Shown one piece after another: positions 1-45,217 of a stretch of 45,217 nt of DNA. A model generated the notes under the pieces. That model was not told the origin of the DNA, ran no database searches, and saw nothing but the letters and a program-made list of their open reading frames with translations. The position numbers and the translations under genes were made by a program. Position 1 is the stretch's first letter. Each line of letters begins with the position of its first letter. The stretch covers positions 1-45,217 of the forward strand of contig CAMEJG010000012.1 of assembly GCA_945919465.1 (NCBI GenBank), in the 5' to 3' direction. Source of the stretch: an uncultured Anaeroplasma sp. GTDB lineage: Bacteria > Bacillota_I > Bacilli_A > Acholeplasmatales > Anaeroplasmataceae.

Positions 1-2
1 CC

Positions 3-197
3 ATTAAAAGTGCTAAAGAAGAAGGAATTGAGCAAGGACTTGAGCAAGGAATTGAGCAAGGAATTGAACGGGGTATTACTCAAAAACAAGAAGAGGTAAT
101 ATTTAATCTTTATCAAATGGGACTATCATTTGACATGATAGCAAAAGCAGTTAATTTATCAATTGATGAGGTAAAAGAAATTTTAGAAGGAAAATAG
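3..197 (+). CDS. C-terminal tail of a probable Rpn/PD-(D/E)XK nuclease family protein (5' partial)
   Basis: The open frame runs in from the left edge and stops at TAG 195-197, giving 65 residues. It opens with a repeated E-Q-G-I/L unit, encoded by a 12-base repeat at about 24-68. A short helix-turn-helix-like tail follows (QMGLSFDMIAKAVNLS, then IDEVKEILEG). This arrangement of a Gly-Gln-Glu repeat linker followed by 'G.s.e.IA...ls.eev..i' is the usual C-terminus of Rpn family recombination-promoting nucleases, also annotated as PD-(D/E)XK family transposases. The catalytic domain lies outside the window, so the assignment rests on the tail alone. A terminator follows directly. Confidence 0.6.
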   Translation: MKSAKEEGIEQGLEQGIEQGIERGITQKQEEVIFNLYQMGLSFDMIAKAVNLSIDEVKEILEGK

Positions 198-207
198 ATA
201 TTTTAGG

Positions 208-239
208 AAAGCATTGATTTACTATTCAATGCTTTTTTT
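208..239 (+). terminator. Rho-independent terminator after the Rpn-type gene
   Basis: AAAGCATTGA at 208-217 pairs with TCAATGCTTT at 226-235 around an 8-base loop, followed by a T run to 239. Confidence 0.85.
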
Positions 240-243
240 AACA

Positions 244-269
244 ATTAAAAAGACAGCAATTGCTGTCTT
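244..269 (-). terminator. Rho-independent terminator of mgtC
   Basis: A 20-base perfect palindrome at 250-269 (arms AAGACAG and CTGTCTT around CAATTG) lies just past the mgtC stop. On the minus strand it is followed by a T run. Confidence 0.75.
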
Positions 270-285
270 AATAAAATAAATGTTT

Positions 286-1014
286 CTAATAAATTTCTTC
301 AACAAAATTAACATATTCTAATTTTTTGAAAAAATCAATAAATTCATTATGAGTATTCACTTTTTTTCTAATGATTTCAAATTGAATAGTGTATACACTT
401 AATCCTGATGAACTATATGCCTCATTATGAGCAATAGATATAATTTTCAAATCCATTTGTCTGACATAATTTACAAAATCCTTTAAATTAGCTCTACAAT
501 TAAATTCAATATGCACACTAAAACTCTTTGAATGAGTTGTTAATCTTTTTTCAATATATGGTAGTAAAGATAATATTACAACTACAATAATAGTTGCTAA
601 AATAGCTAATGTATAAAATCCTATACCAATCGCTAGTCCTAAGCATGCACAAGCCCATAAACCAGCTGCAGTAGTTAATCCTTTAATTTTATTTCTAGAG
701 GTTATTAAAATAGTACCAGCACCTAAAAAACCAATACCTGATACTACCTGGGCCCCCAATCTTGCAGTATCGCCCATACCAAATTGTACAGTAATATATT
801 CATTAGTCATCATGGCGATTGCAGAACCAATACACACTAGAATATATGTTCTAAATCCTGCGGCTTGATGCTTTTTTGATCTTTCAATCCCAACAAGACC
901 CCCACACAAAACAGAAAGTAATAACCTTACCAATATACTAATAAATCCAATCTCATTTAATAAATACCAGTTTGTTAATTTAACAAATGGATCAATAATA
1001 TCAATTAAAAACAT
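286..1014 (-). CDS. mgtC: MgtC/SapB family membrane protein
   Basis: This 242-residue protein carries the MgtC family hallmark at about residues 36-68: a glycine-rich segment reading GGLVGIERSKKHQAAGFRT, then a small-residue membrane helix. Four to five hydrophobic segments fill residues 15-155. The last 80 residues are soluble and look like the ACT-like domain of longer MgtC proteins. Family members act in the cytoplasmic membrane in magnesium and phosphate homeostasis, some by modulating ATP synthase or P-type pumps; the exact role here is not readable from sequence. The start is the ATG after AAGGTGA with 7-base spacing. It is a single leftward gene between two rightward ones and has its own terminator. 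Confidence 0.9.
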   Translation of the reverse strand: MFLIDIIDPFVKLTNWYLLNEIGFISILVRLLLSVLCGGLVGIERSKKHQAAGFRTYILVCIGSAIAMMTNEYITVQFGMGDTARLGAQVVSGIGFLGAGTILITSRNKIKGLTTAAGLWACACLGLAIGIGFYTLAILATIIVVVILSLLPYIEKRLTTHSKSFSVHIEFNCRANLKDFVNYVRQMDLKIISIAHNEAYSSSGLSVYTIQFEIIRKKVNTHNEFIDFFKKLEYVNFVEEIY

Positions 1015-1164
1015 AAATATTCACCTTAAATCGCTTTTTTCTAACTTAATTTTATCATTTTTTTAAAAAAATGTATATATAATTTCTAAAATATGACAAA
1101 AATAAACAAAATAAATAGAAAATATTTTTACCATGTTATATAATAGAAATTGGAGATTATAGTT

Positions 1165-1914
1165 ATGTTAAATAAATTAAGAATAAATAAAACAGGATTA
1201 AAAATAATAGCCCTCATTTCAATGACAGTAGATCATTTTGGATATTTATTTTTTCCCCAAATCTACATATTTAGATATATAGGAAGATTAGCAATGCCTC
1301 TTTTTGCTTATATGATTGCTGAAGGTTGTTATTATACAAAAAATAGATTAAAATATTTTCTTTCAATTTTTTTGTTAGGATTAATTTGTTTTTTGGTATA
1401 CTTAATTGTTATAAAAGAAATATTTATTAATATCCTCTTAGTATTTTCATTTTCAATATTATTAATTTATTTATATGACTATATAATACAATTAATAAAA
1501 AATAAACCAAATAATATTATAATTAAATTCACATTATCAATATTAGTTTTCTTATTAATAATATCTATAGCATTATTTTTAGCAAACTCTAAAATATTGA
1601 CTAATAATAATCTAAAAATTACTATGGATTATTCAATATTTGGAATATTAATTTCATTTATGAGCTATTTATGCTTCAAAAATAAATGGATTCGAATAAT
1701 TCTATTTTCTCTTGCAGTACTTTTATCTTCATTATATTTCGAATTATATGAGCATTCTACAAATGGTCAATTTTATTCTATGATAACAATGCCAATTTTA
1801 TTATTATATAATGAAAAAAAAGGGAAGCACAACTTAAAATATTTTTTTTATTTATATTATCCGCTCCATTTAGTAATATTATATGGAATAGAAATGTTAA
1901 TTAATCTATTCTAA
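1165..1914 (+). CDS. TraX family membrane protein
   Basis: The protein has about 249 residues and is almost wholly hydrophobic, with seven or more predicted membrane helices. The N-terminal block reads 'LKIIALISMTVDHFG...', followed by 'RYIGRLAMPLFAYMIAEG', the TraX signature. TraX of the F plasmid N-acetylates pilin. Chromosomal homologues in Firmicutes are thought to be membrane acyltransferases of unknown substrate, and no conjugation genes are visible here. The frame is open from a TTG at 1150, but GGAG at 1152-1155 sits 9 bases before ATG 1165, so that ATG is the likely start. No clear terminator follows. Confidence 0.85.
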   Translation: MLNKLRINKTGLKIIALISMTVDHFGYLFFPQIYIFRYIGRLAMPLFAYMIAEGCYYTKNRLKYFLSIFLLGLICFLVYLIVIKEIFINILLVFSFSILLIYLYDYIIQLIKNKPNNIIIKFTLSILVFLLIISIALFLANSKILTNNNLKITMDYSIFGILISFMSYLCFKNKWIRIILFSLAVLLSSLYFELYEHSTNGQFYSMITMPILLLYNEKKGKHNLKYFFYLYYPLHLVILYGIEMLINLF

Positions 1915-1979
1915 AACCATATTACTTGAATTTAGACTATTTTTAACTTATAATTATATTAGATTAGAGGTGATGAGTG

Positions 1980-2828
1980 ATGGCTAATGAAGAAAAAAAA
2001 GAAATCCTTGAAGAGGATGAAAAAATCGATGTAAATTCAGTTGAAGTTGTAGTCGATAGAGTAGAACATGGATTAGTCGGCTCATTACGTATTGAAGATG
2101 ATATCAATAATCCAATCTTCAGAAAAAATGACCTTGTTTTTTTAAGATATCCAACTAAACTAGAAAAAAAAGATTACATTTTGTATAAGGACCATGATCA
2201 ATATTTCTTAAGAAGAATTATGAAATATTCAGATGAAGGAATCCTTGTAGCTGGAGATAATGAATCTAGCTACCATATAATTGAAAAACAAAATATAGTT
2301 GGAAAAGTAATTGCACGCCAAAGAAAGAAAAAATACTTAAGCCTAAGCTTAAATCCTACATTACATTTTTTCTTCTACAATTTATTTAAATATGATTTAT
2401 CATATTTTAGATTGAAAAATAGAATAGTTGCCTACGAAGATGATATCAATGAAGAGGCATTTGAGTTAGCTAAAGAAAAACTTGAAACTACAATAACAAA
2501 AGAAGCTAATGTTCCTCAAGCCATTCAAGCTGATCTAGATGAAGAACTTGATAGAGAGTTAAGTTCTTTCTTAAATCCTGATGATCTTGTATTAGAAATG
2601 CAAAAAGAACTTCGTGATGAGGAAATCAGATTAGAAAATGAACGCCTAGAAAAAGAAAGAAAACTAGAAGAAGCAAAACGTATGGTAGAAGAATATGAAG
2701 ATGATGAAGAGGAATATGAAGATGATGATATTAATGAGGATGGCCAAGATATAATAGAAGTTGTTGAAACAGAAGAAAATATCGAAGATGATTCAACTAA
2801 ATCTATAGAAGATACTGAAAAAGAATAG
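1980..2828 (+). CDS. S24/S26 peptidase-fold protein without catalytic dyad, with acidic tail
   Basis: This is a soluble protein of about 282 residues. Residues 20-115 follow the order of a signal peptidase/LexA-type domain: 'NPIFRKNDLVFLRYP' (residues 44-58), 'DYILYK', 'YFLRRI' (75-80), 'LVAGDN' (89-94) and 'IVGKVIARQ'. In active members a Ser stands three residues before the conserved Pro and a Lys precedes the Arg of the second motif. Here these positions are Ile and Arg, so the enzyme looks inactive. There is no N-terminal membrane anchor. The rest is a charged helical region (150-230) and a very acidic tail (230-282) rich in E-D-Y repeats. ATG 1980, 6 bases after AGAGGTGA, is preferred over GTG 1977. 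The function is unknown; a sensing or scaffold role is only a guess. Confidence 0.55.
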   Translation: MANEEKKEILEEDEKIDVNSVEVVVDRVEHGLVGSLRIEDDINNPIFRKNDLVFLRYPTKLEKKDYILYKDHDQYFLRRIMKYSDEGILVAGDNESSYHIIEKQNIVGKVIARQRKKKYLSLSLNPTLHFFFYNLFKYDLSYFRLKNRIVAYEDDINEEAFELAKEKLETTITKEANVPQAIQADLDEELDRELSSFLNPDDLVLEMQKELRDEEIRLENERLEKERKLEEAKRMVEEYEDDEEEYEDDDINEDGQDIIEVVETEENIEDDSTKSIEDTEKE

Positions 2829-2834
2829 GAAACT

Positions 2835-2860
2835 GGATTAGCACATAGCTAATCCTTTTT
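2835..2860 (+). terminator. Rho-independent terminator after the S24/S26-fold gene
   Basis: GGATTAGC at 2835-2842 pairs with GCTAATCC at 2848-2855, followed by TTTTT. Confidence 0.85.
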
Positions 2861-3073
2861 ATTTTTAAAAACCGGCTTCAATAAATACTATTATTTTAAG
2901 TTTTTATCATTTTCCCATATATTTATCTATTACGACAAATAAAAATTAAAAATAGGCCTATTTATATAAAAAAGCATTAAAAAAATCAAAAAAATACTAA
3001 AAATTTTTTAAAGGAACAATAAAATATAATATATACTAACAAGTAAAGTAATAAAAAATAATTTCAAACTACA

Positions 3074-3092
3074 ACTAGTTTTTACAACTAGT
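3074..3092. repeat. ACTAGT-N7-ACTAGT element, copy 1
   Basis: ACTAGT occurs at 3074-3079 and 3087-3092, 13 bases apart start to start. The same geometry recurs at 3185-3203 and 8013-8031. Confidence 0.6.
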
Positions 3093-3179
3093 AAATTATA
3101 TAAATTATATTAGATTAAAAATTATAAAATAATATTTATAATGTTTATTAATACTACATTGCAAAATAAATATTTCAAA

Positions 3180-3209
3180 GCATAACTAGTATTAAAAACT
3201 AGTTTATGC
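3180..3209. repeat. ACTAGT-N7-ACTAGT element, copy 2
   Basis: ACTAGT occurs at 3185-3190 and 3198-3203, again 13 bases apart. Here the flanks extend the symmetry (GCATAA on the left, TTTATGC on the right), so a hairpin with one bulge is possible. Confidence 0.6.
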
Positions 3210-3471
3210 ATTAATAAAATTACTATCAAAGTTTTATAAAATATGAATAGCGAGTATTAAAAATCATATAATTAAAAAATGCTTCTTTACATATTATTTT
3301 AAATGATGTATAATAATAAATCCAAGCCGTACACTTGAATTAAATATATGTAATTAACAATAAAAATAATTCATCACCTATTTAGTTTTAAAAATTATTT
3401 CTAAAGATGTTATACATAGAATGTAATAATATTAATTTCTATTATTGTTAGTTTTTTTTACTATTTGTTTT

Positions 3472-3500
3472 TTGAAATATTTTTATACGTTAATTAATAT
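3472..3500 (+). promoter_or_regulatory. Promoter of the nucleoside kinase gene
   Basis: TTGAAA (3472-3477), a 17-base spacer and TAATAT (3495-3500) fit a vegetative sigma-A promoter. It lies 70 bases before the start codon. Confidence 0.5.
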
Positions 3501-3569
3501 AATAATAATGTATGCTTTTATATCAAAAATGTTAAGAAAGGAGAAGTATTATATACAATACGAATTATT

Positions 3570-5216
3570 ATGAGAGTAGAAATAAATGGCATAATAAAAG
3601 AATTTAATAGTCCAACAAGAATAATTGATATGTTTGATAATAAAAACTATGATTATTTTGCTGCTAAAGTTAATAATAGATTGAGAGAATTAAACTATAT
3701 TGTAAGTAATGATTGCAAAATAGATTTATTAGATTTAACTGATGATTCTGTTACAAAAATATATCAAGCAACCTTAAGATACGTTATTGTAATGGCTGCT
3801 AAAAATCTATATCCAAAAGGAAGAATTTGCTTTAATTATAGTGTATCTAGATCTATTTTTGCATCCATGAGTAATATAGGACATGCTTTTTTGCAGGAGG
3901 ATTTAGAAAAGTTATCTATAGAAATACATAAGATAATTTCAGCTAATCATCCTATAAATAGATATTCATTAACTAAAGCAGAAGCAATTGAATACTATAG
4001 AAGCATTGGTCAAATGGACAAGGTTAAGGTATTAAAATATCGTCCAGAGGATACTGTTCATTGTTATGAATGCAATGGATATAAAAATTATATGTTTGGC
4101 TATATGCTTCCATCTACAGGCTTTTTAAAAAGCTTCTCACTAAGGTTATATACTCCAGGATTCTTAATTAGCTATCCTAGAAGTGAATGTGGAGGAAAAG
4201 TACCTGAATTTAAGGATGAAAAGGTATTTAGAACTGTATTAAAGGAAGCTAATCTTTGGGCAAACACCTCAAGAGCCGGTTCAATTAGTCAAATGAATGA
4301 AATAATCGAATCTGGAAATGCTCTTGAATTTATTAACATTTGTGAAGCAAAGCACAACAGACAATTTACTGAATTAGGTAATAAAATAGAATCAAATATT
4401 AATAATATTAAGCTTATTTGTGTTGCAGGACCTTCATCAAGTGGAAAAACTACATTTACAAATAGACTAAGAATAGAGCTTAAGAGTCGTGGAATAGAAC
4501 CTGTAATGATTAGTATGGATAATTTTTATAAATCACTTCAAGAAACTCCACTCGATGAATATGGTAATCCTGATTTTGAGAGTATTGAGGCTTTGGATTT
4601 AAGATTATTTGATAAAACAATATTTAATTTAATTCAGGGAGAAGAGGTTAAATTACCTATTTATGATTTCACAACAAAATCAAGAAGCTTCACAGAACCA
4701 ATTAAAATTAAACCTCATCAACCGATAATGGTTGAAGGAATTCATGGATTAAATGATTTAATTGCCACAAGTATTGGCGAGGAATATAAATTCAAAATTT
4801 ATATTGCTCCAATGGCTCAATATAATATTGATGATCATAATCCAATATCATTATCTGATATTAGATTGATAAGAAGAATGGTAAGAGATCATAATTTTAG
4901 AGGTACTGGCTGTGAAAAGACCCTAAAAATGTGGTCATCTGTAAGACGAGGAGAATTCAAATGGATATATCCTTATCAAAATAATGCAGATTATGTTTTT
5001 AATTCCGAATTAAGTTATGAGCTTTGCGTAATGAAAAAACATGCAATACCACTTCTAGAAGCAGTAAATACTGATTCTCCATATTATATTGCCGCAAATA
5101 GATTAGTTAAATTTTTAAAATATTTTGAAGATATCAACGATAAATGGATTCCTTGTAATTCATTATTAAGAGAATTTATTGGAGACTCAATATTTTATAC
5201 AGAAGATAAAAAATAA
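3570..5216 (+). CDS. TGS-domain nucleoside (uridine-type) kinase
   Basis: This 548-residue protein has a TGS-like domain (about 1-60), a threonyl-tRNA-synthetase-like second domain (about 65-265) and a uridine kinase/phosphoribulokinase-type P-loop kinase domain (about 280-500). The Walker A is GPSSSGKTT at 287-295, followed by 'SMDNFYK' and 'VEGIHGLND', typical of Udk-like kinases. This three-part architecture is common in Firmicutes and Thermotoga and is annotated as a nucleoside kinase; it probably phosphorylates uridine or cytidine in the cytoplasm. The best ribosome binding site, AAGGAGAAG (3538-3546), is 23 bases before the ATG, which is unusually far. No ATG, GTG or TTG lies between them in frame. 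Confidence 0.85.
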   Translation: MRVEINGIIKEFNSPTRIIDMFDNKNYDYFAAKVNNRLRELNYIVSNDCKIDLLDLTDDSVTKIYQATLRYVIVMAAKNLYPKGRICFNYSVSRSIFASMSNIGHAFLQEDLEKLSIEIHKIISANHPINRYSLTKAEAIEYYRSIGQMDKVKVLKYRPEDTVHCYECNGYKNYMFGYMLPSTGFLKSFSLRLYTPGFLISYPRSECGGKVPEFKDEKVFRTVLKEANLWANTSRAGSISQMNEIIESGNALEFINICEAKHNRQFTELGNKIESNINNIKLICVAGPSSSGKTTFTNRLRIELKSRGIEPVMISMDNFYKSLQETPLDEYGNPDFESIEALDLRLFDKTIFNLIQGEEVKLPIYDFTTKSRSFTEPIKIKPHQPIMVEGIHGLNDLIATSIGEEYKFKIYIAPMAQYNIDDHNPISLSDIRLIRRMVRDHNFRGTGCEKTLKMWSSVRRGEFKWIYPYQNNADYVFNSELSYELCVMKKHAIPLLEAVNTDSPYYIAANRLVKFLKYFEDINDKWIPCNSLLREFIGDSIFYTEDKK

Positions 5217-5224
5217 TAAAATTC

Positions 5225-5249
5225 GAACGCTTTATGCGTTCTTTTTTTT
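5225..5249 (+). terminator. Rho-independent terminator after the nucleoside kinase
   Basis: GAACGC (5225-5230), loop TTTAT, GCGTTC (5236-5241), then eight T. Confidence 0.9.
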
Positions 5250-5359
5250 ATCAATCAATAACACTTTCATATATAAAAAATAAACATAAAAAAATAAACT
5301 TAATAATTGATAATTGTATTCATTTTTGTTATAATGAATATGTTTATGGGAGTGATAAA

Positions 5360-6451
5360 ATGGAATCAAAAAACTGTTTTTCCAATATTGATAGATTAAC
5401 CTATCCAAATGCATTAGTTATAGCTTTAACAAAGCTATATCAATTTAAGGGAAAAGATTTTTATTATGAAGATGTTCTAAAAAATTATATGGATGCAATA
5501 ATAAAAAACACTATAGAAAAAGATGCATTATATGTTTCTAAAATAATAAAGCTAAATATTTCAGAAAGTAGAACTAGATTAATTTTAAAGAAAAATAGCG
5601 AGCCTAAGACAAATGATGAAAAGATCCTTGCAAATTTAAAAAACGTCTTTAAAATAATCCAAGATAAGGGTACTGATTTTGAAGTAACCTCAAATGAATT
5701 TTTACATTTAGGAATAACATTATATAAAGGCGTTGAAAATATAAGCTATAATGTTGAGACTAAAACAACTAGACCTCATCTTTTAGAAGAGAAAACAAAA
5801 ATCTCTAAAAGAGAAGTTTTAGATGCTGAAATAAAAGAATTTAATGCTGCAATAAAGAATAAAAATGTTGAACCAACACAAGCAATAACTAATCTTTATG
5901 TAGATCTACTACATTTAAATTTATTTAATGATCATAATCAAATATTATCATTAATTATTCTATATTGTTTACTTGTAAAAGAGAGATTTAATCTCTTTAA
6001 ATACATAAGCTTTTTTGAAGAATATTACAAGAAAATAGAACAGTTTAGAGCATCAACAATCTCTGCAGGATTCAATTGGGAGACAGGATATTCACAAACA
6101 GCGCTGCTAAATAAAGATATAATTGACATGTTATTAGAGGGCTATGGTAAGGTTGAACAAATGATTGCTAACTTCAATTTTGATAAAAAAATCAAGAAAA
6201 TTGACAATGTAGAATCAGCAATTTTGAAACTTGGAGAGGTATTTACAAGGGAACAAATTAAGCAGGTTTGCCCACAATTATCAGACTCCACAATCAATAG
6301 AGCATTAGCTAGATTAAAGGATGAAAATAAGGTTAGACCAAATGGAACAGGAAGGTCTGCATCATGGGTTAGATTAGTTCCAGATGAACTATTTTCCCCT
6401 AAAACAAAACAAATGAATATATTTGATATTCTAGGATCTGAGGATAAATAA
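5360..6451 (+). CDS. Fic-like fold protein with degenerate active site and C-terminal winged helix
   Basis: The start is ATG 5360, with GGAG 7 bases before it; the frame is open further upstream but without a ribosome binding site. The protein has 363 residues. Residues about 115-270 follow the helical layout of Fic/DOC proteins: a loop 'THRPHLLEE'-like stretch, then a helix leading to 'LHLNLFNDHNQ' (184-194), then 'EEYYKKIEQFR' and a 'GFNW' segment. In active Fic enzymes the central motif is HPFx(D/E)GNGRxxR. Here only the His and scattered residues remain, and the Gly and Arg residues for nucleotide binding are missing. Residues about 285-338 form a winged helix-turn-helix ('FTREQIKQVCPQLSDSTINRALARL' region, then a basic wing), a common Fic partner domain. 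AMPylation is unlikely; a DNA-binding regulator is plausible. Confidence 0.5.
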   Translation: MESKNCFSNIDRLTYPNALVIALTKLYQFKGKDFYYEDVLKNYMDAIIKNTIEKDALYVSKIIKLNISESRTRLILKKNSEPKTNDEKILANLKNVFKIIQDKGTDFEVTSNEFLHLGITLYKGVENISYNVETKTTRPHLLEEKTKISKREVLDAEIKEFNAAIKNKNVEPTQAITNLYVDLLHLNLFNDHNQILSLIILYCLLVKERFNLFKYISFFEEYYKKIEQFRASTISAGFNWETGYSQTALLNKDIIDMLLEGYGKVEQMIANFNFDKKIKKIDNVESAILKLGEVFTREQIKQVCPQLSDSTINRALARLKDENKVRPNGTGRSASWVRLVPDELFSPKTKQMNIFDILGSEDK

Positions 6452-6468
6452 TTCCTTAGATCCTTTTT
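6433..6468 (+). terminator. Rho-independent terminator after the Fic-like gene
   Basis: AGGATCTGAGG (6433-6443) pairs with CCTTAGATCCT (6454-6464), with one G-T pair, then TTTTT. The stem overlaps the stop codon. Confidence 0.85.
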
Positions 6469-7194
6469 ATTTGCCATAAATAATGTCATATTAAAAACAA
6501 CAAAATATAAAACAAATAAAAATAACCAGGTGAAATAATTGGTATAAAACTCAAACTAAACATAGAAATGGATCGAGAATAAAATTTAATTTTAAATTGA
6601 TTTTTATTTATTAACTACCAATTATCAATAAACTAAAAAAATAAATAAATTATATTTTATTAAAAAAGAAGAAAAGATTCTACAAAAAATTTTTTATACA
6701 TAAATAATGTCAAAATAAAAAAAGAATTTAATAATAAAAAAAGAAGAATCTCAAACTAATAAAATCATTAAAATAAATAAAATAAAAAATAAATAAAAGA
6801 AATAAAAAAAGAATAAATAAAAGAAATAAAAATGAACATAAAAAAAACATAATATAATGTCAAATTTAGAATAATAATTTATTTAAAAAAAGAATCCTCT
6901 AAATATAATATAATTTTTAAAATTAAAAGAATTTTTTTATTATTATAGATTAATAATAGATTAATAAAACAAAATTGTAGAAATATGACATTAATTATGC
7001 TTAATTATAATTTTAAAATTATAAATATGTAAAATATAAAAAAATTATATAGAAAAAAATCGAAAAAAAATCTATTTATATTACAATAATAACTCATTTT
7101 ACAGACAATTGGATCTTATTATAGTTCTCATGAAGAAAAATGTAGTGTTTTTAGTTTGTATTTTTAAAAAAAACACCCTTAAAACAGGACAAAA

Positions 7195-7204
7195 GAAGAA
7201 GAAG
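7195..7204 (+). other. Possible FtsK-orienting type motif (GAAGAAGAAG)
   Basis: GAAGAAG is the FtsK-orienting sequence reported for lactococci. The copy here points toward the dif-like site 320 bases away. The motif is short and purine-rich in a purine-rich region, so chance is a real alternative. Confidence 0.2.
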
Positions 7205-7245
7205 TAAGCTAAAAAATGCCATTTTTAATAACGCTTTCAAAAGTT

Positions 7246-7291
7246 GTCGCTTCAAATCAGTATATATGGAGTCTCAGAGGTCGCTTCAAAT
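7246..7291. repeat. Direct repeat pair GTCGCTTCAAAT
   Basis: The same 12 bases stand at 7246-7257 and 7280-7291, 34 bases apart. They are GC-richer than their surroundings. Confidence 0.6.
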
Positions 7292-7525
7292 AAAATGAAA
7301 AATATTTAGGTTATAACCAAAAGACAAAGCGAGAAGGATAAGTGTTCAAATCAAGAAAATTCAATTAATCGAGTTTTCCATTATTTTGTCTTAAACATAT
7401 TCATTATTATATCTATGAAAGTGATTAATAGAAAAAATAACCTCAAAAAATACTTTTTTAGATATTCAAATGAATATATTTATCTTATTTAAAGACCAAA
7501 ATAGCCTAAAATAGCTCTTTAATTA

Positions 7526-7553
7526 AGTTATCATAATAGATATTATGTAAACC
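7526..7553 (+). other. dif: dif-like XerC/XerD recombination site
   Basis: A 28-base site of standard build: left arm AGTTATCATAA (7526-7536), 6-base centre TAGATA (7537-7542), right arm TTATGTAAACC (7543-7553). The right arm matches the Bacillus subtilis dif XerD arm TTATGTAAACT in 10 of 11 positions. The left arm ends in CATAA as in the E. coli XerC arm. The arms are imperfect inverted repeats sharing GTT and CATAA. Placement at the composition flip between converging gene sets supports a chromosome dimer resolution site. Confidence 0.75.
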
Positions 7554-7592
7554 AATAAAATAGTTAATAATGATGAGACTTTTTTTAAAAAT

Positions 7593-7608
7593 GTGATTAA
7601 GTGATTAA
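7593..7608 (+). repeat. Tandem GTGATTAA repeat
   Basis: GTGATTAA occurs twice in tandem (7593-7600, 7601-7608). A third copy lies at 7421-7428 on the other side of the dif-like site. Confidence 0.5.
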
Positions 7609-8012
7609 AAGAAAGCAAAATTGAGTACTACTTTTCTGTTTAAAATATTTCTTTTTTAGTTTTTTCTTCTAAAATCGATCGAGATTGAAAAAAACATCCA
7701 GTTATGCATTTGATTTTTATCTTTAGAACGCGTTCCTTTTGTTTAAAAAGTCATTTTTGGTCATGTTCCTTGTCGTTTTTAACTAAAAAACATATTCATT
7801 TTTTGAATTATGATAGCGTTTTTATTTTTTGCTTATGCCAGAGAATCGACATTTGTTTTCGTCCTTCTGGAGATGTTATTAGCTTTAATTTTTTCATTCA
7901 TTTTACTCGTTGGCACCTATAATGATGGATTGCTACTACCTCTAAAAATGTATTTATTTGTCGTTTTATCTTATTTATAATATTTAATAAACGTTTTATA
8001 AAATCTATTATA

Positions 8013-8031
8013 ACTAGTATCGTTTACTAGT
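8013..8031. repeat. ACTAGT-N7-ACTAGT element, copy 3
   Basis: ACTAGT stands at 8013-8018 and 8026-8031, with exactly the 13-base period of the two copies near 3.1 kb. Confidence 0.6.
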
Positions 8032-9099
8032 AATAATTTTAAATTTTTTATTTTTTTAATCTATAATTCCTATAAAAATAAATATATAAATCATACTCTT
8101 TTATTCATTTTATTATTTATTTTTTTGATATAAAATCTTGTTTTTAAAACTAAATAATCTTTAAAATCAATTCCTATATTTTTCTTTTCTTTTTCGACTG
8201 ATTTCTATTCAGATCTAATATATCTTTTTCTCTTATAACAGCGCTTCATTTTTCAATACTTTAATTATAAATTTATGTTTATTTAACTGGTTTTTTATAT
8301 TATTTTAAGAAATTATTAAAATTATATAATTTATGAAATTATTTTTCTGTAACAAATATTTTCTTCTATTAAATGATCTCTGATTTTATCTTTTACAATT
8401 ATTTATTGTTCATTTAATCAAATTAAGCTATTATATCCTTTAAAGTCATTAAAATGCGTAATTTTTACACTGTTTTTTAACATGATTAATTTTAAGGCTA
8501 TTTTTAGGCCATTTTTTAAGTTTTTATTTGTTTATATTATAAAATGTATGTATTTAAATATTAAATCAAATTTAAGGGTAAAATTTTGATTCATTTTATG
8601 GATTTACCTTTATCTTTAATATAAATTAGCTAATTATTTTATATTATTAGTCAACTATTGAATATATTTTTCTTCTTTTATAAATAGTTTTAATAACTTT
8701 ATTTATTAATTATCTATAATGTTATTAATGGTTATTAATACTATTTTAGTTTTGAATTTTTTTATTTTAGGTCATTAAATAAAAATTTAATAATTGAATA
8801 GTAATAATTAACTTTTATATTTAAATTATCATTTGGTTTTATACTTCTTTTTAAGATTTATTAACTTTATTTTTGTTGTATTAATAATAATTTTTTAGCT
8901 TATTTTTTTAAATAAACTAATACATGTTTATTCTTTATTTATTGGTCTTTCATTTATCTTAATTATGTTATTTCATTCATAATCTTATTTTAATAATTAT
9001 TTGTTTTAGTATTATTATTTTAAAATCTAGTTATTTAAACTATTTTTGTTTTGAAATATTTTTATTTATTATTTTATAGCCTATTATATATACTATAAA

Positions 9100-9127
9100 A
9101 ATAAAAACCGGATGATCAGTCCGGTTT
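9100..9127 (-). terminator. Rho-independent terminator of the GH95 gene
   Basis: AAACCGGA (9105-9112) pairs with TCCGGTTT (9120-9127) around a 7-base loop. On the minus strand it runs into TTTTTATTTTT. Confidence 0.9.
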
Positions 9128-11282
9128 AAAAATGTATTATTTTTTCATTCTCTAATATAAATTTATTGATGCTATTTTTATATTTTAGATTGATTAATTT
9201 TGATTTATTCGAATTATTTTTCAACTCAATATATTTGATTTTATTATTATCCCATTCTAAATTCATAATAATATTTCCCTTCAATAAAAATCCTTTTATT
9301 ATGCCAGACTCAAGACCTTCATCTGGTAGTGCTGGATGGATTTCTATTGTTTTTGAATCATCATTTATTATGAGCTCTGATATAGCTCTTGCAATACCAA
9401 AATTCCCATCTATTTGAAATGGAGGATGAAGATCCAATCCAGTTTTTGATGTGGAATTAGCAATAAATTCGTTAATGCTTTTTAATGCTTCATTTCCCAT
9501 TTTTAATCTTGCAAACATAGCAGTAATCCAAGCCTTAGACCAACCTGTATGGCCACCACCATATTTTAATCTTTTGTTTAATGTAAGAATTGAAGCATTA
9601 ATTAGCTCCTTATTATCTTTTATTTGGTTTGATGGAAAAAGAGCATATAAATGAGAAATATGCCTATGACCTAGTTCATACTCTTGATATTCTTGATTCC
9701 ATTCCATAATTCTTCCATCACTTCCAATTTTAATTTTAGGAAGCTTTTCTAATATTAATTGATATCTTAAATTTTCTTTATTTTTAATTTTTAATTCTTT
9801 ATTGATATTTATTGCGGCGATAAATAAATCTCTTAAAATTTGACTATCCATTTGAGCTCCATTAGATAAATTATATACTTTATTATCTTTAATATAACTA
9901 TTTTCTGGAGATAATGATGGAGATATTATTAATTCATGATTTTCATTTTCAATTAAAATATTTTCAAAGAATAAACAAGCATCATTTATTATGTACTCAT
10001 ATTCTTTTAGAAATTCTAAATCAAGTGTATATTCATAATATTCATAGATCAATAATGACAACCAAGCACCACCTAACATCCATAGGGTTGCTGGCATATA
10101 TTTATCCTGTGGGGCTACATCACCATAAATATCACTATTATGAAAGGCTAAAAAGCCCTCAACACCAAACATCTCTTTAGCTAATATAGTACCATTTTTA
10201 TGAATTCTTTTTAATAGATCAAAATATGGAATACTACATTCAGCTAAATTAGATTTAAAGACATTCCAATAATTCATCTCTAAATTGATATTAATTGTAT
10301 ATTTTGAATCCCATTTTGGAAAAATATCTTGATTCCATATTCCTTGAAGATTTAATGGTTGTGAATTTATTCTACTTCCTGAGATCATTAAATATCTAGA
10401 AAAATTATATAGATAGTTAATTTCATTATTATTAGTTTTAAATATTTGACGATTAAATAAAGAACTATAATCAGAAATATGTTTTTCTAATATAGTATTA
10501 TAGTCTAGATTTGTTAATTTGTCTCTACACCATTCATATATATCCTTATTATAAAATGTAGTTCTTAAAACTAAATATATGGTTGAATTTGAGGAATTTG
10601 AAATTATTATATTATCACCGATAATATTCATTTGTCCATCTGTTTTTACATTCGTTCTAATTAATAATGTATCATCATTATTGTATTTATAGGATAGAAT
10701 TAAATCATTATTTTCTATTTCAATGCTATCAAATATTTTTTCTCTATCTAATTCAATAGAAAAATTAATGGGATAATCTGATTTAATATTTATAACTATT
10801 AAATTGTTGGGATGAGATGCAAAATAGGTTCTTTCTATGTGATTATTATCATCTAGTACATAATTTACCTTTACTAATCCATTATCTAAATCTAATATTC
10901 TTTGGTATTCTTTATAATTTTGATTATAAAAGTTTATCCTTAATTCTCCTGCAACAGTATAAATACATTCGCCTTTAGGTGAAGAAAATAAAAATTTAGC
11001 TAATTCATGGGCCTCATCAAGCTTATCTTCTTGCATTAGTTTTTGTAAAATTGGATAATATTTTATGAAATCCTTATTATATCTTTTTCTATTTTTATTT
11101 CCTAACCATAGGCTATCCTCATTTAAGATTAGCTTTTCTTTAGTAGGATGTCCATATACCATAGCGCCCATTGTACCATTTCCAATGGGTAATGCATCAT
11201 TAAATGATTCTTTGTTATTTTTATTTGTATCAGCGTAAAAATCAAAATAATATTTATTATCTATATTTGTTAATTTATCCAT
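9126..11282 (-). CDS. Glycoside hydrolase family 95 alpha-L-fucosidase/galactosidase
   Basis: This 718-residue protein matches GH95 along its length: 'LPIGNGTMGAMVYG' (31-44) and 'NEDSLWLG' at the N-terminal beta-sandwich domain, 'NLQGIWNQD' and 'NINLEMNYW' (331-339) at the start of the (alpha/alpha)6 barrel, then 'ELGHRHISHLYALFP', 'GGGHTGWSKAW' and 'FQIDGNFG'. The Asn-Ile-Asn pair and the Asp of the last motif correspond to catalytic residues of the Bifidobacterium enzyme AfcA. The 'IMEW' Glu is in the expected place for the general acid. The family inverts alpha-1,2-linked fucose or galactose from host glycans and plant xyloglucan. There is no signal peptide, so it should act on imported oligosaccharides in the cytoplasm. 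It is a single gene with GAGGT before its ATG and its own terminator; no sugar transporter is adjacent. Confidence 0.9.
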   Translation of the reverse strand: MDKLTNIDNKYYFDFYADTNKNNKESFNDALPIGNGTMGAMVYGHPTKEKLILNEDSLWLGNKNRKRYNKDFIKYYPILQKLMQEDKLDEAHELAKFLFSSPKGECIYTVAGELRINFYNQNYKEYQRILDLDNGLVKVNYVLDDNNHIERTYFASHPNNLIVINIKSDYPINFSIELDREKIFDSIEIENNDLILSYKYNNDDTLLIRTNVKTDGQMNIIGDNIIISNSSNSTIYLVLRTTFYNKDIYEWCRDKLTNLDYNTILEKHISDYSSLFNRQIFKTNNNEINYLYNFSRYLMISGSRINSQPLNLQGIWNQDIFPKWDSKYTININLEMNYWNVFKSNLAECSIPYFDLLKRIHKNGTILAKEMFGVEGFLAFHNSDIYGDVAPQDKYMPATLWMLGGAWLSLLIYEYYEYTLDLEFLKEYEYIINDACLFFENILIENENHELIISPSLSPENSYIKDNKVYNLSNGAQMDSQILRDLFIAAININKELKIKNKENLRYQLILEKLPKIKIGSDGRIMEWNQEYQEYELGHRHISHLYALFPSNQIKDNKELINASILTLNKRLKYGGGHTGWSKAWITAMFARLKMGNEALKSINEFIANSTSKTGLDLHPPFQIDGNFGIARAISELIINDDSKTIEIHPALPDEGLESGIIKGFLLKGNIIMNLEWDNNKIKYIELKNNSNKSKLINLKYKNSINKFILENEKIIHF

Positions 11283-11314
11283 AGCATATACCTCATGTTT
11301 ATTATAGCATTATA

Positions 11315-11346
11315 CTTTAAAAAAAATAGTCCTTAGGGACTATTTT
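11315..11346 (-). terminator. Rho-independent terminator of the hemW-xer-deoB-adh operon
   Basis: AAAATAGTCC (11323-11332) pairs perfectly with GGACTATTTT (11337-11346), followed on the minus strand by a long T run. The stem overlaps the stop codon of the dehydrogenase. Confidence 0.9.
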
Positions 11347-12514
11347 AATAGGCTTTATTTAATATTTCTAGAGCTTTACTATAATCTATTTCTATGATAT
11401 CCTTTAAGGTTCTTTTTCCATGGAACATTGCGTTATCAGCAAGCTTTTCTAAAGATTCTTTTGATACCTTTAATTCTCTTAATGAATTTGGCATACCAAT
11501 ATTTTTAAAGAATTCTTCAAGCTTATCTATTCCTTCTAATATATCACTATCATCTAAAGTATTTGGAATATTAAATACATAATTTGAGAATTTCTTAAAT
11601 CTATTAGGACAACCCTTATAACAGATTCTTGCCCAGCTTGGCCATAATGCAGCAAGTCCAGCTCCATGAGCTATTTCATCATACATACCTGATAATTCAT
11701 GCTCAAGCTGATGAACACTCATAAAAAATGATCTGCCACATGAAGTCAATCCATTATGAGATAAGGAATTAGCCCACATTAATGTTGCTCGGGCATTATA
11801 GTCTCTAGGATTAGCTATTACTATTTTTCCTGCATCATATACTGCTTTAATTAAGCCTAAGGCAATATTATCAGTTAATGGAGTGTCACTACCTAAAGAA
11901 AAATATCTTTCAAGTGTATGCATCATTATATCTGTAATTCCACATGCAGTTTGATATGGAGATACTGTATAGGTTAATTCTGGGTTTAATATTGCAAATA
12001 ATGGTCTATTTTCTTCCGAATTAAAGCCTCTTTTTTCTTTTGTTTCATCATTAGTAATTACACAGGAATTAGACATATCAGATCCTGCAGCACTAATTGT
12101 TAATATTACTCCTACAGGAATATGAGCAGTTGATGTTTTTTCTTTAATTGAAAATAGCCAAGGATTAAAATCAACTAATGCTCCATTAGAAATTGATTTT
12201 GCAGAATCAATTACAGAACCACCTCCAACTGCTAAAATAAAATCGATATTATTTTCTTTACAAAGCTTAACACCCTCTAATACTAAAGATAATTTAGGAT
12301 TTGGTTCTACTCCTCCTAATTCTATAAAATCGATATTATTTTCTTTTAATTTAGAAACTACTAAATCATATAACCCATTTTTCTTTATTGATGATTTACC
12401 ATAATGTAGTAGTACCTTTTTAAAGCCATATTCTTTAATTATTGTTCCAATCTTTTCTTCTTCTTTTTTTCCAAAATAAACCTTAGTTGGAGTATTATAT
12501 ATAAAATTATTCAT
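11345..12514 (-). CDS. Iron-containing alcohol dehydrogenase (BdhA/YqhD type)
   Basis: This 389-residue protein is a group III alcohol dehydrogenase. The dinucleotide motif is 'GGGSVIDSAKSI' (about 96-107). The metal ligands fit 'GITDIMMHTLE' (Asp and His), 'VHQLEHELSG' and 'EIAHGAGLA'. Similar enzymes (BdhA, YqhD) reduce butanal or other aldehydes with NADPH and serve fermentation or aldehyde detoxification in the cytoplasm. It is the last gene of the hemW operon and overlaps the end of deoB by 8 bases. Since deoB and DeoC-type reactions release acetaldehyde, aldehyde clearance would make sense, but that link is inference. Confidence 0.88.
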   Translation of the reverse strand: MNNFIYNTPTKVYFGKKEEEKIGTIIKEYGFKKVLLHYGKSSIKKNGLYDLVVSKLKENNIDFIELGGVEPNPKLSLVLEGVKLCKENNIDFILAVGGGSVIDSAKSISNGALVDFNPWLFSIKEKTSTAHIPVGVILTISAAGSDMSNSCVITNDETKEKRGFNSEENRPLFAILNPELTYTVSPYQTACGITDIMMHTLERYFSLGSDTPLTDNIALGLIKAVYDAGKIVIANPRDYNARATLMWANSLSHNGLTSCGRSFFMSVHQLEHELSGMYDEIAHGAGLAALWPSWARICYKGCPNRFKKFSNYVFNIPNTLDDSDILEGIDKLEEFFKNIGMPNSLRELKVSKESLEKLADNAMFHGKRTLKDIIEIDYSKALEILNKAY

Positions 12515-13688
12515 AAGAAATCTCCTTTAGAAATGATTTTCCAATTTTAGGTTGAGTAACATTAAACATTTCAGCAATGGTAGCCCCAATATCTGCAAAT
12601 GTATTTCTTATTCCTAAATTAGTTGGCTTTGAATTTTTAGAATAAACTAAAAGTGGTACATATTCTCTAGTGTGATCTGTGCCTCTCCATGTAGGGTCAT
12701 TTCCATGGTCTGCAGTAATAATTAATAAATCATCATCTTTTAAATAATTTAATAGTTCTTTAAGCTTTAAATCAAATTCCTCTAATGCCTTCTTATAGCC
12801 AATTGGGTCTCTTCTATGACCATATAATGCATCAAAATCAACCAAATTAACGAAGCATAATCCATTAAAATCAGTTTTAGCTATATCAATTGTAATATCC
12901 ATACCATTATCATTAGATACACTCTTATAGGCTTTAGTAATACCTTTAGTATTAAAAATATCATTTATTTTACCAACACTAATGACATCATAATTATTAT
13001 TTTTTAAAGAATCTAATACAGTGACATCAGTAGGACTTAATGCATAATCATGACGATTAGGAGTTCTTATAAAACTATTTTTATCCTCACCTATAAATGG
13101 TCTTGAGATAACTCTACCTACTAAATATTTTTCATCCATACATATTTCTCTTGCGATTTTTGATACTCTATATAATTCTTCTAACCCAAAATATTTCTCA
13201 TGTGCTGCAATTTGAAGTACACTATCACTTGAAGTATAAACGATCATCGCCCCAGTTTTGATATGCTCTTCACCTAATACCTTTAATATTTCAGTTCCAG
13301 ATGCCGCATAGTTACCGATTATTTTATGTCCAGTTTCCTTTTCAAGCTTTTCAATTAGCTCACTAGGAAATCCTGTATCAGTGAAGGTTAAAAATGGCTT
13401 TTTAGTTTCAATTCCCATAAATTCCCAATGTCCAGTCATAGTATCTTTTCCATTAGATAATTCATCCATTTTTCCATAGCTAGCTATAGTATCATTATTT
13501 TTATTTACTCCTAAAATATCAGTTAAATTACCAATACCCATTTTTTCTAAGGTATCAAGCTTTATTCCATTTGTACTTGCTGCAATATGACTTAAGGTAT
13601 TCGCACCCTCATCATTATATTTATATGATAATGGGGCACTACCACATCCAACAGAATCCATTACAATAATAAATGCTCTTTTATTCAT
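12507..13688 (-). CDS. deoB: Phosphopentomutase
   Basis: About 393 residues. Alkaline-phosphatase-superfamily metal motifs are clear: 'IVMDSVGCG' near the N-terminus, 'YTSSDSVLQIAAHE', and 'LIITADHGNDPTWRGTDHTREYVPLL' region near the C-terminus with its Asp and His metal ligands. The enzyme interconverts ribose (or deoxyribose) 1- and 5-phosphates, linking nucleoside phosphorylase to DeoC aldolase; both partners are encoded at 39.8-41.1 kb. ATG 13688 is chosen, with AGGAGG 9 bases upstream; an in-frame TTG one codon earlier has 6-base spacing and is a possible alternative. It overlaps the xer gene by 8 bases and the dehydrogenase gene by 8 bases, suggesting translational coupling. Confidence 0.95.
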   Translation of the reverse strand: MNKRAFIIVMDSVGCGSAPLSYKYNDEGANTLSHIAASTNGIKLDTLEKMGIGNLTDILGVNKNNDTIASYGKMDELSNGKDTMTGHWEFMGIETKKPFLTFTDTGFPSELIEKLEKETGHKIIGNYAASGTEILKVLGEEHIKTGAMIVYTSSDSVLQIAAHEKYFGLEELYRVSKIAREICMDEKYLVGRVISRPFIGEDKNSFIRTPNRHDYALSPTDVTVLDSLKNNNYDVISVGKINDIFNTKGITKAYKSVSNDNGMDITIDIAKTDFNGLCFVNLVDFDALYGHRRDPIGYKKALEEFDLKLKELLNYLKDDDLLIITADHGNDPTWRGTDHTREYVPLLVYSKNSKPTNLGIRNTFADIGATIAEMFNVTQPKIGKSFLKEISYE

Positions 13689-14631
13689 CAAAGTCTTCCT
13701 CCTTTTTATTTTTTAAAGCTAAAGGATGAGTATTATCATATAACTCAGTTAATCTAGATTTATCAATATGAGTATAAATTTGAGTTGTAGATATATCCTC
13801 ATGTCCTAATAATTCTTGAACTACTCTTAAATCAGTTCCACCCTCAAGTAAGTGAGTTGCAAAGCTATGTCTAATAGTGTGAGGAGATATTTCCTTTTCT
13901 ATATTACATTCCTTAGCTAAATTCTTAATATATTTAAAGAAATATTGTCTAGACATTTCACTACCCTTATAATTAAAAAATAATAAATTACTATTTATTC
14001 CCTTTGATAATTCTCCTCTAGCCTTTTCAATGTATTTACGTAATGAAATAACAGCCATTTCACCAATAGGTACTAATCTTTCTTTATTACCTTTACCAAT
14101 AATAGTTAAGTATTTTTCTCTTAAATGAACATCACTTATTTTTAAGCTTAATAATTCAGATATTCTTAATCCTGAAGCATATAGTGTTTCTACCATAGCC
14201 TTATTTCTTATGCCAATACTAGTATCAACATCAATACTATCAAGCATTTTATTTATTTCTTCGATACTTAATACTACTGGTAGCTTTTTATCTATTTTTT
14301 GAGTTTCAACATATAAAGCAGGATCTTCTTTTGTAATATCTTCTTTTTTTAAATATTTATGAAAATCCTTTATAGCTATTAATTTTCTAGAAATAGTTCT
14401 TTTTGATAACTCTTTTCTTTTTAATGAATCAATATAACTAATAATATCTTCTCTTTCAATATCTATAACATCATTAATCTTTCTATAGGTATTTAAATAT
14501 TTTGCATATTGTTCTAAATCACTAATATAAGCTGAAATAGTATTATCACTTAATCTCAAATCATCACTTAAGTGATATTTAAAATCAGATATTTCATAAA
14601 ATATTACTTCATCTTCCTTTTTCTTTTTCAT
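13681..14631 (-). CDS. xerD: Tyrosine recombinase XerC/XerD
   Basis: This 316-residue protein has an N-terminal SAM-like DNA-binding domain (about 12-95) and a catalytic domain (about 115-300). The six catalytic residues are present: R156 (ASGLRISEL), K180 (GKGNKERLVPI), H251 and R254 (HTIRHSFATH), H277 (LLGHEDIS) and Y286 (IYTHI). XerC/D resolve chromosome dimers at dif during division, driven by FtsK. A dif-like site lies at 7526-7553, so this is a good candidate for one of its recombinases. Whether it is the C or D paralogue, or the only one, cannot be decided here. Its ATG overlaps the hemW stop (ATGA). Confidence 0.9.
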   Translation of the reverse strand: MKKKKEDEVIFYEISDFKYHLSDDLRLSDNTISAYISDLEQYAKYLNTYRKINDVIDIEREDIISYIDSLKRKELSKRTISRKLIAIKDFHKYLKKEDITKEDPALYVETQKIDKKLPVVLSIEEINKMLDSIDVDTSIGIRNKAMVETLYASGLRISELLSLKISDVHLREKYLTIIGKGNKERLVPIGEMAVISLRKYIEKARGELSKGINSNLLFFNYKGSEMSRQYFFKYIKNLAKECNIEKEISPHTIRHSFATHLLEGGTDLRVVQELLGHEDISTTQIYTHIDKSRLTELYDNTHPLALKNKKEEDFDE

Positions 14632-15719
14632 ACAAACTCCTCAAAAATAATATTAGATAATAATATTTTATCATCATTTATTTTCAAATAATCACCATCA
14701 ATAATTAAAAAATTATTATTAATCCATTTATTTAAATTAAATTTAATTATAGGATTTTCATTATATTCTAATTGATATTTTTTAATATTGACACCTTGTC
14801 TTTTTCTTAATCCTAGCATAAAGATTTCTTTTTTTCTTTCCTCTAAGGATATATCAATTATATCTTCTACTTTATATTCTAAATACTTCTTTAATGATTT
14901 ATAATTAGTAATTCTTTGATTATTAATGAAGCTTGAAGCACCCATTCCAGCTCCAATATATTCTTCTTCATTCCAATATAATAAATTATGAATTGATTCA
15001 TAATTAGGTAATGAAAAATTAGATATTTCATATTGAATAAAATTAGTATTCTTTAATCTATTTCTAATTAATTCATACATATCAGCAATTAAATCTTCAT
15101 CTAATTCATTTATAATTTTATTATTAATTTGATAATACAATAAGGTCTTTTCTTCAAGAATTAAAGAATAATAAGATAAATGTGTTATTGGTAAGGATAA
15201 TATAAAATCCAAATCATTATTAACATCATCTATAGTTTCATTTGGAAATCCAAATATTAAATCTATATTTATATTATTAATATTATTATCTTTTAATAAA
15301 TATATCTTTTCTTTAACCATATTTTTAGTATGATGTCTATTAATTTGTTTTATTATATTATCATTAATTGTTTCAACACCCAAGCTTACTCTATTTATAT
15401 TATATTTATTAAATAAATCAATTTGTGATTGTGTTAAAAGCTCTGGATTACATTCAATAGTATTTTCTAAAGAATAAGATAAGATATCATTAATTGATAA
15501 TAATAGTTTTTCTAATAATTCATTATTTATAGAATTAGGAGTACCTCCTCCAATATATACACTTGTTATATTATGTAATAATTCTCTTTTAGTTTTAATT
15601 TCTTCTATTAATTTATTAATATATAATTCTTTATTCTTTTCATTTGCGACCATCTTAGGAAAGTCACAATAGCTACATATTGAATTACAAAAAGGAATAT
15701 GTATATATAAGCCCTTCAT
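14628..15719 (-). CDS. hemW: Radical SAM heme chaperone HemW-like protein
   Basis: This 363-residue protein starts with the radical SAM cluster motif C11-x3-C15-x2-C18 followed by Asp-Phe (YIHIPFCNSICSYCDF). It continues with 'YIGGGTPNSI', 'ECNPE', 'SLGVET' and 'DLIFGFPNET', in HemW order, and 'YWNEEEYIGAGMGASSF' later. These proteins were long called oxygen-independent coproporphyrinogen oxidase. HemW lacks that activity and delivers heme to apoproteins such as those of the respiratory chain. No other heme gene is in the window. It is the first gene of an operon that continues through xer, deoB and the dehydrogenase. GGTGA precedes the ATG. Confidence 0.9.
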   Translation of the reverse strand: MKGLYIHIPFCNSICSYCDFPKMVANEKNKELYINKLIEEIKTKRELLHNITSVYIGGGTPNSINNELLEKLLLSINDILSYSLENTIECNPELLTQSQIDLFNKYNINRVSLGVETINDNIIKQINRHHTKNMVKEKIYLLKDNNINNINIDLIFGFPNETIDDVNNDLDFILSLPITHLSYYSLILEEKTLLYYQINNKIINELDEDLIADMYELIRNRLKNTNFIQYEISNFSLPNYESIHNLLYWNEEEYIGAGMGASSFINNQRITNYKSLKKYLEYKVEDIIDISLEERKKEIFMLGLRKRQGVNIKKYQLEYNENPIIKFNLNKWINNNFLIIDGDYLKINDDKILLSNIIFEEFV

Positions 15720-15745
15720 ATTATCACCTAAAAATATCTAAAATT

Positions 15746-15774
15746 ATTATATAATAATAGTAATAATAATTCAA
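15746..15774 (-). promoter_or_regulatory. Promoter of the hemW-xer-deoB-adh operon
   Basis: On the minus strand, TTGAAT (15774-15769), 17 bases, TATAAT (15751-15746), about 30 bases before hemW. Confidence 0.6.
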
Positions 15775-15779
15775 CAAAG

Positions 15780-15810
15780 TTAAAAAAATGATACTATATC
15801 TAGTACCATT
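15780..15810 (-). terminator. Rho-independent terminator of the thiamine operon
   Basis: AATGATACT (15787-15795) pairs with AGTACCATT (15802-15810), with one wobble pair, followed on the minus strand by seven T. Confidence 0.75.
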
Positions 15811-15821
15811 TATATAATAAT

Positions 15822-16238
15822 TTATTTATTTTTATTTTTAAAATAATATATAATACATCCAATTAAACCTACTAATGATACAGTTCCAATATATAAATAA
15901 TATTGGTACTCTAAATAATCAAAAGAAGATTTTGTTAATGCCTTAAAAAATACTGAATAGGGATAGCTAGCCCCAATAGCTAATACAATGGAAACAACTA
16001 TAAAGCTATAATCCTTATATTCCTTATTTTTTAATATTGACATTAATTCATACATACCTAATATGAAAATAACAACAAATATAATAAACATTACAAAATA
16101 ATTATAATTAAAAGTATAATCAATACCCCATTCACCATAATCTTCTTTCTTATAGCTCATAAAATATAAAATTAATGAAACTACAATTCCTATAAATGAT
16201 AAAGAGGTTAATAATATAGCACGAATCTTATTTTTCAT
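15822..16238 (-). CDS. Small four-helix membrane protein at the end of the thiamine operon
   Basis: The family was not recognised. The 138-residue protein has four hydrophobic segments (about 8-26, 46-67, 78-98 and 112-132) separated by short charged loops and ends in KNKNK. It overlaps thiT by 11 bases and precedes the operon terminator, so it is made together with the thiamine uptake and salvage proteins under the TPP riboswitch. It could aid ThiT or transport another thiamine-related compound; nothing in the sequence proves either. Confidence 0.7.
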   Translation of the reverse strand: MKNKIRAILLTSLSFIGIVVSLILYFMSYKKEDYGEWGIDYTFNYNYFVMFIIFVVIFILGMYELMSILKNKEYKDYSFIVVSIVLAIGASYPYSVFFKALTKSSFDYLEYQYYLYIGTVSLVGLIGCIIYYFKNKNK

Positions 16239-16842
16239 TTGAAATCTCCTTTAATTCTGGTTCTATTAATTGAGGTGCTCTTTTATAAATTAATAATATA
16301 ATTATTAAACAAATAGGTAATGTTAAAATAGTATAAGAACCATTATATAATAATGAATATACGGCACCAGCAGGAACATTCCAACCTTCAGCAGGTGTTG
16401 GCCAGAATAATACTCCTGATAGGAAGTATGCCACAAATTGAGCTAATATAGCGCAAACAGTACCAACTAGTAAATAAATATTTTTTTCTTTTACTGTTTT
16501 AGCATTTTTAAATGGCTTATAAAAGATTCCTGCAACTGCAAGTAAAGGCATAGCTAAAACATAATCTAATAATATTTGAAGCATTACCTTATACCAAACA
16601 TCTGCAATAGAATAAATACCACCAGCAAAATTTATTATCATTACAATTAATGAACAAATTAAACCAGGAATAAATCCTCTTCTATAGCATAATACAATAA
16701 TTGGAATTATTGAAAATGCAATACTACCTCCATTAACCCAAATGCCACTAAATATTGCTTTTTGAATTAAATGAAGTACAAATGAAATTGCAGCTAAAAT
16801 TGCAATCTCAGCTAAAACTCTAACATCTATTATTTTTTTCAT
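16228..16842 (-). CDS. thiT: Energy-coupling factor thiamine transporter S component
   Basis: About 204 residues with six membrane helices. The N-terminal 'LAEIAILAAISFVLHLI' resembles the S-component interaction helix. 'GIWVNGGSIAFSIIPI' and the later 'SGVLFWPTPAEGW' with 'YNGSYT' match the ThiT thiamine-binding pattern, where aromatic side chains stack on the vitamin. ThiT binds thiamine in the membrane and works with the shared ECF module (EcfA, EcfA', EcfT), not encoded here. ATG 16842 is chosen because GAGG lies 6 bases upstream; an in-frame GTG at 16854 has no such site. It starts 1 base after the tenA stop. Confidence 0.9.
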   Translation of the reverse strand: MKKIIDVRVLAEIAILAAISFVLHLIQKAIFSGIWVNGGSIAFSIIPIIVLCYRRGFIPGLICSLIVMIINFAGGIYSIADVWYKVMLQILLDYVLAMPLLAVAGIFYKPFKNAKTVKEKNIYLLVGTVCAILAQFVAYFLSGVLFWPTPAEGWNVPAGAVYSLLYNGSYTILTLPICLIIILLIYKRAPQLIEPELKEISNEK

Positions 16843-16843
16843 A

Positions 16844-17488
16844 TTATTCCTCACACATTCTCCAAAAATCTATTTCAAGTAAACTAGATTTATGGAATAT
16901 ATTAATATATTTTATTTTTTCTTCATCTTTTACATTTTGATATAGCTTATTAGCAAAATCTATCCAGTTTTGACAAGATTTAGTATATCTATCAGATAAA
17001 TATTCATTGACTAAATCCTCATAATTATTAGATATTTTTTTATAATTAGCTTTTATTTTATTAAATATATATTGATAGCTTAAAACACAAGGTAATACTG
17101 CAGCAGTTATTTCCTTTATATCACCATTAATAGCATATTCTAATAAATGATTTACATAATCTATTGTTATTTTATCAGGTTTAAATCCTAAAGGATAATT
17201 GGGATCAAATTGAGTATTAATAGCATATTTTTCTCTAATATTTACTTCACTATTATTAACAAATGAAAGCATTGAATAATAAAATCTCATTTCTTCAAAA
17301 TCATTTGCTTTAGCTATTGCATAAGCAAATACCTTTGCATAATAAAATAAATAAATAGTATCTTCAACAATATATTTCATAAAGCTTTTATGAGATAGAT
17401 TACCTTGATATAAGTCTATAACAACCTTTAAATTTGAAGCCTCATCCCATAAGGGAATAGAATCCTTAATCATATCATCAACAAGCAT
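16844..17488 (-). CDS. tenA: TenA family aminopyrimidine aminohydrolase (thiaminase II)
   Basis: This 214-residue all-helical protein has the TenA catalytic Cys in 'VLPCVLSYQY' (C134), and the C-terminal 'SSLLEIDFWRM' supplies the conserved Glu and Trp. TenA hydrolyses 4-amino-5-aminomethyl-2-methylpyrimidine, a thiamine breakdown product, to HMP, which ThiD then phosphorylates. Four bases separate it from thiD. Its place in a salvage-only operon fits recovery of degraded thiamine from the environment rather than new synthesis. Confidence 0.9.
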   Translation of the reverse strand: MLVDDMIKDSIPLWDEASNLKVVIDLYQGNLSHKSFMKYIVEDTIYLFYYAKVFAYAIAKANDFEEMRFYYSMLSFVNNSEVNIREKYAINTQFDPNYPLGFKPDKITIDYVNHLLEYAINGDIKEITAAVLPCVLSYQYIFNKIKANYKKISNNYEDLVNEYLSDRYTKSCQNWIDFANKLYQNVKDEEKIKYINIFHKSSLLEIDFWRMCEE

Positions 17489-17492
17489 ATAA

Positions 17493-18275
17493 TCACCTAT
17501 ATATTGCCATGTGGTCTAACGGACCAGAGCCTTTTCCCAAATCTAGCATGCTACTTAAGCATTTACTGATATAGTCTTTTGCATTCTTTACAGAATCTTG
17601 GATATTCATTCCCATAGCTAAATTTGAGGCAATAGCACTTGATAGAGTACAACCAGTACCATGTGTATTAGGATTATTAATTCTATTTCCATTAAACCAA
17701 ATAATTTCATTATTATAATATAATAAATCATTACTATCATTAATAGAATGGCCACCCTTAACTAATACTGCTCCTTTTGTTAATTTAGAAATTATTTTTG
17801 CGGCCTCTTCCATATCTTCTTTTGTTTTTATTTTCATATTAGCTAATACTTCTGCTTCTAACACATTAGGTGTAATTATTGTAGCTAAAGGAAATAACTT
17901 TTCTATTAAAGTATTAATAGCATTATCATTTAATAAATGAGCACCTGATGTTGCGACCATTACAGGGTCAAGTACTATATTTTTAGCATTATATTCTATA
18001 AGCTTATCATGAATAGCATTTATTAATTCTATTTCACTTACCATACCTATTTTTACTGCATCAGGATAAATATCACTAAATACTGCATCTAATTCACTTT
18101 TTAAAAAGTCACTACTAACATTTAATATATCAAAAACACCAGTAGTATTTTGAGCAGTAAGTGCTGTTATAGCACTTGATGCATATAGCTTATGAGCTGA
18201 AATAGTTTTAATATCAGCTTGAATTCCAGCACCACCTGAAGAATCAGACCCAGCTATAGTTAATACTGTTTTCAT
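17493..18275 (-). CDS. thiD: Hydroxymethylpyrimidine/phosphomethylpyrimidine kinase
   Basis: About 260 residues, ribokinase-like fold. The start 'TIAGSDSSGGAGIQADIKT' binds HMP, 'VLDPVMVATSGAHLL' is typical, and 'NTHGTGCTLSSAIA' holds the anion hole and catalytic Asp/Gly-Cys region. It phosphorylates HMP twice to HMP-PP, the pyrimidine substrate of ThiE. ATG 18275 with GGTGA upstream is chosen over an in-frame TTG at 18290. The ATG overlaps the thiE stop as ATGA. Confidence 0.95.
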   Translation of the reverse strand: MKTVLTIAGSDSSGGAGIQADIKTISAHKLYASSAITALTAQNTTGVFDILNVSSDFLKSELDAVFSDIYPDAVKIGMVSEIELINAIHDKLIEYNAKNIVLDPVMVATSGAHLLNDNAINTLIEKLFPLATIITPNVLEAEVLANMKIKTKEDMEEAAKIISKLTKGAVLVKGGHSINDSNDLLYYNNEIIWFNGNRINNPNTHGTGCTLSSAIASNLAMGMNIQDSVKNAKDYISKCLSSMLDLGKGSGPLDHMAIYR

Positions 18276-19543
18276 ATATTCACCATCCAATTTAAGGTAC
18301 CATAATAATTAGATATTTCTAATAATTCTTGGGTATTTTTTTTATTCGAATCATCAAGGATAGTCATTACATCTAAATTAAGCTTAAGAGCTTCCTTTAT
18401 TGCATATAATGCATCCTCAATAATTAAAATCCTTTTATTAGGATATAATTCTTTAATTTTAATAAAGGCACTACCATTTGATTTTGTAGCATTAAGCTCA
18501 CTAGTAGAATAAACTTTAGTAAAATATTTATTTATTTTATTATTTTCTAAGCTTAAATTTAATAATGATTTATCAGTTTGTGATAATAAAATAATTTCTT
18601 TATTTTTTTGATAAAGAATCTCTAATAATTCTTTAGCATAATCCTTTAATTTAATATTTTTATAGGTAGTTTCAATATAATTAATAATTAAGCTTCTACA
18701 TTCTTCTAAGCTATTACCAATATGATAATTATCATAAAGAAATTTTGCAGCCTCCATATTATTCATATAGGCTACATCCTTATCCAAAGTATCACTTGGA
18801 ATTAATCCATTTGATTTAATGAAATTTGAACACATATGGGCCCATTCATTCATAGAATCAAGTAAAGTACCATCATAATCAAAAACAAATAAATCATAAT
18901 TATTATAATTTAATACAATTTTATCTATTTCTTTTTTTAGATTTTTGGCAGCCATTGTAAAATCATTTTTACTAAATATTTCAGATATTACTGCAACACC
19001 ACTAATACCAGTATTTTTAAGCTTAGATATTGTATATAAATGAATTCCTCCTATCGCAACAACAGGAATATTAACATTAAAGCAAATATTTCTAAGTTCT
19101 TCTATACTTACCAAATCAGCATCATCTTTAGTATTTGTTGGAAAAATAGCACCAACACCTAAATAATCAGCACCATTATTAATTGCAATATTAGCTTCTT
19201 CTAAATTACTAACACTCACACCTAATATTTTATTAGGACCAATTAATTCTCTTACTTTTTTAGCATTTAAATCAGATTGTCCTACATGTATTCCATCAGC
19301 ATCAACACTTAGCATAACATTAATATTATCATTAATAATTAATGGTATATTATATTCCTTACAAGCTTTTTTAGCCTCAATTGCAAGCGTAATAAATTCT
19401 TCATCACTTATATGCTTCTCTCTTAATTGAATAATACCTGCACCACCTAATATAGCATCCTTTACCATATCATAAATACTGATATCATTATGCCAATATC
19501 TATCAGTTATCGCATATAAGGAATAATCAATTTTATCTTTCAT
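18272..19543 (-). CDS. thiE: Thiamine phosphate synthase fused to a HAD phosphatase
   Basis: About 423 residues. Residues 1-208 are a complete ThiE TIM barrel: 'YSLYAITDR', 'GAGIIQLREK' (34-43), 'INDN', 'GIHVGQSDL' (84-92), 'GVGAIFPTNTK' and 'VAIGGI'. It joins HMP-PP and thiazole phosphate into thiamine monophosphate. Residues 215-423 are a HAD hydrolase with all four motifs: D222-Y-D224-G-T, S321 (LLSQTD), K354 and E376-D377 (IIEDALYA). ThiN at 32.5-33.2 kb needs free thiamine, so the fused domain could remove the phosphate from TMP; that is inference. The frame is open to an ATG at 19573, but ATG 19543 gives the usual ThiE N-terminus and only 11 bases of overlap with thiM. Confidence 0.9.
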   Translation of the reverse strand: MKDKIDYSLYAITDRYWHNDISIYDMVKDAILGGAGIIQLREKHISDEEFITLAIEAKKACKEYNIPLIINDNINVMLSVDADGIHVGQSDLNAKKVRELIGPNKILGVSVSNLEEANIAINNGADYLGVGAIFPTNTKDDADLVSIEELRNICFNVNIPVVAIGGIHLYTISKLKNTGISGVAVISEIFSKNDFTMAAKNLKKEIDKIVLNYNNYDLFVFDYDGTLLDSMNEWAHMCSNFIKSNGLIPSDTLDKDVAYMNNMEAAKFLYDNYHIGNSLEECRSLIINYIETTYKNIKLKDYAKELLEILYQKNKEIILLSQTDKSLLNLSLENNKINKYFTKVYSTSELNATKSNGSAFIKIKELYPNKRILIIEDALYAIKEALKLNLDVMTILDDSNKKNTQELLEISNYYGTLNWMVNI

Positions 19544-20339
19544 ATAATTGTAAACCCTTAGATAATTCTTCATCAGTTAAATTACTAATAGCATCAATTA
19601 ATCCAATATGTAGACTTCCAGTACCTAAAGCCTTTTTTTCGCTAATTTCACCTGCAAGACCTACTGCAGCAATACTCATCGCAACAGCCTCTAGCTTATT
19701 ATCTAAATTGCTAACTAAATATGAGGCAGTAACACCTGCAGCCATACAGCCAGTTCCTGTTATTTTACCCATATTTTTAGTACCATTTAAGCAATAATAG
19801 GCTTTATTATCATCACATATAACATCAATTGGGCCTGTAATTGCGATAATAGAACCAGTAATTTTTGATAATTTCTTTGTAAATTCAATAGTTTCATCTA
19901 AATTATCCATAGTAACTAAATCAAGGCTACTTGCATCTACACCCTTAGTTTTATTGCTATTAAATACAATTGCTTTAATTTCAGAAATATTACCTTTAAT
20001 TACATCAAAAGAAACCTCATCTAATAATCTTTTAACAACCTCACTACGATATGGGGTTGCCCCTGCACCAACTGGATCTAAAACTACAGGATGACCTAGC
20101 TTATTTGCAGTTTTTCCAGCTTCAATCATTGATTCTACTGTTCTTTCGTTAAGTGTACCGATATTAATAACTAAAGCATTACATATTGTTTGCATATCAG
20201 ATACTTCTTTAATTTCATCAGCCATAATTGGTGATGCACCACAAGCTAATACAATGTTTGCAACATCATTAACAGTCACATAATTTGTAATACAATGTAT
20301 TAGAGGGCATTTTTTTCTTGTGTTTTTAATAATATTCAT
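19533..20339 (-). CDS. thiM: Hydroxyethylthiazole kinase
   Basis: This 268-residue ribokinase-like protein carries the ThiM N-terminus 'CPLIHCITNYVTVNDVANI' and 'ACGASPIMADE', then 'PVVLDPVGAGATPYRSE', and 'ITGTGCMAAGVTASYL' with the catalytic Cys. It phosphorylates 4-methyl-5-hydroxyethylthiazole for ThiE. It is the first gene of the TPP-riboswitch operon. The ribosome binding site AAGGAGAAG precedes the ATG. No thiC, thiG or other new-synthesis gene is present in the operon, so it feeds on salvaged thiazole. Confidence 0.95.
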   Translation of the reverse strand: MNIIKNTRKKCPLIHCITNYVTVNDVANIVLACGASPIMADEIKEVSDMQTICNALVINIGTLNERTVESMIEAGKTANKLGHPVVLDPVGAGATPYRSEVVKRLLDEVSFDVIKGNISEIKAIVFNSNKTKGVDASSLDLVTMDNLDETIEFTKKLSKITGSIIAITGPIDVICDDNKAYYCLNGTKNMGKITGTGCMAAGVTASYLVSNLDNKLEAVAMSIAAVGLAGEISEKKALGTGSLHIGLIDAISNLTDEELSKGLQLYER

Positions 20340-20357
20340 TTTCTTCTCCTTTATAAA

Positions 20358-20381
20358 TTAAAAAAATGTCCACTAGGACAT
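20358..20381 (-). terminator. Attenuator terminator of the TPP riboswitch
   Basis: ATGTCC (20366-20371) and GGACAT (20376-20381) form a stem; on the minus strand seven T follow. It lies between the riboswitch and thiM, so TPP binding probably controls transcription read-through. Confidence 0.8.
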
Positions 20382-20415
20382 GCTTAAAAGGAACTATAAT
20401 ATCAAAATGATATTC

Positions 20416-20503
20416 CATACTATCCCTACGCTAGCATTACCTAGATCAGGTCATGGGTCGATAACTAAATATCCTCTCAGCCAAAAAGGCTCCCCTTAAT
20501 ATG
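20416..20503 (-). promoter_or_regulatory. TPP riboswitch (THI element)
   Basis: Read on the minus strand, it has GGGGAGCC, CTGAGAGG, then GACCCATGACCTGATCT and GGTAATGCTAGCGTAGGGA, the conserved TPP aptamer order. The closing P1 helix pairs CATATT (20503-20498) with AGTATG (20421-20416). It precedes thiM and a terminator. Binding of thiamine pyrophosphate should shut off the whole salvage operon. Confidence 0.95.
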
Positions 20504-20511
20504 ACAAATTT

Positions 20512-20541
20512 ATTATACTACTTTTTATATAATAATGTAAA
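20512..20541 (-). promoter_or_regulatory. Promoter of the thiamine operon
   Basis: TTTACA (20541-20536), 18 bases, TATAAT (20517-20512) on the minus strand, ending 9 bases before the aptamer. Confidence 0.55.
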
Positions 20542-20751
20542 TAGTGAACAATTTTAAAATCACATAATTTTACATATTATTAAAATTTTTGTTTGATAAT
20601 TAAAAATTAGAATATTTATAAATAATTATATATTATTTTTCACATTTTTATACTTTTTTTTCATATTTTAAGCTTATTTTAATTGTTTTTTAAAATTAAA
20701 TAGTTATAATATATTTGTTCATAATACTATTGTTTACTATTTTTTAATACT

Positions 20752-20767
20752 GATTTACTGATTTACT
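20752..20767 (+). repeat. Tandem GATTTACT repeat before the XRE regulator
   Basis: GATTTACT occurs twice head to tail, with a further TTTACT at 20733-20738. The copies lie in the promoter region of an HTH gene and could be its operator. Confidence 0.35.
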
Positions 20768-20794
20768 GTTTATTATTAAAAGGAGGATAAAAAA

Positions 20795-21163
20795 ATGGCT
20801 TTTTGCAATCAACTAAAAAAATTAAGAAAGAGAAACAATATTAAACAGGTTGAATTAGCTAATATGCTTGGTGTTAAGCAATATGTAATTTCAGGATGGG
20901 AAACCTCTAGATCTGAACCTAGTATAAGTCAAATTTGTAGGCTTGCAGAAATATTTGAAGTCCCTATTGATTATCTTTTAGATACACATACAATCCGTGT
21001 TAGTGATAATGATGATTTTAAAAAGGTTGAAAGAAATATCAAAATGGATATAGAGGATAAATTTGTTGTTGAATTTCAAAATATTATTGAGAATTTATCA
21101 GATAGTCAAAAGGATGCTGTTATAGATATGGTTAAATCCTTTATAAAAATATCTACACGATAA
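20795..21163 (+). CDS. XRE family (Cro/CI-type) transcriptional regulator
   Basis: This 122-residue protein has an N-terminal HTH_3 domain (residues 5-62): 'LKKLRKRNNIKQVELANMLG' is split over helices 1-3, with 'VKQYVISGWETSRSEPSISQ' carrying the recognition helix. The C-terminal 50 residues are helical and may dimerise. It is one of only two rightward genes in the right-hand 36 kb, it stands alone, and it has AAAGGAGG before the ATG. The target is unknown; tandem GATTTACT repeats upstream suggest control of its own promoter. It might also act on the divergent thiamine operon, for which there is no direct sign. Confidence 0.85.
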   Translation: MAFCNQLKKLRKRNNIKQVELANMLGVKQYVISGWETSRSEPSISQICRLAEIFEVPIDYLLDTHTIRVSDNDDFKKVERNIKMDIEDKFVVEFQNIIENLSDSQKDAVIDMVKSFIKISTR

Positions 21164-21167
21164 TTAG

Positions 21168-21187
21168 GGAGCTTATGCTCCTTTTTT
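21168..21187 (+). terminator. Rho-independent terminator of the XRE gene
   Basis: GGAGC (21168-21172), loop TTAT, GCTCC (21177-21181), then six T. Confidence 0.85.
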
Positions 21188-21195
21188 GTTTTAAT

Positions 21196-21223
21196 AAAAA
21201 AAACTCCTATAAAACAAGGAGTC
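21196..21223 (-). terminator. Rho-independent terminator of the ABC transporter operon
   Basis: ACTCCT (21203-21208) pairs with AGGAGT (21217-21222); on the minus strand a run of T follows. Confidence 0.8.
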
Positions 21224-21231
21224 ATAATAAA

Positions 21232-21984
21232 TTATTGTAAATTCAAATGTTTAGTAGTATATCTTATAGATAGGAAATAGTATAAGAAAATACCACCTAT
21301 TTCTAATAAGGTTATTGTCGTATCTATATAATTATTTAATAAATTAAAGCTATTAGTAAATGCAGCGAAAATACCACTTACAACAGAAAATATAGTTATT
21401 GAGCCTATAATTAATGCAAAACATAAAATAGTAGTCATTCTCTTCTTTGATTTAATAGCAGAATTACCAATAGCTTGAGCACAAATTAAAAGAAGAAAGA
21501 AATAATAAGCATTTACTATTTCATAAATAATTGAAATTATTGAACCATAAATATTTTCTAAATCTATTTTAAGAAGTTCATTATAAAATTTTGAAAAATT
21601 TTGTGCAAATACACCATATATAGTATTACATAGTGCTAACATTGCATATGAAGCTAATGCCCATACAGTTAAGGATAAAATTTTTGATAATAATATCTGA
21701 TGTTCTGTAACAGGAAGAGTGTGAGTTAAATAACCTTGATTTGAAAATGAAGTTGTTGAATAGCGATGTAATACTAGAATAATAACAACAATATAGACAA
21801 ATGCTGATACAAATGAATATAGGCCAACAAAAGTAAGCATTGTAAGACTATATGGTTGTTCTGTAATATTAGCTTGAAGTGTAAATAATCCTGATATAAC
21901 ACTTAATCCTAGCATTACAACATAATAAATCCACATTTTTTTAGCTATAGAAAGCATATCATATTTAAATAATTTTAGGAACAT
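21232..21984 (-). CDS. ABC-2 type transporter membrane protein
   Basis: This 250-residue protein has about six membrane helices (near 18-36, 52-75, 105-125, 148-170, 182-208 and 222-242). The start 'MFLKLFKYDMLSIAKKMW' is typical of ABC-2 permeases of Firmicutes. The segment 'GYLTHTLPVTEHQILLSKIL' is the cytoplasmic coupling region often seen in the YtrC or bacteriocin-immunity type. It overlaps the ATPase gene by 10 bases, so both form one export or sensing unit. The substrate cannot be told. AAGGAGG precedes the ATG. Confidence 0.85.
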   Translation of the reverse strand: MFLKLFKYDMLSIAKKMWIYYVVMLGLSVISGLFTLQANITEQPYSLTMLTFVGLYSFVSAFVYIVVIILVLHRYSTTSFSNQGYLTHTLPVTEHQILLSKILSLTVWALASYAMLALCNTIYGVFAQNFSKFYNELLKIDLENIYGSIISIIYEIVNAYYFFLLLICAQAIGNSAIKSKKRMTTILCFALIIGSITIFSVVSGIFAAFTNSFNLLNNYIDTTITLLEIGGIFLYYFLSIRYTTKHLNLQ

Positions 21985-22667
21985 TGATATACCTCCTTAA
22001 ATAAATCAACAAGACTTTCATATTTTGTAAGAATAATTTCTTTTGATTTATGAATAACTACATTACCTTTATTTAAAAAGGCAACATCATCTAAAAATGG
22101 CTCAATATCTCTTACAAGATGAGTACATATTATTAGTGATGAATTAGGTGACATAGCATCTAGTGCTGTTTGAATGACAAAGTCTCTAATTCCAGGGTCT
22201 ACTCCTGCAATTGGTTCATCTAAAATATATAGCTTTGCATTTCTAGACATAACTAGAGCTAATTGTAATTTTTCTTTATTACCCTTAGATAATTGACCAA
22301 ATTTTTTATTTAGAGGGATTTCAAATTTATTTAATATATTTTTAGCTTTATCCTCATCAAAATCCTCATAAAAATCCTTAAAGAAATTAATACATTCTTT
22401 AATTGACATAGCATTTTCTATATAAGTTTGGTCTGGTAAATAAGAAATAATTTTTTTTGTTTCAACACCTATTTTCTTACCATCAACAAGTATTTCTCCT
22501 TCATCAGGTGTTAATAAGCCATTTATTAATTTAATTAAAGTAGTTTTTCCACTACCATTGCTTCCTAATAATCCTATAACATGACCAGATTCAAATTCTA
22601 AATTGATATTATTAATACCACGTGATTCGTTATAGTTTTTAGTAATATTTTTAATTTCTAAAAGCAT
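21975..22667 (-). CDS. ABC transporter ATP-binding protein
   Basis: This 230-residue nucleotide-binding domain has Walker A 'GSNGSGKTT' (about 34-42), Q-loop 'YLPDQT', signature 'LSKGNKEKLQLALV' (a Gly/Asn-type variant of LSGGQ), Walker B 'LYILDEPIAGVDP' and H-loop 'IICTHLV'. It resembles the YtrB group that pairs with ABC-2 permeases in Firmicutes, often behind a GntR repressor; here no GntR gene is adjacent. A strong GGAGG precedes the ATG, and the permease gene follows with overlap. Confidence 0.92.
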   Translation of the reverse strand: MLLEIKNITKNYNESRGINNINLEFESGHVIGLLGSNGSGKTTLIKLINGLLTPDEGEILVDGKKIGVETKKIISYLPDQTYIENAMSIKECINFFKDFYEDFDEDKAKNILNKFEIPLNKKFGQLSKGNKEKLQLALVMSRNAKLYILDEPIAGVDPGIRDFVIQTALDAMSPNSSLIICTHLVRDIEPFLDDVAFLNKGNVVIHKSKEIILTKYESLVDLFKEVYQCS

Positions 22668-22821
22668 AATCTATCCTCCTTCTATAAATTATATCATATC
22701 ATGAAATAATTTGTATATTTTTTTTAAATTTAGATGAATTATTAGTGATTTTAATATTAATAGTTAAAAAAAGATTTATTATATAGCTATTTTATGATAT
22801 ACTTTGTGCGAGGTAATTATA

Positions 22822-23295
22822 ATGATTAATAAAATAATTAAAACTTTTTTCAATAAAAAATTTATTATATTTTGTATAATTGGAGGCTTAGCCTATTTAA
22901 TTCATCAAGGAGTTTATTCCTTATATACTCAAGTATTAAAATTTTATGATGATCCCTATCATTTAATATCATCTGGTTTAGGATTTATTATAGCTTCAAT
23001 ATTTACATACATATTAAATGCTAAAATAACATATAAAACTAATATGTCTAAAAAGACTGCATTAGAATCTTTAGTAGTATATGTTCTAAAATTTATTTTA
23101 ACAGAGGGTATTACCTTTGGAATAATGGCAATTATGAATAATTGTTTTTCTAAAGAAGATTTATTCTATAAAATAGTAGATATTCTTCTTCCTTTAATAT
23201 TAACATGTATAACCTTAATATTACAATTCTTAGCATTTAATGTTATATTTAAAACAAAAAATGATAAAAATGAAAATGAGGCTAGCTCAAATTAG
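22822..23295 (+). CDS. GtrA family membrane protein
   Basis: About 157 residues with four membrane helices: 'FIIFCIIGGLAYLIHQGVY' (about 11-29), then near 45-65, 75-100 and 115-140. The glycine-rich first helix and the 'NAKITYK' after helix 2 are GtrA family marks. GtrA proteins are thought to flip or help transfer lipid-linked sugars for surface glycans or teichoic acids. ATG 22822 follows GAGGT at 8 bases; an in-frame TTG at 22804 has no ribosome binding site. It stands alone and converges on the HIT gene; its 3' end forms part of the shared terminator. Confidence 0.8.
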   Translation: MINKIIKTFFNKKFIIFCIIGGLAYLIHQGVYSLYTQVLKFYDDPYHLISSGLGFIIASIFTYILNAKITYKTNMSKKTALESLVVYVLKFILTEGITFGIMAIMNNCFSKEDLFYKIVDILLPLILTCITLILQFLAFNVIFKTKNDKNENEASSN

Positions 23296-23318
23296 TTTGA
23301 GTTGGCCTCATTTTCATT
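23269..23318. terminator. Bidirectional terminator between gtrA-like and HIT genes
   Basis: AATGAAAATGAGGC (23269-23282) pairs perfectly with GCCTCATTTTCATT (23305-23318). An inner stem, CTCAAA/TTTGAG, caps it. The T-rich tail is best on the minus strand. The left arm lies inside the gtrA-like coding end. Confidence 0.85.
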
Positions 23319-23323
23319 AACAA

Positions 23324-23749
23324 CTATTTTCTAAAATTATTTTTAATATTTTCTACTACCATATTTAATTCTTCTTCTGTAGCATATTCATTTGTATTCA
23401 TTACAAATGTGCCACCCCATTCAAAGCCATCCTTATATTTAGGAACTAAATGGATATGAAGGTGACCAAGTGTATCTCCATAAGCACCATAATTGATTCT
23501 ATCAGGATGATATGCCTTTTGAATTGATTTTGCAGTATCTGCAACATCAGCCATAAATTTATTTCTTTCTTCATCAGATAAATCCTGAATTTCAGCAATA
23601 TGATCAGCCTTATAAGCTACTATAGCTCTACCTTTATGATGTTGATCCTTAAATACAATAATTTCTGATGTTTCTGTTTCAAAGGCTAAAACACCAAACT
23701 TATCAAGAGCCTCTCCCTTATTACAATAAGGACATCCACATTTTTTCAT
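23324..23749 (-). CDS. HIT (histidine triad) family hydrolase
   Basis: This 141-residue protein has the triad 'GHLHIHLVPK' near residue 97, in which the middle His is the nucleophile. An N-terminal 'CGCPYCNKGE' cysteine cluster probably binds zinc. HIT proteins hydrolyse nucleoside phosphoramidates or related nucleotides in the cytoplasm. The C-terminus 'FEWGGTFVMN' is seen in a group of Firmicute HIT proteins. GAGGT lies before the ATG. It follows lepA with a 40-base gap and may share its transcript. Confidence 0.9.
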   Translation of the reverse strand: MKKCGCPYCNKGEALDKFGVLAFETETSEIIVFKDQHHKGRAIVAYKADHIAEIQDLSDEERNKFMADVADTAKSIQKAYHPDRINYGAYGDTLGHLHIHLVPKYKDGFEWGGTFVMNTNEYATEEELNMVVENIKNNFRK

Positions 23750-23789
23750 TTTTTCTACCTCTTCTAATATTTATTTATAGTTATAGTGA

Positions 23790-25628
23790 TTATCCACTAG
23801 TACTATCATCTGTTGATAATATAGCAAGGAAAGCCTCTTGAGGAACAGATACAGAACCAATTTCCTTCATCTTTTTCTTTCCTTCCTTTTGTTTTTCTAG
23901 TAATTTTTTCTTTCTAGAAATATCTCCTCCGTAGCATTTTGCTAAAACATCCTTACGTAAGGCTTTTATATCACTTCTAGCAATTACTTTATGATTAATT
24001 ACTGCCTGAACTGGAACCTCAAATAATTGTCTTGGAATTATTTCCTTTAATTTTTCTACTAAAATTCTTCCTCTATTATATGCAAAATCCTTATGAACTA
24101 TAGTAGATAGGGCATCTACTACCTCTCCATTAAGCATTACATCCATTTTAACAAGCTTAGATTCTTGATATTCTCCAAGCTCATAATCAAATGAAGCATA
24201 GCCTTTAGTATAGCTTTTAATTTTATCAAAGAAATCATAAACAATTTCAAGTAATGGCATATTATAATGTAATACTGCTCTTGTTTCTTCAACATATTGC
24301 ATATTAATAAATATACCACGCTTCTTTTGACATAAATCCATTACAGCGCCGATATATTCAGTTGGAGTCATTATTGTAGCTTTAACAAATGGCTCTTCAA
24401 TTCTTGAAATAACCTGAGTTTCTGGTAGCATTGAGGGATTATCAATTTCAACCATTTCTCCATTAGTTAAATAAACATGATAAGATACTGAAGGGGCTGT
24501 AGCTATCAAATCTATATTAAATTCTCTTGCGATTCTTTCTTTTACAATATCCATATGTAATAAGCCTAAAAAGCCGGTTCTAAAGCCAAAGCCTAAGGCT
24601 TGAGAGGTTTCAGGTTCAAACACTAAGGCTGCATCAGAAAGCTTAAGCTTTTCTAGAGCATCTCTTAAATCTTGATATTTCTTTGAATCAATTGGATATA
24701 ATCCACAATAAACCATTGGATTTAGCTTACGATAGCCTTCAAGTGGAATTGTTGCATGATTTTCCTTTGTGGTGATTGTATCACCTACATGAACATTATT
24801 AATGTCTTTAATTGATGCTGTAATATATCCAACATCACCTGCCATAAGAAAATCTCTTCCTACCTCTTTAGGAGTTCTAACTCCTAATTCCACTACTGTA
24901 TATTCCTTGCCTGTTGCCATAAATTCAATAGTATCTCCACGGCTGATTATTCCTTCTTTTACACAAACAAGAATAACTACACCACGATAAGGATCAAAGG
25001 CACTATCGAAAATTAACGCTCTAGCAGGGGCATCAAGTCTACCACTTGGTGGAGCTATATAGGATACTACTTGTTCTAAAATATCCTTTACTCCTACACC
25101 AGTTTTAGCTGATGCAAGTACTGCTTCATAAGATGGAATCCCAATTACATCTTCTATTTCATGTTTTGCACGCTCAGGATCTGCTGAAGGCAAATCTATT
25201 TTATTTATTAATGGTAATATCTCTAAATTATTATCCAAAGCTAAATATACGTTAGCTAGGGTTTGAGCCTCAACACCTTGGGTGGCATCAACAACTAAAA
25301 TAGCACCCTCACATGCAGCAAGGCTCCTTGAAACCTCGTAGGTAAAATCAACGTGACCTGGAGTATCAATTAAGTGAAAATCATATTCAATGCCATTATT
25401 AGCTTTATATTTTAAAGCTACAGCATTAAGCTTTATAGTAATTCCTCTTTCACGTTCTAGCTCCATTGAATCTAGAATTTGTTCTTGCATTTCTCTTTCT
25501 TCAACTGAATCACAAATTTCAAGAATTCTATCTGCTAGAGTTGATTTTCCATGATCTATATGTGCAATTATACAAAAGTTTCTTATTTTATTTTGTCTTT
25601 TCTTTAATTCCTCTAAATTATATTCCAT
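23790..25628 (-). CDS. lepA: Elongation factor 4 (LepA)
   Basis: About 612 residues. G-domain motifs are 'AHIDHGKST' (G1), 'DTPGHVDF' (G3) and 'NKIDLP' (G4). Domain II, the EF-G-like domains III and V, and the LepA-specific C-terminal domain ('SYDYEL', '[11 protein letters not shown]', '[21 protein letters not shown]' region) follow in order. LepA is a ribosomal GTPase acting in translation and 30S biogenesis. ATG 25628 with GAGG upstream is the start; the frame is open for another 21 codons without a ribosome binding site. It has its own promoter just after the RNase P terminator. Confidence 0.97.
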
Positions 25629-25644
25629 ATTGCACCTCGATAAT

Positions 25645-25673
25645 ATAATATCAAAAAATGTAACTATTTTCAA
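25645..25673 (-). promoter_or_regulatory. Promoter of lepA
   Basis: TTGAAA (25673-25668), 17 bases, TATTAT (25650-25645) on the minus strand, 17 bases before the lepA ATG. Confidence 0.6.
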
Positions 25674-25675
25674 TA

Positions 25676-25700
25676 TTAAAAAGGAGGACAAAGTCCTCCT
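25676..25700 (-). terminator. Rho-independent terminator of RNase P RNA
   Basis: AGGAGGAC (25682-25689) pairs perfectly with GTCCTCCT (25693-25700) around a 3-base loop, followed by T on the minus strand. Confidence 0.9.
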
Positions 25701-26029
25701 GTAGCTTATAAGCCATGTTCTGTTCCTTGCGGTGGTAGCTATTTATCTACGATTAATCGTCCCTATCTTACTTTTATTCGCTTAATAGAGCTCCCCTACC
25801 ATAATTTGGGTTTCTAGCTTGCGGGGTTTACCAACGTTTCATTTCTTCGTTTCCAAAGACATCGTTTCTGTGGCACTTTAGAGAATACACCATATCAAAG
25901 ACTTAGGCTTCTTCCGCCGTCACCTAAAGGTGCCTGACCTTATTTATTAAATCAGCACAAACACTACAATCATCTCAGATTGTGCTAGCATGGACTTTCC
26001 TAACACTATGTGCTCAGCTACCAAGCTAC
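25701..26029 (-). ncRNA. rnpB: RNase P RNA (Bacillus type B)
   Basis: Read on the minus strand the conserved blocks appear in order: GGAAAGTCCATGCT near the 5' end, a P-loop region with GGTGACGG, CCACAGAAACGATG, GGTAAACCCCGC, and GAACAGAACATGGCTTA near the 3' end. GTAGCTT at the 5' end and AAGCTAC at the 3' end close helix P1. This is the catalytic RNA that matures tRNA 5' ends. The length of about 329 bases is normal, although the ends are set by the P1 helix rather than measured. Confidence 0.95.
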
Positions 26030-26035
26030 ATAAAT

Positions 26036-26063
26036 ATTATATAGAAATATGATTAAAAATCAA
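26036..26063 (-). promoter_or_regulatory. Promoter of rnpB
   Basis: TTGATT (26063-26058), 16 bases, TATAAT (26041-26036). The expected transcription start coincides with the first base of helix P1. Confidence 0.6.
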
Positions 26064-26098
26064 GAATAATATATTTATTTTGTTTAAAAATCATTGTT

Positions 26099-26923
26099 TT
26101 ATTCAATAGTAACGCTTGATGCACTTTCTGTATAAGTAATCTTCTTTTCACTATTTCCAATTCCATTAATCATATAGTTTTCTTTACCATCAATAAGATT
26201 TATTCTCAATGTAGCTGCAGATAAATCAAAATGAGCACTATTATTTACTTTAGACTCAAAATTTATTGTTGAAGCACTACCATTTAAATATAATGTATCA
26301 ATAGTTGAAGAATTAATTTTTAATGTTGCGGCGCTAAAATCACAATTTACATTTCCTAAATTTACATTTGTCATTGTAGAAGTAGCTGCATTAATATCAA
26401 AAGTACCATTAGCTATAGTTACATTTTCTAATTTATTAGTAGAGGCATTAAATTCAAATTTACCATCTGTTATTTCAATATCATTTAATTTAAAGCTTCC
26501 TGCATTCATTTTTATATCTAAATCATAAGCTTTATTATTAGGTACTTCAATTACAAATTCTTCATTTGCCTTTGCATACATTGAAAATAGATTGACCATA
26601 AAAACCTTTTGATACCAAAAGCTTGGTTCATTTTGAATTGTTAAAGTATTATTTGAAACATCAAAATTATACTTAAAATTTGAAACCTCTTTGCCCTTTA
26701 CATAAATATCTTCTCTATCAACTGCTTTTATTAATACATTATCAATACTACAATCATATTTAATTGTAGTGATCTCACCACTAAAAGATTTTTCAACATT
26801 AGTTAAATCCTCATTTGAGATATTCTTTATCTTAAAATCATTTTTGATTAATACTCCCATTACCATGGCACTACCAATAATAACAGAAACTACACCCAAA
26901 ATAATACAGCCCTTGAATTTCAT
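26099..26923 (-). CDS. DUF4097 family membrane-anchored beta-repeat protein
   Basis: This 274-residue protein has one N-terminal hydrophobic segment (about 5-26) that acts as signal or anchor, then an extracytoplasmic domain of short repeated beta-strands, with units such as 'FEFNASTNKLENVTI', 'FDINAATSTMTNVNL' and 'CDFSAATLKINSS', consistent with a beta-helix. This is the DUF4097/DUF4098 (YvlB-like) family, usually part of envelope stress operons. It follows the DUF1700 gene by one base and the PadR gene, the standard three-gene set. The molecular function of the family is not established. Confidence 0.85.
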   Translation of the reverse strand: MKFKGCIILGVVSVIIGSAMVMGVLIKNDFKIKNISNEDLTNVEKSFSGEITTIKYDCSIDNVLIKAVDREDIYVKGKEVSNFKYNFDVSNNTLTIQNEPSFWYQKVFMVNLFSMYAKANEEFVIEVPNNKAYDLDIKMNAGSFKLNDIEITDGKFEFNASTNKLENVTIANGTFDINAATSTMTNVNLGNVNCDFSAATLKINSSTIDTLYLNGSASTINFESKVNNSAHFDLSAATLRINLIDGKENYMINGIGNSEKKITYTESASSVTIE

Positions 26924-26924
26924 A

Positions 26925-27491
26925 TTAATTACCTCCCACTAATACTTTTGAAATTGATTTGAATGTTTTTTTAGTAGCTATAAAAATAAGCTTTGCAATC
27001 TTAAATATAATTGGAGAAATAATAAACATTACTCCTAATACGGCTATACCTACACCAATAATAATAATTGCTTGATTAATATTTACTGCAATAGATATTA
27101 ATCCATATATTATTGAAAACACTCCAGCAACTCCAAGACCAATTTCAATTCCTACTGCAGTACAGATTAATGCAAAATATACTGAAAACAATACAATCCA
27201 AAATGGAAAAAATATTATTATAGATAAAATCTTACCTAAAACATTACTATCGCTTTCTTTATTCTTTTTAGCTTCATAGGTTTCTTCAGCAATAATTTTA
27301 CTATCACTATCTCTATTTGCCTTTCTAACGATATCATCAATATCTTCTAGCATATCAATAGCCTCTTCTTCTGAAACATCATTCTTATCCATCATGTCTT
27401 CAATTAATTCATCATAATAATTTATGATATCTTCTTTATCCTTTGATTTGATTCTTTTATTCAAAATCCTTAAAAACTCTCTCTTCTTCAT
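26925..27491 (-). CDS. DUF1700 (HAAS-domain) membrane protein
   Basis: This 188-residue protein has an N-terminal helical HAAS-type domain (about 1-60: 'MKKREFLRILNKRI', then 'EDIINYYDELIEDMMDKN' and 'EEEAIDML'), a linker, and three to four membrane helices (about 83-185). The N-terminal domain is typically fused to membrane or beta-helix parts in PadR-linked operons and is thought to sense the envelope state and signal to PadR. Its ATG overlaps the padR stop by one base (TAATG). Confidence 0.88.
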   Translation of the reverse strand: MKKREFLRILNKRIKSKDKEDIINYYDELIEDMMDKNDVSEEEAIDMLEDIDDIVRKANRDSDSKIIAEETYEAKKNKESDSNVLGKILSIIIFFPFWIVLFSVYFALICTAVGIEIGLGVAGVFSIIYGLISIAVNINQAIIIIGVGIAVLGVMFIISPIIFKIAKLIFIATKKTFKSISKVLVGGN

Positions 27492-27802
27492 TATTTTTTT
27501 CTCCTCTTAATAAAATTAATAACCATATCAATTTCCTTCCATTCATCTAAGAAGCTTTTTATCTTATCAATTCCTTGATTAGTTATTTCATAATACTTTC
27601 TTGTTCTCCCATTATATTCCCTATTAAAGGTTTTCAGACAATTTGATGCCTCAAGCCTTTTTAATATTGGATATAAGGTCGATTCCGATATCTCAATTAT
27701 TTCTGATAAATCAGATATTATCTTATATCCATATGATGGAGCATCGCTTATAGTTGCAAGTACACAGACCTCAACTATACCCTTTTTCATTTGCGCATTC
27801 AT
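27491..27802 (-). CDS. PadR family transcriptional regulator
   Basis: This 103-residue protein is a PadR winged helix: 'VEVCVLATISDAPSYGYKII' (helices 1-2), 'EISESTLYPILKRLEASNCL' (recognition helix), wing 'NGRTRKYYEITNQGI', then a short dimerisation helix. PadR proteins are repressors relieved by ligands or stress. Here it heads the operon with the DUF1700 and DUF4097 genes. Inverted repeats in its own upstream region (27881-27907 and around the -10 box) suggest autoregulation. The ribosome binding site is weak. Confidence 0.92.
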   Translation of the reverse strand: MNAQMKKGIVEVCVLATISDAPSYGYKIISDLSEIIEISESTLYPILKRLEASNCLKTFNREYNGRTRKYYEITNQGIDKIKSFLDEWKEIDMVINFIKRRKK

Positions 27803-27880
27803 CAGTTTACCAAAATAAATATATGTATATATTACATTTATTTACAATATCCTTCCTTAAATTTTAAATAATATGTATTT

Positions 27881-27907
27881 TTAATACTATGCATTACATA
27901 GTATTAA
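27881..27907. promoter_or_regulatory. Inverted repeat, probable PadR operator
   Basis: TTAATACTATG (27881-27891) and CATAGTATTAA (27897-27907) are perfect inverted arms around 5 bases. The 12-mer ATTACATAGTAT inside it (27894-27905) recurs on the other strand over the -10 box of the promoter at 27945-27973. Confidence 0.55.
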
Positions 27908-27944
27908 TATGCAAAATAATACAATTTCCCATTTGCACAGCAAT

Positions 27945-27973
27945 AGTATACTATGTAATCCGAGGTATGTCAA
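27945..27973 (-). promoter_or_regulatory. Promoter of the padR-DUF1700-DUF4097 operon
   Basis: TTGACA (27973-27968), 17 bases, TATACT (27950-27945) on the minus strand: a near-consensus promoter. ATTACATAGTAT (27958-27947) overlaps its -10 box, as expected for a repressor site. Confidence 0.75.
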
Positions 27974-27999
27974 TACCTAAATATATTTTTTTAACTAGA

Positions 28000-28041
28000 T
28001 AATAAAAAAAAGAGAATCACATTAAATAAAATATGATTCTC
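28000..28041 (-). terminator. Rho-independent terminator of pnp
   Basis: GAGAATCA (28012-28019) pairs with TGATTCTC (28034-28041), followed on the minus strand by eight T. Confidence 0.8.
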
Positions 28042-28054
28042 AATTAATTATTAA

Positions 28055-30220
28055 TTATTCAGCTTCTTTGTTATGAAATTTTTTTTGAGCATCCTTTAAT
28101 GCATCCTTACGTGATAAGTCAATTCCCTTATCACTAACATTGATACATTTAACAATAATTTCATCATTTAAAGATACTACATCTTCAGGCTTTTCTACTC
28201 TATCTAATGCTAGCTTAGAAATATGACATAAACCTTCACAGCCTTCCCAAAGCTTTACAAATACACCATATTTTTCAATACGTATAACTGTACCAGTATA
28301 AATAGCACCTAATTCTACATCTCTGACAGAATCTAGAATATATTTTAAGCATGATGAAGCCACATTCATATCTGAATGCATTACAAATACTCTACCATCT
28401 TGTTCTAGATCAATCTTAACATTATCGAATTTTTCGATTGTAGCATTAATAGTCTTTCCACCAGCACCAATTACATCCTTAATCTTATCTGGATTAATTG
28501 TTGCAGTAACAACCTTAGGAGCATATTTAGATAATTCAGGTCTAACCTCACTAATTGTTGTTGCCATATGATCAAGAATCTGCATACGGCCACGCTTAGC
28601 TTGTTCTAGAGCTTCCTTTAATATTTGATAAGTAATACCTCTAACCTTAATATCCATTTGAAGAGCTGTAATTCCCTCACGAGTACCAGCAACCTTGAAA
28701 TCCATATCTCCTAAATGGTCTTCCATACCTTGAATATCAGTTAATATTGTATAATGATCATCATCAGTCATAATTAATCCCATTGCAATACCAGCAACAG
28801 GGGCTTTAATAGGTACACCTGCAGCCATTAAAGCTAAAGTACCAGAACAAATTGTAGCTTGTGATGAAGAACCATTAGATTCTAAAATTTCTGATACAAC
28901 ACGAATTGTATAAGGGAATTCCTCTTCAGATGGAATAACATATGATAATGCTCTTTCACCTAGGGCACCATGACCAATTTCACGACGACCAGGAGCTCCA
29001 TATCTACCAGTTTCACCAACTGAAAATTGAGGGAAATTATAATGAAGCATAAATCTCTTATTTTCTTCATTTCCTAATCCATCAATAATTTGATTATCAT
29101 TTAATGAACCTAGAGTAACAGTACCTAATGATTGAGTTTGACCACGTGTAAATAATGCAGAACCATGAACTCTAGGTAAAACATCTACTCTTGATGATAA
29201 AGGACGAATTTCATCAACCTTTCTTCCATCAGGTCTAATCTTATCTACAGCTATCATTCTTCTTACTTCACCATGAAGTATTTCATCTAAAGTATATTGA
29301 ACATGCTTAAGATATTCTGCTTTTGCTTCAGTATCTAAAACCTTAATTCCTTCTACTTCTTTAATGAAATTCTTTTCATTAAAATGTGCTAATGTTTCAG
29401 CATTAACATCATCAATTGCTTGATAACGTTCAAGCTTATCTTCAATACGAATAGCCTTAATTAATTTTTCTTCAGCATATTCCTTTACAAGAGCTTCAAT
29501 TTCAGGGTTAACATGGAATAATTCTACTTGATATTTTTCCTTACCACATTCTTTTACAATTTCCTCTTGGAATTCACATAGCTTTTGAATTTCAGCATGA
29601 CCAAATTTCAAAGCCTCCCACATATCATCCTCTGATACAAATCTCGCACCAGCCTCAACCATGTTAATAGCCTTATGAGTACCTGCAACAGTTAAATTAA
29701 TATCTGATACTTCTAATTGTTCTGGAGTAGGGTTAATAATTAATTCACCATTAATCTTACCTACAACAACACCAGCTATAGGTCCTTCAAAAGGAATGTC
29801 AGAAATCATTAATGCAATAGATGATCCAATCATAGCTGCCATAGCAGTTGAACAATCAGGATCACTAGATAATACAGTATTAATTACTTGAACCTCATTT
29901 CTAAATCCATCAGCAAATAATGGACGAATAGGTCTATCAATTAATCTTGAAACTAATGTTTCATGTTCTGAGGCTCTACCCTCACGTCTTAAAAATCCAC
30001 CAGGTATTTTTCCTGCAGCATATAGCTTTTCTTGATATAATACCATTAGCGGGAAGAAATCTGCGGTTGATGCTACATTATTAGACACAGCTGCTGATAA
30101 AACCGTAGAGTCTCCATATCTAACTAAACAAGCACCTGAAGCTTGCTTAGCCACTTCTCCAATTTCAATCACAAGAGGACGTCCTGCCCAATTGTATTCG
30201 AAGCGTTTTACTTCACTCAT
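28055..30220 (-). CDS. pnp: Polyribonucleotide nucleotidyltransferase (PNPase)
   Basis: About 721 residues in the full PNPase layout: first RNase PH domain ('GDTTV'-like '[11 protein letters not shown]', '[10 protein letters not shown]', '[12 protein letters not shown]'), helical linker, second RNase PH domain ('[15 protein letters not shown]', '[10 protein letters not shown]', '[15 protein letters not shown]', '[19 protein letters not shown]' region with catalytic Asp), KH domain ('[18 protein letters not shown]') and S1 domain ('[20 protein letters not shown]'). It degrades RNA 3' to 5' with phosphate. ATG 30220 has AAGGAG upstream; the frame is open 14 codons further. It follows rpsO, the classic rpsO-pnp order, with a terminator between. 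Confidence 0.98.
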
Positions 30221-30316
30221 TTTAATTCTCCTTAATTTTTCTCTCTTTTTCTTATTATTCAAACATATTAATTATACCACAATGAATTAAAAATTCTACA
30301 AAAATAGAAATTTTTT

Positions 30317-30350
30317 ATAAAAATAAAAGAAGGAATCGAAATTCCTTCTT
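30317..30350 (-). terminator. Rho-independent terminator of rpsO
   Basis: AAGAAGGAAT (30327-30336) pairs perfectly with ATTCCTTCTT (30341-30350) around CGAA, followed by T-rich minus-strand sequence. Confidence 0.85.
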
Positions 30351-30360
30351 AAATTCATGA

Positions 30361-30630
30361 TTAACGACGTAATCCTAGGCTAGCAGTTAATTCTTCGTAA
30401 GCCTTTAAGTCATTCTTCTTTAAGTATGCAAGTAAGCTCTTTCTATGACCAATCTTAATCATAAGACCACGCTTAGAGTGGAAATCATGAATATGAGTAG
30501 CAAAATGCTCATTTAATTGGTTGATTTCAGCTGTTAAAATAGCAACTTGAACTTGAACAGAACCAGTATCCTTGCTATCCTTACCATACTTTGCAATAAT
30601 TTCTTGCTTAACTTCTTTTGATAAAGCCAT
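30361..30630 (-). CDS. rpsO: 30S ribosomal protein S15
   Basis: 89 residues, the usual S15 length. It begins [12 protein letters not shown] and shows '[19 protein letters not shown]', '[15 protein letters not shown]' and '[14 protein letters not shown]', the conserved 16S-binding helices and loops. S15 binds the central domain of 16S rRNA early in 30S assembly. ATG 30630 is set by AGGAGG; the frame is open upstream only by chance. A leader of about 80 bases precedes it and may hold an S15 autoregulatory structure. Confidence 0.98.
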
Positions 30631-30639
30631 CTTTTTCAT

Positions 30640-30712
30640 CCTCCTAAAATTATTATTAAATCTATTTGCGTAGAAGTCGATTGAGGATATCGAACCACCA
30701 GGCAAAAGACCT
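30640..30712 (-). promoter_or_regulatory. rpsO 5' leader, possible S15 autoregulatory element
   Basis: The leader, about 80 bases, is GC-richer than its surroundings. It contains a possible stem TCGAT/ATCGA around ATCCTCA and a GGTGG segment. Leader autoregulation by S15 is known in several bacteria; the structure here is a guess from position and local composition. Confidence 0.3.
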
Positions 30713-30717
30713 TTTTT

Positions 30718-30746
30718 ATTATAAACTATTATTATAGTATTTTCAA
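30718..30746 (-). promoter_or_regulatory. Promoter of rpsO
   Basis: TTGAAA (30746-30741), 17 bases, TATAAT (30723-30718) on the minus strand. It overlaps no gene and lies just after ribF. Confidence 0.7.
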
Positions 30747-30758
30747 GTATAATTTGTT

Positions 30759-31670
30759 TTATTTTGTATAATTTACATCACTTGCTAATAATAGGCATTT
30801 ATTTTTATCTATAACTAATTGTTTTTTTAAATCATCTAAGGAATCAAACTTATGCTCTGGTCTAATTCTATCTACAAAGAAAATTTCAACATTTTCTCCA
30901 TAAATATCTTCATCAAGATTAAAAACATTAACCTCCATTTTAATTCCTTCAGAGAAATTATAAGTAGGATTATGGCCAATATTACACATACCTAAATACA
31001 CAATTCCATCTATTTTAACATTGACAAAATAAACTCCATTTTCCGGTAACAAATAATTTCTATAATCAATATTAGCTGTAGGGAATCCTATTAATCTTCC
31101 TTTTTGACTTCCATATTTTACATTACCTCTTATAGAAAAGGTTCTTCCTAATAATCTATTTGCTTCTTTAACATTACCACTAGTAATTAACTCTCTAATA
31201 TAGGTTGATGATACTCTTACACCATCAAATATATATTTTTTCACCTCATAAAATTCAAATTCTTTTGCTAAATCTCTAATATCACCCTCAGCACGTCTTG
31301 CGAAGGTAAAATCATAACCACATACACAAGCTCTAATGTTCATAAATTTTAAATGCATCATAAATTCTTCTTTAGGCATTTGAGCTATTTCATCATTAAA
31401 TTCTATTACAATTAGATAATCTATACCCATTCTGGCTAAAATATCCTGTTTATGCTCAAGTGGAGTAATTAATGGATAGTTTTTTATCTTTTTTAAAAAT
31501 ACTGATGGATGAGGATACAAGGTTAATACTGCTGATTTATATCCATGTCTTTTACATTCTGATATAAGCTTTTGATGTCCTAAATGTACTCCATCAAAAT
31601 TACCTATTGCTGCACATACAGGCTCTGATAGGGGTTCGAACTTTTTATCCTTTATAAATATTGTTTTCAT
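30759..31670 (-). CDS. ribF: Bifunctional riboflavin kinase/FAD synthetase
   Basis: 303 residues. The N-terminal FAD synthetase half carries '[16 protein letters not shown]' (about 21-36) and '[14 protein letters not shown]' with '[10 protein letters not shown]'. The C-terminal flavokinase domain (about 180-300) has '[16 protein letters not shown]' and '[12 protein letters not shown]'. It makes FMN and FAD from riboflavin and ATP in the cytoplasm. truB-ribF adjacency is standard in Firmicutes. It is the last gene of the mutS2-to-ribF operon; the gap to truB is 8 bases. Confidence 0.96.
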
Positions 31671-31678
31671 AGCTTCAC

Positions 31679-32539
31679 CTACTTTAATATTAATATTGGC
31701 TTATATTTATATTTTAAAATTGGCTCATATATGGCTATTATATCATTTTTATTCGAAACATAAAAGCATTTATCAGTTTGAATTTGTCTTTCATCTAATA
31801 AAACTCCATTTTTCACTAATTTAGCAATATAATCATTTACTTCTAATATATCTAAATTTACAAATTTTGATATTGGAATAATGTCACTAATAGATAATTC
31901 CTCAATTTTTTTAGAATTATCAATACTCAATTTACCAATATTAGTACGTCTTAAATCCTTTAATATAGCTTTACCATTTAAATACTCACCTAAATCTCTA
32001 GCTAAGCTTCTAATATAAAACCCTTTAGATACATGTAAATATATATCAATATAATAAATATCATCTTCTAAAATTAAATCAGATAGTATTTTATAATCTA
32101 ATAATTCTACATTTCTTTCCTTTAGCTCTACTTCTTTATTTTCTCTTTGATATTCATAGAGTTTTTTCCCATTAACCTTAATAGCACTTGTTAATGGTGG
32201 GATTTGAGTCTTTTTAGCTTTTAAATACTCTAAGCCACTTATAATATCATTAATATTTACATTATCCATTTTATAATGTGTTATATTTGATGTATCCATA
32301 TCTAAAGTATCAGAATCAAGACCTATCGCAATAGTAGCTATATAGCATTTTTCATCATAATCAAAAAGCTTAACAAGCTTTGTAGCTTTGTTGCAGCATA
32401 TTAACATTAAACCTGTTGCGTTAGGATCTAAAGTACCACAATGACCAACCTTATCAAGATTTAATTGATATTTAATTTTATTACATAATGAAAAGCTAGT
32501 AATTCCTTTTGGCTTATCTACTAATAAAAAACCATCCAT
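31679..32539 (-). CDS. truB: tRNA pseudouridine(55) synthase
   Basis: 286 residues. The catalytic motif is 'GHCGTLDPNATGLM' with D38 as nucleophile, followed by 'KATKLVKLF', 'QIPPLTSAIKVNGKKLYEY' and 'VSKGFYIRSLARDLGEYL', all TruB hallmarks. It isomerises U55 in the T-loop of tRNAs. AGGAG precedes the ATG. The C-terminal PUA-like part is short. Confidence 0.96.
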   Translation of the reverse strand: MDGFLLVDKPKGITSFSLCNKIKYQLNLDKVGHCGTLDPNATGLMLICCNKATKLVKLFDYDEKCYIATIAIGLDSDTLDMDTSNITHYKMDNVNINDIISGLEYLKAKKTQIPPLTSAIKVNGKKLYEYQRENKEVELKERNVELLDYKILSDLILEDDIYYIDIYLHVSKGFYIRSLARDLGEYLNGKAILKDLRRTNIGKLSIDNSKKIEELSISDIIPISKFVNLDILEVNDYIAKLVKNGVLLDERQIQTDKCFYVSNKNDIIAIYEPILKYKYKPILILK

Positions 32540-32547
32540 AAATTCTC

Positions 32548-33159
32548 CTATATATTATCATCTTTAGAATATATTACTAATAGTCTTCCTTCTTTTATTG
32601 TAACATATGAATCATTTGAATTTATTTCATTTGAAATACATAAAGGATCATTATTTTTTAATTGATAGCTATCTAATGGATAACTAAAGCCCTTTAAACT
32701 AATTATCGAAGAATCAGTCAAAGAGAAAAATGAAATAAATTTATAATTACATCTTGGCTTAAAGCTTTCTGTTTTTGTTTCAATTAATGAATTATCATCC
32801 ATAATTATTAAATTAGGATGATTCTTTAATTGAATTATATTGGCAATAAAATGCTCAATTCTTTTTCCTTGAATACCACCTAATATGATAATTTCATCAT
32901 TATTATCACATAAATCTAGGGCTTCATCTGTATCAGTTTTATCTTTAATACTATTTAATTTTATTATTTTTTTAGTAAATAATTTAATAGTATCAAGCAT
33001 TGAAGGATTAATTGAATCAAAATCTCCAATCGCAATATCCATATGAATATTATTTAAAGCTGCAATATATGCTCCCTTATCTACTCCAATTATGAAACTA
33101 TTTTCTATTATATTTTTATCTATATTAATTATATTAGATAATATTAATACTCTTCTCAT
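32548..33159 (-). CDS. thiN: Thiamine pyrophosphokinase
   Basis: 203 residues. 'FIIGVDKGAYIA', 'AIGDFDSI' (about 44-51), 'KDKTDTDEALDLC' and 'ILGGIQGKRIEHFIANI' are the ThiN catalytic-domain motifs, with Asp residues that bind magnesium and ATP. It transfers pyrophosphate from ATP to free thiamine to make TPP. It does not use thiamine monophosphate, so TMP made by ThiE must first lose its phosphate. It overlaps the thioredoxin-like gene (ATGA) and sits in the mutS2 operon, away from the riboswitch. Confidence 0.92.
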   Translation of the reverse strand: MRRVLILSNIINIDKNIIENSFIIGVDKGAYIAALNNIHMDIAIGDFDSINPSMLDTIKLFTKKIIKLNSIKDKTDTDEALDLCDNNDEIIILGGIQGKRIEHFIANIIQLKNHPNLIIMDDNSLIETKTESFKPRCNYKFISFFSLTDSSIISLKGFSYPLDSYQLKNNDPLCISNEINSNDSYVTIKEGRLLVIYSKDDNI

Positions 33160-33458
33160 AATAAATATATTTGTTTAGCCCATTTTAATAAACTATAGCT
33201 ATTTATTCCTCCATCGATTTTTGATACTAAGCTACCATTTTTTATTATTGCATAGCTAGGTATTCTATTAATTGAATATTTCTTTTTTAAATACGGATAT
33301 TTTGTTGTATTTATTTTAATAATATTTATATTTTTTATTTCATTTGATAATTTTTCTATTAATTCTTTTGAAATATTACAAGAATTATTCCATGAAGCAT
33401 AAAAATAATAAATACCTAATTCATTCAAATCAAAACTTTCCTTATATTCAATAATCAA
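33156..33458 (-). CDS. Thioredoxin-like protein with a single active-site cysteine
   Basis: 100 residues, thioredoxin fold: beta-strand 'GIYYFYASW' (15-23), then N24-N25-S26-C27, the helix, 'INIIKINTTKYPYLKKKYSI', and the cis-proline 'RIPSYAIIKNG' (P67). Thioredoxin has W-C-G-P-C here; the first, nucleophilic cysteine is Asn, so normal disulfide exchange is not expected. The start is TTG 33458, 5 bases after AGAGGG; no ATG fits. It lies between mutS2 and thiN with tight spacing. A redox-inactive or glutaredoxin-like role is possible. Confidence 0.75.
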   Translation of the reverse strand: MIIEYKESFDLNELGIYYFYASWNNSCNISKELIEKLSNEIKNINIIKINTTKYPYLKKKYSINRIPSYAIIKNGSLVSKIDGGINSYSLLKWAKQIYLL

Positions 33459-33474
33459 GCTATCCCTCTTTATA

Positions 33475-35793
33475 TTATTTTAAATATACGATGGTAACTC
33501 CATTTAATCCTTCACCCTCTTGGCCATAGCGATAACTCTTAACAAAACTACAATTCTTTAAATAATCCTGAACTGCTTTTCTTACTGCGCCAGTACCAAA
33601 GCCATGAATAATTGTAACTTGAGTTAAATTTCCTAATAATGCTTGATCTAGATATTGATCCATTAAATAAGAAACCTCTTCTGCTCTTTTTCCTCTTAAA
33701 TCTAAGGATAATTGACAATTAGATTTTGGATTATAGCCTGATAATTTTGTTTCCTTTTTCTTCTTTTCAACTGGCTTTGCAGAAAGCTGCAATTCTTTTT
33801 TATCAAAATCCATTGCAAATTGACCGATATTTACTGTATATCGATTCTTTTTAATTTTTGATATTGTTCCATATTTATCATAAGGCTTAACATAAACAAA
33901 ATCACCCTCATGTAATTCCTCATCAAATACCTCTGTATCTGATTCCTTTACATTAAGGTTAGAAACCTTATGCTTAATTGAAGCAAGCTCATGTTCTTTA
34001 AAAGATTCACTACTCATATTCTTAATTTCTGTAATTAAAGTTGTAGCTTCTTCTTTTGCTTCAGCTATTATTGTTTTTGCTTCTTTTTTAGCATCATTAA
34101 TAATTTTATCAGTACGTTTAACTAAATCAAGTTTTTCTTGTTTCAATTGATTTACCATACCCTCGTACATTTCTATTTTATGTGCTAACTCCTCTTCTTT
34201 ATGTCTTAAAGAGTTCATTTCTTCTTCTAAATTTCCAATTAAAAGAGAAGATTCAGTTTTAGTATTATCTAATTGTTTTTTGCTTTCTGCAATTATTTTT
34301 TGATTTAATCCTAAACGTGAGGCTATTTCAATTGCGTTTGATCTACCATGTACACCTATTAATAGCTTATAAGTAGGCATTAATGTTTCATTATTAAATT
34401 CTACTGAAGCATTTATAATTGAATCATAATTATATGCATAGCTTTTTAATTCTGAATAGTGAGTAGTAGCTATTACCTTAGCTCCACTATCCTTTAAATA
34501 TTCAATTATTGCAATTGCAATTGAGGAACCTTCCTTAGGGTCTGTACCACTTCCAAGTTCATCTAATAAGACTAATGATTTAAAGCTAACATCATTTATT
34601 ATTGAAACTATTTTCTTCATATGAGAAGAGAATGTAGATAAAGATTGTTCAATGGATTGCTCATCTCCTATATCAGCTACAATTGAATCAAAATAAGCAA
34701 ATGTAGAATCCTTACTTGCTGGTACCATTAATCCTAAATAGGCCATCATATGAAGTAAGCCTGTAGTTTTTAAGGCTACTGTTTTTCCTCCAGTATTAGG
34801 TCCTGTAATAATTATTACTTGATATTTATTACCTAAATCAATATCAATTGGAACACATATATTTGAATCTATTAATGGATGCTTAGCTTTTTTTATAGAA
34901 AAAGCTTGGCTATCTAATACATTTGCAGGATAATAATCTCTATCCTTTCCATATAATGCTTTAGCATATATAATATCTAAATTTGTTAATGCTTCTAAAT
35001 TTTCTAATAATTCATCTGCTTCACTTGCCACTAATAAAGATAAATTCTTTAATATTATTTGAATTTCCTTTTTTTCTTTTTCATGAAAATTATCAATTTG
35101 ATTTGCAGTTTCTAATGTTGCCTCTGGTTCAATATAAAGAGTTGTATTAGAGCTTGAAACATCATGAATTACACCCTTAAAGGTATTTTTATATTCAATT
35201 TTTACTGGAAGACACATTCTTCCATCTCTTAATACAATAAGACTTTCTGTTAATTGGGAAGCACGAGTTTGAAGTAATTCTTGTAATTTACTTCTTAATC
35301 TATTTTCAAGTGAATTTAGACTTCTTCTAATTGTAAAGAGCTCTTTTGATGCATTATCTAATACCTTTCCATCCATAGATATTGCAAGTGTAATATTTGT
35401 TTTTAGGGTTTGAAATTGATGTAATTTTGTTAAATAGGGTTTTAAATAAGGATAATCAAACTTAATTAAATCTAATGATTTAAAATATTTTTCAACATTT
35501 GTACCACAATCAATTAAGCCTACAACTCTAAGTAATTCCTCTTCATTTAATATACCATAGGCTTTGGCTCTTAAAATACTATTTTTAATATCATATAAAC
35601 CACCTAGGGGAATATCTGATAATTTTACAATCGCATCAAAAGCATTTGAGGTTTCACCTTGAAGGTTACAAATCTCCTCATAATCATTTGGAAATGATAA
35701 ATTTAATATTTTTTCTTTTGCATAATTTGTTTTTGCATAGCTAGAAACTAAATCAAGTATTTTGTTTAGCTCTAATGTTTTTATATCGTACAT
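33475..35793 (-). CDS. mutS2: MutS2/RqcU family ATPase with Smr domain
   Basis: 772 residues. A MutS-like core and coiled clamp region precede the ATPase: Walker A 'GPNTGGKT' (331-338), 'STFSSHMKKIV', Walker B 'LVLLDELGSGTDP' and 'ATTHYSELK'. A long coiled coil (about 510-600) and a KOW-like segment lead to a C-terminal Smr domain ('LDLRGKRAEEVSYLMDQYLD', 'IIHGFGTGAVRKAV'). MutS2 lacks the mismatch-binding domain. In Bacillus it rescues collided ribosomes and was earlier linked to suppression of recombination. GAGGT precedes the ATG. It heads the operon down to ribF. Confidence 0.95.
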   Translation of the reverse strand: MYDIKTLELNKILDLVSSYAKTNYAKEKILNLSFPNDYEEICNLQGETSNAFDAIVKLSDIPLGGLYDIKNSILRAKAYGILNEEELLRVVGLIDCGTNVEKYFKSLDLIKFDYPYLKPYLTKLHQFQTLKTNITLAISMDGKVLDNASKELFTIRRSLNSLENRLRSKLQELLQTRASQLTESLIVLRDGRMCLPVKIEYKNTFKGVIHDVSSSNTTLYIEPEATLETANQIDNFHEKEKKEIQIILKNLSLLVASEADELLENLEALTNLDIIYAKALYGKDRDYYPANVLDSQAFSIKKAKHPLIDSNICVPIDIDLGNKYQVIIITGPNTGGKTVALKTTGLLHMMAYLGLMVPASKDSTFAYFDSIVADIGDEQSIEQSLSTFSSHMKKIVSIINDVSFKSLVLLDELGSGTDPKEGSSIAIAIIEYLKDSGAKVIATTHYSELKSYAYNYDSIINASVEFNNETLMPTYKLLIGVHGRSNAIEIASRLGLNQKIIAESKKQLDNTKTESSLLIGNLEEEMNSLRHKEEELAHKIEMYEGMVNQLKQEKLDLVKRTDKIINDAKKEAKTIIAEAKEEATTLITEIKNMSSESFKEHELASIKHKVSNLNVKESDTEVFDEELHEGDFVYVKPYDKYGTISKIKKNRYTVNIGQFAMDFDKKELQLSAKPVEKKKKETKLSGYNPKSNCQLSLDLRGKRAEEVSYLMDQYLDQALLGNLTQVTIIHGFGTGAVRKAVQDYLKNCSFVKSYRYGQEGEGLNGVTIVYLK

Positions 35794-35810
35794 AAAATAC
35801 CTCTTTAAAG

Positions 35811-35835
35811 AAAATATAGGCTAAGCCTATATTTT
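35811..35835 (-). terminator. Rho-independent terminator of the thyA operon
   Basis: AAAATATAGGC (35811-35821) and GCCTATATTTT (35825-35835) form a perfect 11-base-pair stem around TAA. The T tail (TTTTCTTT) is interrupted, so read-through into mutS2 is possible. Confidence 0.65.
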
Positions 35836-36388
35836 ATAATTCTATTGAATTAAATAAATTGTTAATGAAATAATTATATGTAATAATATTATTTCCATAT
35901 ACATCTGTATCTGAATCTACAAATTCATATTCACACTCATTAACAACCATAATTAGTGATTTTGCATCAGGATAAATAATAAAAAGCTTTCTAGGTTTTT
36001 TACCATTTTTTTCCTTTTTAATATCTAAACGAATTAATTCTTCATTTTCTTTAACTTCTTTTTTATTTTCTATTCCTATGTTTTTTCCATAATTCCATTT
36101 CAATGCAGAATTAATACAAATATCTTCATTATTTAAATTAGGAATAACCTTAATATAATATTGATATTTATTTGAAGTTAAAATGTAATCATATACTTCA
36201 TTTGAAATTTTTTCATATGAATATTTATTATTACTTTGTTCTACTAATTGTTTTAAGGCATCATTTACTTCAATATTCATTCTATCAATTATTCTTTTCT
36301 TTTTTACAGAATGAATAATAATTAAAATAATTATTAATAGAACTATAACAACCATAATTATAATTAAAAAATTTATAAGTAGCTCCAT
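35834..36388 (-). CDS. Single-pass membrane protein of unknown function
   Basis: No family was recognised. This 184-residue protein has one strong hydrophobic helix (about 4-28) followed by 'KKKR', giving an anchored protein with a cytoplasmic or external soluble part of about 150 residues. The soluble part alternates charged helices with strands ('KLFIIYPDAKSLIMVVN'). It is the last gene of the thyA-folA-plsC group, with a good ribosome binding site. Confidence 0.65.
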   Translation of the reverse strand: MELLINFLIIIMVVIVLLIIILIIIHSVKKKRIIDRMNIEVNDALKQLVEQSNNKYSYEKISNEVYDYILTSNKYQYYIKVIPNLNNEDICINSALKWNYGKNIGIENKKEVKENEELIRLDIKKEKNGKKPRKLFIIYPDAKSLIMVVNECEYEFVDSDTDVYGNNIITYNYFINNLFNSIEL

Positions 36389-36396
36389 ATATATTC

Positions 36397-36597
36397 CTAC
36401 TTTCTTTTTAGGTAATTATATATTAATAGAATAATAATTATTGAATATATAATTACCGCTATTATAATTGCTATTAAGCCTATTTTTATAAATAGCTCAT
36501 TAGTTTCTAATGCTCCAAAAATAATAAAAATAGAGGCAAAGGCTAATAAAATAAAACCAAATGAAAGAGATATAATCCAATTAAGCTTTGTTTTCAT
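36397..36597 (-). CDS. Small two-helix membrane protein
   Basis: 66 residues with two hydrophobic helices (about 8-28 and 36-60) and a basic end (YLKRK). It overlaps the plsC-like gene by 17 bases, which argues that it is real and translationally coupled. No family was recognised. Confidence 0.6.
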   Translation of the reverse strand: MKTKLNWIISLSFGFILLAFASIFIIFGALETNELFIKIGLIAIIIAVIIYSIIIILLIYNYLKRK

Positions 36598-37381
36598 GTA
36601 AACCCTTATTAATAATATTTTCTACCATATGACCTAAATCAGTAGTATTTAAATCTTTATATTCCTCTTTTGAAATTGAAGGATGAATAATAAGCTTCAT
36701 ATTTTTCTTTTTATTTCTTTTAACCTTTGATGAAAAAGAAGAACCAATAATAGTAATAGGTACTATTTTTGCCTCTGATTTAGTTGCTAGCTTATAGGCA
36801 CCGGCTCTAAGATTTACCATTTCTTCAGTATCTCTTGATTTTATTCCTCCTTCTGGGAATATTATTAAAGGAAGTCCTTCTTTTACCTTTTTAATTGCTA
36901 CAAGCATAGCCTTAACTGCCTCTCTATCGTTATCTCTATCCATAGGTACAGCATTAAAGGTTTTTGCTAAAAGCTTCATAAACCAATGATTAAACAAAGT
37001 TTTCTTTCCAATTGCTGAAATTCTTCTATTTAAACCATAATATATTAGCATTGGGTCTAAATTTGATTTATGATTAGCGTAAATAACATATTTTTCATCC
37101 TCAGTAGGAAGATTGTCTAGGTTTTCTACTTTTAAATTAATATGATAGAATGCAAGCCAAATCCAACAAGCATTTCTTAATAGCATATGCTTAAATTTAT
37201 TTTTGGGTTTTGAATTTTGAAGAATTAATAGGATTAATAATACTAATAAAACGAATAATAATGCCCCTAAAATTACTCCAAGGAATGTCCATAAGAACCA
37301 AAACCATGGAGATAGTGGAATAAATATAAATGGTATCATTGATATTAATATTAAAAATATTAATGCTAAAATTAAAACCAT
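36581..37381 (-). CDS. plsC: 1-acyl-glycerol-3-phosphate acyltransferase (PlsC-like)
   Basis: 266 residues. Two N-terminal hydrophobic stretches (about 1-26 and 28-55) anchor it in the membrane. The acyltransferase domain has the HX4D motif 'NHKSNLD' (H104, D109), 'GKKTLF', 'VPMDRDND' and 'FPEGGIKSRD' (from 175). It would acylate lysophosphatidic acid to phosphatidic acid. The gene overlaps folA by one base (TAATG), an unusual but tight pairing. Confidence 0.9.
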   Translation of the reverse strand: MVLILALIFLILISMIPFIFIPLSPWFWFLWTFLGVILGALLFVLLVLLILLILQNSKPKNKFKHMLLRNACWIWLAFYHINLKVENLDNLPTEDEKYVIYANHKSNLDPMLIYYGLNRRISAIGKKTLFNHWFMKLLAKTFNAVPMDRDNDREAVKAMLVAIKKVKEGLPLIIFPEGGIKSRDTEEMVNLRAGAYKLATKSEAKIVPITIIGSSFSSKVKRNKKKNMKLIIHPSISKEEYKDLNTTDLGHMVENIINKGLHENKA

Positions 37382-37854
37382 TATTTCACCCTCTTATATA
37401 ATGTATATCTAACCTTATCTGTGTTATTTTCCCATTCTAAATTAAATTGATTAAAATCTATTTCAGGGAAATATCTATCTCCCTTGTGAGTGCCTTTAAT
37501 AAATGAAATATATAATTCATCTGCATAAGGTAAGCATATCTTATAGATTGTAGCACCACCTACAACCCATAAATCCTCATTAACATTTTCTAAGAAATTA
37601 TTGATGTCAAAAATTACTTCTGCATCTTTTAAATTTAAATTTTTATCTAATGTTGCTACAAAAATTTTACCATATGGTAAGGGCTTATCCTTATAATATC
37701 CTTTTAAAGAAAAATAAGTAACATCACCCATAAGTACTGTTTGCCCTTTAGTTTTAGATTTATAATACAATAAATCCTCTTTTATATGCCAAGGGATTCT
37801 ATCTCCATCTCCAATAAGATGAGATTCATCCATAGCCCAAATCATTTTAATCAT
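37381..37854 (-). CDS. folA: Dihydrofolate reductase
   Basis: 157 residues, standard DHFR length. 'IWAMDESHLIGDGDRIPWHIKEDL' region carries the substrate-binding D27 and the proline-tryptophan pair (21-22). 'VLMGDVTYFSL' and 'WVVGGATIYKICLPYADELYI' match the NADPH-binding segments. It regenerates tetrahydrofolate from the dihydrofolate made by ThyA, whose gene is immediately upstream and overlaps by one base. Confidence 0.95.
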   Translation of the reverse strand: MIKMIWAMDESHLIGDGDRIPWHIKEDLLYYKSKTKGQTVLMGDVTYFSLKGYYKDKPLPYGKIFVATLDKNLNLKDAEVIFDINNFLENVNEDLWVVGGATIYKICLPYADELYISFIKGTHKGDRYFPEIDFNQFNLEWENNTDKVRYTLYKRVK

Positions 37855-38720
37855 TATACTGCCACCTTACCCTTTATTCCTTTATGAGGATTATAATTTT
37901 CAAGTTCAAAATCCTCATACTTAAAATCATAAATTGATTTTACATTAGGATTAATTTTCATAGTTGGAAGTGCTCTAGGCTCTCTTGATAATTGGGTATT
38001 AATTTGTTCAAGATGATTTAAATAAATATGAGCATCACCAATTGTATGAACAAATGTTCCATATTTTAAACCACAAACCTGAGCTATCATCATTGTAAAT
38101 AAAGAGTAGCTTGCAATATTAAAAGGTACTCCTAAAAATACATCTGCACTTCTTTGGTATAGTTGACATGATAGTTTTCCATCATTTACATAAAATTGCA
38201 TAAAACAATGACATGGAGGTAAAGCCATTTGATTTATTTCAGCTGGATTCCATGCTGAAATAATTAACCTACGACTTGTTGGATTAGTTTTAATTTGATT
38301 AATTAGCTCTTCTAATTGATCAACGCCACCAAAATTTCTCCATTGTTTGCCATATACTGGGCCTAATTTTCCCCATTTTTCTGCGAATTCTTCACTTTCC
38401 TTTATTTTTTCTGCAAATTCTTCAATTGTTTCGCCTTTATATTCAGCTGATTTTTGATATGAAGCAAAAGGCCAATCATTCCAAATACGAACCCCATTAT
38501 CAACCAAATACTTGATATTAGTATCACCACTTATAAACCATAAAAGTTCATGAATAATACTTTTTAAATGAACTCTTTTAGTAGTTAATAATGGGAATCC
38601 CTCTTCTAAATTAAAACGCATTTGATAACCAAAATAAGAAATAGTACCAGTACCAGTTCTGTCATCCTTTTTTGTACCCTTTTCTAAAATAGTTTTACAT
38701 AAATTTAAATACTCATACAT
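37854..38720 (-). CDS. thyA: Thymidylate synthase
   Basis: About 288 residues. '[18 protein letters not shown]' region at the N-terminus, '[13 protein letters not shown]', the catalytic cysteine in '[13 protein letters not shown]', and '[17 protein letters not shown]' are ThyA signatures. It methylates dUMP to dTMP using methylene-tetrahydrofolate. The start is ATG 38720, 6 bases after AGGTGA; an in-frame GTG three codons upstream is overlapped by that site. It is first in the operon. Confidence 0.97.
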
Positions 38721-38738
38721 ACTAATCACCTAGTAGTA

Positions 38739-38767
38739 ATTATATAATATTTATTGTCTAAAAACAA
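38739..38767 (-). promoter_or_regulatory. Promoter of the thyA operon
   Basis: TTGTTT (38767-38762), 17 bases, TATAAT (38744-38739) on the minus strand, 18 bases before the thyA ATG. Confidence 0.5.
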
Positions 38768-38798
38768 GAAAAAACGGAATACTAAATAGATATCCCGT
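38766..38798 (-). terminator. Rho-independent terminator of ssb
   Basis: ACGGAATA (38774-38781) pairs with TATCCCGT (38791-38798) with one mismatch or wobble, followed on the minus strand by TTTTTTC. Confidence 0.75.
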
Positions 38799-38806
38799 CA
38801 ATCCTT

Positions 38807-39196
38807 TTATTCTGTATCAATTGGAGCTTCTTCTATATTTTCTGACTCATTTACTTTTTTATCTAGCTTATCATAGCTTCCTTTATTTGAAAAAGCAATA
38901 ATTCTTTCTCCATATAATTCAGTTGTATGATAGGTCTTATCAGATATTTCCATTTTCTTTGTAACCATACGACCCTTTATTGCAACCTTAGCACCTTTTT
39001 TTAGACATTCCTTGGCAACATCAGCTACAAATTCCCAGCAAGATACTCGAAAATAATCAGTATTATAGCCTCCTTCTGAATTTTGGAAGTCTCTTTGGAC
39101 TGCGAGGTTAAGGTTTACGACTTTTTTTCCATCTCCAACTTCCAATAATTCAATATCATTTGTAACAACTCCGACTAACATGAAATAGTTGTACAC
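38807..39196 (-). CDS. ssb: Single-stranded DNA-binding protein
   Basis: About 129 residues. OB-fold motifs are clear: 'MLVGVVTNDIEL', 'VVNLNLAVQRDF', 'NTDYFRVSCWEFVADVAKE' and 'KGAKVAIKGRMVTKK'. The tail is acidic (NESENIEEAPIDTE) but lacks the usual D-D-I-P-F tip that recruits partners. GTG 39196 is preferred: AGGAGG lies 8 bases before it and the protein then has the normal SSB N-terminus. An ATG at 39202 is only 2 bases from that site. It stands alone, not next to rpsF or rpsR. Confidence 0.9.
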   Translation of the reverse strand: MYNYFMLVGVVTNDIELLEVGDGKKVVNLNLAVQRDFQNSEGGYNTDYFRVSCWEFVADVAKECLKKGAKVAIKGRMVTKKMEISDKTYHTTELYGERIIAFSNKGSYDKLDKKVNESENIEEAPIDTE

Positions 39197-39247
39197 AATC
39201 ATATCCTCCTTTCGAGGTTATAATATCAAACAACTAAAAAAATATAA

Positions 39248-39266
39248 AATTTCTAATTTAGAAATT
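39248..39266. repeat. Short inverted repeat upstream of ssb
   Basis: AATTTCTAA (39248-39256) and TTAGAAATT (39258-39266) are perfect inverted arms around one base, about 50 bases upstream of the ssb start. It could be an operator; the tail for a terminator is poor. Confidence 0.35.
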
Positions 39267-39386
39267 ATTTTAATTGAATAAAAATTTTTATAAAAAAATT
39301 AAATTTTTGCAATAATTTGTAGTATTTAAACTATTAATCTTATACTATTTTGTAAAAATATATATTTTTATATGTTTATAAGACAA

Positions 39387-39414
39387 ATTAAAAGGATTAG
39401 CATAAACTAATCCT
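39387..39414 (-). terminator. Rho-independent terminator of the CBM20-like gene
   Basis: AGGATTAG (39393-39400) pairs with CTAATCCT (39407-39414), followed on the minus strand by TTTT. Confidence 0.8.
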
Positions 39415-39425
39415 AATTATAAAAA

Positions 39426-39731
39426 TTATTTTGCGAATCTTGCAACATCAAGATTAACTACTAATCCCTTTTGAGGAGAAATAATATGGTTAGCTATTTC
39501 TTGACCATATACTCCCTTTTCAACTGCATCCCAAGATTTTTCCTTTAGAACCTTGAATTCAACAATTTCACCTGGATCCATCATTTTTGTAATTGTAAAA
39601 ATACCTTTTTCATCCTTTTTCATTTCAACTGCATTATTAACATTCCATGCTCCTAATGCCTTTGAGGAACCAATAATGAATAATTGTGAAGCTGCTGCAG
39701 TTTCTACCTTGATTTCAACCTTTACTGCCAT
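39426..39731 (-). CDS. Stand-alone CBM20-like carbohydrate-binding domain protein
   Basis: 101 residues made of a single beta-sandwich. 'LFIIGSSKALGAWNVNNAVEM' (about 17-37) is the CBM20 'G....LG.W....A..M' motif; 'DEKGIFTITKMMDPGEIVEFKVLK' and 'EIANHIISP' complete the domain. CBM20 binds starch or glycogen; related CBM48 domains bind glycogen in regulators. There is no signal peptide and no catalytic domain, so it should be cytoplasmic. The first aromatic ligand (W of LGAW) is kept. It has its own promoter and terminator. It may target glycogen or act as a scaffold; that is inference. Confidence 0.75.
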   Translation of the reverse strand: MAVKVEIKVETAAASQLFIIGSSKALGAWNVNNAVEMKKDEKGIFTITKMMDPGEIVEFKVLKEKSWDAVEKGVYGQEIANHIISPQKGLVVNLDVARFAK

Positions 39732-39755
39732 ATGAATACCTCCATTTGTATATTT

Positions 39756-39784
39756 ATTATACTACAATAAAATAAGTATAACAA
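39756..39784 (-). promoter_or_regulatory. Promoter of the CBM20-like gene
   Basis: TTGTTA (39784-39779), 17 bases, TATAAT (39761-39756) on the minus strand, just after the deoD stop. Confidence 0.6.
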
Positions 39785-39786
39785 TA

Positions 39787-40506
39787 TTATTTTGCAAGCT
39801 CTAAGGCAATTTTCATCATATTATGGAATGAATTTTGACGTTCTTCTGCACTTGTTACTTCATGAGTAACAAATGAATCAGATATAGTTAAAAGGCATGC
39901 AGCCTTTTTTCCTAAGGCTTTAGCATTTGCAAATAATGCAAAGCTTTCCATTTCAACAGCCTTACAGCCATTATCATCATGCATTCTCTTCCATAAATCT
40001 TTATCTTCACCGTAGAAAACATCACTAGAATGAATTCTTGCAGGTTTCAACTCAATATTAAGCTTTTCAGCTATTTTAGTTAGTTTATTATTTAGAGATT
40101 TTGTACTTTTTTGAACATGACCTCTCATATTAAAAGCAATTTTGGCATAAGAAGATTCAGAATAGGCTTCATTAACTAACACTGTATCATAAACATTGAA
40201 ATTAGCATCATAGCTTCCAGCAGAACCAATTCTAACAATTTCATCTACTCCATAGAAGCTAAATAATTCATAAGAATAAATTCCAATAGAAGGCATTCCC
40301 ATACCAGAACCCATTACACTGATTCTTTTTCCTTTATAATATCCAGTAAATCCTAAAATATTTCTTGTTGAAGTAAAACAAATTACATCAGTTAAAAAAT
40401 TATCTGCAATATATTTAGCACGTAGTGGGTCTCCAGGCATTAATACAGTTTTTGCGATTAATGAAGGATCATTACATGCTATATGAGGTGTAGGTATATT
40501 ACTCAT
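39787..40506 (-). CDS. deoD: Purine-nucleoside phosphorylase (DeoD type)
   Basis: 239 residues. '[13 protein letters not shown]' binds phosphate, '[17 protein letters not shown]' and '[10 protein letters not shown]' are hallmark segments, '[13 protein letters not shown]' binds ribose, and 'ISDSFVTHE' supplies the catalytic Asp. It splits purine (deoxy)nucleosides to base and sugar 1-phosphate, which DeoB converts for DeoC. It overlaps deoC by 8 bases. Confidence 0.96.
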
Positions 40507-41149
40507 TTTCTTCCTCCATTATTTTAACACCAGCAGAGCATCCTATTCTTGAAGCTCCAGCTGCTATCATTTTTTCAAATTGTTCCTTATCTCTAATGCC
40601 TCCAGAGGCCTTAACCTTAGCCTTACCATCAACAGCATCATACATAAGCTTTACATCATGCTCTGTTGCACCACCACTACCAAAGCCAGTAGAGGTTTTA
40701 ACGTAATCAGCTCCAGCCTTAACTGCAAGCTTACATGCTTCTATTTTTTCCTCATCAGTCAAATAACAAGTTTCAATAATTACCTTAACTAATACACCAT
40801 TAGCGGCACTAACACAAGCCTTAATATCATTATAAACATAATCATAATCTTTACTTTTTAAGGCTCCAATATTAATTACCATATCAACCTCATCAGCTCC
40901 ATCAGCTATGGCTTGAGTAACCTCAAAGGCCTTTACACTAGTAGCATTAGCACCCAAAGGGAAGCCAATAACTGTACACACATCTACATCAGAGCCTAAT
41001 AAAAGATCATGAGCAAAGCTAACATGGCAAGGATTTACACATACTGATGAAAAATGATATTTATTAGCCTCAGCACATAAATTTAAAATATCTGTCTTTG
41101 TAGCTGTTGCCTTAAGTATAGTGTGATCAATATATTTTGATTTCTCCAT
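40499..41149 (-). CDS. deoC: Deoxyribose-phosphate aldolase
   Basis: 216 residues, TIM barrel. '[12 protein letters not shown]' opens it, '[16 protein letters not shown]' (D89) and '[16 protein letters not shown]' with the Schiff-base K151 follow, then 'VKASGGIRD' with K180. It cleaves deoxyribose 5-phosphate to glyceraldehyde 3-phosphate and acetaldehyde. Co-transcribed with deoD and, 12 bases upstream, an unknown gene. Confidence 0.96.
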
Positions 41150-41161
41150 TTTTATTCCTTT

Positions 41162-42025
41162 CTAAATATCTAGTATTTGTTCTAGTGTTAATCTACTGAA
41201 GCTAGTATTTGGAGAAGGGAAATGCTCCTTAGTTAATATCTTATGTAGCTTCTTAGTAAATTTAGCATCAACAATTTTTATAGCTCCAAAGCCGTCTATT
41301 GATCTAAACATCTTGTCTGCTTTAGCATAAACCTCATTCATAGGAATATATCTAGATACCTTACCATCATCAAGCTTGATTATTTCTACTGAAGGTGGGA
41401 CTATAAATTCAGAGGAACCATCCCATTCAATCGCAACATAAGCAGTTCTTGACTTTTCAGTCTTTAGAAAAATATAATTTGAAACTACTACGTTTTGATC
41501 TTTTAATGATAATTCAAGCTTCTTACGTTTTTGTAAATAGCTACAAACCTGAGATAATGTTTGAGAATCTAATCTATTGTAGCTTGCAAGCTTTTCAGGA
41601 TATCTATCAGCATATGCTTTTTTTACAGCACCAAAATATTTAATTAAATCAGGACGACGGAATGAATAGACAGCTGCAGGTGGATAAACATAAATTAAGA
41701 ATCTAAATTTCTTGCAAATTTCTTCAATAATATCAAGAAGAATTTCAACTGCGTAATTTGATAGAGTAACATCAAATTCAACATAAAAATTTACATCGAA
41801 AAATTTAGGATCTAATCTATCAAGATTTGGTACCTGCGAAGTTTGAGCCATAACAAATTTTGCATCAAAATTCAAGACTGAGTGGTGGTACTTATAGACG
41901 TAATTACCTCTTCCATCAGATGCCTCCTCCGCTTGAATATTCGGAGTATCTCTTAAAAATGTCATTAAATCAGTTTTTCCGTAGGCTCTTTCCCCTTCTT
42001 TTAAGAAATAATAACGAAAGTCCAT
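41162..42025 (-). CDS. Protein of unknown function upstream of deoC
   Basis: No family was recognised. The 287-residue protein is soluble, mixed alpha/beta, without membrane segments or signal peptide. Its middle has aromatic-rich strands ('FFDVNFYVEFDVTL', 'FRFLIYVYPPAAVYSF'), a basic helical stretch ('LQKRKKLELSLKDQ') and a C-terminal 'FGAIKIVDAKFTKKLHKIL'. It is led by a strong promoter and GGTGGAGG, and is the first gene of the deoC-deoD transcript. A link to nucleoside catabolism is suggested by position only. Confidence 0.8.
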   Translation of the reverse strand: MDFRYYFLKEGERAYGKTDLMTFLRDTPNIQAEEASDGRGNYVYKYHHSVLNFDAKFVMAQTSQVPNLDRLDPKFFDVNFYVEFDVTLSNYAVEILLDIIEEICKKFRFLIYVYPPAAVYSFRRPDLIKYFGAVKKAYADRYPEKLASYNRLDSQTLSQVCSYLQKRKKLELSLKDQNVVVSNYIFLKTEKSRTAYVAIEWDGSSEFIVPPSVEIIKLDDGKVSRYIPMNEVYAKADKMFRSIDGFGAIKIVDAKFTKKLHKILTKEHFPSPNTSFSRLTLEQILDI

Positions 42026-42047
42026 TCCTCCACCACCTTTTATATGA

Positions 42048-42076
42048 ATTGTATCATTTTTTTAACACAATGTCAA
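42048..42076 (-). promoter_or_regulatory. Promoter of the unknown-deoC-deoD operon
   Basis: TTGACA (42076-42071), 17 bases, TACAAT (42053-42048) on the minus strand: a near-perfect sigma-A promoter right after ileS. Confidence 0.75.
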
Positions 42077-42082
42077 AAAAGA

Positions 42083-44779
42083 TTACTTTTTAAGAATAGC
42101 TTGACATCTTGGACATAATTCGTCCTCATTGATGAATGGTACAATCATCCAGCATCTTGAGCAGGTATGTCCTTCTGCTGGAGTAACTAATACATCAAAT
42201 TTATCTCCATCCTTAAATTCTAATTGAGAAACAATTAACAACTGCTTTGCAGTATCCTTAATTGAATCAAATACTTCATTTGCTTCTTTATCAAGTGTAA
42301 TTGTTAGCTTAGCATTAAAGCTCTTACCAATTACCTTATTACTTCTTGCATCCTCTAATGCCTTTAATACAACATCACGATACTTCATAAACTTATCAAA
42401 TTGAGCTTCTAATTTCAAATCTAAATTACTATCTGCATTTGGCATATCAGTTAAATAAATATCTTCTGCCTCTTTATATGCTAATGTATCATACGCTTCA
42501 GAGGTTGTATGAGGTAAAATTGGTGATAATAATTTTAATAAAGCTAATAAAATTTGATAGAATACTGTTTGAGTTGATAATCTAACATTACTCTTAGGAT
42601 CTTCAATATATAAAATATCCTTTGTAAAATCTAAATAAAATGCTGATAAGGTATTTGCAATATATGAATTTGTTAAACGATAAACCTCACCAAAATCAAA
42701 ATTATCATAATCATTCTTAATTTCACTAATGAATCTTTGAAGCTTAATCCACATATATTTATCTACTTCTTCAAGCTTATCATAGCTTAATGAATCCTTA
42801 GGATTAAAATCAGAGGTATTAGTTAATAAGAATCTTAAAGTATTTCTTATCTTACGATATGACTCAGAAACTTGCTTTAAAATATCTTTTGATAATGGCA
42901 TATCGGCACGATATTCAACTGAGGCAACCCATAAACGTAGGATATCAGCACCTGATTGATTGCATACATCATTAGGGTCTACAGTATTTCCTAATGATTT
43001 AGACATTTTTCTTCCTTGTCCATCAAGAGTGAAACCATGAGATACTACTGTTTTATAAGGTGCAACTCCTGTAGTAGCTACTGCAGTAATAATTGATGAA
43101 TTGAACCAACCACGATATTGGTCACTACCCTCTAAATATAAATCAGCTGGATATTTAATTCCTCTTCTATTTAATAGCATATAGCTTGAGCCTGAATCAA
43201 ACCATACATCCATAATATCATTTTCCTTACGGAAGATACCATTAGGGCTTCCTTTATGAGTATATCCTTCTGGTAATAAATCCTTAGCTTCACGTAAAAA
43301 CCAAATATTAGAACCATATTCACCAAATAAATCAGCAACATGAGCTAAAACCTTTTGATCTAAAATCTCAGTTCCATCCTCAGCATAGAATACTGGAATA
43401 GGAACACCCCAAGCTCTTTGACGAGAAATACACCAATCATGTCTATCCTTGATCATATTACTAATTCTAATTTCACCCCATTTAGGATTCCAATTAACTT
43501 TAGAAATTTCAGATAGTATTTGATCTTTAATTGGATCAATAGATGCAAACCATTGTGGAGTAGCCCTAAAGATAACTGGCTTTTTAGTTCTCCAATCATG
43601 AGGATAGCTATGAACAATTGGATCTAATAATAATAAGCTTCCACATTCCTCTAAATCTTTAATAATTACATCCTCTGAATCTTCATAGAATAAACCAGCA
43701 TATTTACCAGCTGCTTCAGTTTGATAACCCTTTTCATTTACAGCAACCATAATATCTAAGCCATATTCTTTACCAGCTAAATAGTCCTCTTCACCATATC
43801 CTGGAGCGATATGTACAAAACCAGTACCATCTGTTGTAGTAACATAATCAGCATTAATAACTGGTTGGATTCTTCCATATAATGGATGTTTATATTTTAA
43901 TGATAATAATTCACTACCCTTCTTATATCCTAAAACTTTAACATTAGTTAAAGAAAGCTTAGTAGTTAATGATTCTAATAAATCACTTGCACAAATTAAT
44001 TTACCCTTATTAGATTCAAATACCACATAATCAACTACAGGACCAGCAGCTATAGCTAAATTACAAGGTAATGTCCATGGAGTAGTTGTCCAGATCATAA
44101 CCTCTGCATTTTCTAAAATTCCTTCTCCATTAACAAGAGGAAATTTAAAATAAATTGCCTTTGAAGTAATATCCTTATATTCAATTTCAGCCTCTGCAAG
44201 TGCAGATTCACTAGATGGTGACCAATATACTGGCTTTAATCCTTTATATATTAAACCCTTTTCAGCCATTTTAGCAAATACTAAAATTTGATCACGCTCA
44301 AAATCATGTTGTAAAGTAATATAAGGATGTTCAAAATCACCTAATACTCCTAATCTCTTAAATCCAGCCTTTTGTTTTTCAACCTGCTCATAAGCGTATT
44401 TTTCACATAAGCTTCTAAACTCATGTAGCGGCATACTCTTACGAGAAACTCCCTTCTTTTGAAGAGCATTTTCAATTGGAAGACCATGTGTATCCCATCC
44501 AGGAATATATTGAGCTTTATAGCCATTCATATTTTTATATCTTACAACAAAATCCTTAAGAATTTTATTTAGTGCATGACCTAAATGAATATTACCATTA
44601 GCATATGGAGGTCCATCATGTAATGTATATTCTCTTTTTCCTTCATTCTTTCTAATTACTTTATTATAAAGATCCATATCCTCCCATTTTTTTTGGATTA
44701 ATGGTTCCTTATTAGTTAAATTACCACGCATTTCAAATGTAGACTTACCCATAAATAGAGTATCTTTATAATCTTTCAT
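42083..44779 (-). CDS. ileS: Isoleucyl-tRNA synthetase
   Basis: 898 residues, bacterial IleS type 1. The class I signature 'HLGH' is at 65-68, the editing domain has 'MIWTTTPWTLPCNLAI' and 'GTGFVHIAPGYGEEDY', and the second ATP motif is 'KMSKSLGN'. The C-terminal zinc ribbon is complete ('CSRCW' and 'CPRC'). The N-terminus 'MKDYKDTLFM' is that of Gram-positive IleS. It charges tRNA-Ile and edits valine. It is controlled by the T-box leader upstream. Confidence 0.98.
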   Translation of the reverse strand: MKDYKDTLFMGKSTFEMRGNLTNKEPLIQKKWEDMDLYNKVIRKNEGKREYTLHDGPPYANGNIHLGHALNKILKDFVVRYKNMNGYKAQYIPGWDTHGLPIENALQKKGVSRKSMPLHEFRSLCEKYAYEQVEKQKAGFKRLGVLGDFEHPYITLQHDFERDQILVFAKMAEKGLIYKGLKPVYWSPSSESALAEAEIEYKDITSKAIYFKFPLVNGEGILENAEVMIWTTTPWTLPCNLAIAAGPVVDYVVFESNKGKLICASDLLESLTTKLSLTNVKVLGYKKGSELLSLKYKHPLYGRIQPVINADYVTTTDGTGFVHIAPGYGEEDYLAGKEYGLDIMVAVNEKGYQTEAAGKYAGLFYEDSEDVIIKDLEECGSLLLLDPIVHSYPHDWRTKKPVIFRATPQWFASIDPIKDQILSEISKVNWNPKWGEIRISNMIKDRHDWCISRQRAWGVPIPVFYAEDGTEILDQKVLAHVADLFGEYGSNIWFLREAKDLLPEGYTHKGSPNGIFRKENDIMDVWFDSGSSYMLLNRRGIKYPADLYLEGSDQYRGWFNSSIITAVATTGVAPYKTVVSHGFTLDGQGRKMSKSLGNTVDPNDVCNQSGADILRLWVASVEYRADMPLSKDILKQVSESYRKIRNTLRFLLTNTSDFNPKDSLSYDKLEEVDKYMWIKLQRFISEIKNDYDNFDFGEVYRLTNSYIANTLSAFYLDFTKDILYIEDPKSNVRLSTQTVFYQILLALLKLLSPILPHTTSEAYDTLAYKEAEDIYLTDMPNADSNLDLKLEAQFDKFMKYRDVVLKALEDARSNKVIGKSFNAKLTITLDKEANEVFDSIKDTAKQLLIVSQLEFKDGDKFDVLVTPAEGHTCSRCWMIVPFINEDELCPRCQAILKK

Positions 44780-44799
44780 AAAATCAATCCTTTCTATAA

Positions 44800-44835
44800 T
44801 AAAAAAAAAGTCCTAGAATTTAACATTCTAAGGAC
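44800..44835 (-). terminator. T-box attenuator terminator before ileS
   Basis: GTCCTAGAAT (44810-44819) pairs with ATTCTAAGGAC (44825-44835) with one bulge; on the minus strand nine T follow. Confidence 0.85.
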
Positions 44836-45020
44836 GAATTATCGCGGTACCACCTTAGTTCTATACATAAATATAGCACTCATTTCTCTTAACGCGAGCC
44901 ACGGGTATTCATTTCCTAATACCTATTCATCCAGTGATCAAAATAATACTATTATATTAGCTTTCACCAATGCTAACTCTCTGTAATAAATCATATTATT
45001 TACTTTGGAATCCTTATATT
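44800..45020 (-). promoter_or_regulatory. T-box leader of ileS
   Basis: On the minus strand the T-box sequence AAGGTGGTACCGCGA (44857-44843) precedes the terminator. Further upstream, AGAGAGTTAG and GGTGAAAGCTAA belong to Stem I, followed by GATCACTGGATGAA. The ATC at 44938-44936 is in the specifier position, reading as an isoleucine codon. Uncharged tRNA-Ile should favour the antiterminator and switch ileS on. The 5' end is approximate; no clear promoter could be fixed. Confidence 0.92.
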
Positions 45021-45129
45021 TGATATACTCTTCTATTTTACAATATAAAATATTAATTGTAAAGAAATAATTTTTTAAAAACTATGACATAAAAGAAGCA
45101 ATTACAATTAAAAAAATAGTATTTCTAAT

Positions 45130-45171
45130 CTAAAAAGGTATAAGCATTTTATAATATTATTACTTATACCT
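45130..45171 (-). terminator. Rho-independent terminator of the gene at the right edge
   Basis: AGGTATAAG (45136-45144) pairs with CTTATACCT (45163-45171), followed on the minus strand by TTTTT. Confidence 0.75.
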
Positions 45172-45179
45172 CTTTATTA

Positions 45180-45217
45180 TTAATTATTAGCTGCTAATAT
45201 TTTCTGAACATAATTAA
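45180..45217 (-). CDS. C-terminal end of a gene cut by the window edge
   Basis: Twelve codons read NYVQKILAANN then TAA (45182-45180), and a terminator follows directly. That position supports a real gene end. Genes such as divIVA often lie upstream of ileS in Firmicutes, but 11 residues cannot identify it. Confidence 0.4.
   Translation of the reverse strand, partial: NYVQKILAANN

Follow-up and report, generated by a model that had tools for sequence, protein, structure and literature searches.

Gene organization around the dif site

The window analyzed here, that is, the whole stretch of 45,217 bases, is one entire contig (C12) of a draft Anaeroplasma genome made up of 2,100,341 bases in 89 unordered contigs and 97.7% complete. 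At positions 7526-7553 of the plus strand, it carries a 28-bp site that is very probably the dif site of the Anaeroplasma chromosome. On the left side, two genes are found on the plus strand, a udk-like kinase gene (3570-5216; PRK domain, PF00485, with synteny) and its downstream partner, a gene encoding a Fic-fold protein of 363 residues (5360-6451). On the right side, the minus strand carries deoB, encoding phosphopentomutase (12507-13691; NF003766/TIGR01696), and xerD (13681-14631; NCBIfam TIGR02225, 363 bits for a cut-off of 329.6). The order udk, Fic-like gene, dif, deoB, xerD is conserved, and synteny places deoB between dif and xerD. The first-pass annotation described mainly rightward genes to the left of the site and leftward genes to its right, together with a Xer recombinase about 6 kb away. 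This description holds, the recombinase being XerD, at 6.1 kb.

About 2.6 kb of noncoding DNA (6490-9125) surrounds dif. It is followed by a GH95 glycoside hydrolase gene (9126-11282), located between dif and an iron alcohol dehydrogenase gene. A tblastn search of the dif regions of the 17 other Anaeroplasma genomes did not recover this GH95 gene, which hence looks inserted here. About 6 to 9 kb to the left of dif, several relatives carry two conserved genes for proteins of 663 and 938 residues; judged by the start of their sequences only, these proteins look like the topoisomerase IV subunits ParE and ParC. Finally, the minus strand of the window gives ordinary Rfam matches to an RNase P class B RNA (25704-26029), a T-box leader (44827-45023), and a TPP riboswitch (20406-20506), all unrelated to the features discussed below.

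The dif site and its conservation

The site reads AGTTATCATAA TAGATA TTATGTAAACC. It is composed of two 11-bp arms with partial dyad symmetry, a XerC-type arm (7526-7536) and a XerD-type arm (7543-7553), separated by a central 6 bp (7537-7542). This is the 11-6-11 layout read by the first-pass annotation, which also matched the right arm to the XerD arm of Bacillus subtilis at 10 of 11 positions; we count the same 10 identities with the B. subtilis arm, which we take to be TTATGTAAACT. A scan of the genome for further matches and an alignment among related genomes had been proposed as checks, and both support the assignment. No second match is present in the 89 contigs at up to 3 mismatches over the 22 arm bases. 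Two other exact occurrences of TTATGTAAAC (XerD arm), on contigs C4 and C8, lack the left arm and were thus discarded as dif sites. With a loosened pattern, shuffling of the window yields about 2 chance matches at 3 mismatches, while dif is the only match without mismatch in the window and its own reverse strand scores 2 mismatches. The site goes beyond chance because it is exactly conserved in other genomes. Indeed, 18 Anaeroplasma genomes, including this one, each contain one full site of the form AGTTATCATAA-n6-TTATGT[A/T]AACC, with arms identical save for one A/T position. All 18 sites lie in noncoding DNA where the AT skew goes from plus to minus. Anaeroplasma bactoclasticum ATCC 27112 (NZ_QXEV01000008.1) carries the same site, and the genomes of the genus that lack a match are mostly incomplete bins. 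The central hexamer is TAGATA here and TATATA in most congeners.

In other genera of the order, the site has the canonical form (C/G)TTCCTATAA-n6-TTATGTNAAC, with exactly one copy per genome wherever it was found. Within the family, genera with this canonical dif have it at the equivalent place, with the udk/Fic-like gene pair on one side and deoB-xerD-hemW on the other. Thus, the left arm of Anaeroplasma is most simply read, from these sequence comparisons, as a derived form of the usual arm. An exact site of the Anaeroplasma type, AGTTATCATAATATATATTATGTTAACC, is also found on a Paenibacillus contig (L048, CALYLO010000005.1), so this left arm occurs outside Mollicutes as well. Short motifs recur in the dif flanks of congeners, AAACATATTCAAA near positions -147 and -82, ACATAAATAATGT near -500 to -1070, and AGAAGAAG near -300 to -346 relative to dif. 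Another motif, M3 (ACATAAATAATGTC), is too variable to serve as an exact marker of the terminus.

A flip in plus-strand composition at the site was also claimed by the first-pass annotation and is recovered at the level of the contig. In the window, the cumulative skews of the plus strand reach their maxima at 7625 (GC) and 7620 (AT), both within 86 bp of the dif center (7539). In the genus, all long contigs examined have their AT-skew switch at dif; the maximum falls at most 413 bp from dif on seven of seven long contigs, and the AT skew pooled from the 18 genomes crosses zero less than 300 bp from the site.

The machinery for dimer resolution is present. Three tyrosine recombinases are encoded in the genome, XerD, a second Xer located beside trmFO on another contig, and one more. 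We call the second one XerC by its context and sequence rather than by a family model, the place beside trmFO being the usual xerC/codV position. A single FtsK with a gamma domain was identified (PF09397, 64.4 bits for a cut-off of 30.6), which also matches PF01580. By analogy with known XerCD/dif systems, XerC would bind the left arm and XerD the right arm of dif. FtsK would travel along polar A/G-rich motifs toward dif and set off XerCD recombination, which would convert chromosome dimers to monomers. A KOPS-like motif pointing to dif, AGAAGAAGAAG, is found at 7194-7204 of the plus strand. Over seven contigs, GAAGAAG points toward dif 173 times and away from it 10 times. In the noncoding flanks of dif the ratio is 35:0, a cleaner count since gene strand confounds the count in coding DNA. 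In Lactococcus lactis, KOPS is GAAGAAG or GAGAAG (PMC6466248). The polarity of GAAGAAG is only suggestive of a KOPS role in Anaeroplasma.

Overall, the site shares with the XerCD/dif system of B. subtilis (CodV/RipX, Bsdif) its 28-bp length, the 11-6-11 layout, a single copy at the skew switch, the XerD arm, two recombinases, and an FtsK with a gamma domain. It differs by its XerC arm, AGTTATCATAA here and of the ACTTCCTATAA type in sister genera, and by the proximity of xerD, found about 3-5 kb from dif in congeners and 6.1 kb from it here. A recombinase gene near the site is also a feature of the single-recombinase systems XerS/difSL and XerH/difH. However, XerS/difSL combines one recombinase with a 31-bp site and a center of 11 bp (PMC5357621 for the center), whereas a 6-bp center and two recombinases, XerD and the second Xer, are found here. 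Thus, the earlier proposal that the site marks the probable replication terminus is supported by the single match in the genome, the conserved arms, the skew switch, and the presence of XerC, XerD, and FtsK-gamma. As dif was already predicted in one Tenericutes genome by Kono et al. (PMC3025954), a dif site in Mollicutes is not new, and its assignment alone is ordinary. The first-pass annotation did not mention the polar palindromic array around dif, which we judge the more interesting part.

A polar element brackets dif

Word counts in the dif flanks of congeners gave the palindrome ATCTAGT-n7-ACTAGAT. Allowing at most one mismatch, it occurs 2-8 times per genome, at 47 places in the 13 dif-bearing congeners scanned; 36 of these places are on the dif contig, less than 4.5 kb from dif, and a reversed control pattern gave 6 matches in the same 13 genomes. 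Many copies bear a tail on one side at a fixed distance, and the element is therefore asymmetric, that is, polar. Its full length is about 36 bp, with ATCTAGTnTTnAAnACTAGAT, n6, TGAAATT, and then a T-rich run.

A position weight matrix (PWM), built by leaving out each genome in turn and used with a threshold of 16 bits, locates seven copies in the window, two of them strong. To the left of dif, a copy at 3058-3093 (minus strand, 29.7 bits) with its tail away from dif is followed by the strong copy at 3169-3204 (minus strand, 36.2 bits; E-value of 4.6e-8 with a sequence HMM). Then comes a weaker divergent pair with 66-bp spacing, made up of 3365-3400 (minus strand) and, as its inward member, 3446-3481 (plus strand), upstream of udk. 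To the right, on the plus strand, two degenerate copies at 8135-8170 (17.5 bits) and 8726-8761 (16.2 bits) precede the second strong copy at 9025-9060 (32.4 bits; HMM E-value of 7.1e-6).

The element is confined to the surroundings of dif. In the 18 Anaeroplasma genomes, 98 copies pass the PWM threshold in the 195 kb lying at most 6 kb from dif. Farther out, another 405 kb of these contigs contain none; 240 kb drawn from twelve further contigs of this genome likewise gave no match, and 3.9 Mb of shuffled DNA gave a single one. The HMM, built without this genome, was run on 37 whole genomes, and 91 of its 94 matches at an E-value of at most 1e-5 are near dif; the model was trained on 48 Anaeroplasma (g1) sites, and some of the Anaeroplasma matches are these training sites. 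The three others correspond to clusters located elsewhere; one genome has such a cluster upstream of lepA and two have one upstream of truB. Their coordinates are L196:6340-6517, L197:6434-6546, and L198:4944-5123, upstream of lepA or truB-ribF.

Orientation follows a simple rule. Counting unique positions, the tail points outward in 46 copies and inward in 3 to the right of dif, and outward in all 14 copies within 3.2 kb to its left. In the udk promoter region, 22 of the 31 positions are outward and 9 inward, because divergent pairs spaced by 43-44 or 65-66 bp occur there. Thus, two groups of elements with opposite orientations bracket the terminus. Some distances from dif recur, for example +415 to +480 and -834 to -877. 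The identity, the localization, and the polarity of the element were all obtained by computation, as were the identity and conservation of dif.

Two other explanations of the element as a nucleic acid signal were discarded. No -10 box is conserved in either direction, at odds with a promoter. An RNA hairpin or terminator does not fit either, since mismatches fall independently in the two half-sites and, in the sense direction of the genes, the hairpin is not followed by a U-run.

Distribution of the array and sharpness of the skew switch

All 18 Anaeroplasma genomes examined have the element near dif, within about 5 kb. The PWM trained only on Anaeroplasma also detects it around dif in five further genera of the family, in each of the 14 genomes examined (56 copies outward, 4 inward), and in none of 14 genomes from three other families, two of which have the same gene order by dif. 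The genomes are related to each other, so that such counts are not independent, and many are metagenome bins. A de novo search for dyads ranked TCTAGT-n7-ACTAGA first both in Anaeroplasma and in the group of other genera, and returned nothing similar in families f2, f3, and f5. In genus g12, elements are present, none of them upstream of udk or of the Fic-like gene.

If a tight fork trap operates, the switch in strand composition is expected to be pinned to it. In windows of 4 kb on either side of dif, the AT-skew maximum lies at most 412 bp from dif in 26 of the 26 genomes with the array vs. 4 of the 11 genomes without it (Fisher p = 3e-5; Mann-Whitney p = 0.0015, both values being too optimistic because the genomes are related). 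In genomes without the element, the switch is scattered over kilobases. Some of these genomes also have a sharp switch at dif, and skew amplitudes overlap between the two groups.

Possible functions of the array

The array is family-specific, polar, and centered on dif, and no described system fits it exactly; no paper dealing with terminus elements of Anaeroplasma turned up in our search of the open-access literature. We are highly confident that the site at 7526-7553 is dif and that the array is a real feature specific to the terminus, a judgment that leaves fork arrest aside.

An arrangement of polar sites on both sides of dif, with opposed orientations, is the anatomy of a replication fork trap. 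On this ground we propose, with a probability of roughly 0.4, that the array may be a fork trap analogous to Tus/Ter and RTP/ter, proper to Anaeroplasmataceae and unrelated to either. It would be compact, extending less than about 5 kb from dif, and would pin fork fusion there, with the Fic-fold protein, a DUF1836 protein, or another protein as possible binder. A protein bound to the element would let a fork pass toward dif and stop a fork leaving it, and forks would thereby fuse at dif. Only two fork traps have been described, Tus/ter and RTP/ter (PMC6549158; PMC10331603). They are unrelated and restricted to four clades, Tus being reported only in gamma-proteobacteria and RTP only in a subgroup of Bacillales (PMC6549158). 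Like the ter sites of B. subtilis, the elements are short and polar and form two groups of opposed orientation, one on each side of dif. In B. subtilis, each ter site is built from two inverted repeats that are imperfect, about 0.1 kb separates terI from terII, and rtp maps between terI/terII and terVIII (PMC13220808); the element is mostly palindromic, and the pairs spaced by 43-66 bp upstream of udk and the Fic-like gene resemble, by analogy, the close divergent pair terI/terII. However, there is no obvious sequence similarity between the element and ter, and the array spans about 5 kb on each side while ter sites occupy about 10% of the chromosome. Polar sites with opposed orientations around dif are also a feature of the Tus/Ter system of Escherichia coli and its relatives, but Tus binds a non-palindromic site as a monomer and the sequences differ.

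Other readings of the array have to be weighed against a fork trap. The elements might be sites for a protein that organizes the terminus, either holding it together in the manner of MatP/matS or freeing SMC near dif, with no fork block. The palindromic core, the presence of several copies, and their restriction to the terminus, a feature shared with matS, would agree with such a role, and in B. subtilis the XerD homologue RipX unloads SMC at the terminus (PMC13220808). We nevertheless hold it to be rather unlikely, since the element has a polarity that is reversed from one side of dif to the other, which an organizing site would not need, and is by inspection unlike the XerD arm. Moreover, matS sites are non-polar, and the array, spanning about 5 kb, is far smaller than the matS domain of E. 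coli. Slightly less likely still, the elements could serve a transcription regulator as operators, its targets lying near dif by chance, with the udk cluster autoregulatory and the other copies acting as decoys or regulating antisense transcripts. Divergent pairs 43-66 bp apart in the udk promoter, clusters upstream of lepA and truB, and a related palindrome conserved in the DUF1836 gene promoter of four species are what operators could look like. Most copies, however, are located downstream of convergent genes rather than in promoters and face away from dif. In addition, no -10 box is conserved after the tail, nothing is conserved before the palindrome, and for copies to the right of dif there is no evident target gene.

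Two further readings appear more remote. Each genome has several similar copies in long noncoding stretches, which could suggest a dispersed repeat of the REP or MITE type that built up in relaxed intergenic DNA near dif. This is improbable in view of the strict orientation rule, the recurring distances, the presence in six genera with diverged flanks, and the near absence of the element elsewhere in the genomes. The other reading concerns the 28-bp site itself, which would be a chance look-alike or the attachment site of an integrated element, the true dif being elsewhere. The draft state of the genome and the TAGATA center, vs. TATATA in most congeners, leave a very slight chance for it, against which stand the uniqueness of the site in the genome, its orthologous place in a conserved gene order, the skew switch, and the absence of a second copy nearby.

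Candidate binding proteins

Two candidates are proposed for the protein that would bind the element. The first is the Fic-fold protein encoded at 5360-6451, the conserved left neighbor of dif (alignment A1); its start at 5360 was assigned by means of the alignment and the ribosome-binding site. It has no significant match in Pfam, while its sequence profile matches PDB 8uqu (E-value of 2.4e-27) and its AlphaFold2 model (pLDDT 85) is matched by Foldseek to the same structure (TM-score of 0.90 on target). It lacks the catalytic HPFxxGNGR motif and has a conserved C-terminal winged helix. Because its gene is sited between elements and dif, this winged-helix protein is possibly the element binder. 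It is not a certain one, and its case is weakened. Indeed, the protein is also present in the element-less families f2, f3, and f5, the gene adjoining dif in f1, f2, and f5, and in genus g12 the elements are not upstream of it.

A DUF1836 protein is the second candidate. A related palindrome, ATCTAGTTTACAAtACTAGTT, is found in the divergent promoter of its gene in four species, including this one. The gene is at L203:5178-5768 (G000:C7), the other loci being L200, L201, and L202. No other family-specific gene for a DNA-binding protein was found within 9 kb of dif.

Significance for the Anaeroplasmataceae

If the array is a fork trap, it would be the third one, independently evolved, very compact, centered on dif, and present in wall-less Mollicutes. 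How fork fusion is linked to dimer resolution could then be tested directly, with sister families as natural controls since they have the same dif neighborhood and the element is missing. Even with another function, a polar element confined to the terminus in six genera would be an unexplained feature of the chromosome with a clear anatomy.
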